A DNA stretch of 64,000 nt from assembly GCF_041381155.1 (NCBI RefSeq), contig NC_091137.1:17665765-17729764 (forward strand), read 5' to 3'. This DNA is from Argopecten irradians. Its lineage: Eukaryota; Mollusca; Bivalvia; Pectinida; Pectinidae. Below, piece by piece: positions 1 through 64,000 of the stretch. Numbering within the stretch: the first letter of the stretch is position 1; the number at the start of each line of letters is the position of its first letter. The notes beneath the pieces were generated by a model. It searched no databases and was not told the DNA's origin. It saw only the letters and a list, made by a program, of their open reading frames with translations. The translations under genes and the position numbers were made by a program.

Positions 1-429
1 TTATCCATTTAACCAAACCTCAATTTGTCAAGGCCTTAAATAAAGTTTAATCGACCTCTTGCTCACTCGGGAGGAAGTACGTGTATACTTCAGCTTATTT
101 GAATCTTCACCGTAACGTGATTGAATGTCGAGACCATTCAAGCATGCTATATGCCAAATATGGAGGCAAAAAATGAAAGATTTCAGCCAGACATTTTCGG
201 ATATCTAAATCTCTGTTTCAGCATACCGGGTGTTTGAATTTGTGATAAGGTAATGAAACATCAGAACAACTTAAACGGCGAAAAGATAACAACTTAAAAA
301 GGTAGTAACGGACATTTCGCCTGTACCTGCGAAAATCGGGGGGGGGGCTCATTAATTGATTTCATTTACAATAATGATTTTTTAATATAGATAATTTTCA
401 ATTTGCAATATGAATTAGTCTGTTTTCAG

Positions 430-641
430 TGTTATTTTTTCTTCTCAAATTTACAAGCCTACTTTAAGAACGTTTTAAAATCATAAAAATACATCGTAAA
501 ACTCATCTCTGTCATTCTAAATCGGGAGTTTTTCGAGGGGGGACCCTCCCCCCTGACCCCCCAAACAACGATTTTCTCGCCCCTTCGGCGCTCGGGCTCC
601 ACTTCGCGTGCACATTAAATTGCTGCTAGCGACGCCACTGG
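430..641 (-). mobile_element. Terminal fragment of a hAT-like DNA element
   Basis: Read on the minus strand from 641 the sequence starts CAGTGGCGTCGCTAGCAG, a hAT-style terminus. It continues through a G-run block and a stretch matching, with divergence, the blocks at 15470-15700 and 12925-13020 (GCGAGATTTTGGTGTTT, then AGATGAGTTTTAC). It is therefore related to the large foldback at 12370-16207. No partner terminus or coding frame is visible inside the window, so it is a partial copy. Confidence 0.45.
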
Positions 642-1411
642 ATTGTAGCATATTTAACCTCTGTGACCTTGAATGAAGGTCAATGTCATTCGTATAAACA
701 TATTGTGTTGGCTTTTATTCAGTATTGTTTAGACTCAATATCGAGTCTCAGCTTCATAGTTCTTGTAAGTTGTTTCACTGACGCCTGGCCACAGGCTTTT
801 GACTATAATGGTATATACGGACACAAAATCATAATATATATATGCTTGTGTGGTAATATTGGACCACGGTATGAAATATGTTCTCCACAGTCATGGATGG
901 TTTATGACTTCCAAGTTTTACAAAACAAGAATTCCACGGAAGTGGATGTGTCGCTGCACAGCATCACAAAAAATAGTTATTTACAATTGAAAATATTATT
1001 AATAATTTAGGTGAAGTAATCAAGTCCCATAACTCTTGCAAATATTGATGGATTTTGTTAACCCCCCATCTAAGATCTCATTGATATATATAAGCAATAT
1101 ACAAATAAAAGCCATACAGTCAACCGTAGTGTACCGTTATTTCGATTCTTTGTTGTACATCACATGACCAGCTACATTATCATCTGTTGTCGTACACAGA
1201 GTTTCTTCAGTTTTGCTATGACATAGTCCAGGGAGTGGATATAACCAGAGTGATAGTAACCCTTCAAGTATCGAGGATGCGGACACTCTAACACAGCATT
1301 CTTTCTAGCTCACCTTCTAATCCTGACCCTATATACAGGGGTCCTTATACTACGCCTTCTTAAATGGCCACTACCTTTCCAAAACGGCTTTTAATTTTTA
1401 AAATGGGAATG
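642..1411. other. Non-genic AT-rich spacer
   Basis: No coding exon, RNA gene or intact element was recognised. A weak copy of a small CCAGGG...CCCT hairpin family lies near 1226-1272. The open frame at 663-1010 is low-complexity and unlike any family I know. Confidence 0.5.
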
Positions 1412-1800
1412 CTAAAAGATGCTCCACCGCCGACAGAGCATAAACGATATTTATCAATTTAACAATAATTGGTGTTTAATCGTGTGGCCCCAATATATAT
1501 AATATATATAAATCTAATAAACACGTCCTAAAATAATATGATTTTTTTTTATTTTTGCGCTTGGTGCATGCGCAATCAATACTTCATTCCGTATAGGACA
1601 TAGTGCCACGGGAATTTTTTCGGGATGCAATGAATTTGTTTTTAATATTTTTGTCTTGAATATAAAAGTAGAAGCTCAAACTTGCCAATGGTGGTAATGG
1701 TAAAATAAGTAACTTTTGTAATTGAAGAAAAATACTAAATCGCCTGCTCCTGTTTTTGATAGCGAAAAATGTCATTTGTCATCGATGGAGCATCTTTTAA
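1412..1800 (+). mobile_element. TTAA-type MITE, family M1, copy 1
   Basis: Inverted ends: AAAAGATGCTCCACCGC on the left and the reverse complement GGAGCATCTTTTAA on the right. The inside matches the copy at 5103-5438 in opposite orientation and the partial copy at 20930-21236. The other copies end at TTAA, which suggests piggyBac- or Kolobok-type TTAA targeting. No transposase frame is present, so it is non-autonomous. Confidence 0.8.
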
Positions 1801-2560
1801 CGAAATGTAACCAAATTTGGCCACAAGCATCCTTAGTGGAAGGGGAACAGAACTTGTATAAATTTTGGCTCTGACCCCTGGGAGGGCAAGAGGGGTGGGG
1901 CCCAATAGGGGAAAATAGAGGTAAATCCTATTTTAATCGCTACTTTGTCCTAGAGTTCTGCATGGATTGTAACCAAATTTTGAGGGCCACAAACATCCTT
2001 GCAAAAGGGGAACAGAACTTGTATAAATTTTGGCTCTGACCCCCCGGGGGCAGGAGGGGGGGGCCCAATAGGGGAAATAGAGGTAATCTTATAAATTGCT
2101 ACTTGTCCTAGTGTTCTGCATGGATTGTAACCAAATTTGACCAGAAAACATCCTTGGGGGAAGGGGAAAAACAGAACTTGTTATGAATTTTTGGCTCTGA
2201 TCCCCCCGGGGGGCAAGAGGGGTGGTGGGCCGAATAGGGGAAAATGAGGTAAATCATTTAAATTGCTTACTTGTCCTAGAGTTCTGCATGGATTGTAACC
2301 AAATTTGGCAAAAACATCTTGGCAGAAGGGGGAACAGAACTTTATAAATTTATTGCTTGACCCCCTGGGGGCAGGAGGGGGCGGGGTCCAATAGGGGAAA
2401 TAGAGGTAAATCCTGTAAATCGCTAATAGTCATATAGTTCTGCTTGGATTTTTAACCAAATTTAGCCCAGAAACATCCTTGGGGTTAACAGAATTTGTAT
2501 AAATTTTGGCAATTTTTGACCCCCTGGAGCAGAAAGAGTGGGGCCTAATAGGGGAATTCA
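1801..2560 (-). repeat. ~160-bp tandem repeat, ~4.6 units
   Basis: Units are marked by AACCAAATTT at about 1809, 1971, 2129, 2297 and 2454, spaced 157-168 bp. Each continues with CAGAACTTGTATAAATTTTGG and a G-rich GGGGCCCAATAGGGG block. Unit-to-unit differences are largely in homopolymer length. Read on the minus strand this array follows the AACAAGAGGCC end near 2651, so it is probably the tandem core of one non-autonomous element. Confidence 0.85.
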
Positions 2561-2651
2561 GAAAAGAAAACAATGAACTTGAATTCAGAACATTCCTAGG
2601 CATTACAAAACCAGGTGAGATTATTTAATACAGGCCCTCTGCGGCCTCTTG
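2561..2651 (-). mobile_element. AACAAGAGGCC terminus of the tandem-core element
   Basis: On the minus strand the sequence begins AACAAGAGGCCGCAGAGGGC and leads into the ~160-bp tandem core at 1801-2560. A related AACAAGAGGCCC start is present at 7265. The terminus abuts the hAT-1 fragment at 2653 with at most a base between, so it may have inserted there. Classification as Helitron-like is inference. Confidence 0.45.
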
Positions 2652-2652
2652 T

Positions 2653-2993
2653 TGAGGTTACCCATTAGAGGCGAGACGTCATTTCGTGACCGACAGGGAA
2701 ATGTCTACCTAGCCATATTATTTTTCGTAAAATTTCCCAACTTCATCAAGCCCATAACTTCGTCAATACTTGGTCCAATTTTGTTCATCAAGCACTCAAT
2801 GGAAAGATAATTATGACTATTTATTCTTTAAGGTAAGATATCCTTTTGTCAATGTTGTATAGAATCCATTTATTAAAATAATCACGGTTTTAAAAAAATA
2901 GGTCCGTTTTCTCGACCGCCTAGTTCAAACCCTTTGATACTATAATATGTATATGTATACTGTTAGTTTAAAAAAATCGCGCCAGGTCCTGTG
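2653..2993 (+). mobile_element. hAT-1 foldback element, right-arm fragment
   Basis: It matches the right arm of the intact hAT-1 copy at 10587-11665, from GAGGTACCCATTAGAGCC to the terminus GCCAGGTCCTGTG. The left half is absent. The eight bases after its end (CTAAAAAT) recur at 4384-4391 at the edge of the duplicated block, suggesting an insertion site. Confidence 0.75.
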
Positions 2994-3583
2994 CTAAAAA
3001 TAAACAGATCGCTGAAGCACTGATTAGTAAAAGCATGAGTTTATCTTAATAAACTGGGTTTAAAATTGATTACCTTTGTGTGGCATTGTTGTAACTTTAT
3101 GTAAACTATTTTATTAATTCATTTCTTACTACATGTCACCAGTAGAATTCTTTTTCTCATGTCTTGACATAGGAATTAACAATACCCGTACAATCATATT
3201 CACTTTTGAGCATTCTTTCTGAATTAATGTATTTACAATGTACATGTAGGTATAATACTGTAAATATAAATCTATTTCTTATGTTACACTCTGAATTACA
3301 TGTGTTTTGACGAAAACGATTTCATTACAACTTAAACATGTGTTGTTTTCGAAAGTGTAAAGCCTCAGAATAAACCTTTAAAATATGTTTTTTATTGTTT
3401 ATTGATAAACAGTCCAAGAGAAGTCATTGAAATTGTCAATGTACTTGGAATAAAACATTTAATTTTTATCATACATTAGATTTACAAATTTTATTATAAT
3501 CAGACTATAAATGAATGTACATGCATAGGCATTTGGTTTCTATAAAATGCCGCGACAACCGTACGTACTACACTATATAAGAG
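2994..3583 (+). repeat. Direct duplication, copy A
   Basis: It runs from CTAAAAATAAACAGATCGC to CACTATATAAGAG and matches 4384-4957 base for base, apart from scattered single-base indels in homopolymers. No gene was recognised inside. Confidence 0.9.
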
Positions 3584-4383
3584 CGATTAAATAGTCGACG
3601 CATGTGCGTGGTTGTCTCTGTTTCATAATAAATGAGTGATTGTTTTTCATATAGTAATGGTAGAGTTAATAATAGAATGTGTATTTGTAAAAAAAGCGAT
3701 ATTGCCAATAAAAAATAGCTTTCGAATATTCGTAATTTTGCAATTCCGGGCCAAGAACTTTAAGAAATTCATAAATCATTAGAGTTTAATATCAATAGGA
3801 TACCGTGACTGGATAATGTCATGTTGTTGTTTCGCCTTTTGGAAAATGAACAACCCCTCCATTCTCATTTTTCTTCATCGTGCATGTTACACGTGTATGT
3901 TGTTTTATTCCAAAAGAACAAATATAAGAAATTGCATCAAACTAAATTAATCTCTTTTGTTGAAGTTTCTTATGAAATAGAAAATATATATGGTGGCCTA
4001 TATCTGCCATGTCGCATTGTCGTTCACAAAATCGCTCCGCGCGTTCCTGTTGTAATGCACATTTGATGTCATGTATGGTGCATTGTAATTCATATTGTAG
4101 AATTAAATACATATAATATGAGATAATGTTCTATCATTACAGCTTGGAATTTAATTACTCATCACAAGACAATACGCGAAGCAATAGTGAGATAATGCGC
4201 GGAGTGACACTGCAACGTTACAAAAATACACTGTCGGTGCGACAAATCTTATTTTCTCGCTAATGCGACAGAGCGACATGGTTGTTTTATCGCACAGTCG
4301 CGTGTTATCGGCAGGGCATTTTTGTCGCTCCAAGCACTGTCGCTCCTTGCATTGGGCCACACGCCAATCATTATTTGTTCTTA
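3584..4383. other. Spacer between the direct duplications
   Basis: AT-rich to 4140. From about 4190 to 4370 there is a stretch rich in GTCGCTCC / GCGACA words in both orientations, reminiscent of short degenerate repeats. No credible gene was seen; the small frames at 3821-4066 (plus) and 4151-4360 (minus) have no recognisable domain. Confidence 0.5.
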
Positions 4384-4957
4384 CTAAAAATCAACAGATC
4401 GCTGAAGCACTGATTAGTAAAGCATGAGTTATCTTAATAAACTGGGTTTAAATTGATACCTTGGTGTGGCATTGTTGTAACTTTATGTAAACTATTTTAT
4501 TAATTCATTTCTTACTACATGTCACCAGTAGAATTCTTTTTCTCATGTCTTGACATAGGAATTAACAATACCCGTACAATCATATTCACTTTTGAGCATT
4601 CTTTCTGAATTATGTATTTACAATGTACATGTAGGTATAATACTGTAAATATAAATCTATTTTCTTATGTTACACTCTGAATTACATGTGTTTGACGAAA
4701 ACGATTCATTACAACTTAAAAATGTGTTGTTTTCGAAAGTGTAAAACCTCAGAATAAACCTTAAAATATGTTTTTATTGTTATTGATAAACAGTCCAAGA
4801 GAAGTCATTAAAATTTTATGTACTTGGAATAAAACATTTAATTTTTATATACATTAGATTTACAAATTTTATTATAATCAGACTATAAATGAATGTACAT
4901 GCATAGGCATTTGGTTCTATAAAATGCCGCGACACCGTACGTATTACACTATATAGA
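4384..4957 (+). repeat. Direct duplication, copy B
   Basis: Second copy of 2994-3583, starting CTAAAAATCAACAGATCGC. It is slightly shorter, mainly through one-base losses in A, T and G runs. Confidence 0.9.
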
Positions 4958-5102
4958 GAAAAAATATCTATAAAGCAAAACCTGGGCTATATATATATAT
5001 ATCTAAGTCAACACATCACTGCACATCTCGATGTATTCGCTTCATAAATGTATATCTACATACCTGTGTGTATCAAAAGAGGTTTCAATTCCTGTCCGTT
5101 AA

Positions 5103-5438
5103 AGATCCTCCACCGCTGACAAATGGTACAGGAGCTGACGATTTAGTATTTTTCTTCAGTTACAAAAGTTACTTACTTTACACCATTACCACCATTGAAA
5201 AGTTTGAGCTTCTAATTTTACTTCAAGTTAAAAATATGAAAAATAATTATTTGCATCCCGAAAAATTTCCGTATACTATATCCTATATGGAATGAAGTAC
5301 TGATTGTGCATGCACCAAAGGCTAAATAAATTATTTTATATTATTTTTGTGTTAATTAGACATATATATACACGATTAAACACCAATTATTGTTCAAATG
5401 ATGAATATCATTTATGCTCTGTCGGCGGTGGAGCATCT
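5103..5438 (-). mobile_element. TTAA-type MITE, family M1, copy 2
   Basis: Flanked by TTAA at 5099-5102 and 5439-5442. Inverted ends are AGATCCTCCACCGCTGAC and GTCGGCGGTGGAGCATCT. It is in opposite orientation to the copy at 1412-1800 and shares its interior words. The plus-strand frame at 5068-5295 is a by-product of this repeat. Confidence 0.85.
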
Positions 5439-5529
5439 TTAATGAATACAACAAGAAAATCATAATGTTTGGAGAATTTATGTCTGAACGGAATGAGTTT
5501 TGCTTAAAGAAAGTTTCGTCTACAAATAT

Positions 5530-5700
5530 CTAACCTTTATTCCGCCATCTTGCGCCGGTATTAGCCGGTGATTCAAAACCGGCTGATCCGGCGTACGCCG
5601 GTCGCGCAACCGGTGCACTTTTTCATTGAATCGAGTGACTTAGCCGCCTCGCCGGGTCGCCGGCGGCCGCCCGCTCTTGACGAATCGAGCAGGGGTATAG
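5530..5700. other. CpG- and CCGG-rich patch
   Basis: About 170 bp with at least eight CCGG tetramers and many CpGs (for example GCCGGTCGCGCAACCGG) in an otherwise AT-rich neighbourhood. No exon or element end was recognised. It could be a remnant of a GC-rich repeat. Confidence 0.5.
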
Positions 5701-6689
5701 ATATACATATGGAGCCTATGTCAATAAATTATTATCAAAATTAATTATTTTCAATGAACAAGGCAGTGTTTCAGGTGTAAATGCACCGAACACATTCCAG
5801 TTACGTTACGGGCAAAACACAATGTATGATGCCATGTGTAAGGAATATAATATTTAGTCCTTGTCTTCTAGAGTTCAATGGGGACAACCTACGTCACCGG
5901 AAGTGATATAGGACACACAAAAAAACGCCCGCTTCAAGAAAAAAAATCGTCTGAAATTATGACATAAAAGCAATGCATCTTCTAAACCTATCGTGCGTCA
6001 AAGACAGTGTATTATTAGTGACTCTGTGAAACTATTAGATATCGTCAAACTAGCTCAGATAATGCAAACACCTCGACACAATATTTTTCGACAGCAGGGA
6101 TATCGGTCACATTTTATGCATTAAAACGTTATAAATTGAAAATTAGTAAATTTTGCTGTCACAAAACTGGCCCGTTTACTTATATGTAATATATGACTGC
6201 TGAAAGAAAATATTTCATTCTTTATATCTGCCAGTGGAGAAACATAGACGGTGCTTAATTAGAAACTATGAAAGTGATATCGGTCACACTTAAAACTTTA
6301 GGGGTAACGGTCACATCCAAAGTTACGAAAGCTGAATATTGCAGCATTGTACATGTAGTCGTTATTTACGCAGCATGCAACTCCAGTGGATAAGCCGCCA
6401 AAATACTTTTATTGAATTTATCTGATCTTGAAAGACGACTTTTTAACCCACTATCAGCAAATGGTTAACGAGCTATTGAATTCGTACCTGTATAAGCTAT
6501 AGTTGGCGTTTTGTTGTTTTTGAAAAGGATGTCGTTCACAGGGTAACGGTCACATCCAAAGTTTTTGAAATGGTTTGTCGCTTCGTAAAGATTGCTGAAA
6601 TATTGCAGCGTTGTTTTACCTATCTAATCATTCAGGTAAAGAGGAAATATTACCGAGATACATGATACATCATTAACTATTATCGTAAC

Positions 6690-6717
6690 TGGTTTTTTTT
6701 TTTTTTTTTTTTTTTTG
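6690..6717. repeat. Poly-T tract
   Basis: An uninterrupted run of about 25 T residues in the centre of the large foldback. Confidence 0.8.
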
Positions 6718-7335
6718 CTGAATACTTTGGTTATTCGTACACTGTATATTGTTTCGTTTTTGTCTATACATGTATTTGTACACACCCTTTGTTCTTGAAC
6801 TTCTTGCTTTGTCTTTGCGTGCTGAAGCAAAGTGGAACTGAGGCAATCCTTACCAAGTAGACAAATTACATCGTTATGGAGTACCATTGTACTATTTTTG
6901 AGGTTTGTTTCTGTGTTAAAGTGATTATAATTTTAAAACATCGCAGTGACAATATACAAGAAACTGCATAAAACTTAAAGATGTAAAGGCATCCGATGTA
7001 AACAAAAGGAAAAGCGCACTGATCTATAAGCTACAGAAATACGTGAATACACGATAGACAGGATCACTGAGGGTTTTTAGCTGATAGCGTTTGTACAGAT
7101 CTACATGCCAGGTGACAAATAGTTTCTCCACAGATTTTCAACTCAATAATTTGCTTTATACAAATGAACACACAATAACGATTGAAAAGGTACTTATAAT
7201 ATATCTTAACAACAATAGCACAAATGATCATTTGTAAACAAATTATAAAAGAAAATCAGTCGATAACAAGAGGCCCAAGAGATATTGTGACGTTTACCAT
7301 TTGATTTGCAAATCAGTCAATTTAATATGTTGGTC

Positions 7336-9306
7336 CACAGGTGTTCGTTTCTAATATAAGTATAAGTATAATACTGGGTCAAGGTCTATAACTCGGCCGG
7401 CCATATAACACTACCCAATTTCAGAAAAAGTATGATTATTATCCAACCGTATAGGATATAATAATAGAAATACTCTCAATCGACAGCCAGATAATTTATC
7501 TTTAATTTGGTATATGATACAATATATATCATGCCGTATAAATGTCACTAGGTATCCAGAAACATCGGAAAACAGCCAGATTTCAACTGGTCGGACACTG
7601 GTGTCCTCCGATAAACACGCGTCCTCCGATAAACACGCTAGGGCTCTAATGGGTAGTTCAAAAACCACTGCATGTCAACACTTCAGCTTCATAGGAATTA
7701 AAGTTTGGTAAAAAACAAACTTACCGATATGTTAGTGTTTATCTATGTACCATCCATTTGCGCAATACAGCCTTTTGAAATTTCCGATTGAAAAAAATGT
7801 GTGTCTCTAGCCGTCATGTTGATATGTGTGTAGTACATTTGTTTTCTAAGCGTTGATTGGTCAATTAATTTTCGAGAGCCAATCAACGCCGACAAAACAA
7901 ATCTACTGCACACATACTTACATGGCGGCTAGAGACATAATTTTTTTTCAATCGGAAATTTCAAAGGGCTACGTTAGGCAAATGGATGGTATTTATCCAG
8001 GGATTTACTAACCGGTAAGTTTGTTTTCTACTCAGACGTCGCGCACAATGTTCGGTCACTTTTATGTAACGTTATTTAATGTAAAAGACGTAATTATCTT
8101 ATATAACATGACGAGCGCAATTGACGTCATTTCCGACATTCGGCAAACCTGCAAGACAAAGAAAAAACGCAATTTTTCGAATACTTTTTTGAATTTTCAG
8201 TAGAGATTTCGCACACGTATATTTGAGCAAAAACGTATTTTTTTTATTCTGAATAGAAAACATACTTCCTAATATAAAGTCATTTTTCAACGTCGTGAAC
8301 TTGCGTGACAGAACAGTCAATTTAAGAATTTCATTTTGTGTCATTTCTGCAAGACAAAGGTTTTGTTCGATAAAAAAGTAGAACGACGTCGCAGTCTATA
8401 TTTTCTGACATGTTATTAAAATAGAAGAAAAACGTATTTTTATATTAACAATTCATGTCTCTATCTCATGTATTAGTACCGTTTTGTACTGTGTGTATTT
8501 GTGTTTTTTTTTTCACTTTTTTTATCTTTTCTCTTCGGATCTGTCGATCGGCAAGTCTACAAACAAAGTCCACCATTTTGAAGTATGACGTCACAATTCA
8601 TTATAACGAAATGACATCACGATAGTTCGTTTTTTGGGGAATCTCTTTGTCAAATTTTACCGCCATGTGGTGTTCAGTATGACCACAGTGACACTTTAAC
8701 TGAAACCGCATACAGGTGCGTGTTACATCTGTCGCGCCAAAAAACGTCATTTTCTCAACAAAAACACATCAATAGAAACAAAAATATTACAAATATTTTG
8801 ATAAAAGTCCTCCCGTAATTGAATAAATATATCCTTTCTGTTTTTTAATTTAAAAAAATAGTATTGCGCTTATATTATTTTACTGTTCAACGCTTTTTCC
8901 AAAGAAATTCCGGCGTGACGTAAAAGTGACCGAACATTGTGCGTTATGTCACCAAACTTTTATTCTTATGACGCTGAAGTGTTGACATGCAGTGGTTTTT
9001 GAGCTACCCATTAGAGCCCTGGCGTGTTCATCGGAGGACACCAGTGTCCGACCAGTTGAAATCTGGCTGTTTTCCGATGTTTTTGGATACCTAGTGACAT
9101 TTATACGGCATGATATATATTGTATCATATACCAAAATAAAGATAAATTATCTGGCTGTCGATTGAGAGTATTCCTATTATTATATCCTATACGGTTGGT
9201 TAATAATCATACTTTTTCTGCAATTGGGTAGTGTTATATGGCCGGCCGAGTTATAGACCTTGACCCAGTATTATACTTATACTTATATTAGAAACGAACA
9301 CCTGTG
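7336..9306. mobile_element. hAT-2 foldback element
   Basis: Inverted ends CACAGGTGTTCGTTTC and GAAACGAACACCTGTG, directly flanked by GTTGGTC on both sides (7329-7335, 9307-9313). The arms (7336-7705 plus about 8035-8100, against 8885-9306) are near-identical reverse complements. A 318-bp MITE interrupts the left arm. The centre, about 8100-8880, is unique and non-coding. CACAGG ends with a 7-8 bp duplication fit the hAT superfamily. Confidence 0.75.
7711..8028. mobile_element. TA-flanked palindromic MITE
   Basis: Ends AAAAACAAACTTACCG and CGGTAAGTTTGTTTTC, with TA on each side (7709-7710, 8029-8030). Nearly the whole element is palindromic. The matching arm of hAT-2 at about 8935-8965 lacks it, which gives an internal empty site. 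A Tc1/mariner-like or related TA-targeting origin is likely. Confidence 0.75.
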
Positions 9307-10586
9307 GTTGGTCCAATATTTTAGCGCTTCATGTTGAATTGGCCGATGTCCAGTTGGCATTCATACTCCCCTAATTGTCAACTGAATGCAATTTAATGCA
9401 TATATTTTAATTTGATAACAATTGTATAATAACATCCCAAGATATTTGCATATATAAGGGAAAAATTAATATCGTCAAGGACGAAACAGCCATTTTCTGT
9501 GATCGATGGCACAAAAATTATGACATCACATAAAATTAAGCGGATAGCAGACCATGTACCCCCTGAATGTCAAATGCGCTTGGTAAGTATACATAGTGGG
9601 GTTGCAGTGAATACGTAAATATAGCTATATGAATGCTATAAAGCACCGTGGTAGTCAAATAACTTCAAGATAGCCAAATATTAATTATTTTGTAATCTTA
9701 TCTGTCTCAAAAATGATCATTAATAAATACAATCCTATGACCTAAATGATTATCAAAATATCTATATCGAACAAGATTTGATAATTGTAAGTAACGATAG
9801 TAACGAACTTCAAGTACATAATTTTATGAACAATGGACATTATTAGAAATATGGGTAATAATTCTTATATGAAAACCAAAGATGACTACCAGTTGGCCAT
9901 CTTGTCCATTGATCGATCCCAAAATGAAATAATCATAACTAAGCTCACATGTGGAATTTGAACCATAACAGCAAGTCCAACTATTAGAATCAAGAAAGAT
10001 GACTTTCTAAACATGAAATTTAAAATAGATCCTTAATTAATACTCTCTGGCAAATACATGTAGCGGTATCAAAATAAATCGATTTCGGATTGATCTCAAA
10101 ATATGTTATTATTATACATATCTGGATCTCCCGTGATATGAAACCCATCCAGTACTGTCAGAGAAATAACAGAAACAAAAGACGGACGGATGACGAACAA
10201 TGGAGGAAAGGCTATTTTTATAGATCACCAACCATTTGCTGATAGTCGGTTAAAAAAATCAGATAAATTCAATAAAAGTGTATTGACGGCGTATCCACTG
10301 GAGTTGCATGAAGGCGTAAATAACGACTACATCTACAATGCTGTAATATTCAGTTTTTGTAACTTTGGATGTGACCGTTACCCCTAAAGTTCTAAGTGTG
10401 ACCGATATCACTTTCATAGTTTCTAATTAGTAATTAAGCGCCGTCTATGTTTCTCCACTAGCAGATATAACGAATGAAATATTTTCTTTCAACAGTCATT
10501 TATGACATATTAGTAAACGGGACAGTTTTGTGACAGCAAAATTTATTTATTTACAACTTGTAACGTTTTATTGAATGAGATGTGAC

Positions 10587-11665
10587 CACAGGGACCTGGC
10601 ACGATTTTTTAAACTAACAGTATTCATATAGAATCCTAATAATATATATTATAGTATCAAGGGTATGAACTCGGCGATCGAGAAAAACGGACCATATTTT
10701 TTTTTAAAACCGTGATTATTTTAATAAATGGGTTTCTATACAACATTGACGGGTATCTTACCTCAAAGAGAAATAATTTATCTTTCCATTGAGTGCTTGA
10801 TGAACAAAATTGACCAAGTATTGACGAAGTTATGACTTGATGTCGGGAAATTTACGAAAAATATGCTGTCCGGTCGAAATGTCGTCTCGGCTCTAATGGG
10901 TACCTCAAAAACCAAGCCAAAATCACAAAATCTACGCTTGTGGTGGTAAACAGTACCCATAACTGTGTTCATCCACAATCTCCTTTGGAGGTATCATGAC
11001 CCGTACTTTGTAGAAACTCCATTTTTAAACATCGTGTAGCTCACTTACTTTAACCGTCACCCGCCATGTTCATTTTTCTCTCGGAGCACTTCTCGAGTTT
11101 TACATATAAGCACAACATAACATAATTTGCATAATGTAGTCACGGTATGTAAAGTCGAGAAGCGTTCCGAGAGAAAAATGAACATGGCGGTGACGGTTAA
11201 AGTAAGTGAGCTACACGATGTTTAAATGGAGTTTCTACAAAGTACGGGTCATGATACCTCCAAAGGAGATTGTGGATGAACACAGTTATGGGTACTGTTT
11301 ACCACCACAAGCGTAGATTTTGTGATTTTGGCTTGGTTTTTGAGGTACCCATTAGAGCCGAGACGACATTTCGACCGGACAGGGAAATGTCTACCTAGCA
11401 TATTTTTCGTAAATTTCCCGATTCATCAAGCCATAACTTCGTCAATACTTGGCCAATTTTGTTCCTCAAGCACTCAATGGAAAGATAAATTATTTCTCTT
11501 TAAGGTAAGATATCCGTCAATGTCGTATAGAACCCATTTATTAAAATAATCACGGTTAAAAAAAAAATAGGTCCGTTTTTCTCGACCGCCGAGTTCATAC
11601 ACTTGATACTATAATATATATATATGTATACTATTGGTTAAAGTTTTTCGTGCCAGGTCCCTGTG
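10587..11665. mobile_element. hAT-1 foldback element, intact copy
   Basis: Inverted ends CACAGGGACCTGGCACG and GCCAGGTCCCTGTG, flanked by a perfect 8-bp duplication GATGTGAC (10579-10586, 11666-11673). The two ~530-bp arms are reverse complements that meet near 11110-11150. There is no transposase frame; the two small frames inside mirror the palindrome. The 8-bp duplication points to the hAT superfamily. It sits in the right arm of the large foldback. Confidence 0.9.
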
Positions 11666-12058
11666 GATGTGACCGATATCCCTGCTGTCGAAAAATATTG
11701 TGTCGAGGTGTTTGCATTATCTGAGCTAGTTTGACGATATTTAATAGCTTAATAGAGTCTTTAACAATAGTATACACTATCTTTGACAAACGATATGTTT
11801 AGAAGATGCATTGCTTTTATGTCCTAATTGCAGCCGATTTTCATCTTGAAGCGGGCGTTTTTTTTTATTGTTTTGTGTGTCCAATATCATTTCCGGTGAC
11901 GTAGGTTGTCCCCATTGGAGTTGTTCAAGTCACATATTCATATTAACAGCAGGACTTTACTACCCCAGTCCCACGTACCTAAATATTATAATATTCCTTG
12001 CTTTTCATCTTATAAATAACCTACACCTGCACTGCATATAATATATCATACCCTATAT

Positions 12059-12098
12059 TCCAGGGGTTACTATCACTAACGTTATATACACCCCTGGA
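12059..12098. repeat. Small CCAGGGGTTAC hairpin
   Basis: Short inverted repeat TCCAGGGGTTAC ... ACACCCCTGGA with a ~20-base loop. Related hairpins lie at 12262-12312 and 35564-35624, with a degraded one near 1226-1272. Confidence 0.55.
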
Positions 12099-12261
12099 CT
12101 ACCTAATAGTAAAACTGGGGGCAGTTCAGGAGAAATAATTACAAATCCTCGAGAGCGACGCCCAATTTTAAAGCCACACCATAATAAATACAATATTCTT
12201 TTTATGCATATCAAAAGACTGAATTACATGTGTCTTCTAGTGCATCCAGTTTTACTATATG

Positions 12262-12312
12262 ATATAGTCCAGGGGGTGGTGGATCACGTCAGTGATTGTA
12301 ACCCCTGGCGTA
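12262..12312. repeat. Small CCAGGGG hairpin
   Basis: GTCCAGGGGGTGG pairs with GTAACCCCTGGC across a ~25-base loop; same small family as the hairpin at 12059. Confidence 0.5.
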
Positions 12313-13037
12313 TCAATGATGATAATATTATACATGTATCTGTACATTGTAACTAAGCACGCACCTGTCCAGGGGCGTGGGGCGTTGGAAAGGAGACGGG
12401 GCAAACATGTCTTTTTGCTGCCCCTCCCCCCCCCCCCTTCTCGGTTTTCGCCGACTGAAATGTTCTAAAAATGCTTATTTGAAAGAAAAAATGGTCACCC
12501 TGCATACTTTTCGTACTTTATTTTAGAAAATTTTCCGCCGCGCGGCGCATTTCCTAAAACGTTCAAGCACGTAATATTCACATTCAATACAAATGAACTA
12601 GACTAAAAATGTCCATTGAGGGATTATACTATTTCAAAAAATGCTTCTTAAAAATCATTTGTTTATATGTCTTAGCAAGACAATTAATTCATTATTATTT
12701 TGAGTTACACAATACCCTGGTATAGCATGTGCCGATGGTGTGAAGTTTTATGAAATGTGAATAAATGTTAAGGATGCCAGGACGCACCTACAGGAGGATA
12801 TTAATTCAACTCCCAACCATGTATGCTTTATGTACATTTTTCATATATCATTAAATTTAATCTTTGTACACATCTATTGACAGTGGGGTGGCTAAAAGGA
12901 AATTAACGAATACGCAAATTGGCAAATTAGCGCGTGAGCGTCGAAGGCGCGAGATTTTGGTGTTTTAGGGGTCTGAGGGTGACCACCGGGAAAAAATATT
13001 GTAATTTAGAATGGCCGAGATGAGTTTTACACGGTGG

Positions 13038-13275
13038 CTGATTTGTGCCATTTCGTCTTTTCGTCTTTTCGTCTTTTCGCCCCGAAAAGACGAGAATTAA
13101 GAAACCTTAAATTTCGTCTTTTCGTCTTTTCGCCCCGAAAAGACGAAAAACAAATCTTAATTTTCGTCTTTTCGTCTTTTCGTCTTTTCGCCCCGAAAAG
13201 AAGAAAATTAACAAACCTTAAATTTCGTCTTTCAAAAACAAACCTTAATTTTCGTCTTTTCGTCTTCCGGTCCTG
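13038..13275. repeat. CGTCTTTTCG palindrome array, left
   Basis: Repeated CGTCTTTTCG decamers arranged as hairpins CGTCTTTTCG-CCC-CGAAAAGACG, separated by AATTAAGAAACCTTAAATTT-type spacers. Open frames here read as an FRLFVFSP-like repeat and are not genes. Confidence 0.9.
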
Positions 13276-13731
13276 TGTGGAAGTCATTTTGAAATCTTTT
13301 TACCTTAATATTGACTTAATTGTTCAATATGGAAGCATCAAAGTAGTTTATGATAACAATCGATTTATTAAATTGATAGTATTACAAGTATCTTCATCAA
13401 TCACTAAGATTAGAAGTTTTAAAACATAAGTCTACATTGTATGTTTACAGCAGTTACGTAGATTTCTCACACGTGGCATATGCCACGTGCCACAAACAGA
13501 TTCATCATTCCGCAAACCTTTTAGCGTGATTGATACATTTTCTAAAATTCATTAATATCTTATTTTTTGTGTTCTAATCGCCCTATTTAGCAATTACGCT
13601 TATCAAAACATTGCCGTGTATGTTAGGACATTATGAACTTAAGATGCTAAACATAGTACTTACAGGAGTTGCCTCCCCTACACAACTTGAAAAAAAAGTT
13701 GTCGGCGGTTAATATTTGAAAGCGTTTGAAC

Positions 13732-13988
13732 CACAGGGACCTGGCACGACCTTTTTAAACTATAACAGTATATACATATATATATATTATGGCTGAACTT
13801 TGGCTGAAAACTGCATCAAAAGGAAGCCTGTCTTGGCTTGTAAAGATGCCTCTTGAATGTCATGGCTCGTAGTAGATTATGGTTGTCCCTTAGTGGATAA
13901 CTTCTCTACTTATAGATACTTCTTCCGGGTGTGACGTATATTTACATTAGCATCCTAATTTGTTAACCTAATATTGATAGTTCTTCTC

Positions 13989-14022
<34 letters not shown>

Positions 14023-14747
14023 GTATCAAGGGTATGAACTCGGCGGTCGAGAAAAACGAACCTATTTTTTTAAAACCGTGATTATTTTAATAAATGGGTT
14101 CTACACAACATAGACGGATATCTCACCTTAGAGAGAAATAATTTATCTTTCCATTGAGTGCTTGAGGAACAAAATTGGCCAAGTATTGACGAAGTTATGG
14201 CTTGATGAATCGGGAAATTTACGAAAAATATGCTAGGTAGACATTTCCCTGTCCGGTCGAAATGTCGTCTCGGCTCTAATGGGCACCTCAAAAACCAAGC
14301 CAAAATCACAAAATCAACGCTTGTGGTGGTAAACAGTATCCATAACTGTGTTCATCCACAATCTCCTTTAGAGGTGTCATGACCCGTACTTTGTAGAAAC
14401 TCCATTTAAACATCGTGTAGCTCACTTGCTTTAACCGTGACCGCCATGTTAATTTGTTTTTCGGAACGCTTCTCGAGTTTACCGACAAGCACAACATAAC
14501 ATAATTTGCATAATGTAGTCACTTTATGTAAAGTCGAGAAGCGTTCCGAGAGAAAAATGAACATGGCGGTGACGGTTAAAGTAAGTGAGCTACACGATGT
14601 TTAAATGGAGTTTCTACAAAGTACGGGTCATGACATTTACAAAGGACATTGTGGATGAACACAGTTATGGATACTGTTTACCACCACAAGCGTAAACATA
14701 TATATATGTATACTATTGGTTAAAAATTTTCGTGCCAGGTCCCTGTG
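13732..14747. mobile_element. hAT-1 foldback element, second copy
   Basis: Ends CACAGGGACCTGGCACG and CGTGCCAGGTCCCTGTG, flanked by the perfect 8-bp duplication GTTTGAAC (13724-13731, 14748-14755). Compared with 10587-11665 it carries about 225 bp of extra sequence in the left arm (about 13795-14019, ending in a long T run) and lacks about 360 bp of the right arm. It is nested in the 12370-16207 element. Confidence 0.9.
13990..14019. repeat. Poly-T tract in hAT-1 copy 2
   Basis: A run of about 29 T ends the sequence that is extra in this copy of hAT-1. Confidence 0.8.
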
Positions 14748-15009
14748 GTTTGAACCACGGATCAACTTGTTAACAAAATATTTTTATAAAAGACAACTTG
14801 TGAAGACTTTGAGTTTAAAGGAAGGACTTGTACCAAGAAATTGCTCAAATACAGTTAATTATAACAGTCAATCAGTAGGTACAATGTACTGTATTTTATT
14901 TGAAAAGACATTTTGACTACATACATGACATGGTCTTCATCATAATTGTACATTAGAAATTATATTATAATCTCCGTCGTATATGAAAGATGACAAAGTA
15001 TATCTGTAA

Positions 15010-15432
15010 TTTGTAATTTTTCGGAGCGAAAAGGCGAAAAGACGAAAAGACGAAATTTAAGGTTTGTTAATTTTCGTCTTTTCGCCCCGAAAAGACGAAA
15101 ATTAAGGTTTGTTAATTTTCGTCTTTTCGGGGCGAAAAGACGAAAAGACGAAATTAAAGATTTGTTAATTTTCGTCTTTTCGCCCCGAAAAGACGAAACC
15201 ACGAAATTTAAGGTTTGTTAATTTTCGTCTTTTCGTGGCGAAAAGACGAAAAGACGAGATTTTTGAAGGCGAAAAGACGAAAATTAAAGACGCTAATTAG
15301 CGTGCTATACTTTCGTCTTTTCGCTGCGAAAAGACGATACTTTCGTCTTTTCGCTGCGAAAAGACGAAATTTAAATTTGTTAATTTTCGTCTTTTCGGGG
15401 CGAAAAGACGAAAAGACGAAATGGCATAAATC
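15010..15432. repeat. CGTCTTTTCG palindrome array, right
   Basis: About eight hairpins built from CGTCTTTTCG and its complement, with GGTTTGTTAATTT spacers. It mirrors the shorter array at 13038-13275 on the other side of the same foldback. Predicted frames here are repeat by-products. Confidence 0.9.
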
Positions 15433-15459
15433 AGCCACCGTAGTTTTACAATGTATTTT

Positions 15460-15700
15460 GATGATTTTGCGAGCGCCCGAAAGCGCGAGATTTTGGTGTT
15501 TGGGGGGTCCAGGGCCTCCCCCGGGAAAAATATTACGATTCAGAATAGCTTAATGAGTTTTAATGAATTTGCGAACGCTTGAAAGCGCGAGATTTTGGTG
15601 TTTGGGGGGGTCCGGAGGTCTCCCACGGTAACAAAAGAATTACAATTTAGAATGGCTGAGATGAGTTTTACGATGTATTTTAATGATTATAAAGCGTCCT
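15460..15700. repeat. ~115-bp tandem subterminal repeat
   Basis: The motif GCGCGAGATTTTGGTGTTT occurs twice (about 15483 and 15582), followed by G-run and CCCGGGAAA blocks and TGAGTTTTA. A divergent single copy lies at 12945-13030 on the other arm and another at 430-641. Confidence 0.7.
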
Positions 15701-16479
15701 TAACATGGTAATTTTTCAATTTAAATCAAGCTACCTGCATTTAGAAATGATATTTAGTGTGTCGTCATAACATTATGCAACCCTACTCGATCTGAATATA
15801 CCGGCTTCACACCATCGGCACATTGTTGTGAAACATAGAAAAAAGAATTAATTCTCTCGCTAAGACATATAAACAAATTGATCTATTAAGAGACGTTTTT
15901 TAAATAGTACATAGACTCCCTTGATGGACATTTTTTAGTCTAGTTTGTGTGTATTGAATTTTTACTATTTAAGGTTTGACATTATGTACTTGAACGTTTT
16001 AGGAAAATTTTCTAGAATGAAGTACGAAAAATGTGCAAGCCCATTTTTCTTTCAAATATGGATTTTTAGAAAATTTCAGTTGGCGAAAATGGGGGGGGGG
16101 GCAAAAAGACATGTTTGCCCCTCCCCACGTCCTGGGGAACGTCCTGGGGGGGGGGGACGGGGAATTCCCCTCTCCCCCCCCCCCCCCCCCCGCTTTCTAC
16201 GCCCCTGTATACCACAGGCCAAGGGAGTATTGAGTCTCACTTATAAATCATTGCACAGGCACGTCTATTTATTTATGGAGTGATACCTTACGATAAAGTG
16301 GTGAGAGTTGTTTCCCTTGGAGCTGTTTATAAAATATCGATTACGACAGGATAAACCCATCAACATTCAAACAAATTATTGCAACTTATAAATAAATCAA
16401 ACGTCATGCGACGGCGAATTGAATATTTGTAAGGTTAGTCGATATTTTGCCGAAGAAAATGATATTTAGCTACCCGGAA

Positions 16480-16779
16480 GTCACGGGAATGTTAATATCA
16501 CGTTACAGCGCCACCTAGTAGTCAACCCAACAATTTCTGCTGTCAGAAACGAAAATAGTAAAAACCCAGAACTATAACCGGGGTGAGAACGTTATCGGTA
16601 AGTATCCGGGAATTACCACTGACATTTTTGACATATTTTACTTAGTTAGTTCAGTTGATCTATGGAAATATCCCGTGTCTGTCCCCTTAAACCATAACAG
16701 GTGCCCGCTGGAATCAAGTTGACAGTTGCTAGCTAATCACATATGATATCTCTAGAGAGAAATACAGATAGGTTCTAAA
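16480..16779 (+). promoter_or_regulatory. ATF2: Candidate ATF2 5' untranslated exon and promoter area
   Basis: The first sequence clear of the transposon block. Two strong 5' splice sites are visible: ATCG|GTAAGTAT (intron from 16598) and TAAA|GTAAGTAA (intron from 16780). Either could end a non-coding first exon that splices to the acceptor TTTCAG at 20502-20507. No TATA box was identified with confidence. Confidence 0.35.
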
Positions 16780-19700
16780 GTAAGTAATTCTGCTATTTGT
16801 ATAGAGTCTTCTATGGACGTTGTTCGTCGATTGTTATTGTTGTTATAAATGCTAAAGGTATTTTACCATGTTAGTAAGATATATCTTGTATTTTGACTGT
16901 ATAAAAACAAATTTATGAATTTATAATCTGATAATTGAGATGTATAATTTTAAGCATAAATCAGCACTTGCATTGGTCAACAAACACCGACTGAAAACAG
17001 AATATTATCAATGCTTTTCCTTACTTTATCGCTTAAGTTGAAAATGTACATCTCATGATCAAATACATGCACGTTGAATTTGCACAAACTTGTACGTGTG
17101 TACAATTTGTACACAAATATGTCACTTAATATCATCTCCATGACCTAACAGAATATTTCTAGTTGTGAATTCATTAAGCTAATCATATAAGCCTACATTG
17201 ATTGTTGATAGCATGTCAAGGATTCTTATCATTGTTGATTAACTGTGATAACATTTTGACTGTTATATGTTTTATATGAAAGGCTTCATTATGTATTAAT
17301 ATATGCATTGTAGTATATAGAAACAGAAAAAAAATCTTAGTGTTTAAACCAGGAACCTCAGCTCCAAACACTTGTAATATTAAACCTGGTGTATACAATC
17401 TATAAATATTGATGTTGACTTGAATTTCTTGGTCGCTGGTATATTAGATGTGCATGTTCCTGTTGACTGTTCCCTTGATCCTTTCACTCATGGTTTTGGT
17501 ATACATTTTATATCCCCTTTTCAACTACATGTACATTGTTTTCTGGCTTCAAACAAGGCTTGATTACAGCGAAGTTAATTAGAGGCTTCTGGTTAGTATA
17601 AGGATCATTCTGGTCCAGAAAGGCTTTCTATTAAAAAAAAACATTTAAGTTGCCATACATATAGCCAACCAAGCAGTTATAATCTTTGAATTGCTTCTCA
17701 TATTTTCCCAGTAAAGTTTTAAGATCTAAGCCAGTATCTATTCAAATCTGTACATTCAAACAATTGCATGATTAGAGGTTCATCTTTTTAATCCCAGAGC
17801 TGGCCATGCAGAATTTAAATGATTAATTAAACTCCAAAAGAGATTGAAGTTTAGTCAGTTGCAATGTAGATACCAGTTGTTGCCCTTGAAATTGTGAGCT
17901 CTTTTGAGAAGAGAGGTAATGTGCCAGCATTTGAATGCAGACCAAACTATATTCAGTACTTGTGTCATTGTGATCAATATGTTCAAGTTGTTGTTTTTAT
18001 GTTATGAGGAAGAAAAATGATAATTGATAAAATATCTGATTAATTGTTATTTTTCATGATGATACAGACAAAGTAGTCAATGAAAATTTTGATCAGATAA
18101 AGTCAAGATTTATTAATTGTCTTTCAGATGAATTATACCTTAAAATTTTGTGATCAGTTTTCCATTAGAATGCATAGGACCCTTTTATATTCCAGTCTTT
18201 TGCACATTTACATGTGCACAGAACTTAAGATATTATAATTGGTATTTTCAGGTAGGTAAATTACCGTGTAATTATACTTTATACTCCAACTATCTTAGCC
18301 TTCAATCAAGTTCACTGTATAAAAATAGTCTGAACTACATTTCATTTGCTATTCTGATTTCCTGGTATAGTGTTTTAGGTACATTACAGCTTCTCTACTC
18401 AAATAATGTCAAGTAGAAAACACATCATTTTCTCAAAAAAAAGATCATATGATATAAATTTTGATATATGTTTTGAGTTAGATAAGGTAATTTACCTACC
18501 TGAAAAAGTATATGACCCAATTAGGTCGTACACTGAGGGTTATATTTTGATATCACTTTCAAGAATTGATAAATTTTAGATATCAACTGGAAAACAGGCT
18601 GATAAGTTTTATACAATTGTACTAGAATTCCTACATGCATTGGTTGACTTCAGCTGAAAATATTGACAGTAGAATTCCTGTAGGCAAGATAGATTTCAGC
18701 TGAAAATTTCCTATAGGCATTGATTGATTTTCCCCAGGTTCCAAAACCACCCACTTCAATAGAACTTGCATATGGTACGTATAATATCCATAGAATGGAC
18801 TGATTTCTTTTATAAATAGAGTGAACCCAAATTGCTGTTTGTTATGTAGAAGAGCAGACATTTTCTCCAGTCTCCTAGGCCAAAGCCAAGAAAATTTTGT
18901 TTATTAATTTACAGGGTACTCACTGGTACATGGAATAATGCTGGGTTTGTAGGTTAATTGTAAAAGAGTTTGGAGGATAAAAGATTCAAGATACACCCCA
19001 CTACCTACTGCATGCATATCCTCTTTTCATTGATTTTCATATATTTGATATACACATGTATAGGGTAGATGTGATCAACAATCAGCCAATTGCTATTACA
19101 AAGTCTTGTAGTAACAAGAGTCGAACTGAATCAGCAGAACACATGTTTAAAATAAAATCAATAACGCCCTGATACTTGATTGCAGACGGAACTGTTTATA
19201 ATATTTTAATTCGCTGTGTAAACACACAGTCCTGTATTTTTAATTTGCACTAGAATTAAACAGTCAGATACCTTGTTAACATATATAGACAAGCTTGTCT
19301 CTGTTGTATCCTTTGATTCATAGATATCTAGATGGTCATGTACATCTTGCATAGTCTGCTATGTATATTCCTGGTCATTTATACTTATTTATATACAGCT
19401 GGCCCTGGTATCTACAATTGATACATGTATAATTTAGTGTATCAATGACCTTCACCTTTAGGTGAATCCTGTGAGAGATTCATCAGTATGATAACTATAA
19501 TCTATATACAAATGATGCATGTACTTCTTCCCACTGCCAAGCAACATCTGTGGTCGGTAGCCTGGACTGGATATGTTATGATCAATATATAAACAGTTGT
19601 AGTGTAATTAGGAGGGGAAGCTTGTCAGAAGTGGATGTAGAATAGATATTATATATTTTACCTGTATATAACACACATTGCAGTCATTATACAATCTAAA

Positions 19701-19908
19701 TACATGCTTAAGTCAATGATAAATGTAAGTCAGCAGTTTAGATTAGTTTTGCAAAATAAGTTAATAACTTATGATAGCATCACTAATATTGTTACTTGGC
19801 TCTTGTTAGTAAACATTTTTGATATATTTTGAGATTCTTATGATTTGCTTGCAACTTTACTGATTTAACAGTTTGTGATTTTACTGATATTTTATGATAG
19901 CTATACAA
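16780..19908 (+). other. Probable ATF2 intron 1, no coding exon seen
   Basis: AT-rich intronic sequence. It holds an inverted pair TTTTCAGGTAGGTAAATTAC (about 18247) and its complement (about 18486), perhaps a small MITE, and a short partial duplication around ATTTCAGCTGAAAAT at 18620-18730. The small frames in this stretch have no recognisable domain. Confidence 0.45.
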
Positions 19909-19912
19909 TTAA

Positions 19913-20250
19913 AGTGAATAGTCGGGCAAAGAAAACCAGTCTAAATGCGTTCATTGGCCTTCCAAAAGTTCTCACATATTAATACGACGGCCAAGTTCTG
20001 CTTACGTTTCCCAGTTCTGACAATTAAAGTAAAGGAAAGTTGAAAGCATTGAAAGCGAGGCTGCGTGTAAATGTAACCACAGACATAGTCAGCCGGGAGG
20101 ACGTTTTAGGATTCCTATACTTTAAATTAATTTCTTCGTACGCAGACAGATTTTGGCGAGAGATTTTATTTTTCTATTTCATAAGAAATTATACTGGATA
20201 CATTCACACCATTTTTACCGACTTTAGCCATCCTTGCCCGACTGTTCACT
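19913..20250. mobile_element. TTAA-type MITE, family M2
   Basis: TTAA at 19909-19912 and 20251-20254 flanks inverted ends AGTGAATAGTCGGGCAA and TTGCCCGACTGTTCACT. No transposase. It lies in the probable first intron of ATF2, about 250 bp upstream of the first coding exon. Confidence 0.85.
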
Positions 20251-20507
20251 TTAAGAGTTTCAACATTATCAATCACAATTTGTTGCACTAAAGTGTAATT
20301 TATATATATTTCATGTTTTACTTTTCATTAGGAATAGAAGACTAGTTTTTTAGCTTCATGATTATGTGTGAACATTACTGAATTATCCCTTTATTTTTCC
20401 TATTTGTTCGTGATTTTCTGTTTTGTTTATGATTTATTGATTAAATGCTTGTGATTTGCTGATTTTGTTTCTGATTTGTTATTGGTTTGTTTACTGATTT
20501 GTTTCAG

Positions 20508-20602
20508 TGGTTCCCGTGACCGTGCTTCAGTGTGAGGCCACTGGACACCAGGACATGGATGATGACAAACCGTTTGTATGCTCACAGAATGGTTGTGGAC
20601 AG
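20508..20602 (+). CDS. ATF2: ATF2 coding exon 1 (zinc finger, first half)
   Basis: Acceptor TTTCAG ends at 20507; donor CAG|GTATGT follows 20602. Translation is placed at ATG 20555. It encodes both finger cysteines (C9, C14) and ends in phase 0. Confidence 0.88.
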
Positions 20603-23600
20603 GTATGTATACCATTTTGAAGGTTATCAATAAGTCATGAGTTTTGCACATGTATCCAAAAAATGTCAAAATCCCAATTTCCAGGTCTTGATTTCTTATA
20701 CAAACTTGTAAGTAACAAACAGACTTAAATAAGAAATTATTAACGTAAAGGAGGAAATAACTTGTATTTTAACTTAAGGTGGTGCTTAGTTTTGAGACCT
20801 ATACCGAATCTGTATACAGATAAACCATTTGATTTCACACCGTTTTTCCTTTGTAAAAGATGATATTAGAATAATATTTTGATTGCCACTGGCATCGCTG
20901 ATCAAGCATAAACTATACTCATCTTTAGAACAATAATCGCTGTTTAATCATGTTTATATATCTAATTAATACAAAAAATGATATAACGGTAAAATAATTT
21001 TTGTTGCTTTTGGTGAATGTGCAATCAGTACTTCATTCCATATAGTACATAGTGCCAAGAAATTGTTTTCAGTATGCAATTAATTATTTTTAAAGGTTTT
21101 ATCTTGAAGTAAAATTTGAAGCTCAAACTTTTTAAAAGTAGTAATGGTGTTAAGTAACTGAAGAAAAATACTAAATCATCTGCTCCTATTTTTGATAGAG
21201 AAAAAATACCATTTGTTAGCAGTGGAGCATCTTTAAGAATGTAGCCCTATATATACTAATACACGATAAGTTATATTTAGATCACAATTATAAATAGATC
21301 TTTTAATTGATAGCTAATAGTTGTAGTATGTACCTATATTTACATATATGTTACTTTATTTGTATCATAAGAATAATACAATTCACTGTAATAATAGAAA
21401 AAAATAAAATACAATTAATTCTATATAAACTGTCATATTTATTGAAATTGAATATTGTGAATCTGTGACAGTTTTCAGAAAATGTGAAATATTATGTCAT
21501 TAATAACCAAATACTAATAATCATTTTGTGTCAGTTTAATACATCTTTAGAGAAATTCAGAGGCTGGGCTAGAGCATTTTATGTCTCTGTTTAGATAAAA
21601 TACCTGACTTTAATTAAGTACTGATATTTATATTTCAGCAATTTACCAATGAAGATCACCTTGCTGTGCATATGAGAAAACACGAGATGTCCTTGGCTTT
21701 AAACTTACAAAGTGGCACTCTGAATACTTTGACTCCAGGACGATCTCCAGGGCGATCACCTTGTGGTATGGGAGCAGCAGGACTCTTCCTAGGTAAGGAC
21801 TTCAATCTCGAGTGGTAACTCAGGACTCTTCCTAGGTAAGGACTTCAATCTCTAGTGGTAACTCAGGACTCTTCCTAGGTAAGGACTTCAATCTCTAGTG
21901 GTAACTCAGGACTCTTCCTAGGTAAGGACTTCAATCTCTAGTGGTAACTCAGGACTCTTCCTAGGTAAGGACTTCAATCTCTAGTGGTAACTCAGGACTC
22001 TTCCTAGTAAGGACTTCAATCTCTAGTGGTAACTCAGGACTCTTCCTAGGTAAGGACTTCAATCTCTAGTGGTAACTCAGGACTCTTCCTAGGTAAAGGA
22101 CTTCAATCTCTAGTGGTAACTCAGGACTCTTCCTAGGTAATGTACTCAATCTCTCACTCTCTAGGTAGGACTTCAATCTCTAGTGGTAACTCAGGACTCT
22201 TCCTAGGTAAGGACTTCAATCTCTAGTGGTAATCAGGACTCTTATAGGTAAGGACTTCAATCTCTAGTGGTAACTCAGGACTCTTCCTAGGTAAGGACTT
22301 CAATCTCTAGTGGTAACTCAGGACTCTTCCTAGGTAAGGACTTCAATCTCTAGTGGTAACTCAGGACTCTTCCTAGGTAAGGACTTCAATCTCTAGTGGT
22401 AACTCAGGACTCTTCCTAGGTAAGGACTTCAATCTCTAGTGGTAACTCAGGACTCTTCCTAGGTAAGGACTTCAATCTCTAGTGGTAACTCAGGACTCTT
22501 CCTAGGTAAGGACTTCAATCTCTAGTGGTAACTCAGGACTCTTCCTAGGTAAGGACTTCAATCTCTAGTGGTAACTCAGGACTCTTCCTAGGTAAGGACT
22601 TCAATCTCTAGTGGTAACTCAGGACTCTTCCTAGGTAAGGACTTCAATCTCTAGTGGTAACTCAGGACTCTTCCTAGGTAAGGACTTCAATCTCTAGTGG
22701 TAACTCAGGACTCTTCCTAGGTAAGGACTTCAATCTCTAGTGGTAACTCAGGACTCTTCCTAGGTAAGGACTTCAATCTCTAGTGGTAACTCAGGACTCT
22801 TCCTAGGTAAGGACTTCAATCTCTAGTGGTAACTCAGGACTCTTCCTAGGTAAGGACTTCAATCTCTAGTGGTAACTCAGGACTCTTCCTAGGTAAGGAC
22901 TTCAATCTCTAGTGGTAACTCAGGACTCTTCCTAGGTAAGGACTTCAATCTCTAGTGGTAACTCAGGACTCTTCCTAGGTAAGGACTTCAATCTCTAGTG
23001 GTAACTCAGGACTCTTCCTAGGTAAGGACTTCAATCTCTAGTGGTAACTCAGGACTCTTCCTAGGTAAGGACTTCAATCTCTAGTGGTAACTCAGGACTC
23101 TTCCTAGGTAAGGACTTCAATCTCTAGTGGTAACTCAGGACTCTTCCTAGGTAAGGACTTCAATCTCCTAGTGGTCAGGACCTTCCTAGGTAAGGACTTC
23201 AATCTCTAGTGGTAACTCAGGACTCTTCCTAGGTAAGGACTTCAATCTCAAGTGGTAACTCAGGACTCTTCCTAGGTAAGGACTTCAATCTCTAGTGGTA
23301 AGTCAGGACTTCAATCTCTAGTGGAAACTCAGGACTCTTCCTAGGTAAGGACTTCAATCTCTAGTGGTAACTCAGGACTCTTCCTAGGTAAGGACTTCAA
23401 TCTCTAGTGGTAACTCAGGACTCTTCCTAGGTAAGGACTTCAATCTCTAGTGGAAACTCAGGACTCTTCCTAGGTAAGGACTTCAATCTCTAGTGGTAAC
23501 TCAGGACTCTTCCTAGGTAAGGACTTCAATCTCTAGTGGTAACTCAGGACTCTTCCTAGGTAAGGACTTCAATCTCTAGTGGTAACTCAGGACTCTTCCT

Positions 23601-26600
23601 AGGTAAGGACTTCAATCTCTAGTGGTAACTCAGGACTCTTCCTAGGTAAGGACTTCAATCTCTAGTGGTAACTCATGGTCTGGACTCTTCCTAGGTAAGG
23701 ACTTCAATCTCTAGTGGTAACTCAGGACTCTTCCTAGGTAAGGACTTCAATCTCTAGTGGTAACTCAGGACTCTTCCTAGGTAAGGACTTCAATCTCTAG
23801 TGGTAACTCAGGACTCTTCCTAGGTAAGGACTTCAATCTCTAGTGGTAACTCAGGACTCTTCCTAGGTAAGGACTTCCAGTAGGACTCAACTCTAGTGGT
23901 AACTCAGGACTCTTCCTAGGTAAGGACTTCAATCTCTAGTGGTAACTCAGGACTCTTCCTAGGTAAGGACTTCAATCTCTAGTGGTAACTCAGGACTCTT
24001 CCTAGGTAAGGACTTCAATCTCTAGTGGTAACTCAGGACTCTTCCTAGGTAAGGACTTCAATCTCTAGTGGTAACTCAGGACTCTTCCTAGGTAAGGACT
24101 TCAATCTCTAGTGGTAACTCAGGACTCTTCTTCCTAGGTATCAGGACTTCAATCTCTAGTGGTAACTCAGGACTCTTCCTAGGTAAGGACTTCAATCTCT
24201 AGTGGTAACTCAGGACTCTTCCTAGGTAAGGACTTCAATCTCTAGTGGTACTCAGACTCCTAGGTAACTTCAATCTCTAGTGGTAACTCCCTTAACCTGC
24301 TCACTTTCTGATTTACATGTACATAATGCATTGGAATGCTATTGGCATGACGTCAAAGCAATATTGTTGTGACATCATAACATTATATAACAGTTCTGTG
24401 TATGCAGACTGTCTTGCCCTGGATAAGATTAATAGAATTTTCCTTTGGAAGTGGACCGACCCATGTTTGATTATTTTTCTTCAATACTTTAATATTGTCT
24501 TAGCGTCAACATCGCATAGATGCTTCAATGCGTCAAAATTAATGACTTTTTCCTACCTTAGTAATAGAGTTATCTTTTCCCTAGCAACCATGGGATATCC
24601 CTGTGAAGCATATGCATGGGAGAAATAAATATCTTAACCTCACCAGAAGTGTGTATTTCTCTGTCCAGAGCATAATTTTATTTATTTATTTTAGCTAAGG
24701 GCCAATCTCCCTGTGTTTATCTGATTGTCAACTCCTGTTGCATAGGGAAGATTTATAGAAACATGAAGTCAAACCTTATTACCGGTATATGCAAAAGTCG
24801 ATGAAACCATAGTAAAAAGAGTTACTCATACATTCAAAAGAAGTGAACATCCACAGCTAGTGTAAAACTTGGATCAGGACCATAAAAATGCTTTGGCTTT
24901 ATCGTAATATTATAAGTTATACCAGTAGTTCTAGTAAGCAGGGTTTAACTGTATGTGTAGTAGTTATTTACATCTTATATTGCAGATCAAACTCCGACAC
25001 CAACTAAGTTTCTTCGGAATTGTGAGGAGATTGGGCTGTTTCAGGAGCTGAAAAATCCTTTTGAAGAAGCATTTAAGAAGGCATTAGATACTGATGGTGC
25101 TGTGATACAGGTAAATTTAGATACCGCAGGTCCAGTGATTTAAAAATGTCACCAAATAAATATAAGAACTTCTTGACACCTAGGATAATTTCTTTAAAGT
25201 TTGAAAGTTAATGTTTCCATGATGAATTGATATGGAGACAAGATTGGAATTTATTGGTGAAAAAATAATCATTTAATTGAGAAAAAACTGGTGCAATCTT
25301 CTTACAGAGTGGAAGCCCATTTCCAGGGCCGAGCTCGAATGAACTCAACACTCCTATTCCTCATCAAACACCAAAAGTCATTCATGGAATCAAACGAGAG
25401 AAAGTAGACCCTGATGATCTCCTTGACAACAACATAGCTCTGAATCTAACCAAGCTGAAGACAATAGAACCAACATCTACGACAGATGATGACAGTGATG
25501 TCATTGTGGTATCTGTTGACGACCAATCCAAGACTGATGAGGCACCTAATGTCTCCATAGCGACCGGTGTCACTGTTGCTGGACCGACAGTTACATCTAA
25601 TTTGTTAGTGACAGCTGCACAGTCAACAACTGTGTCACCGTATGTATGACAAGAATTTGATCTCTGCTGTTCCTGATCTAAGCTTTTGTTGGTTTAAGTT
25701 AATGATGAGGATTTCATTAAACGAAGGCAAACATTTTTGTTTCAGTACAGTAGCTGTGAGGCGTGTTCAGAATTTCATCACCTTTAATTAGGAAATTCAT
25801 ACCTGCCTCAAACTCAGCGATTAATAGTGCTGTCATACTACACACCATAGTGTTGAAAAAAGTATCATGTATCAAAAAAACAAAATAGGTATATAAGGTT
25901 ACTATATTAGATTATTGTGTATTTGATATTCTGTTTTCAGGCCCAAGACAACCATTGGTGTGGCCACTCCTGTCATACAACCTCCACAGTTTGCCACATG
26001 TATGCAGGTGTTCCTCCAGCTTCCCTCGGGGCAGACGGTCCCCGTCCAAATTCCGGCCACCATCACCAACCCTGGGATACAGACTATACAAAACACAACA
26101 AACCAAGGGGTACAGCAGCCTATAGTCAACCAGGGCATACAACCAGTAGTGCAAACAATCACCAATCCGGGCTTACAGAATATTCCTAATGCCAATGTTC
26201 AGAACATCACAAATGCTGGTGTTCAGAATATTACTAATGCAGGAGTACAGATTGTGCAGGGTTCTCCGAGCATGATACAGAAAATCCCCACTCCTGCTGC
26301 AGTCACACCCGTCAGTCAACCCTCCCCCTCCGTCAGCCCCGCCCCTCAGTCCGTGCTGTCACACTCACCAAGTAAGCAGCAGCCATCTGGGTCTGGACTA
26401 GCCCAATCCTCTCTGACAAAACAGGTGAGATTTGTGATGGTGTTCATAACGCAGATTTAGTTCAGTCTTACTGTATAACATAACAGCATGGCTACTTTTT
26501 CGTAGATCCGGCCTTCAGATGTCACTTGCCGAAGGGTTAATATTTATCTTCTTTCATTGTCCTGTTTTACTGTTCGTGTCATATTGTGTAATCGTGTTCG

Positions 26601-29600
26601 TTTTGTGTGTCTTGATAAAGGGGCAGATCGCCTTGAAAATTTGACAATTTTTTTTATCCAAACGGTTTGAATTACTTCTTTGTCCCATGTATAACATGAA
26701 GTTTTCATTGCTGCTATCTTTCAGGGTTTTGAGCTTGGAAAATATTTTATGGGTTGAGGTATTCATGATTAGTGATGGAACTATTATTATACTATATTAT
26801 CAAAATTCGCTATGTAGAAATCACCAAAAAAAAACAACCCAAAAAACAAAAGTTTCTTTAAAAAAAATCATAATGATCAGGCTATGGTATTGATTAAAAC
26901 AAACCAGCATGTGATGTTTGTATTGCTTGTGTTTTACTTGACAAAAGAGTGCAAGTAAATTTTTACATGTTAATTAAAATTTTGACAGAGACTCAAAGCA
27001 GCCCTTCAGCAACAAACAGTACCATCACCAGGTTCACAGAAAGCATCATCCCCAGCCACCAGAGTGATACAAATGTCACCTGACCTAAACCCAGCCAATC
27101 AAATCACTGTAATTTCCAGTACGACGAATTACGCCCCAGGACCAAGTATGTCGCCAATGTCGGAGACGGGTGTCAGTATAGCCTCTGACGTGTCCTCCCC
27201 AGACACAGACATGCCGCTACTGTAAGTGCTGTTTAGAGTGTAATACTTGTGTGTATGTTTTTGCTTTATGTACCATAAACACCTGTTATAAAGGTAATGT
27301 AAAAACATGCAAGGTTTAGGAGCTGGAGGAAAGCTAGATTTCCATTAGAAAAGTTCACAGATCTATGATCGATACTTGTTGTCGTGTTATTAATGCACCA
27401 TATTAAAAATGTTTGGACCAAAACATTATGTTATAGAAAATCTTTCCAGTAAAACATATCAAAATACATATGAGGAAAGACAAAGTATCATTCTACCACA
27501 TCTTGAATATGACAATTTTTTTATCATTTTCGTATGTGAACAAAAGAGATTTTTTTTGCTCTTTTCTTTTACAGAAAACGAATTAAAAAAGATGAAGGCA
27601 ATTCGGATGATAGAAGAGTAAAGTTTTTAGAGAGAAATAGGTAAGTGTATAAAACTGGGTCCTGTATAATATTTCTTTTGATATTTGATTCTTGTCATGT
27701 GATTTGAAATGACTTTAAAGCTATGATGATATCATTATGAATTTGGGGGGAAAAAAATTAGTAATGAGTTTTTGATTACACATTAAAGTAAAAAATGCAT
27801 TTTTTTCTGTCTCCGCGATGAAATTGATGAGAGGGTAGCATGCGGGGAGCATATAAGGTTATCCGTGTCCATCCTGCCGTGTCACTGACTGCCCCATATT
27901 CTTTTCTTTATAGAAGTGGGCCGTTTATGTTGTACAGCCATTTCTTGTTTTCATTAAATATGAGCTAATGTATTCTCTGTTGATAGGGCTGCTGCTGCAC
28001 GTTGTCGGCAGAAAAGGAAGCACTGGATCACAAACCTGGAGAAAAAGGGGGATGAGCTTCAAATGGTCAACAATCGACTTATGGTAATAAGGCAAAAAAT
28101 TCCTCTGATTTGCTGGGTCATTTGAATTAAATCTGGTTATTCTACATATTTGCCAAGTTGTATAGAGAAATTACCTGTATTTGAGATTGAAATCCTGTGA
28201 TAGAACTGTAACAAAAAGAAACCATATCTTGACAAACTTGTAGATAAATTCATGTAAAATATTGGTCAGTAGAGGTGATCTTGTTTAGATGAAATGTAAT
28301 ACATTAATTTGTTGTTATGCTTTGTAAGTATGACCCTTAGATTACAATAGAATGCTATCTGTCTCACTACAATATGGAATTGTTAAAGGAAGATTTTAAT
28401 TGTATTGTTCATTTTGTCTAACACCGTCACCGTATTGCATATGTATATTATATCTTCTATAATAAAGTAAATAAAGACCACCTGGTATAAGCATATACAT
28501 GAAATACAGTCAAATCTGCCTATACTAGTATAAAGACAACCTGCTTAAAATGACCGCTTTCTCATGGCCCCAAATTGTTAATTTCAAAACAATTTGATCT
28601 GTGTGTATAAAGACTTCTTGACCATAAAGATCCCTTAGGTAGTCTTTATAGACATGTTGAACTGTATATGGGCCCAGTTTCATGAAAATTCCTTAAATTT
28701 AAGGAATCCCAACATAAAATTCTCCATAGGAAAGCATTACAGAATTTAAAGAAGGTTCCTTAACTTAAAAATGTTTCCTTAACTTTGGTAATGCTTTTCT
28801 ATGGGAAAACTTAAGTTAAGGAATCCCTTAAAGTTAAGGAATGTTCATGAAACTGGGCCATGGTCCAGGTACCAGAACACTGGAATAAAAAAAATTATAT
28901 GATACATGCTCCAATTAAACACCCCAACAATTGATCAAAGAACATTTATCTGACTTGATAAGATTGTTAAAATTAACATCATTATCCTGATGAAATATGA
29001 TGCTGTTTCAGTCAGAGATAAATGGACTGAAGAGTGAAGTGGCCCAGCTGAAGACATTACTGCTAGCTCACAAGGACTGTTCTGTCACTCTACAGCAAAA
29101 GTCACAGGGCCAGTTCCCATACCAAGCATGTATGTAGTAAAATAAGATAACAATCTTTGTGATCAGGTATTTCTATAACCTGTATATTTTCCCATTTTGG
29201 GACAGTTTGGCGTTAACACCTCAATTGTGTCATTCCTTTTGAGGTTTTGATCTCACTCCACACAACAATGCTAGAACACCTTATGTATGTTACACACCAA
29301 TTCATGTCAAAAAAATGACAACCAATGCATAAATATTTACATTACCACTGCATAGTACCTATATGTTGCTACTAAGCCCAATGTATGATATTTTCCAGTA
29401 TTAACATTGTCAGTTAGGCTCTGGCATACTAATACCACAATCAGAGTTCAAAAGGTCAAGAAATGACTGGGTTTTATAAATTCTCACGAAAATATTTGAA
29501 ATGTTGTACTTATCGTTATATATCCCGTTTTATAGAGGGGACTATTTCATCTATTGTTATTGTTATAAAGTCAGTTGTCAGTTGGAAACACGCCGGTTGT

Positions 29601-30636
29601 TATAAAGTCAGTTGTCAGTTGGAAACACGCCGGTTGTTATAAAGTCAGTTGTCAGTTGGAAACACGCCGGTTGTTATAAAGTCAGTTGTCAGTTGGAAAC
29701 ACGCCGGTTGATTGTTATAAAGTCAGTTGTCAGTTGGAAACACGCCGGTTGTTATAAAGTCAGTTGTCAGTTGGAACACCGGTGTTGGAACGCCGGTTGT
29801 TATAAAGTCAGTTGTCAGTTGGAAACACGCCGATTGTTATAAAGTCAGTTGTCAGTTGGAAACACGCCGGTTGTTATAAAGTCAGTTGTCAGTTGGAAAC
29901 ACACCGGAAGTTAAGTTGCATGTTAATACTGGAAAATATCATACATTGGGCTAATAGCAACATATAGGTACTGTGATGTGGTAATGTAAATATTGGGACA
30001 TGGACACTTACTAGGTTGAATACGGTAAAGTATTATTGAGGAAGACACCATGTATTGTCTTGGCAGCTACATGCCTGTTTCGATTATTCTTAAACATTAC
30101 AAAATTCTCTCAAAAATTATCATGTTATAGTACATTTGTAAAAAATAGTTTTCTTCATTCAGACTGTGGCAATTAATCTAGTCTCTCTATGTTACATTTC
30201 CAGATTGACTCTCCGCTGAGACCCTACTTTATAAAGAGTGTTTTCACTAAAAGTAAAACATGGAAGATACTGAGCATCCTAAACACATACCTATCACATG
30301 CATATGAAACACACATGCACACAGAGGAAGGCAACTTTAATTTACTACAGTGTTTTGATAGGACATTAAACAATCCTGTATCTTTCTTTGTTTTATGTTC
30401 CAGTCTCCATGTTAGAGACTGCTGTGCCTGGTGCTGGTGAGGCGGGCGCTATCCTAGAAACAGATGCATCATCTGCTACAACAGGACCTTCGACTGCCAC
30501 CTGGGTGACAGCTTCGTCCCCTACAGTGATAAAAACGTCGTTTAGCACAGGAACTGCCATAGCAGGACAAAAGACAATAACAATCATACCAAAAGTAGTC
30601 AAAGCAGAAAGTACAAAACCTATCCGGAAAAAATGA
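20555..30636 (+). CDS. ATF2: ATF2/ATF7-type bZIP transcription factor (10 coding exons)
   Basis: Joined exons: 20555-20602, 21639-21792, 24986-25110, 25308-25639, 25941-26424, 26989-27221, 27575-27640, 27987-28083, 29012-29129, 30404-30636. All junctions are GT-AG and in phase, giving 629 residues plus stop; human ATF2 is about 505. The C2H2 finger uses C9, C14, H27, H31. A JNK-docking-like KHEMSLAL follows. DQTPTPTKF is at 68-76, with T70 and T72 matching the human T69/T71 activation sites. FLQLPSGQTVPVQIP lies at 244-258. The basic region RNRAAAARCR is at 479-488 and zipper leucines are L498, L505, L512, L519, L526. The family binds CRE/AP-1 sites as homodimers or with Jun, under JNK/p38 control, in the nucleus. 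The start MDDDKPF matches human MSDDKPF; the upstream frame is open to the exon edge, so an earlier start is possible. Confidence 0.95.
20930..21236 (+). mobile_element. TTAA-type MITE, family M1, copy 3 (left end missing)
   Basis: The right end GTGGAGCATCT|TTAA and interior words (TACTTCATTCCATATAG, GAAGCTCAAACTTTTT) match the copies at 1412-1800 and 5103-5438. The left terminus is not recognisable. Located in an ATF2 intron. Confidence 0.75.
21639..21792 (+). CDS. ATF2: ATF2 coding exon 2 (zinc finger, second half)
   Basis: Acceptor TATTTCAG precedes 21639. It encodes QFTNEDHLAVHMRKHEM, then an extra segment with GRSPGRSP, ending GLFL plus one base (phase 1). The donor CCTAG|GTAAGG is the first of the 43-bp repeat units that follow. 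Confidence 0.93.
21779..24289 (+). repeat. 43-bp minisatellite carrying the ATF2 5' splice site
   Basis: About 58 units of AAGGACTTCAATCTCTAG + TGGTAACTCAGGACTCTTCC + TAGGT. The first unit overlaps the end of exon 2, so GGACTCTTCCTAG|GTAAGG, the authentic exon end and donor, is repeated in nearly every unit. A few units are irregular (near 22138-22165, 23164-23183, 23670-23690, 23875-23890 and the last two). Each unit also has a weak acceptor-like TTCAATCTCTAG 23 bases before the donor. Confidence 0.97.
24290..24985 (+). other. Rest of ATF2 intron 2 after the array
   Basis: No exon was recognised. The frame at 24317-24628 has no family resemblance. A perfect CRE lies at 24348-24355. Confidence 0.6.
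24348..24355. promoter_or_regulatory. Perfect CRE palindrome TGACGTCA in ATF2 intron
   Basis: TGACGTCA is the consensus site for ATF/CREB factors and lies just after the splice-donor array. Other copies in the window are near 8119, 8585, 45750 and 51623, so chance or repeat origin cannot be excluded. Confidence 0.35.
24986..25110 (+). CDS. ATF2: ATF2 coding exon 3 (TPTP activation segment)
   Basis: Acceptor TTGCAG before 24986, donor CAG|GTAAAT after 25110. It encodes DQTPTPTKFLRNCEEIGLF and the following FEEAFKKA helix, the p38/JNK-regulated activation domain. Enters in phase 1 and leaves in phase 0. Confidence 0.96.
25308..25639 (+). CDS. ATF2: ATF2 coding exon 4 (linker with acidic stretch)
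   Basis: Acceptor CTTACAG before 25308, donor CC|GTATGT after 25639. The linker is poorly conserved, with SP/TP sites (SGSPFPGP), an IKREKVDPDD patch (a possible sumoylation-type IKRE site) and a DDDSDVIVVSVDD stretch that resembles a SUMO-interacting motif. Ends in phase 2. Confidence 0.88.
25941..26424 (+). CDS. ATF2: ATF2 coding exon 5 (Q/P-rich region with peptide repeats)
   Basis: Acceptor TTTTCAG, donor ACAG|GTGAGA. It encodes VFLQLPSGQTVPVQIPATI, which aligns with the human LPNGQTMPVAIPASI segment. At 263-323 it has at least seven degenerate NxG[IVL]Q repeats (NPGIQ, NQGVQ, NQGIQ, NPGLQ, NANVQ, NAGVQ, NAGVQ). It ends in a Pro/Ser-rich tract. Confidence 0.93.
26989..27221 (+). CDS. ATF2: ATF2 coding exon 6
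   Basis: Acceptor TTGACAG, donor CT|GTAAGT. It begins RLKAALQQ, matching the human RLKAALTQQ, and continues as Ser/Pro-rich linker ending DTDMPLL. Leaves in phase 2. Confidence 0.93.
27575..27640 (+). CDS. ATF2: ATF2 coding exon 7 (start of basic region)
   Basis: A 66-bp exon between TTTTACAG and AG|GTAAGT. It encodes KRIKKDEGNSDDRR and VKFLERN, the basic patch and start of the DNA-contacting helix. Confidence 0.95.
27987..28083 (+). CDS. ATF2: ATF2 coding exon 8 (basic region and first zipper heptads)
   Basis: Acceptor GTTGATAG, donor ATG|GTAATA. It encodes RAAAARCRQKRKHW with the invariant Cys and Arg, then zipper leucines L498, L505 and L512. Confidence 0.96.
28671..28859. mobile_element. 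Small palindromic MITE in ATF2 intron
   Basis: Inverted ends GGCCCAGTTTCATGAA and TTCATGAAACTGGGCC; the interior repeats CCTTAA words symmetrically. ATG on both sides may be a 3-bp target duplication. Confidence 0.75.
29012..29129 (+). CDS. ATF2: ATF2 coding exon 9 (end of zipper)
   Basis: Acceptor GTTTCAG, donor GCAT|GTATGT. It encodes SEINGLKSEVAQLKTLLLAH and KDCSVT, matching the human LLLAHKDCPVT. If this donor is not used the frame stops two codons later (TGT ATG TAG). Confidence 0.95.
29332..29994. mobile_element. TIR element enclosing a 37-bp minisatellite
   Basis: Perfect or near-perfect ~74-bp inverted ends (29332-29408 and 29921-29994; AATATTTACATTACCAC and GTGGTAATGTAAATATT). The centre holds about nine 37-bp repeats. 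No coding frame. The design resembles bivalve MITEs with internal tandem cores. It lies in the last ATF2 intron. Confidence 0.85.
29562..29908 (+). repeat. 37-bp minisatellite, ~9 units
   Basis: Unit GTTATAAAGTCAGTTGTCAG + TTGGAAACACGCCGGTT; one unit is shortened near 29775 and one gains ATT near 29710. Confidence 0.95.
30404..30636 (+). CDS. ATF2: ATF2 coding exon 10 (C-terminal tail) and stop
   Basis: Acceptor GTTCCAG before 30404. The phase-1 join gives FSMLETAVPG, then a Ser/Thr/Ala-rich tail with KTITIIPKVV, ending RKK and TGA at 30634. The tail is not strongly conserved; the exact junction rests on phase and the splice signal. Confidence 0.82.
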
Positions 30637-32519
30637 CACCTGTTTATCACTATAGAAATGTTATTATTTATATCATATTGTCTTGTGTACTCTGAACTGG
30701 CAGCCGTTTAAGCTTCTATTTCCATGTTAGCATTTATCACCTACAGCCCACTGGCTCTGTCCCACTGAATTGTTGTTGTACAATATAAATCGTGGATGGG
30801 AAACTTTCACTATCGGGCACAAGTTAACCAAGAATTTTCCATGAAAATATTAAAGGATGGAAGGGGAAGAGTTTTGTTATTAAGAACTTTCCATTTACTC
30901 TTGTATTTATTTATCAATATTCCGAATATTTCAAGAAATCATTAGTTAAAAGTTTTGTGATTGAATATTTAAATTTTAAAGTTTTAAACTACACTCTGTT
31001 AAAAAAATATTTTAATGACAAGGTTGGATTATGAAACACATGATCATGAAAAATTATGAATTTCTTTGAAAATTGATATTGTTAATCACAACATGAAATT
31101 ATTAATAGCATGTCAGAATTAAAACAGAATAATTACATAGAATATAATGTGCCTAGTTTGCCACGGATATTGTTACCAAATTCTTTCTTTATATAAGTTG
31201 TAGCAGTCTGTTGGTTAAAAAATCTATTTGTAGCAGTCTGTTGGTTCCGTGTAGCATATTTCTTTCTGCACTTTTAGCATGACTGATAGTAAAGTTAATA
31301 ACTTGAGACTGATAGTAAAGTTAATAACTTGACCTTTGAGAGAGCATTCTAATAAGTTTTAAATGCTTTAGTTCCTGTATACTGTTCTAAGGCAAGCAAG
31401 GTTGTATGTCAAATGGTCTAAATTGTTAATTCATGATAGTACCACGGTTACTAGTAAATGTTTTGGTAATGAGTTTAAATGATTTTTGCCTCCACTAGAT
31501 GTACCCCTCAGTAGATGCACCATTTCGCTAGAATTCAGATTTACTGCAGATGAAAATTACCTGTTGCTTGTGTTTTGTATTTTTGTACCCCCATCTAAAC
31601 CAGCCTGTATGCCAGATACAACTGTCAGATTCATATACAAGATGGAGTCACTCTTGTCACAATGGACCAAACACGATTCATGTACATTATATGTATAAAT
31701 GGTGTGTACTATATCAATCTATTACAAGGTCAGCTTCAGAACAGTACCTGTCTTTGTTTATTCCTAAATACCTGGTTGTGTACAATGTTTACCTAGATCA
31801 CCGTGTGCCACCTCATCAACTACCATTTACATACAGCACAGGGGCTTGATACCGATTCCCAACACATACATAAGGATCATTGGTGTGGGAGTAGAGTCAA
31901 TCCCCTGTGGTGTGCAGTCCAACCAATCAGATTTATTCTAATATTCAGTAGTCTATAGCTTGACTATTCTGATGTTAAAATCCAAGTACCGGTACTTTAC
32001 GGTGTGATGTTATTATCTTCTTTTTGATATCATGCAAATGTTTACATGCCTGACATTGATCTGCCTGCATGGGTATAATTCAGGATACTTTTCATTAAAT
32101 ATACAAATGTGTTGTTTTATACACAATTACATATAAATGTACACTCACAGTCTATGTGTGCAGGCAAATTGTGCGAAAACACTACATTTATCCCAATGAA
32201 AAATGGACAATTTACCAATTTCTAATCATTGACTGTTTTAAGATTAAGCCATATTTTTGTTTTTGAAACCTTGGTATAGGCCTTCCCCTCTTGTAGCGAT
32301 GAAACAGACATTGTCATTTGTTTTAACTATAAATTGGTTTTTTTGCGGAGATGATCAAAAAATAACCAAAATGTTGCAAAATTAACTGCCTTGCCAATAA
32401 CCAAAACACTTAGTGTCAACCAAGTTATTGTAATCTGTATGCGTTATTGTAGCCAGTAATAGAATCCTCCCTGTTTTTGTAGTAACTATAAACCATATAT
32501 ATGTTTCTCACAGTGTTAG

Positions 32520-33242
32520 AAACAATATTACATTATGAACCCACAGTTACAATATTCTGAAACCACTGAGACTTGTCTACAATATTCTGTAACCACTGAG
32601 ACTTTTCTACAATATCAACCCACAGTTACAATATTCTGTAACCACTGAGACTTGTCTACATTATCAAACCACAGTTACATTATTCTGTAACCACTGAGAC
32701 TTGTCTACATTATCAACCCACAGTTACATTATTCTGTAACCACTGAGACTTGTCTACATTCTACATTATCAACCCACAGTTACAATGTTCTGTAACCACT
32801 GAGACTTGTCTACATTATCAACCCACAGTTACATTATTCTGTAACCACTGAGACTTGTCTACATTATCAACCCACAGTTACAATGTTCTGTAACCACTGA
32901 GACTTGTCTACATTATCAACCCACAGTTACATTATTCTGTAACCACTGAGACTTGTCTACATTATCAACCCACAGTTACAATGTTCTGTAACCACTGAGA
33001 CTTGTCTACATTATCAAACCACAGTTACAATATTCTGTAACCACTGAAAGTTGTCTACAATATCAAGCCACAGTTACAATATTCTGTAACCACTGAAACT
33101 TGTCTATAATATCAATCCACAGTTACAATATTCTGTAACCACTGAGACTTGTCTACAATATTCTGTAACCACTGAGACTTGTCTACAATATCAACCCACA
33201 GTTACAATATTCTGTAACCACTGAAATTTGTCTACATTATCA
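32520..33242 (+). repeat. 49-bp minisatellite, ~14 units
   Basis: Unit TCTACATTATCAACCCACAG + TTACATTATTCTGTAACCAC + TGAGACTTG. The first and last units are shortened or altered. It lies in the probable ATF2 3' region. Confidence 0.93.
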
Positions 33243-35563
33243 TCAGACAGTATATGTTTGTACCTATACTTTCTCTTATTGTATTGTAAACCAGCTTATT
33301 TTCGCTGCGATTTGTTAACGCATTTTCATGCCTGGCTACTTTTTCGTGACAATTTAATATCGTAATTTGAGTTATAATGAAGGCACTACTGAATGTAGGA
33401 CCCATTTATACCTAGCACTTTTTCACAGCAATTTAATTTCAAGATTTCTATATTTGCATGTGAAATATGAGAAGTTAAATCATGCACAATAATAAGTTGG
33501 TTTATAGTAACAGGATTCTGTGATCATAAAGACTTGACAGTAATTATCAACCCACATCTATCTTACTGTATCCAGTAGAAATATTCTGATTTATCAGGAG
33601 TTACTTCCCTTGGATTAAATCAGAAACACAGACTTTGGTATTAATGTCTATCTGGGATTTAGTATTGTGTCTTATTGTAGCCAGTAACTTGATGCTGTAA
33701 CCAAGGTGTTTTAGTGAACGTTTACCTCGTTTTTATGTTTTATTTTAGCAAATTGTTAAATTATGATAAAATTTTTTGAGTTTTGATTGCCCAGATAACA
33801 ATATCAATTTGTTAAGGAGTATATTATGATATTTATGTTTCATTGATGCAGTGAAAAAGAATATCATGATAATAAGTTTCATTGAAATATGAATTTCAGT
33901 AGGTTATAATTTTTTACCAATGAAAATTATGTTTAAATGTAACTTCACTGATATGACTGTAATTTAACCCGAGGAAAATTATCAGCATATTAAATGAAAA
34001 TAACCTTAGTAAATATGTAATAAAACCACTTATTGTTAACTTGACTGTAGAACCAAAATACTATGCAGTATTGCACATATTTTATTGTTAGAAAAACATA
34101 AAAATGCTCTTCTTTTAGTCTCCCTCATCTGTTTTATATTTACATTTTAACTTGCTTCCCTCTTATTAAATTACATGTAATTTGTAGATTTTAAAACATT
34201 TTGTGCAATCTTCAATTCTTTAGTATCTTCACAAAATAAGGAAAAATTGTTTTAAATGAAGGATGGTTTCCATGGCAACTGTATGTTTTATTGTTTCCAT
34301 GGTAGCTGTGATGTCACATTGTTACCCTTCACTGTATACTGACACCACTATACTGGCAGTGTACACCATGTCATGCTGTTTGTCATTCGTTATTGTTTAT
34401 TTAAAAAAAAAAAAATTAATTCCTCTTAAGTTCGATTTTATCAGTCGTCTTGCTCAATCGTTTCGCTCCAGGGTCTTTCAGAATAACTCCACCCAAAACA
34501 GACTGGTTCTGGCTATATCCTAGATGTATATTACAATATTGAATGTAAATTAATTAAACTGTAAAACTAGACTACATCTGTATGATCAGTTGATTAGTGT
34601 TTAGTTTATAGAGCTGAATTTACAGAATTTACGGAATATAGATTGAGGAATCCAGGCATGGTACATAGCATGTACAATTGATTCAAATAAATTGCTTGCT
34701 CTTCTGGTACTCATGTTATGTTAATGAATATGAAAATTAATCATCAGCCAGTGGAGTTAAACTTCATAATTTTGCTTCTACTGTAAGTCTGAGCCACCGT
34801 TTCAAACTAGAGGGAGATAATCTGATAATAACTCATTGATCCCTAAAACTTCATAATGAACTCATCTAGTCTTTGAATCATAAGAGTGTAAATGTGTCTT
34901 TAGGGGGTGAATGAGTTTAGATTGTTTACAACAATTGCAATCTGGTGGACAACTGCTAACTAACAGTGATAGAACATTTTTCCTTTTTGAGCTGTTTCAA
35001 AGAGATCATACAAAATAAGCCTGGTGATTTTTTAGACTTTCAAGATGATGTTGACACTCCAGTTGTGATTTTGAAGTATGTAATGTATGTATAACACCAA
35101 GTTTTATATCTTGACCCTTTCTTGTGATGACTCATGGTATTTTTATGGGATTTTATAAAAACTGTTTGATGACAGATATATCTGTTTGATTTGATGAAAG
35201 TTGCTTCTCTGATGAATGCTGAAACTTTGTTGGATTTTATTCACAGTTTCTGAAACAATTATCGGGTACATACATTTCAATTTATTGTTTGAATTATGTT
35301 TAAGAATTTTTTATCCTATATGGGGCTATTTCTATCTACTACTATCTACTTAACCTAAAGGAGTGCTAACAGCTGATATTTTGAATTATAACGAGTTACA
35401 TAGTAGGAATGTAATGTGATAAATTTATTTTGGAGTTCTGAAGTCGCCAATATATTCTTAAGGAATAGTCAGAATATGTAATATGTATGAAGATCTGAAA
35501 TATATCAAAATACCTCAACAATTAACAACTGTTTACACAGGACAAAGGGATCAGTGTTTCCTT

Positions 35564-35624
35564 CTCAATATCCAGGGGTTACGATAACTTACAATCTCTA
35601 TACTCGTAAACCCAGGATATTGAG
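35564..35624. repeat. Small CCAGGGGTTAC hairpin
   Basis: CTCAATATCCAGGGGTTACG pairs with CGTAAACCCAGGATATTGAG across a ~20-base loop. Same small family as 12059-12098 and 12262-12312. Confidence 0.75.
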
Positions 35625-36473
35625 GATGTCAGTATTTATGACATTATTTCTTAGAATTTATTATAAATATTTGTTTACAGTACTGATATAAAATTTAAGA
35701 ACTTGTTAATAATTTACATTTGTTACAAAGCTTGTAGTTTGTAACTAGACGTTCAGATATTTGTTACACAATTTCTTGTAGAAAACAAAATTACATGCAA
35801 AATTCTATGAAAAGACATTTACTCGAATTCAAATTCTAGTTGAATTTGCTTATTTCTTAATTCTATTTATTAAGTGATATATCCTTCTCCATTGCCGTTC
35901 ACTTGTTTTACACATGGTTGACTAGAAGACTTATATTTGGAAAATTGTTCCAATGGAATTATGTTTGTTGCCATGGTTAATCATGTATATGTATACGCTT
36001 GTTACCTAAGAAATACCTATAGCTTTCGTTCATGATTTTGTTACATTCTTTGTTAGCATCACAATCTCGCAATAAATGTTGACGGTTCAAATATGTGTTG
36101 TTGTACTTCAGAAACATTATTGTGAAGCTACAAAGCTTTGGAAATTAGAACTTTGGAGGTTTTTTCATCCCATGTAGCAATGTGATTGCTTTAAATGAAA
36201 GAATAAAGCGTATGATTCATGGGGAAAAAGAAACCTGTCATGTCTATTACACAAAAAAACATGTCCAGTAACATGCAGCTACCCATGGCCAGTGGCAACA
36301 GTCAGAAGCCTACTCAGTCAGTTACCTGGTAAATCTGCTGTTTGATATCTTAACATTCCTCAGACCCTAGTTAAACATATTGAATTTTGGAACTGATTGG
36401 ATAGGAAAATGGCCGATAGGCAGCCACCTTGTATTTGAAAATTGATGATTGTAATCTCTCAGATAGTACTTAA

Positions 36474-37042
36474 AGGGACAATTCAATGAGGCTAATTCTG
36501 TTACATAACCACGAAGAAAATCATGGCATAAATGCATTGTTCTACATTCCTTATGAAATATATAACAAGAAATATTGACAAATTTCACGACATTGTTAAG
36601 TATTTTGATTGGTACTGTTGTAATTCCAAATCGTTGTTCAATACGATTAAGCAGGTACAACATGTACGTTGTACCCATACCCAAGCCAGTCACGCACCAT
36701 AAACAAATGCAATAAAGAACCAGTGAGGAGTTGATGAAAATATTTTTAGACAAGAGCACGCATCTAATGAGGTAAACGCACTGCTGTAAGAGCGATTTGA
36801 GTAGTTCTAGACAAAAAATTCTTTACTACGTACACAGGCAAAGGCCAGGGTTCGGCTTACAAGACATCCGATAACTATGTGTAATGGCGGACAGTAAGTG
36901 AGTTTGAACATTTCGCATACATTTCACATCAGTGGGCTTTCCTGGCATATCACAGTAAAACCAGCTAATTGAATTTCTACTAGAACTGGTTGGTTTCCAA
37001 TATATATGCAAATTTTAATGTATCTTAGACTGAATTGTCCCT
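36474..37042. mobile_element. TTAA-type MITE, family M3
   Basis: TTAA at 36470-36473 and 37043-37046 flanks inverted ends AGGGACAATTCA and TGAATTGTCCCT. No transposase. The frames inside it on the minus strand are not genes. It lies between the ATF2 and ATP6V1F 3' ends. Confidence 0.85.
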
Positions 37043-37046
37043 TTAA

Positions 37047-38905
37047 GGGATCTGTCTCAAATTCCATATGCATAGTGGTGCATACATTTTGTCTTGGCAA
37101 TTTGGGAGCAATAAGTCAGTTGCTAATTACTGAATGTTGGTTGCTCGCTTTTCTCTGGATACTCTGGGCTTTTCTTTAACTACAAACATGACATATCCTT
37201 GAATGACCCTGGCAAATAATTAGGCCAACCAGGCACCAATGTGACAACTGAAGGTTGTTTCTGCCATTTCTCAGTAAAGGTCTCTTGTGTTATATATGCA
37301 GCTGTAAGTGGAGAAAATCAACTCATTTTATGATCTTGGATAATATTTATTATTACTATAAGTCTACCGATTTTAAACACCAACAATTCATTTGTTCACC
37401 ATTTTACCAACTAAACCATTACTATTACTAATATTCATTCTCTTAAATGCACTGAAAACATATTACTCTTTCACACATATAGTACATCTTTGTAATCAAT
37501 AAGATTTGCATAAATGCACCAATGGTCTTTAGCACATGTACATGCAATTTACTGTCTCAATATTTCCTTTGGATACAGAGCGATATTTCTGATTTATTGA
37601 ATCTTACTTTACACAAGATGATACAAATTTGATCCATTGCCCAAACACAACAAAGATGATTACATAAAGAAACTTAACCTAGATGCTGAGTTAGTAATTT
37701 TTAGACTGAAATATTTGACTAGAATATGGATGTAGGATAGCACTTATCTTTTACCACAAGTATCACTTGTACACTAAAAACAACACTCAAGTGTTTGAAA
37801 TATAAATACAGTAAACTCCACATATAACGAGATACAAAAGAATTGACTAAGACAACAAACACTTGATTGTTCCCTCAATCTTATTGTATGTGGAGTAAGT
37901 ACACTGTACATACATGTATATGTAAGATTAGAAAACTGGACTTAAACAACACAGTATAAGTTTCTATTCTGAAAATATTACCAGGTAACAGAAACAAGAC
38001 AAATAGTCAACAGTTGATGATAAAAGTGCAATATTCAGGAATAGTTTCCCTCTAAACAGCGGACTTGCCCCATTAAAATTATCTATAAACATGTGAAAAC
38101 ATTATCAAAATTTTGAATCTAATGCTTGGCTATAACTCAAAAATTATGAAAAGAAGTGTATTGATATGTTATCACACTTTCTTTGAATAATAATTTCAAA
38201 GTTTGAAAACAAAACCTTAATCAAAGTTGCATCACAAGGAAAGCACATGAGGGTGTGGAATGTATAATGTTAATTTAGGTTTTACCTGAATGTTGATAGT
38301 TTAATGGAAGATTTGTGTAACAAAAATCTGTTTCATTAACATTAATTTCAATATTCTCATATAACATTGGATTTCATTAACTAAGTATACATTTCTGACC
38401 CCAATACAGTACATTCTAAAATTAACAATGACCCAATTATAAAATTGCTAGAGACTAGATACAACATTCATTCTACTTGAAACAGCCTTCGATATCTTGT
38501 TACAAACGGCTGATCATTTCATGACTTTTGACTTTCCCCAAGGTCCTGCTAACCACAGTAGTTTCTTAAAAAAGGTTTTATTGAGGAAAACTTAAATGAA
38601 TATCGGAAAAAAATGATTTAATAACATCTGTTATATCTGCAGTCCAACAACCTCTTGCACATCAGACATGGTAAATCTGTTAATACACTATCTAAATTGG
38701 AGTCATGATTTAGAAATTAACAATATCAATTCCCCCATAATCATATCTGGTTTGGTAATTTCTGAAAAATCAATATTTTAACAAAAATGAAGCTTAAGAG
38801 CCCAGCTCTAGAATTCTGCAACTCTCCCATATACAATTCCAAATAATATAAAATGGCAATAGGTATGATTCCATGATAATGTGTTTGTCTAAATGATGTG
38901 GAACT
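37047..38905. other. Intergenic region between convergent ATF2 and ATP6V1F
   Basis: AT-rich, no exon recognised. TTTATT at 38577-38582 is AATAAA on the minus strand, about 330 bp past the ATP6V1F stop, and is a candidate poly(A) signal for that gene. Confidence 0.4.
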
Positions 38906-38935
38906 TCATCGCATATCTTCAGCTGAGAACATTCC
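38906..38935 (-). CDS. ATP6V1F: ATP6V1F exon 5 and stop
   Basis: A 30-bp coding end: GMFSAEDMR then TGA. Acceptor CTATTGCAG. Matches human GMFTAEDLR. Confidence 0.93.
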   Translation of the reverse strand, partial: GMFSAEDMR

Positions 38936-41900
38936 CTGCAATAGAAAGGATATAACATAGACTAAGAATAATGTATCAACAGAATAAAGAACTATAATTA
39001 TCTCCCCCTGAACCACTACTAAACATCTAAGGGGGCAAAAACAGGTTTTGCTCAATAGTTAAAGATAAATGAATGATCTAGTATTCCCAGTAGAGTGCTT
39101 TCCAGTACAGAGTGAACAAGGACATAGTCATTCAGATCCCCCGCCAAAGGAGATATCAAAGCTGAAGTAAGTTTGATTGTGGAGACTAATGTGTATGGAA
39201 AAAAACAGGAAAAAGGAAGTTGAGCTAAAGAAAGATGGAGTATAATTCAAGTAGAGCGGGGCTGCAATTGTTGAATCAGGTATACAGCCTTGACATTTAT
39301 ATTAGACTATATACACAAAGATGGGTGGAGTTTTGCAAAGTAACATTTACCATTTACCATGATATTTTCAGCAATGTTTCCATGGTAACAGAAAAAGTGC
39401 AAAAAATGAAAACCTAAAAATAGCAAACAGTACTACTAGACCATAAAAAGAGTGTGTCTATGAAGTTTCGTGGAAATATCTCTGCTGGTTTTAGAGTTAT
39501 GCTCCGGAAATGAACCTGCTACAAAAATATGATATTTTCAGCAATGTTTCTATGGTTACAGAAAAAAGCACGAAAAGTGAAGACCTAAAAATAGCAAAAG
39601 GCACTACTAGACCATAAGAACAATGTGTCTATGAAGTTTCATGGAAAAATCTCTGCTGGTTTTAGAGTTGTGCTCCGGAAACGATTCTTACACAAAAATC
39701 TGCCATTTTCAGCAATGTTTCCATGGTTACAGAAAAAAGTACAAAAAGTGAAAACCTTAAAATAGCAAAAGGCACTACAAGACCATAAGACCAATGTGTC
39801 TATGAAGTTTCGTGGAAATATCTCTTCTGGTTTTAGAGTTATGCTCCGGAAACGAACCTGGTACAAAAATATGATATTTTCAGCAATGTTTCCATGGTTA
39901 CGGAAAAAAGTACAAAAAGTGAAAACCTAAAAAATAGCAAAAGGCACTACTAGACCATAAGACCAATGTGTGTATGAAGTTTCATGGAAATATCTCTACT
40001 GGTTTTAGAGTTATGCTCAGGAAACCCTTCGTACGGACGGACGGACGGACAGAACCCATTTGTATATCCCCCGCCAACTTCGTTGGGCGGGGGATAAAAA
40101 CATGTTGATTTATAATGAGTGAAAAAGATGAAATCAAATGTAGAAAGCCAAATTTAACACTACATGTTTTCAGGATTTAAAAATCAGAGACATTAAAACT
40201 ACAAGCCTTCCTATACTTTTGTGTGTAACATATCATGTATATTACAATATGAAGTCCATACCTTTGCTCTGCGAAGAATTGAGTCTTTACTGGCATCATA
40301 GGGAGCGTCTTTACTGGGGATTTCTAGTACCGCTGGCATTGGTTCATTGTGAGTATCTATCACAAAACGAATTTCCTCCGCTATCTGAAAAACCCAATGT
40401 TTCAGTTTTAGCTACATATAGAATATAAGAATCTCCTCATCTTAATTGGGTACATACTTGCCACAATATCTGTTTACGTTATTAAGAGAAATAGTTTAAG
40501 CTAACAGGTTGATTAACTGGACACGATAACACAGAGGCATTGGAGAATGGACACTGACTTAATTATCAGACAATCATGTTCTTTTGAAAAATTGTGACCA
40601 TAATCATTTTATGAATTTATTTTGTTTATCATCTTATTCATAGCCAAGTCATTTTAAGTAATGAAGGAAATTTTGGGAGGATCGAAATAAAACCAAGATC
40701 AACAATCAGCACCTGCCAAATGCCATATGTGGGATTCAGACTTTAACCAGTAGCTAGCTAGGTGGAGGACTTGTGGTAATATTTTGGAACACCTTGGTTT
40801 AGCACTTAGCCACCACAGCCCCACAATGGTGACCATGTAGGTACTTGACATTAACGTCAAGCAGTACTTTAACTCTACCACCTTAAAATTTCAGAACAAG
40901 ATTTTCCCTGTAGCTGACATTTGTAGCAAAATATAGCAATTGTCAAAATGTGGTGCTTAAGTAAGCAGAGAAACACCTGTATAGTTCATTCTATTGGCAT
41001 ACATATATGCAATACCTCCAAAAAGACTTGTATTGTACTGTGGAACTTCCCTAAACTGATCATGGTCGGTGCATAGGATTTCGGGCGGTTTAGAGAGGGT
41101 TCCGTTTGGAGAAGTGAATCGAATATCGATCGCAACAATCCAGATTTAATTGACCGGAACTCGTTTTCTACACTTGACTATAACCATTCATGTGCCTAGT
41201 GCTTGTAACAAGTGGCCTATAGGGCCTGTATCGCTTACCTGGTTTTTTTTATTTTCTTTGAGTAATTCTGTACTTAAGTCATTAGTGATTAAAAAATCAG
41301 AAAGACAAATTGACCCCACAATTTGTGTAATTTTGAATCCCAACCATATGATGATGCTATAGATACCATACGAATATGCTATCCAATACATAGTTTCGAA
41401 GAGGAAGTAATTTATATGAAAATAGTGACCTAATTAACCTTTTTGGCCCCACGCCTAAGGCCCCAAGGGGGTCAGCCCTATCCTTTGAACAATTTTGAAT
41501 CCCCACCCTATAAGGATGCTACCATTGCGTAATGAGTGCTCTCCCATACTCAGTTGCAGAGAAGAAGTCATTTATATGGAAATAGCCAAATTGACACCTT
41601 TTCACCCCACCTCACCCCTCAGACCCCCTGGGGGGAGGGGGGTGTCAGCCCCATCATGTGTACAATTTTCAGTCAGTAACCCATAAGAATGCTACCAGTC
41701 AAATTTTGTTGAATTCCAACCAGCGGCTATGGAGAAAAAGTCGATTGTTGATGGTCAAATGGACGCCGGACGCCACGGTATGGCGTAAACTCACCTTGGT
41801 CCTTCGGACCAGGTGAGCTAATAACCTATCAATATTATTGTTAATGTGAACGTTATCACAAAAGATATAATTATTTTTATCTTTTTAGAATGAATAAAAA

Positions 41901-44731
41901 ACAACAATCTTGACTTTGTTACCTCTCATAAATGTTAAATATTGCGTAAATGTTCTTGGGGATGCTCGTCTGCACTACCTACATACTTTGTGGTAAACTC
42001 TACTGAACCTTACGGGCCCATAAAGGGTACACATAATACTGCTGATGCCGGTCTAATGTGACGTGGTCATTTTCTCAAACAATTTGAGCTTCTTCATTCA
42101 GGATATGTACGATTTTACGACAAATGAAAACAACCTAAGTGAGGCCTCAAAATTGAATATGAAACTGTATCTTTACTAGCTCTAGTTTTTGTCGAACAGT
42201 AAACAAACCACATGGTAGGCCTACAGTCCCATTCTTTCATTCGTTAAATATCTAAACAATAGACATGATTAATTAATTACATCACCTGTATAGCCATCAC
42301 AACTGTGTACACACCTCAGGGCATGGCATGCGCTATTTAAGTCTATAGAGACGGGTGTACATATGTGTATACTTATTTCACGGTCGATAGATCGCACCTC
42401 ATGCCATCGGCGTAGCTCAGGTAGGACCAGTCTTCAGAAGTGTTTTTTAGTTTAATTTTACTATTCCGATCTCAATATCGGTCCGGTATTCGGAATTGGG
42501 AGGGATCGGTTTTGGGAAGTTTTAATTACTATAAATAAATTAAAGAAGAATTAATTCCGTACATCACATCTGTGCTCGGTTTTAAGAGGGAATCGGTTTT
42601 GAGAAGTATGTTTTGAGAAGTATCGGATTTGAGAAGTTACACTGTATTCACTAAGGCTTTGATTTAAATTTCAAAAACCTGTACAGAAAGATCATTCAAT
42701 AAAGTAAATACTGGTATTCAGGTATGTCACACTAATATTGGAAGTCATGATAATTTATACTAATTGGTTTCTTCTTATCTTTGATAAAATTATTCTTGTC
42801 GAAATAATCTCAAATGGCTACAGTACAGCAAAAGGTCATCCACTCTAAATTCTGACTTACCGACTGATTGATCAGAATAATGGCAATATCGTCTCGCTTC
42901 AGGAAACCCCGGAAAGACTCTTCTATGTCATGTCTGCTTGTGTCTATATGAAAAAAGAACATTATTCTAAATCAGAATAATACCAATTATTTTTAAGACA
43001 TTACAACTGTCATTTTTTTAATTAAAACAGTTAGGTTATTTTTCCTGCATAAGTCTTATTTGATTTGAAGACAACATTGTAACATGCATTAGATTTTCAT
43101 CTAATAAGTAAAGTAACCAAGTAAGATTGCTTTCCTATATCCGCAACCTTCATTTTATTTGGTTCAAAATTTTCAATAAAAATAAATTAAATTAAATAGA
43201 AAATAAAAATACACCAAGTTCAAGGCAGTTATGGGAGAGTTCACCCACACATGTTCAAGATGTATGCATAGTGTTGCAGCTACCACAACAACAGGGCTCG
43301 AATTTCAGGCTGTTTTACTTGCTTTTTGCAAGTAGATATACCAGAATAGCAAGTGAAAAAAATATGCACTTGCTTATTTTAGAAAGTGGTTTTTATCCGG
43401 GACAACTGTAAAAATGATTGTGAAAAATTGTTGTAATGGAAAATATGGGGGCCCAGTTCTTACAGTTAAGTTGTTGATATTTATTATGTACTTATATACC
43501 TCACATCATCATGCAAAAATAAAGGATTTTATATATAACATAACTGTAATTTGAATACGGATATTAATTATAAGTAAAAAATATATTTTAGCAAGTAAAA
43601 ATTTATGGCACTTGCTATTTTTAGCAAGTGGCAAATAAAGTAAAATTCGAGCCCTGAACAAGGTAGAACATGAGTACTACGTAACTATAGCAGATTGTGT
43701 TTAGTCTTACTTTTATCAACCACCAGAAAGTTTGGCTCTCTCTTCTTGTTCAGCTCACCGACACCTCCAAGAAGGAATCCTGTACATGTGTCCTGTGTAA
43801 ATAAACACATAGTAGATATACATTAATTGTTTCAGAATAGTAAGAATATATTTCATTTATTACTTCACAAATTGATTTTAACTGTATCCACATCACTGAT
43901 GTCATGATGAATACAAAATGTGATAGGTTAATATAAATAATAATTTTTGAAAGTAAGGGCATGATGATGTTATTGTATTTTTTCCGAATATACATAAAAA
44001 ACCAACAGCTAAAGGACTTCATTAGCAAATTAAAAATAAGCTGTCTTCTAGCTTCAATGGTCTAAATATATAGGCCTATAGATAAAACCTATTTTCAACC
44101 TACATAGAAAAGTTTGTAGACTCTACTCTATTTCAGAAAAAAAATCCTTTTTGTATTGTACTGTACTTAATATTGCTAATGGACAATACCACATGTGTGT
44201 AAAAGGTTTGATAATAAAGTTTCAGTACATTTTCCCTATTTTAATAAAATAATTACCAGTAAGGTTACAGTAAGATTGTTTTTTTTTTATTTAACGTTAA
44301 CTGTTACATGTATTTTATTTTCCAAAAAGGGTACAGTAACATTAAATATTTATGTACTCAGTACTGTATTCTACAGTCAGATTATATTATATAAATTAAA
44401 CTCCAAACGCCTGTTAGAAAGCAAGTGTTTGACTATGCAGACACTAAATTTAGGCACATAAGTGTATCCATATGGCAATGTCATAATGATAGGCCACCAC
44501 TTCTTATATTGACAACACAAAAATGTGACCTGAGGCTGATTATATCCGGCTGCATAACCAACTACTAAATCGCCCTGTCGAAATCGACGTAATTTTATTG
44601 ATTTGTGTGCACAACTTACAACCAAATTTCACCATAATATACAACTTTGCTGTAATAATGCAGCTAGAATACTTCACCTCATCTCCAATGACAGCTATCA
44701 GCTTTCCCTTCACTGCGCTATGAGACCCCAT
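38906..44731 (-). CDS. ATP6V1F: V-type proton ATPase subunit F (5 exons)
   Basis: Minus-strand exons in coding order: 44731-44678, 43792-43711, 42943-42861, 40384-40262, 38935-38906. All introns are GT-AG; the total is 372 bp, 123 residues plus stop (human 119). Diagnostic segments: [73 protein letters not shown] and GMFSAEDMR, all aligning with animal subunit F. The protein sits in the V1 central rotor with subunit D, coupling ATP hydrolysis to proton pumping into endosomes, lysosomes and secretory vesicles. Introns carry several transposons but the coding exons are intact. It is transcribed divergently from the TMUB gene and convergently with ATF2. Confidence 0.97.
39136..40095. mobile_element. 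Element with ~171-bp tandem core in ATP6V1F intron 4
   Basis: ATCCCCCGCC at the left and GGCGGGGGAT at the right. The right end is itself a hairpin (40066-40095). About four 171-bp units run from 39361, marked by ATTTTCAGCAATGTTTC at 39364, 39534, 39705 and 39876. A GACGGACGGACGG run precedes the terminal hairpin. No coding frame. Confidence 0.75.
40262..40384 (-). CDS. ATP6V1F: ATP6V1F exon 4
   Basis: Acceptor GTTTTTCAG, donor AAG|GTATGG. Encodes [12 protein letters not shown] through [18 protein letters not shown] and SILRRAK, the best conserved part of the C-terminal half. Confidence 0.97.
41040..42650. mobile_element. Possible TA-flanked element in ATP6V1F intron 3
   Basis: CTGTGGAACTTCC after TA at the left and GAAGTTACACTG before TA at the right are similar inverted ends, with further GGTTTTGAGAAG-type words near each end. 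The element at about 41440-41821 would be nested in it. Divergence is high, so the pairing is tentative. Confidence 0.3.
41440..41821 (+). mobile_element. Helitron-like non-autonomous element end
   Basis: Two ~140-bp related units (GGCCCCACGCC / CACCCCACCTCACCCC, then AATTTTGAATCC and CCTATAAGGATGCTACCA). These lead to GACGCCGGACGCCACGG and a terminal hairpin CACCTTGGTCC-TTC-GGACCAGGTG, followed by AGCTAAT. A hairpin just before CTAA|T is typical of Helitron 3' ends; the start is not defined. Confidence 0.5.
42861..42943 (-). CDS. ATP6V1F: ATP6V1F exon 3
   Basis: Acceptor TTCATATAG, donor TCG|GTAAGT. Encodes [19 protein letters not shown] and IILINQS; enters in phase 1 and leaves in phase 0. 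Confidence 0.95.
43292..43656. mobile_element. CAGGGCTCGAA MITE in ATP6V1F intron 2
   Basis: Inverted ends CAGGGCTCGAATTT and AAATTCGAGCCCTG, flanked by AACAA on both sides (43287-43291, 43657-43661). Inside are inverted copies of ACTTGCTATTTT-like words. No coding frame. The superfamily is uncertain: ends resemble hAT, but the visible duplication is 5 bp. Confidence 0.8.
43711..43792 (-). CDS. ATP6V1F: ATP6V1F exon 2
   Basis: Acceptor TTTACACAG, donor AAAA|GTAAGAC. Encodes [17 protein letters not shown] through PNFLVVDK; ends in phase 1. Confidence 0.96.
44678..44731 (-). CDS. ATP6V1F: ATP6V1F exon 1
   Basis: Starts [18 protein letters not shown]; donor GAG|GTGAAG. The short N-terminal extension before [11 protein letters not shown] differs from the human MAGR start. 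Phase 0. Confidence 0.95.
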
Positions 44732-46966
44732 TTTGACAACTTGTGATCATGTGATAATGAAGTATAATATAAAGTATAGAACCAAACACGGAACCAGTTT
44801 TATCCGTATTTTTATAGAAACACATATTTGTTTTGTGATTTATTTTAGAAAATGAATGCACTAGTAAGCAACCCTTCATATAAAATTATCTTTTACTGAT
44901 ATCATTTTTAAGTGAAACATTACACCCTTTCACATTTATATCCGGATATTATGTCCAAAACCCAAGTTCTATCACATCCCTTCTCTCGGAACTCATTTCA
45001 GGTTTAATAATCTCAGAGAATTCCGAAGGTCAAGGAGGAGATTTCTGCTTTACGTGTGTGTTAGATCTGACAGGTGCAATATTATGACATTTCGAAGATG
45101 AAATGACCATGGTAAATGATCGATATGTAGTGTTTTTGCTCTTGAACCTATTTCCGTAAAATATCTTTATAAAGACTTTACGTTAGCCCTCATTTTTGGC
45201 GTTTGCAAAGTGTAAACAGATCTGATCACCCCATTCGTTTCAGTAGGAAAATGGCGAAACATGAAAGGACTAGGCCTATAAAGTAGGCCTACCTAATACC
45301 TATAAGCCGAATGTCGACGTAATAGGGAAATATCCCGTATATAGGCCTATACATATTTATACAATATTTTTAAATCTCTTTATTTCTTCAATTTTAAATA
45401 AGTCACAGGTGATTGAAGTTTTTATTCTAATGATACTTGTGGAATCATGTTAATAATACTACTAATATGAATTTAAGGCAAAGCCTCAGAAGAGCGCAGC
45501 TACATGTAAAAGATTATAACATCATAACTTTATATTGTCAATATTTTTCTATGAGATTAACAATAGAATATTTCACTGACATGCAAATACTATCGATAGT
45601 TAGAAAGAATTCAAAACAATCCAAATGGAATAGTTCAATATACACGTACTTCAATCTTGTTTTCATCAGATGCAGAGAAAACTTGGCAACATGCCATGCT
45701 ATCAAAAATACGCGCAAATCTGTGCCGTCATCTTTGTGTCAGGTCTTGTGACGTCACTGCTGACGGTGCCGTGCGCTTGAGAACATACACAGTACATATT
45801 GGACAACTACATTTATTGCGTTGTTCTTGTACATGTGTAAATTAAAACTACCTACAGTAATTTTAAAGCGTATACTGATAACACATTTAGTCTAGTACAG
45901 AAATTTCAAATCTCGTCGTGCTGATAACGAGAATTAAAACATGGCTGCCTACATGGAGGCGCGAGACTTTTCGCGCGGGACACAATTTCAAAGTCCAAGG
46001 GGTACTGGAGTGTATTGGAATCTATATGCTCACACACGTGTTATGGTTAGTAGAGCTTCGCTCTATGCGGCCTTTGGCCGCGCAGAGAGCTGCGCTCTTA
46101 TGAAAGTATAGTAAAAATATCAGTACATGTACCAGATATTATTAGACCCAACAGGCGTCCTGCCGCCCTGCCCATGGCGCTTATGTTTTAGAAAATAAGG
46201 TGTCGCTTGATAGAACCAAAATTGTCGTACAAAGTAACTAAAGTAAGTCATAAATCAATTTGCAAAAGAAATCAAGTAAAGAATTTAACTTACACAGATT
46301 TCATATTTTCACTTCGTATTCATAATTTCGAGGTAAGTGAAATTGTATGCATTTATAGAAACCTCAAAAGGAGGAGGGATGCTTATTGGCCATGGGTTGA
46401 ATACAGTGTAACAGGAGAGGAGAAAATGTAGCGACAAGACCGGGACCTCTGAACACTAGCTGAATGCTCTACTGCTGAGCTACCTGGTCACTGATGATAA
46501 ACCTAGTCCAATTGCACACTCCTCCCTTCTTTCCTTGAAGACGTAAAAGACCCTTGTTTTCTGATCAGTTTATCATCTGTCCGACATCATTGGAAAGCCA
46601 AAAAAAGGCTTTTAGTGATATATAGTAATATTTACAATAATGGTAAAATACCACCATCTTGAGTATAATAGTTGGACACCAAGTTTGTAACAGGAAAGGA
46701 GAAAAATATAGTGGCCAGACTGGGATTCAGCTTTTGATAATTTAAGTTTACCGCTATTTCCTAGAAAACACACAAGAAATATCTTCTCAAACTAGTCTTT
46801 AGCCGTACATACTCCATTTCTAGATGGAAAACAAAATTTTTATTGTAAAAGCATCCTTTATTTTGACAAAATTCATTTGCATTTATGACTGTAAAGTTTC
46901 ACCATTTTACTAAATATTGAAGTGGAAGAGGAAACCATATAATATGTATAATAATATTTGTTTCAG
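44732..46966. promoter_or_regulatory. Divergent region between ATP6V1F and TMUB
   Basis: The two start codons are 2.3 kb apart in opposite directions. A non-coding first TMUB exon is expected here because 46967 is preceded by a splice acceptor (ATTTGTTTCAG). A candidate donor is CATG|GTAAAT near 45112. A repeat-like GC-rich hairpin (GCGGCCTTTGGCCGC, about 46068) and a tRNA-like repeat occupy the TMUB side. Confidence 0.4.
46406..46495 (-). mobile_element. tRNA-derived SINE-like fragment
   Basis: On the minus strand: GACCAGGTAGCTCAGCAGTA, AGAGCATTCAGC, then AGAGGTCCCGG. TAGCTCAGCAGTAGAGC fits the tRNA A box; the B-box region is degraded. The 3' portion recurs at 46692-46735 (GTAACAGGAAAGGAGAAA on the plus strand). 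Too degraded to be a tRNA gene. Confidence 0.6.
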
Positions 46967-46969
46967 GTG

Positions 46970-47008
46970 ATGTCCAATTCTGAGATGTTAAAGAATCACC
47001 CACATTAG
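46970..47008 (+). other. Upstream ORF of TMUB
   Basis: ATG then 11 codons (MSNSEMLKNHPH) and TAG, ending 33 bases before the main ATG and in the same frame. It lies downstream of the inferred acceptor, so it should be in the mRNA leader and may lower translation of the main frame. Confidence 0.5.
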
Positions 47009-47041
47009 TATTGCACAGTAACAGTACCAACTCTGTCTAAG

Positions 47042-48018
47042 ATGACGCTGATAGAAGGTGTTGGAGATGAAGTGACACTTCTGTTTGCTGTTGGAGTAAT
47101 CGTCTTCATCATCATTCTTGCATGGATCTCCACCAACATTCACGAAATTCCATTTTTCAGTGTAATTATTGTTGAACTGACACAAAGAAGACGTCAGCGT
47201 GCGAATGCCAACAATGATAATGAAGCAACAACTCCACTCGCTGATAATGTGTCACCAAATTCAACCTCAACTGAGGGATCCTCAGAAACTGGAGGAGGTC
47301 TTCAAGCAGAGGAAAGTCCAGTGACAGAAGCTTCTTCAAGTGGTGAATCCGGCCAGAGGTCACCTGTCTCTGATGAAACTGAGGTAGAAACAACTGTACG
47401 GTTTGTGAATGTGTTAGATAATAGCAGGATTGAGGAGTCAGCTGTGCGCAATCTCAGTAGCGCTCATCGTAGAAGAGAGGAGGGGCATGGCATTGAAAAT
47501 AGTGATATAGTCTCACAGATTCAAGAAAGTATCAGTTTACCACAAACTTTAAATGAAACTCATAACCAAATAATTCCTGATGCACCGGATGATAATTTAT
47601 CTGAAACAGAGCTAAGAAGAAGAAGAGTTGCTTTCTTTGATCAGAAAAAAGACAATAATGGACAAACTATATCTGACACCATATTAGACAACTCTGTTGA
47701 TACTGGTATATCTGGTGGAAGCCCAGTCACTTCCAATTCGTCCAGTGAACAGGAGACTACTTACTCTGTTTGTGATAAATCTAGCTGTGATAGTGTACCT
47801 CATGCATCTAGGGAAGAAAAGCCTACTGATGGACAGAGTAGTGGTGTTAGCCAATCAGAGGACGGCTTACAACCAGAAGATAATCAACATGAGGCTAGTC
47901 TGGAAGATGAAGTCAGAGATGATGGGACAGGGAGAATAAGGATAAGGCTAAAATATTTGAATGACACTCAAAGAAACGTTGTAGCGTCACCTACTGATAC
48001 CGTTGGACAATTTCGAAG
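47042..48018 (+). CDS. TMUB: TMUB coding exon 1
   Basis: Encodes the N-terminal membrane helix, the whole acidic linker and the first strands of the ubiquitin-like domain, ending VGQFR plus two bases (phase 2). Confidence 0.95.
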
Positions 48019-48809
48019 GTAAATAAAGTTCACTTCATTTTTCCTTTGCTTCACCAAATAAATATATATGTACATGTCCCTCCTGAATATGCTGGGTGAT
48101 AGGTTTCTACCCCTGCATAACCTCCTACCCAGTCCCTGAAAGTTTTGTTGCCTTGTGATAGGTCCCTATCCCCCCTACCCGCCCCCCTCCCTATCATCGT
48201 CGTCATCATTGATTTCATCATCAGTAAATATTTTATCTTCTTACTTCTTCAGCTCCTCATTTGTCAGTAAACTTCCCAAATATCCTTAATTAGAGAGGTA
48301 GGCATCAGAGAAAATTACTGAATTCAATATTCAAATTTACTCATCTTTATGATCTTCTTTTCAGTAGCTAATTAAGTTGTAGTACCACTACATTGTAACT
48401 TAAAATTTATACATTTTCTTTCAGGGTAAACTTTGCATCTGAACTTCAGGATAACAAAGTGGTCCGGTTTATTTTCAATGGACGAGACCTACGCAGTGAT
48501 ACAATGACCTTGGATTCCTACAACGTAGTTGACAACAGCGTGCTCCACTGCTTAATTACACAAATGAACCGTGAAAGCCCACCCCCTCGTGCGGACACCG
48601 AGGGTGGATTTGACATGGGAACGATAATGCTTCCTTTGTTTGGGGTTATTCTGTGTATCATGTGGTATCTTCGTTTTGAATATAGACCGTTCTTCTCAGC
48701 TACGTCAACTATATCCTTGTTTGGAATTACCTCCCTTTATGTGGCTGCTGTTCTTGCGTCGTGGGAAAGTCACCGTCGTGGTCATCATGTACATGATCAT
48801 ATTGACTGA
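47042..48809 (+). CDS. TMUB: Transmembrane and ubiquitin-like domain protein (TMUB1/2 type)
   Basis: Exons 47042-48018 and 48425-48809 join AAG|GTAAAT ... TTTCAG in phase, giving 453 residues (human TMUB1 246, TMUB2 about 321). The start MTLIEGVGDEVT matches the vertebrate proteins exactly. Domains: N-terminal membrane helix about 13-32; a long acidic Ser/Glu-rich linker about 45-295; ubiquitin-like domain about 298-372 (RIRIRLKYLNDTQ ... VVRFIFNGRDLRSD ... SVLHCLIT); two C-terminal membrane helices about 390-408 and 416-437 around FEYRPFFSAT. Family members sit in ER and other membranes and have been linked to ER-associated degradation and receptor recycling. A candidate poly(A) signal AATAAA is at 49289-49294. 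I cannot tell TMUB1 from TMUB2 orthology. Confidence 0.95.
48425..48809 (+). CDS. TMUB: TMUB coding exon 2 and stop
   Basis: Acceptor CTTTCAG before 48425. Encodes VNFASELQDNKVVRFIFNGR, the rest of the ubiquitin-like fold, two membrane helices and a His-rich tail (HRRGHHVHDHID). Confidence 0.95.
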
Positions 48810-51800
48810 AGTGCATGTGAATTCAATGGTGTTAGCTCCAATTCTGAACCAGGTCATATGACTTTGGCTATACACAAATTAAAGCTTTTCATTTAAAATA
48901 GTTTAGTTTTGCAGGTCAGGAAATCAAACCAAATTAAAACAAAAAAGCAATTGCTATAAAATGTATAATTGATTTATTTACTTTTAAAATAATATGTTTT
49001 GTTCCTGCTAACATAATTTAAAGCTAGCTATGTATTTTGTCCAAGCAAGGGGAAAATCTCAAGAAAAAATGCAAGAACTGTGTTCCATTTCTTTTTTGTC
49101 AAAATCATCTGTTTGGTAGTTTTGTTGCTCTACTGGCGTGTACATGTAATTCCATATGATATAAAAATACACATTAACAGGATCCTGAAAAAAAATATAT
49201 AAAAGAACAGATAAAAAAAGAAATGCCTTGATTTCTTGTTAAACCAACAAAACTTTTGGTTGTTCTATACTGGCATTTCAATAACGAAAATAAATTACTC
49301 TATATTGTGTATGTGCATATACAACTTGGAAACCGCTGAATGCCATATTCAATTTGTCTGACTAAATTGTGATGATTGCTTACATACCGGTAATTCTTTC
49401 TTAACATTACATAGCACTGAAACTATATGGACTGAAAATCAAATGAATTCAGAATTTTTTGCCGGTATCTATGATCTCTATTGAATATTTCAGACTTTGT
49501 TACGTATACATAGTAACTGATTGGCAGGTCAAATACCACAGATTGACATATAAAGATGATCAGGAATTCATACATTAAGTTTTAGCTAAAAAGAAAACTT
49601 GTATTGGAAAGACAACATTTTGAAATCATATGTACTCTGGTACCTTCATGTTATTTTTATATGCATGGTATTCTACATATTAGAGTTGATCTCCAAGATT
49701 GCCATAAATTTCTTTTCTGCTCCTGAAAATGTCAAGATTGCAGCTTTTGGGTATACATGTACATGTAGATGTCCCTTTTGTGATACTAAGGTAAAAGGTA
49801 TGTTTTGTGTCTCTGTTTGTTCTAATTTGTTTTCTGTTATATTTATTATTTTTTGTTGCCTTCCATTTTCACTCGTGTATTGTTTCATTAATATGATGTT
49901 GATGAATTAGTTTTTCATGAGGGTGTAGCATTACTTGTACTCTTCAATGCATTTTTTAGATAAAAAGAAAACGAGGGAAAATTGAAATTTAAATGTTTTC
50001 TTGGTTTGGAATGAATGTATGAACTGATGTTATTTTTATCCAGAGGTACCCTACCGCTATTAAAAAGACATTGATTGTAAAATTGATCTGGTAGGGGTTG
50101 AACCCAAATATTTTCAATGATTTTTTAACCATTTTTTAAGACATTTATTTTACATCTACTAGTTAACAAAGATCAATAATTTTACATTTTAAATAATATA
50201 TATTTATTTTGAAAATTATAAGAATTATAACTCATATAATTTAAATTGTATCTTTATATATCAGACCACATATAAGGCTGACTTTAAGTTTAAATACACG
50301 TTCTTTACTAAAGCAAGAATTATCCTGGTGGAGAAGGAGGGGGGGGGGTGGTGGAAAAAAAATGGTTGCTAAGATCTACTCTATATAAAATTGTCCCTTT
50401 TTGAATCGGTGATTTGTATTCTGTGATTGTTACCTCTCTGTCATATTTTAACACCAACTTGCTAAGGCTTATAATTATGAATGTTGATTGAATATCAATT
50501 TTATGTAACATTAAAGCTTTTGTGAATACTGACTTATGGCTGAAGGATGAGTCCTTAGGTGAAATGATAATAAGCAAAAAATTTAATTGAATCTGATTAT
50601 TTTGGTAATTTATCCATCGGTAAAATTATAATTAGTGTTTATTGACCATTATTCTGTTTTAATTTAGTAATCGATTGATTATGATCTTCTTAAAGAGTGT
50701 ATCAATAGTGAAAGGTAAATATCCATAAAAATTATTTAATGTCAGAAAATTCATGTTATTTTTATATAATCTTGAATCTTTCTCATGTAAAATTTCTATG
50801 CAAAACCACATTTCAAAATGTCTTAGATACAAAATATATTAAAATTAAGAAAACATTGACTTCTTCCTACTGCTGGTTCACCTTTCTAAAATTCCTCAGG
50901 AAAACTTAAAGCTTGAATACCAGGTATATAAATATAGGAGAGTAAAATGTATCCGATTTTAAAATAATTACGTTAAACAGTAGGTTTTCCTCAGTAGATC
51001 ATTGATTGTGATCATGATATTACAACCGATTCCCAACATTTTAGTGCTAATTGATGATGGTGAGATCCAAAGGTGTACATCAAGATACAATTTGTATTTG
51101 CTTGTAGATGAAATTCTAGAGTTATACATACAACAGTGTATATTTTTTATGTGAAGTTGAAACAAATTAAATATGATCATGACCATCACTGCAGATCAGT
51201 ATGATGAGCATCAGGAATGGATGCCATATGCCGCAGTAATTTAATTGATTTCACTTCTTTGTTTCCAGCAAATATGCAAATTTATATTTACTGATCAACA
51301 TTCAGTAATTTTCATTTAAAATCTATTTTAAGTAATGAAAGAAATTATACAGAAATCAGGTTAATCATCTCAGTATTTGAGACTTAGCTGATGTTTATTT
51401 CGTAAAGGGAGACAACTTGATCAGCTGGTAAATAAGTAGGACTCTATACATTAGCGCATGACTTCCCTTTTCCATAATTAATCCTTGTTTTCTACTACAC
51501 AAGTATTTATCCTAGCAACTGCAGCAATATCGATTCCTGTGAGGACAGAAAAGTCCCTAAGTCTCATGTATACTGTATTTTCATATTACAGAGTTATCTG
51601 CCCTACAGGTAGGTATTGATTGTGACGTCATTGCAATGTTTATGTCATATTTTTTGAGAAGACAATGTTTTGAGTTTTGCTCACATAATAATGATGTCAC
51701 AATGGATAAAGACCTGCAAAGACAGAATACATGGTCATAGATCTGCTGCTATGCTTGTCTGTTGAATAATTAGCTGACCTTATTAGAGTATGAATCCCAG

Positions 51801-52084
51801 AGTATAATTGTCTGTAGGGAGGCTCGAGATGACATTAAATATCAATATAATTGTGATTGTTACAATTTATTAACAGTCTGTGTAATTGATAGTGTGATTA
51901 TAAATGTCGAATAAATATCCAAACATCAAAACCATTGTATTTTGTTTTCACTGTATATATGGCAACCTTCTCACTCGGCTTCTGGAGAAAATGACGACTT
52001 GTTTTATACACAAAAAGAGTCATTTGGTATGGCATATACGCATTTGCCATCTCTACTACAAGCTAGATTTGCTGTTGGTTGACT
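48810..52084. other. AT-rich spacer downstream of TMUB
   Basis: After the candidate poly(A) signal at 49289 no exon, RNA gene or complete element was recognised. A G-rich tract is at 50331-50365 and a perfect CRE at 51623-51630. The small open frames here look random. Confidence 0.55.
51591..51626 (+). repeat. 36-bp direct repeat, left of the 10-kb array
   Basis: GAGTTATCTGCCCTACAGGT + AGGTATTGATTGTGAC; 33 of 36 bases match 63941-63976 in the same orientation. Confidence 0.8.
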
Positions 52085-55000
52085 GGCCACAATGACAGAG
52101 TATTCAAGGTGCTCTTTGTGTTGAGAGTGGCCATAGTAACGGAGTAGTCAAGGTGCTCTTTGTTAGCTATAGTAACAGAATAGTCAAGGTGATCTTTGTT
52201 GAGAGTGGCTACAATAACGGAGTAATCAAGGTGCTGTTTGTTGAGAGTGGTCACAGTAACAGAGTAGTCAAGGTACTCTTTGTTGAGAGTGGTCACAGTA
52301 ACGGAGTAGTCAAGGTGCTCTTTGTTGAGAGTGGCCACAGTAACGGAGTAGTCAAGGTGCTCTTTGTTGAGAGTGGCCACAGTAATAGAGTAGTCAAGGT
52401 GCTCTTTGTTGAGAGTGGCCACAGTAACGGAGTAGTCAAGGTGCTCTTTGTTGAGAGTGGCCACAGAAATAGAGTAGTCAAGGTACTCTTTGTTGAGAGT
52501 GGTCACAGTAACAGAGTAGTCAAGGTGCTCTTTGTTGAGAGTGGCCACAGTAATAGAGTAGTCAAGGTACTCTTTGTTGAGAGTGGTCACAGTAACAGAG
52601 TAGTCAAGGTGCTCTTTGTTGAGAGTGGTCACAGTAACAGAGTAGTCAAGGTACTCTTTGTTGAGAGTGGTCACAGTAACAGAGTAGTCAAGGTGCTCTT
52701 TGTTGAGAGTGGTCACAGTAACAGAGTAGTCAAGGTGCTCTTTGTTGAGAGTGGTCACAGTAACAGAGTAGTCAAGGTGCTCTTTGTTGAGAGTGGTCAC
52801 AGTAACAGAGTAGTCAAGGTGCTCTTTGTTGAGAGTGGCCACAGTAACAGAGTAGTCAAGGTGCTCTTTGTTGAGAGTGGTCACAGTAACAGAGTAGTCA
52901 AGGTGCTCTTTGTTGAGAGTGGCCACAGTAACAGAGTAGTCAAGGTGCTCTTTGTTGAGAGTGGTCACAGTAACAGAGTAGTCAAGGTGCTCTTTGTTGA
53001 GAGTGGTCACAGTAACAGAGTAGTCAAGGTGCTCTTTGTTGAGAGTGGCCACAGTAAATAGAGTAGTCAGGTGCTCTTTGTTGAGAGTGGTCACAGTAAC
53101 AGAGTAGTCAAGGTGCTCTTTGTTGAGAGTGGCCACAGTAACAGAGTAGTCAAGGTGCTCTTTGTTGAGAGTGGTCACAGTAACAGAGTAGTCAAGGTGC
53201 TCTTTGTTGAGAGTGGCTACAGTAACAGAGTAGTCAAGGTGCTCTTTGTTGAGAGTGGCCACAGTAACAGAGTAGTCAAGGTGCTCTTTGTTGAGAGTGG
53301 TCACAGTAACAGAGTAGTCAAGGTGCTCTTTGTTGAGAGTGGTCACAGTAACAGAGTAGTCAAGGTGCTCTTTGTTGAGAGTGGCCACAGTAACAGAGTA
53401 GTCAAGGTGCTCTTTGTTGAGAGTGGCCACAGTAACAGAGTAGTCAAGGTGCTCTTTGTTGAGAGTGGCCACAGTAATAGAGTAGTCAAGGTACTCTTTG
53501 TTGAGAGTGGTCACAGTAACAGAGTAGTCAAGGTGCTCTTTGTTGAGAGTGGCCACAGTAACAGAGTAGTCAAGGTGCTCTTTGTTGAGAGTGGTCACAG
53601 TAACAGAGTAGTCAAGGTGCTCTTTGTTGAGAGTGGTCACAGTAACAGAGTAGTCAAGGTGCTCTTTGTTGAGAGTGGTCACAGTAACAGAGTAGTCAAG
53701 GTGCTCTTTGTTGAGAGTGGTCACAGTAACAGAGTAGTCAAGGTGCTCTTTGTTGAGAGTGGTCACAGTAACAGAGTAGTCAAGGTGCTCTTTGTTGAGA
53801 GTGGCCACAGTAACAGAGTAGTCAAGGTGCTCTTTGTTGAGAGTGGTCACAGTAACAGAGTAGTCAAGGTGCTCTTTGTTGAGAGTGGCTATAGTAACAG
53901 AGTAGTCAAGGTGCTCTTTGTTGAGAGTGGCCACAGTAACAGAGTAGTCAAGGTGCTCTTTGTTGAGAGTGGCCATAGTAACAGAGTAGTCAAGGTGCTC
54001 TTTGTTGAGAGTGGCTATAGTAACAGAGTAGTCAAGGTGCTCTTTGTTGAGAGTGGCCACAGTAACAGAGTAGTCAAGGTGCTCTTTGTTGAGAGTGGCC
54101 ATAGTAACAGAGTAGTCAAGGTGCTCTTTGTTGAGAGTGGCCATAGTAACAGAGTAGTCAAGGTGCTCTTTGTTGAGAGTGCCATAGTAACAGAGTAGTC
54201 AAGGTGCTCTTTGTTGAGAGTGGTCATAGTAACAGAGTAGTCAAGGTGCTCTTTGTTGAGAGTGGCCATAGTAACAGAGTAGTCAAGGTGCTCTTTGTTG
54301 AGAGTGGCCACAGTAACAGAGTAGTCAAGGTGCTCTTTGTTGAGAGTGGCCACAGTAACAGAGTAGTCAAGGTGCTCTTTGTTGAGAGTGGTCATAGTAA
54401 CAGAGTAGTCAAGGTGCTCTTTGTTGAGAGTGGCCACAGTAACAGAGTAGTCAAGGTGCTCTTTGTTGAGAGTGGCCATAGTAACAGAGTAGTCAAGGTA
54501 CTCTTTGTTGAGAGTGGTCACAGTAACAGAGTAGTCAAGGTGCTCTTTGTTGAGAGTGGTCATAGTAACAGAGTAGTCAAGGTGCTATTTGTTGAGAGTG
54601 GCCACAGTAACAGAGTAGTCAAGGTGCTCTTTGTTGAGAGTGGTCACAGTAACAGAGTAGTCAAGGTGCTCTTTGTTGAGAGTGGTCACAGTAACAGAGT
54701 AGTCAAGGTGCTCTTTGTTGAGAGTGGCCACAGTAACAGAGTAGTCAAGGTACTCTTTGTTGAGAGTGGCCACAGTAACAGAGTAGTCAAGGTGCTCTTT
54801 GTTGAGAGTGGTCACAGTAACAGAGTAGTCAAGGTGCTCTTTGTTGAGAGTGGCCACAGTAACAGAGTAGTCAAGGTGCTCTTTGTTGAGAGTGGTCACA
54901 GTAACAGAGTAGTCAAGGTGCTCTTTGTTGAGAGTGGCCATAGTAACAGAGTAGTCAAGGTACTCTTTGTTGAGAGTGGCCACAGTAACAGAGTAGTCAA

Positions 55001-58000
55001 GGTGCTCTTTGTTGAGAGTGGCCATAGTAACAGAGTAGTCAAGGTGCTCTTTGTTGAGAGTGGCCATAGTAACAGAGTAGTCAAGGTGCTCTTTGTTTAG
55101 AGTGGCTATAGTAACAGAGTAGTCAAGGTGCTCTTTGTTGAGAGTGGCCACAGTAACAGAGTAGTCAAGGTGCTCTTTGTTGAGAGTGGCCACAGTAACA
55201 GAGTAGTCAAGGTGCTCTTTGTTGAGAGTGGCCATAGTAACAGAGTAGTCAAGGTGCTCTTTGTTGAGAGTGGCCACAGTAACAGAGTAGTCAAGGTGCT
55301 CTTTGTTGAGAGTGGCCACAGTAACAGAGTAGTCAAGGTGCTCTTTGTTGAGAGTGGCTATAGTAACAGAGTAGTCAAGGTGCTCTTTGTTGAGAGTGGT
55401 CATAGTAACAGAGTAGTCAAGGTGCTCTTTGTTGAGAGTGGCCATAGTAACAGAGTAGTCAAGGTGCTCTTTGTTGAGAGTGGCCATAGTAACAGAGTAG
55501 TCAAGGTGCTCTTTGTTGAGAGTGGCCACAGTAACAGAGTAGTCAAGGTGCTCTTTGTTGAGAGTGGCCATAGTAACAGAGTAGTCAAGGTGCTCTTTGT
55601 TGAGAGTGGCCATAGTAACAGAGTAGTCAAGGTGCTCTTTGTTGAGAGTGGCTATAGTAACAGAGTAGTCAAGGTGCTCTTTGTTGAGAGTGGCCATAGT
55701 AACAGAGTAGTCAAGGTGCTCTTTGTTGAGAGTGGCTATAGTAACAGAGTAGTCAAGGTGCTCTTTGTTGAGAGTGGCCATAGTAACAGAGTAGTCAAGG
55801 TGCTCTTTGTTGAGAGTGGCCATAGTAACAGAGTAGTCAAGGTGCTCTTTGTTGAGAGTGGCCATAGTAACAGAGTAGTCAAGGTGCTCTTTGTTGAGAG
55901 TGGCCATAGTAACAGAGTAGTCAAGGTGCTCTTTGTTGAGAGTGGCTATAGTAACAGAGTAGTCAAGGTGCTCTTTGTTGAGAGTGGCCATAGTAACAGA
56001 GTAGTCAAGGTGCTCTTTGTTGAGAGTGGCCATAGTAACAGAGTAGTCAAGGTGCTCTTTGTTGAGAGTGGCATAGTAACAGAGTAGTCAAGGTGCTCTT
56101 TGTTGAGAGTGGTCACAGTAACAGAGTAGTCAAGGTGCTCTTTGTTGAGAGTGGTCATAGTAACAGAGTAGTCAAGGTGCTCTTTGTTGAGAGTGGCTAC
56201 AGTAACAGAGTAGTCAAGGTGCTCTTTGTTGAGAGTGGCTATAGTAACAAAGTAGTCAAGGTGCTCTTTGTTGAGAGTGGCCATAGTAACAGAGTAGTCA
56301 AGGTGCTCTTTGTTGAGAGTGGCCATAGTAACAGAGTAGTCAAGGTGCTCTTTGTTGAGAGTGGCCACAGTAACAGAGTAGTCAAGGTGCTCTTTGTTGA
56401 GAGTGGTACAGTAACAGAGTAGTCAAGGTGCTCTTTGTTGAGAGTGGCCAAGTAACAGAGTAGTCAAGGTGCTCTTTGTTGAGAGTGGCCACAGTAACAG
56501 AGTAGTCAAGGTGCTCTTTGTTGAGAGTGGCCACAGTAACAGAGTAGTCAAGGTGCTCTTTGTTGAGAGTGGCCATAGTAACAGAGTAGTCAAGGTGCTC
56601 TTTGTTGAGAGTGGCACAGTAACAGAGTAGTCAAGGTGCTCTTTGTTGAGAGTGGCATAGTAACAGAGTAGTCAAGGTGCTCTTTGTTGAGAGTGGCTCA
56701 TAGTAACAGAGTAGTCAAGGTGCTCTTTGTTGAGAGTGGTCACAGTAACAGAGTAGTCAAGGTGCTCTTTGTTGAGAGTGGCACAGTAACAGAGTAGTCA
56801 AGGTGCTCTTTGTTGAGAGTGGCCACAGTAACAGAGTAGTCAAGGTGCTCTTTGTTGAGAGTGGCACAGTAACAGAGTAGTCAAGGTGCTCTTTGTTGAG
56901 AGTGGCTATAGTAACAGAGTAGTCAAGGTGCTCTTTGTTGAGAGTGGCTATAGTAACAGAGTAGTCAAGGTACTCTTTGTTGAGAGTGGCTATAGAAACA
57001 GAGTAGTCAAGGTGCTCATTGTTGGAGAGTGGTCCATAGTAACAGAGTAGTCAAGGTGCTCTTTGTTGAGAGTGGCCACAGTAACAGAGTAGTCAAGGTG
57101 CTCTTTGTTGAGAGTGGCACAGTAACAGAGTAGTCAAGGTGCTCTTTGTTGAGAGTGGTCATAGTAACAGAGTAGTCAAGGTACTCTTTGTTGAGAGTGG
57201 CTATAGAAACAGAGTAGTCAAGGTGCTCTTTGTTGAGAGTGGTCATAGTAACAGAGTAGTCAAGGTGCTCTTTGTTGAGAGTGGCTACAGTAACAGAGTA
57301 GTCAAGGTGCTCTTTGTTGAGAGTGGCCACAGTAACAGAGTAGTCAAGGTGCTCTTTGTTGAGAGTGGTCACAGTAACAGAGTAGTCAAGGTGCTCTTTG
57401 TTGAGAGTGGCCAAGTAACAGAGTAGTCAAGGTGCTCTTTGTTGAGAGTGGCCATAGTAACAGAGTAGTCAAGGTGCTCTTTGTTGAGAGTGGCAAGTAA
57501 CAGAGTAGTCAAGGTGCTCTTTGTTGAGAGTGGTCACAGTAACAGAGTAGTCAAGGTGCTCTTTGTTGAGAGTGGCCACAGTAACAGAGTAGTCAAGGTG
57601 CTCTTTGTTGAGAGTGGCTATAGTAACAGAGTAGTCAAGGTGCTCTTTGTTGAGAGTGGCTATAGTAACAGAGTAGTCAAGGTGCTCTTTGTTGAGAGTG
57701 GCTATAGTAACAGAGTAGTCAAGGTGCTCTTTGTTGAGAGTGGCCATAGTAACAGAGTAGTCAAGGTGCTCTTTGTTGAGAGTGGCCATAGTAACAGAGT
57801 AGTCAAGGTGCTCTTTGTTGAGAGTGGCATAGTAACAGAGTAGTCAAGGTGCTCTTTGTTGAGAGTGGCCATAGTAACAGAGTAGTCAAGGTGCTCTTTG
57901 TTGAGAGTGGCTATAGTAACAGAGTAGTCAAGGTACTCTTTGTTGAGAGTGGTCATAGTAACAGTGTAGTCAAGGTGCTCTTTGTTGAGAGTGGTCATAG

Positions 58001-61000
58001 TAACAGAGTAGTCAAGGTGCTCTTTGTTGAGAGTGGCCATAGTAACAGAGTAGTCAAGGTGCTCTTTGTTGAGAGTGGCTATAGTAACAGAGTAGTCAAG
58101 GTGCTCTTTGTTGAGAGTGGCCATAGTAACAGAGTAGTCAAGGTGCTCTTTGTTGAGAGTGGCTATAGTAACAGAGTAGTCAAGGTGCTCTTTGTTGAGA
58201 GTGGCTATAGTAACAGAGTAGTCAAGGTGCTCTTTGTTGAGAGTGGCCATAGTAACAGATTAATCAAGGTGCTCTTTGTGTTGAGTGGCCATAGTAAAAC
58301 AGAGTAATCAAGGTGCTCTTTGTTGAGAGTGGCTATAGTAACAGAGTAGTCAAGGTGCTCTTTGTTGAGAGTGGCTATAGTAACAGAGTAGTCAAGGTGC
58401 TCTTTGTTGAGAGTGGCCAGAAGTAACAGAGTAGTCAAGGTGCTCTTTGTTGAGAGTGGCCATAGTAACAGAGTAGTCAAGGTGCTCTTTGTTGAGAGTG
58501 GCATAGTAACAGAGTAGTCAAGGTGCTCTTTGTTGAGAGTGGCATAGTAACAGAGTAGTCAAGGTGCTCTTTGTTGAGAGTGGCCACAGTAACAGAGTAG
58601 TCAAGGTGCTCTTTGTTGAGAGTGGCCATAGTAACAGAGTAGTCAAGGTGCTCTTTGTTGAGAGTGGCAAGTAACAGAGTAGTCAAGGTGCTCTTTGTTG
58701 AGAGTGGCATAGTAACAGAGTAGTCAAGGTGCTCTTTGTTGAGAGTGGCATAGTAACAGAGTAGTCAAGGTGCTCTTTGTTGAGAGTGGCCACAGTAACA
58801 GAGTAGTCAAGGTGCTCTTTGTTGAGAGTGGCTATAGTAACAGAGTAGTCAAGGTGCTCTTTGTTGAGAGTGGCCATAGTAACAGAGTAGTCAAGGTGCT
58901 CTTTGTTGAGAGTGGCTATAGTAACAGAGTAGTCAAGGTGCTCTTTGTTGAGAGTGGCCATAGTAACAGAGTAGTCAAGGTGCTCTTTGTTGAGAGTGGT
59001 CAAGTAACAGAGTAGTCAAGGTGCTCTTTGTTGAGAGTGGCTATAGTAACAGTAGTCAAGGTGCTCTTTGTTGAGAGTGGCCAAGTAACAGAGTAGTCAA
59101 GGTGCTCTTTGTTGAGAGTGGCTATAGTAACAGAGTAGTCAAGGTGCTCTTTGTTGAGAGTGGCTATAGTAACAGAGTAGTCAAGGTGCTCTTTGTTGAG
59201 AGTGGCATAGTAACAGAGTAGTCAAGGTGCTCTTTGTTGAGAGTGGCCATAGTAACAGAGTAGTCAAGGTGCTCTTTGTTGAGAGTGGCCACAGTAACAG
59301 AGTAGTCAAGGTGCTCTTTGTTGAGAGTGGTCACAGTAACAGAGTAGTCAAGGTGCTCTTTGTTGAGAGTGGCTATAGTAACAGAGTAGTCAAGGTGCTC
59401 TTTGTTGAGAGTGGTCTGTTGAAGACAGTAACAGAGTAGTCAAGGTGCTCTTTGTTGAGAGTGGCCATAGTAACAGAGTAGTCAAGGTGCTCTTTGTTGA
59501 GAGTGGCTATAGTAACAGAGTAGTCAAGGTGCTCTTTGTTGAGAGTGGCCATAGTAACAGAGTAGTCAAGGTGCTCTTTGTTGAGAGTGGCCATAGTAAC
59601 AGAGTAGTCAAGGTGCTCTTTGTTGAGAGTGGCATAGTAACAGAGTAGTCAAGGTGCTCTTTGTTGAGAGTGGCAAGTAACAAGTAGTCAAGGTGCTCTT
59701 TGTTGAGAGTGGCACAGTAACAGAGTAGTCAAGGTGCTCTTTGTTGAGAGTGGCCACAGTAACAGAGTAGTCAAGGTGCTCTTTGTTGAGTGGCTAAGTA
59801 GTAACAGAGTAGTCAAGGTGCTCTTTGTTGAGAGTGGCCATAGTAACAGAGTAGTCAAGGTGCTCTTTGTTGAGAGTGGCCACAGTAACAGAGTAGTCAA
59901 GGTGCTCTTTGTTGAGAGTGGCCATGTAACAGAGTAGTCAAGGTGCTCTTTGTTGAGAGTGGCTACAGTAACAGAGTAGTCAAGGTGCTCTTTGTTGAGA
60001 GTGGCTACAGTAACAGAGTAGTCAAGGTGCTCTTTGTTGAGAGTGGCTATAGTAACAGAGTAGTCAAGGTGCTCTTTGTTGAGAGTGGCTATAGTAACAG
60101 AGTAGTCAAGGTGCTCTTTGTTGAGAGTGGCTATAGTAACAGAGTAGTCAAGGTGCTCTTTGTTGAGAGTGGCTATAGTAACAGAGTAGTCAAGGTCTCT
60201 TTGTTGAGAGTGGCTATAGTAACAGAGTAGTCAAGGTGCTCTTTGTTGAGAGTGGCTATAGTAACAGAGTAGTCAAGGTGCTCTTTGTTGAGAGTGGCTA
60301 TAGTAACAGAGTAGTCAAGGTGCTCTTTGTTGAGAGTGGCTATAGTAACAGAGTAGTCAAGGTGCTCTTTGTTGAGAGTGGCTATAGTAACAGAGTAGTC
60401 AAGGTGCTCTTTGTTGAGAGTGGCTATAGTAACAGAGTAGTCAAGGTGCTCTTTGTTGAGAGTGGTCATAGTAACAGAGTAGTCAAGGTGCTATTTGTTG
60501 AGAGTGGTCACAGTAACAGAGTAGTCAAGGTACTCTTTGTTGAGAGTGGTCAAGGTGCTCTTTGTTGAGAGTGGCCATTGTAACAGAGTAGTCAAGGTGC
60601 TCTTTGTTGAGAGTGGCCATAGTAACAGAGTAGTCAAGGTGCTCTTTGTTGAGAGTGGCCATAGTAACAGAGTACTCAAGGTGCTCTTTGTTGAGAGTGG
60701 TCACAGTAACAGAGTAGTCAAGGTGCTCTTTGTTGAGAGTGGCTACAGTAACAGAGTAGTCAAGGTGCTCTTTGTTGTGAGTGGCTACAGTAACAGTGTA
60801 GTCAAGGTGCTCTTTGTTGTGAGTGGCTACAGTAACAGTGTAGTCAAGGTGCTCTTTGTTGAGAGTGGCTATAGTAACAGAGTAGTCAAGGTGCTCTTTG
60901 TTGAGAGTGGCTATTTTAGTAACAGAGTAGTCAAGGTGCTCTTTGTTGAGAGTGGCTATAGTAACAGAGTAGTCAAGGTGCTCTTTGTTGAGAGTGGCTA

Positions 61001-62256
61001 TAGTAACAGAGTAGTCAAGGTGCTCTTTGTTGAGAGTGGCATAGTAACAGAGTAGTCAAGGTGCTCTTTGTTGAGAGTGGTCATAGTAACAGAGTAGTCA
61101 AGGTGCTCTTTGTTGAGAGTGGCATAGTAACAGAGTAGTCAAGGTGCTCTTTGTTGAGAGTGGCCATAGTAACAGAGTAGTCAAGGTGCTCTTTGTTGAG
61201 AGTGGCACAGTAACGGAGTAGTCAAGGTGCTCTTTGTTGAGAGTGGCCACAGTAACGAAGTAGTCAAGGTTCTCTTTGTTGAGAGTGGCCACAGTTACGA
61301 AGTAGTCAAAGTGCTCTTTGTTGAGAGTGGCCACAGTAACGGGGTAGGCAAGGTTCTCTTTGTTGAGAGTGGCCACAGTAACGAAGTAGTCAAGGTGCTC
61401 TTTGTTGAGAGTGGCCACAGTAACGGTGTAGTCAAGGTGCTCTTTGTTGAGAGTGGCTACAGTAACAGAGTAGTCAAGGTGCTCTTTGTTGAGAGTGGCC
61501 ACAGTTACGAAGTAGTCAAGGTGCTCTTTGTTGAGAGTGGCCACAGTTATGTAGTAGTCAAGGTGCTCTTTGTTGAGAGTGGCTATAGTAACAGAGTAGT
61601 CAAGGTGCTCTTTGTTGAGAGTGGCACAGTTAGAAGTAGTCAAGGTGCTCTTTGTTGAGAGTGGCACAGTTACGAAGTAGTCAAGGTTCTCTTTGTTGAG
61701 AGTGGCACAGTTACGAAATAGTCAAGGTGCTCTTTGTTGAGAGTGGCACAGTAAAGTAGTCAAGGTCTCTTTGTTGAGAGTGGCCACAGTTACGAAATAG
61801 TCAAGGTGCTCTTTGTTGAGAGTGGCCACAGTTACGAAATAGTCAAGGTGCTCTTTGTTGAGAGTGGCCACAGTAACGAGCAGTCAAGGTTCTCTTTGTT
61901 GAGAGTGGCCACAGCAACGGAGTAGTCAAGGTGCTCTTTGTTGAGAGTGGCCACAGTAACGAAGTAGTCAAGGTTCTCTTTGTTGAGAGTGGCCACAGTT
62001 ACGAAGTAGTCAAAGTGCTCTTTGTTGAGAGTAGCCACAGTAACGGGGTAGGCAAGGTTCTCTTTGTTGAGAGTGGCCACAGTTACGAAGTAGTCAAAGT
62101 GCTTTTTGTTGAGAGTGGCCACAGTAATGGGGTAGGCAAGGTGCTATTGGTTGAGTGTGGCCACAGTAACAAAGTAGTCAATTTTCTCTTTGTTTAAAGT
62201 GGTTGGGTGGCCAAAGCACCTTAGTAGTCGAGGTGCTGTTGGTTGAGAGAGGTTCC
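52085..62256. repeat. 42-bp satellite-like array, ~240 units, ~10 kb
   Basis: Consensus GTAACAGAGTAGTCAAGGTG + CTCTTTGTTGAGAGTGGCCA + TA. Variation is concentrated in the GGYYAYAGT window. Local subtypes dominate: GGTCACA at 52.2-53.9 kb, GGCCATA at 54-56 kb, GGCTATA at 59.9-61 kb, and ACGAAGTAG / GGTTCTC variants after 61.2 kb. One-base losses at the same window become frequent after 56.4 kb. The unit is 14 codons without a stop in one plus and two minus frames, so long open frames (up to 693 codons) arise automatically. The frames are repeatedly broken by indels, have no non-repetitive domain, and are not annotated as genes. Confidence 0.97.
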
Positions 62257-63285
62257 TTTGACAGAATTGGTGAGGTATTTTGACATACTACAAGATGTAT
62301 TTTAAAGCTCTCATATTAAGTTGTGAGTTCAAAATTATCAGGTTCAGACCAGATATTTCTATCGTAATATTTATGTTGAATCTTTTCTCCACCCCTGAAC
62401 CGGGCATGTCCTTAAATGACTGTAAAATATATAGAAATACTAACCTTCCATCACATAAGTCTGAAGTTTTTAGCCAAAGTGCAACATTTACCAGTTGAAA
62501 TGATTTTAGAATTAACCTGTCATGACAGCCTATTACAGAGAATCACAAGACATACACAAAACTTACATGTTTCATCAACATATTTTCTTATTTTTATTCT
62601 GTTTTATCAGTTTCACAAATTTTAATGCTTAGATTACAGATCAACAGTTAGATGTTAAACAATTACCACATCTAAAATCCACACAAAGAGCCAACATACA
62701 TTCTTAAGCCACATTTACGTATGAACAGGAAATAAAAGGAATCATTACATATCATACTATACAGATCGAGCGAGCAATAATCACATGGCTATCATTTCGA
62801 ATTGTAACCCTGTGTAAAGTAGAGCTTCAGCAGAAATATAAAGAAAATGTGTAAATTCACAAACTACAAACATACATGTCATGCCAAAAAATAAATTTTC
62901 CAAATTTTCTAAAAAATATTTTTGTTTAAATCAGCATTTCCATAAACATACATTTGTAATATGTGTAGTTTTCTTAAGAATGTAAATGATATGCCAATAC
63001 ATCAATCATCATTAGATAGTGGAATATTAATATTTCTCATATTGCAATAGACTAACGCGTTTCACATTTACAATGCTTGATTTAATACCAACTTATACTA
63101 TTTTTCTCTCTTCAATAACAACTCATCCAATGTGTGATATATTAATTCTAAAATGAACCTTGTCCTTTGATATGAATCTTTTCAGAAAACTGACAAATGT
63201 GAATGTCATTCAATCTAAAAATTCTTACACTTTTAACATCACTTAAGATCATTTAAATCAAATGCCAAAAAAATAAGAAAAAAAA

Positions 63286-63302
63286 AATATATATATATAT
63301 AT
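63286..63302. repeat. AT dinucleotide microsatellite
   Basis: About eight AT repeats following an A-rich tract. Confidence 0.85.
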
Positions 63303-63940
63303 CGGGACCATTGTATCAAATAAAATTTACGTTGATGGGAGAAGATGGATTTTAAGGTGTTTTTTTTTAACATGTGTCTAATGTTGATACCAGTTTATAT
63401 GCTTATATGCAAACAGAAATATTTTATATGAAATTTACAACCTTTGTGGTAGGCCTACTCCATCTCTTGTATATACATTCAAATCTCCAGTTTGGGAGAG
63501 TTCATATATATATTACCATGACAACTGGAAACTAAATATTCATCACACTCATTACAACACAAAACTTGGATTTAAATGTTGCTGTATAAAAAGAACTATG
63601 GTATCACACAGTTGACAAGAACACAATGTATAATGCTACTTTCATACATACAACCCTCAATATTCTCAGGAAAATATGTACTAAATAAAAACTTGAAGTA
63701 CTACCCCATCCTACAAAAACCTTTTCAGATCAACTTATTGCATTACATTTTCTGTTATTTCAGCCCCTATACCTTTCAACCTTTCTAAATAATCGTCATC
63801 AGATAAAGTTTATTGTTATTTTTACTTTCATTTTCATTTTAAATCAACTGATTTTTTTACTTATTTTCCTACAGTTTATTCCAAATTAAAAGACAAAGAA
63901 AATCAATGCATGGGTCTTTTATTCCGTCTTTGCATGTTAA

Positions 63941-63976
63941 GAGTTATCTCCCTTGCAGGTAGGTATTGATTGTGAC
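63941..63976 (+). repeat. 36-bp direct repeat, right of the 10-kb array
   Basis: GAGTTATCTCCCTTGCAGGT + AGGTATTGATTGTGAC; partner of 51591-51626. Confidence 0.8.
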
Positions 63977-64000
63977 CAGTCTGAGTGGATTGTGACGACT

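Follow-up and report, generated by a model that had tools for sequence, protein, structure and literature searches.

The window, i.e. the whole stretch of 64,000 nucleotides analysed here, carries on its forward strand exons of ATF2 (Table 1). When searched with phmmer, the exon ending at 21792 matches the ATF-2 chains 6zr5 (1e-5) and 1bhi (6.5e-5), and the ATF-2 chain 8ypf (1.9e-8) is matched when this exon and the next are taken as a joint query. It is at the end of the former—the ATF2 zinc-finger exon—that a 43-bp minisatellite starts, occupying 2.5 kb of the 3.2-kb intron.

Table 1 Features of the ATF2 locus, in positions of the window (the slash marks the splice junction)
Feature	Position	Strand	Basis
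Piece of the first coding exon of ATF2, MDDDKPFVCSQNGCGQ, with donor CAG/GTATGT	20555..20602	+	sequence/translation
ATF2 exon QFTNEDHLAVHMRKHEMSL...GAAGLFL, end phase 1	21639..21792	+	phmmer and translation
Alternative weaker in-phase donor GTG/GTATGG (21765/21766)	21763..21771	+	score and U1 duplex
Coding exon end, 15 bp, start of unit 1	21778..21792	+	sequence; overlap computed
43-bp minisatellite	21778..24289	+	period 43; 59 units and one base
Presumed authentic donor TAG/GTAAGG (21792/21793)	21790..21798	+	strength and phase
Remaining intron after the array	24290..24985	+	only short stretches match elsewhere
Next ATF2 exon DQTPTPTKFLRNCEEIGLFQELKNPFEEAFKKALDTDGAVIQ	24986..25110	+	phmmer

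The minisatellite and its local growth

The array is real and, apart from a start one base earlier, covers the interval 21779–24289 given in a preliminary description of this DNA; its copy number of about 59 is that of the one assembly, as assembled. Identical to the consensus are 41 of the 59 units, the other 18 varying chiefly by indels; the majority of the differences are indels and the majority are singletons, several units exhibit distinct rearrangements, and one substitution is common to units 37 and 40. That the exon end and its donor are repeated in nearly every unit, as had been claimed, is borne out by the 52 TAGGTAAGG sites which, like the 54 copies of TTCAATCTCTAG, all lie within the array when the entire window is considered. 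The motif AGGT occurs 57 times in the array, 51 of these being strong; the 51 AG/GT sites, unit 1 included, combine a strong donor with a fair acceptor.

A 30-mer of the unit, with up to three mismatches allowed, has 49 matches in the 846-Mb genome, every one in the ATF2 array and none outside it, and it can therefore be concluded that the array grew locally; the unit is locus-specific in the sense set in this analysis and not a dispersed satellite. No second copy of the two ATF2 exons (second haplotype or paralogue) was found in the assembly, nor was a full-length second copy of the right flank of the array, parts of which match dispersed repeats. An ATF2 orthologue was also sought in one scan of viral contigs, with none found, and a search of the assembly for COX1 gave no match.

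Donor and acceptor quality of the repeated junction

Scored with Shapiro–Senapathy tables, the donor TAG/GTAAGG reaches 10.35 vs 6.34 for GTG/GTATGG, their duplexes with U1 amounting to -9.9 and -4.7 kcal/mol, respectively; the U1 5′ end used is present in four of five U1 loci inspected, the fifth being without the string on the strand read. Judged from strength and phase, the boundary in use is presumed to be 21792, and the first TAGGTAAGG is likely to be the authentic donor.

Concerning acceptors, the preliminary description had pointed to TTCAATCTCTAG as acceptor-like; it scores only 2.85, and it is the exon end CTCTTCCTAG that scores higher (5.04). With this acceptor quality and a donor quality of 10.35, AGGT qualifies here as a putative dual-specific motif. 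The related claim, that the protein would be truncated whichever later donor is chosen, holds for one-step use, in which each of the 50 later strong donors leads to a stop after 75 residues, but it need not hold as a blanket statement. Since CTCTTCCTAG/GTAAGG is a fair acceptor, errors of late-donor use could in principle be spliced again, and donor 1 spliced to a CTCTTCCTAG-type site restores the same junction, which would limit truncation to cases without a second splicing step.

It should be pointed out that the donor at 21765, if chosen, would leave the entire array intronic, which counts against the explanation favoured below. In addition, with 52 identical TAGGTAAGG sites, some use of late donors would be anticipated, another point against that explanation.

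Other junction arrays in the genome

Of the donor-motif arrays on contig 1, 17 were examined: six start where a coding exon ends, as supported by protein families (in some cases weakly), three further exon ends were judged by eye, and eight arrays showed no exon at the edge. The six comprise exon ends of guanylate cyclase (PF00211, 1.7e-5, above cut-off, with the next exon after the array), SRCR (3.6e-12, above cut-off), UreF (8.3e-5, just above cut-off), acyltransferase (PF01757, below the Pfam cut-off, with 2.5e-4 when two exons were joined), laminin G (0.0035, below cut-off) and SLC2, for which all ten PDB matches (E up to 10) are SLC2 proteins, the best with an E of 0.1.

In triple arrays, the donor word AGGTAAG was counted 27575 times vs 4204 for its reversed form (6.6-fold) and AGGTGAG 12079 vs 4300 (2.8-fold), the values for the permuted word AGGATAG being 8967 vs 7978; the counts were taken per match, and long arrays therefore weigh more (in one case, the 100 matches listed out of 269 all came from one array). 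A donor-specific seeding mechanism is unsupported, as the acceptor word TTTACAG likewise exceeds its reversed control (22238 vs 12906, 1.7-fold). Three TTTACAG arrays were listed and the flanks of two inspected, one of which (L089) ends at a probable exon start, the exon itself having no Pfam match. As a negative control for exon ends, the six AGGATAG arrays other than the one designated F4 were taken, with 10 of their 12 edges in reach; 19 of the 46 open segments of at least 20 residues near these edges were searched in Pfam, none of them giving a match below E 0.05 (best 0.083).

The sample suggests that the genome contains further arrays of the ATF2 kind. The window has seven minisatellites of period 23–60; by a rough scaling from these and about 10 introns in this one window, random seeding would allow several hundred junction arrays genome-wide.

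Mirages and the alternative explanations

The structure of the ATF2 array fits a known kind of repeat, the so-called mirages, reported from lancelets as minisatellite-like tandem duplications of exon–intron boundaries in Adh3, the globins BflGb6 and BflGb9, troponin C and PGBD5, at both 5′ and 3′ boundaries, with units of about 10–160 bp and with undisturbed, normal splicing (PMC3087553, PMC3902484). Both straddle an exon boundary and copy splice signals in their units—the first unit here containing the 15 bp of exon end together with the donor. They differ in unit number, about 59 in ATF2 as against the reported 3 and 6 in BflGb6 haplotypes and 2–7 in PGBD5. The arrays of human UBC and VCX3A are described as having, like that of ATF2, evenly spaced AGGT readable as donor or acceptor (PMC10809524); the UBC units are, however, coding, in frame and 228 nt long, whereas those of ATF2 are intronic, stop-bearing and 43 nt long, with a predicted acceptor role. 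In intron gain by tandem duplication (the AGGT model; potato RdRp), too, a duplicated boundary is reported to supply ready splice signals (PMC4974935), but the ATF2 array lengthens an existing intron rather than showing a new one. Internal tandem repeats (minisatellites) at exon–intron boundaries of human duplicated genes can, as reported, yield new introns and alter transcripts (PMC2812944), the ATF2 array being likened to them, on sequence grounds, by its boundary position.

Based on the above results, we consider it quite probable that the ATF2 array is a mirage, i.e. a tandem duplication across the exon–intron junction that has expanded and is near-neutral, with the first donor used. A local duplication straddling the junction would have founded the minisatellite, which would then have expanded into the intron; the spliceosome would pick the first donor, adjoining the real exon, and the remaining units would depart together with the intron, which would make the array nearly neutral. 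A tolerated, neutral expansion with the first donor in use thus appears most likely, and the array probably leaves with the spliced intron and is harmless. The ability of each AG/GT to act as donor or acceptor may aid this tolerance, since 43n-base pieces could then be removed with the final junction unchanged.

An assembly artefact, with an inflated copy number or with read errors posing as variant units, would agree with the prevalence of singleton indels; it is nevertheless decidedly improbable, given that minisatellites are common in the window, that several units are rearranged and two share a substitution, and that the first junction is unaffected. The idea that a satellite or transposon brought the array into the intron, the donor being present by chance, could draw on the dispersed repeats matching parts of the right flank, but such an origin, extremely improbable, was rejected because the unit is matched nowhere else in the genome and begins within the exon.

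As to the functional roles proposed in the preliminary description—a decoy, a length-tuned ATF2 output and a U1 platform—no computed result points to function, and the occurrence of comparable arrays at further exon ends, both here and, as reported, in lancelets (PMC3087553), favours tolerated repeats. Regulation of ATF2, with competing donors slowing or diverting splicing towards a 75-residue zinc-finger product or decay and with array length tuning the output, would be consistent with the one-step truncation by every later donor tested (n = 50), but it seems improbable, since comparable arrays at the exon ends of genes unrelated to ATF2 fit a general repeat process. A dense U1-binding platform suppressing premature polyadenylation in the intron would accord with the duplex energy at the 52 donor sites, the absence of AATAAA from the array and a three-unit RNA that folds worse than 200 of 200 shuffles (z +2.8); with an intron of such modest length, mostly array, and no sign of need or selection, it is very improbable. 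An unlikely, albeit less far-fetched, alternative is a recursive-splicing ladder, in which AG/GT would be used as dual-specific sites, the intron being removed in 43n-base steps and late-donor products repaired by a second step. The exon-end acceptor score is equalled or exceeded by 8.7% of the 2618 AGs on the plus strand of the window, its two large arrays excluded, and lies within the range of eight correctly placed ATF2 gene acceptors (-0.43 to 11.32), a branch-like TGGTAAC is seen by eye 17–18 nt upstream of the AG end, and human UBC is reported to use tandem dual-specific sites (PMC10809524). Furthermore, in a toy simulation with a minimum intron of 60 nt, ignoring site strength, order and kinetics, 64% of 1500 runs with random pairing arrived at the correct mRNA, vs 2% for one-step random donor choice. 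Against the ladder, acceptors of at least 5.0 are present in 6 of 10 exon-end arrays (three of the ten identified by eye), compared with 4 of the 12 AGGTRAG sites taken from other parts of the window; with a Fisher p of 0.39 this is not above chance, and selection for the acceptor half of AG/GT in such arrays is unsupported.

What is new here are the sampled donor-motif arrays at coding-exon ends and the excess over reversed-motif controls. It is tentatively proposed, as a possibility short of an even chance, that junction minisatellites form a large class in this genome, in hundreds of genes or more, hidden by splicing from selection: exon-proximal donor choice and dual-specific re-splicing would remove any repeat length, so that introns would be built or lengthened from their edges. 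The 52 identical 9-base donors in a row in ATF2 provide a natural test case for donor choice by the spliceosome; should the first donor be used almost always, the choice cannot be ruled by site sequence, and where a site lies relative to the exon must count. If there are many such arrays in the genome, RNA reads from one animal could address this choice at many loci with varied unit lengths, and could also reveal whether splicing permits repeats to grow at intron edges. If the large class proves true, it would form a natural library for the rule of donor choice among identical sites, with ATF2 as one of its extremes.

The ATF2 array and its likely donor

The 43-bp array at the end of the ATF2 zinc-finger exon is a real and long mirage, i.e. 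a minisatellite-like tandem duplication of an exon–intron boundary, positioned at the likely ATF2 donor; its anatomy is the same as that of the lancelet mirages described in PMC3087553 and PMC3902484. The left edge of homology falls within the coding exon, and the exon end therefore belongs to the repeated unit. According to Tandem Repeats Finder and wrap-around alignment, 41 of the 59 units are perfect, those from 13 to 32 without interruption, the 18 variant units exhibiting chiefly single indels or local rearrangements. Unit 1 carries CTCGAG in place of CTCTAG, a substitution absent from all other units; in globin mirages, according to PMC3087553, homogenisation does not extend to the cluster boundaries. 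Concerning the origin, the genome (845.8 Mb, 1508 contigs; the window lies on contig C4) was searched with a 30-mer from the unit, which, with up to 3 mismatches allowed, matched at 49 places; a 256-bp query returned the array alone. Since all these matches are confined to the array, the unit most likely arose at its own locus.

The exon upstream of the array encodes QFTNEDHLAVHMRKHEMSL... and matches ATF-2 zinc-finger chains in PDB, the one downstream encodes DQTPTPTKFLRNCEEIGLFQEL and matches ATF-2 chain 8ypf (1.9e-8), and no second genomic copy of both exons was found, the next match having an E-value of 0.84. The upstream exon ends in phase 1, the AT of an Asp codon coming from the following exon. 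A same-phase donor, GTG|GTATGG, is located 27 bases upstream of the donor at 21792/21793, their scores being 6.34 vs 10.35 and their U1 pairing -4.7 vs -9.9 kcal/mol (the U1 start ATACTTACCTG is present in four of the five U1 loci examined). The donor at 21792/21793 is taken as the likely authentic one because it is the stronger and because LFL-DQTPTP of the resulting junction fits IVA-DQTPTP in the phmmer alignment.

Features and their positions (C1 and C7, contigs of the assembly)
Feature	Position	Details
ATF2 array	window 21778-24289	43-bp unit, 59 units
Array at guanylate cyclase exon end IRIGCHTG	C1:1266022-1267248 (L047-L054, L058, L059)	E 1.7e-5 for the exon; 42-bp unit, ~30 units
Array at acyltransferase exon end ...FMFYFYRFWR	C1:2890630 onwards (L055-L057)	E 2.5e-4 for two joined exons, below Pfam cut-off; 41-bp unit
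Array at SRCR exon end ...HTEDAGVICQ	C1 (L065)	3.6e-12
Array at laminin G exon end YELGSGAANMRSALPVNDGQVHRIKVTR	C1 (L068)	0.0035, below cut-off
Array at SLC2-like exon end ...GFNSGVINEPSQ	C1 (L070)	10/10 PDB matches SLC2 members, best E 0.1
Array at UreF exon end	C1 (L075)	8.3e-5, just above cut-off
Acceptor-repeating array	C1:1195219-1195812 (L088, L089)	54-bp unit; ends at probable exon start, a mirror case
Array in later ATF2 intron	window 29560-29907	37-bp unit; mid-intron, distant from exon edges
Repeat in ATF2 coding exon	window 26174-26251	24-bp, in-frame (NVQNITNAGVQNITNAG)
GC-skewed array	window 52084-62202	~242 copies of 42-bp unit, strong skew
TTTCGTCTTTTCG-type repeats	window 13059-13232 and 15033-15262	opposite orientation, ~2 kb between
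U1 snRNA cluster	C7:7837784-7877915	30 of 42 genome matches scored; spacing mostly ~1.18 kb

Splice signals within the array

The array contains 52 copies of the motif TAGGTAAGG, and 51 of its 57 AGGT sites combine, at cut-offs of our choice, a strong donor with a fair acceptor, the spacing being exactly 43 in 44 of 56 intervals. By Shapiro-Senapathy tables, the acceptor half CTCTTCCTAG scores 5.04, a value reached by 8.7% of the 2618 other plus-strand AGs in the window and falling within the range of the eight acceptors of ATF2 itself (-0.43 to 11.32). The RNA of three units folds less than its own shuffles.

In the preliminary description, the use of any later donor was held to truncate the protein, and a 75-residue product is indeed predicted from the one-step use of each of 50 later donors. 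If the exon end doubles as an acceptor, a piece of 43n bases would be removable with the same junction, and a second splicing step could repair the late-donor products. A toy simulation, its percentages serving only to illustrate the re-splicing logic, gave 64% correct ends at a minimum intron of 60 nt, 99.8% at 40 nt and 49% at 120 nt, compared with 2% for a one-step random donor choice. Dual-specific splice-site arrays are used in human UBC (PMC10809524), and recursive splicing is the subject of a 2026 preprint (PMC13105047). The lancelet mirages are reported to leave splicing undisturbed (PMC3087553, PMC3902484); the ATF2 array is most likely neutral.

Arrays at other exon boundaries

Exon-side flanks were inspected for all five AGGTAAG and 12 of the 14 AGGTGAG arrays listed, two low-complexity AGGTGAG arrays being omitted; a recognisable exon was absent at eight of these 17. 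The guanylate cyclase array, with 22 AGGTAAG in its region, is followed downstream by the next catalytic exon. In the acyltransferase case, the consensus encodes, by eye, HRYWR vs YRFWR in the present exon, the last exon searched alone giving no match. The SLC2-like exon end had no match in a Pfam search. At three further loci (L067, L073, L074), both an open frame and an acceptor were recognised by eye, and one of them gave a weak Pfam match (0.25). The exon bases common to the next unit number 8 to 27, excluding the array F4 with its wrong automatic unit length; some automatic unit lengths are not multiples of three, and for some other arrays they are possibly multiples of the true unit.

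Genome-wide, three copies of a word at array-like spacing were counted against the reversed word, the counts tallying matches rather than arrays and thus giving greater weight to long ones: for AGGTAAG they were 14415 (forward) and 13160 (reverse) vs 1844 and 2360, for AGGTGAG 5897 and 6182 vs 2595 and 1705, for the permuted AGGATAG 4685 and 4282 vs 3723 and 4255, and for the acceptor-like TTTACAG 10683 and 11555 vs 7037 and 5869. Among the first ~100 matches listed per word on contig 1, arrays being counted by us, there were five AGGTAAG arrays in 2.89 Mb vs seven AGGATAG arrays in 27.6 Mb (binomial p 0.003), F4, an AGGTAAG array, being counted also among the seven; the 14 AGGTGAG arrays in 27.4 Mb gave p 0.09. 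At ten edges of six AGGATAG arrays, 19 of 46 open segments were searched, with no family match below 0.05. Minisatellites may be seeded at random and then tolerated; in the junction arrays tested, exon ends were no better as acceptors than expected by chance.

Of the two TTTACAG arrays whose flanks were retrieved, one terminates at what is probably the start of an exon, and therefore both kinds of exon boundary seem to be involved, in likeness to the lancelets. Queries made without ATF2, with subscription literature mostly outside their scope, retrieved no recognisable paper on junction minisatellites beyond lancelets and human genes. Of broader interest are the sampled arrays of similar kind at the ends of other exons: with them, donor choice among identical sites could become testable in one animal.
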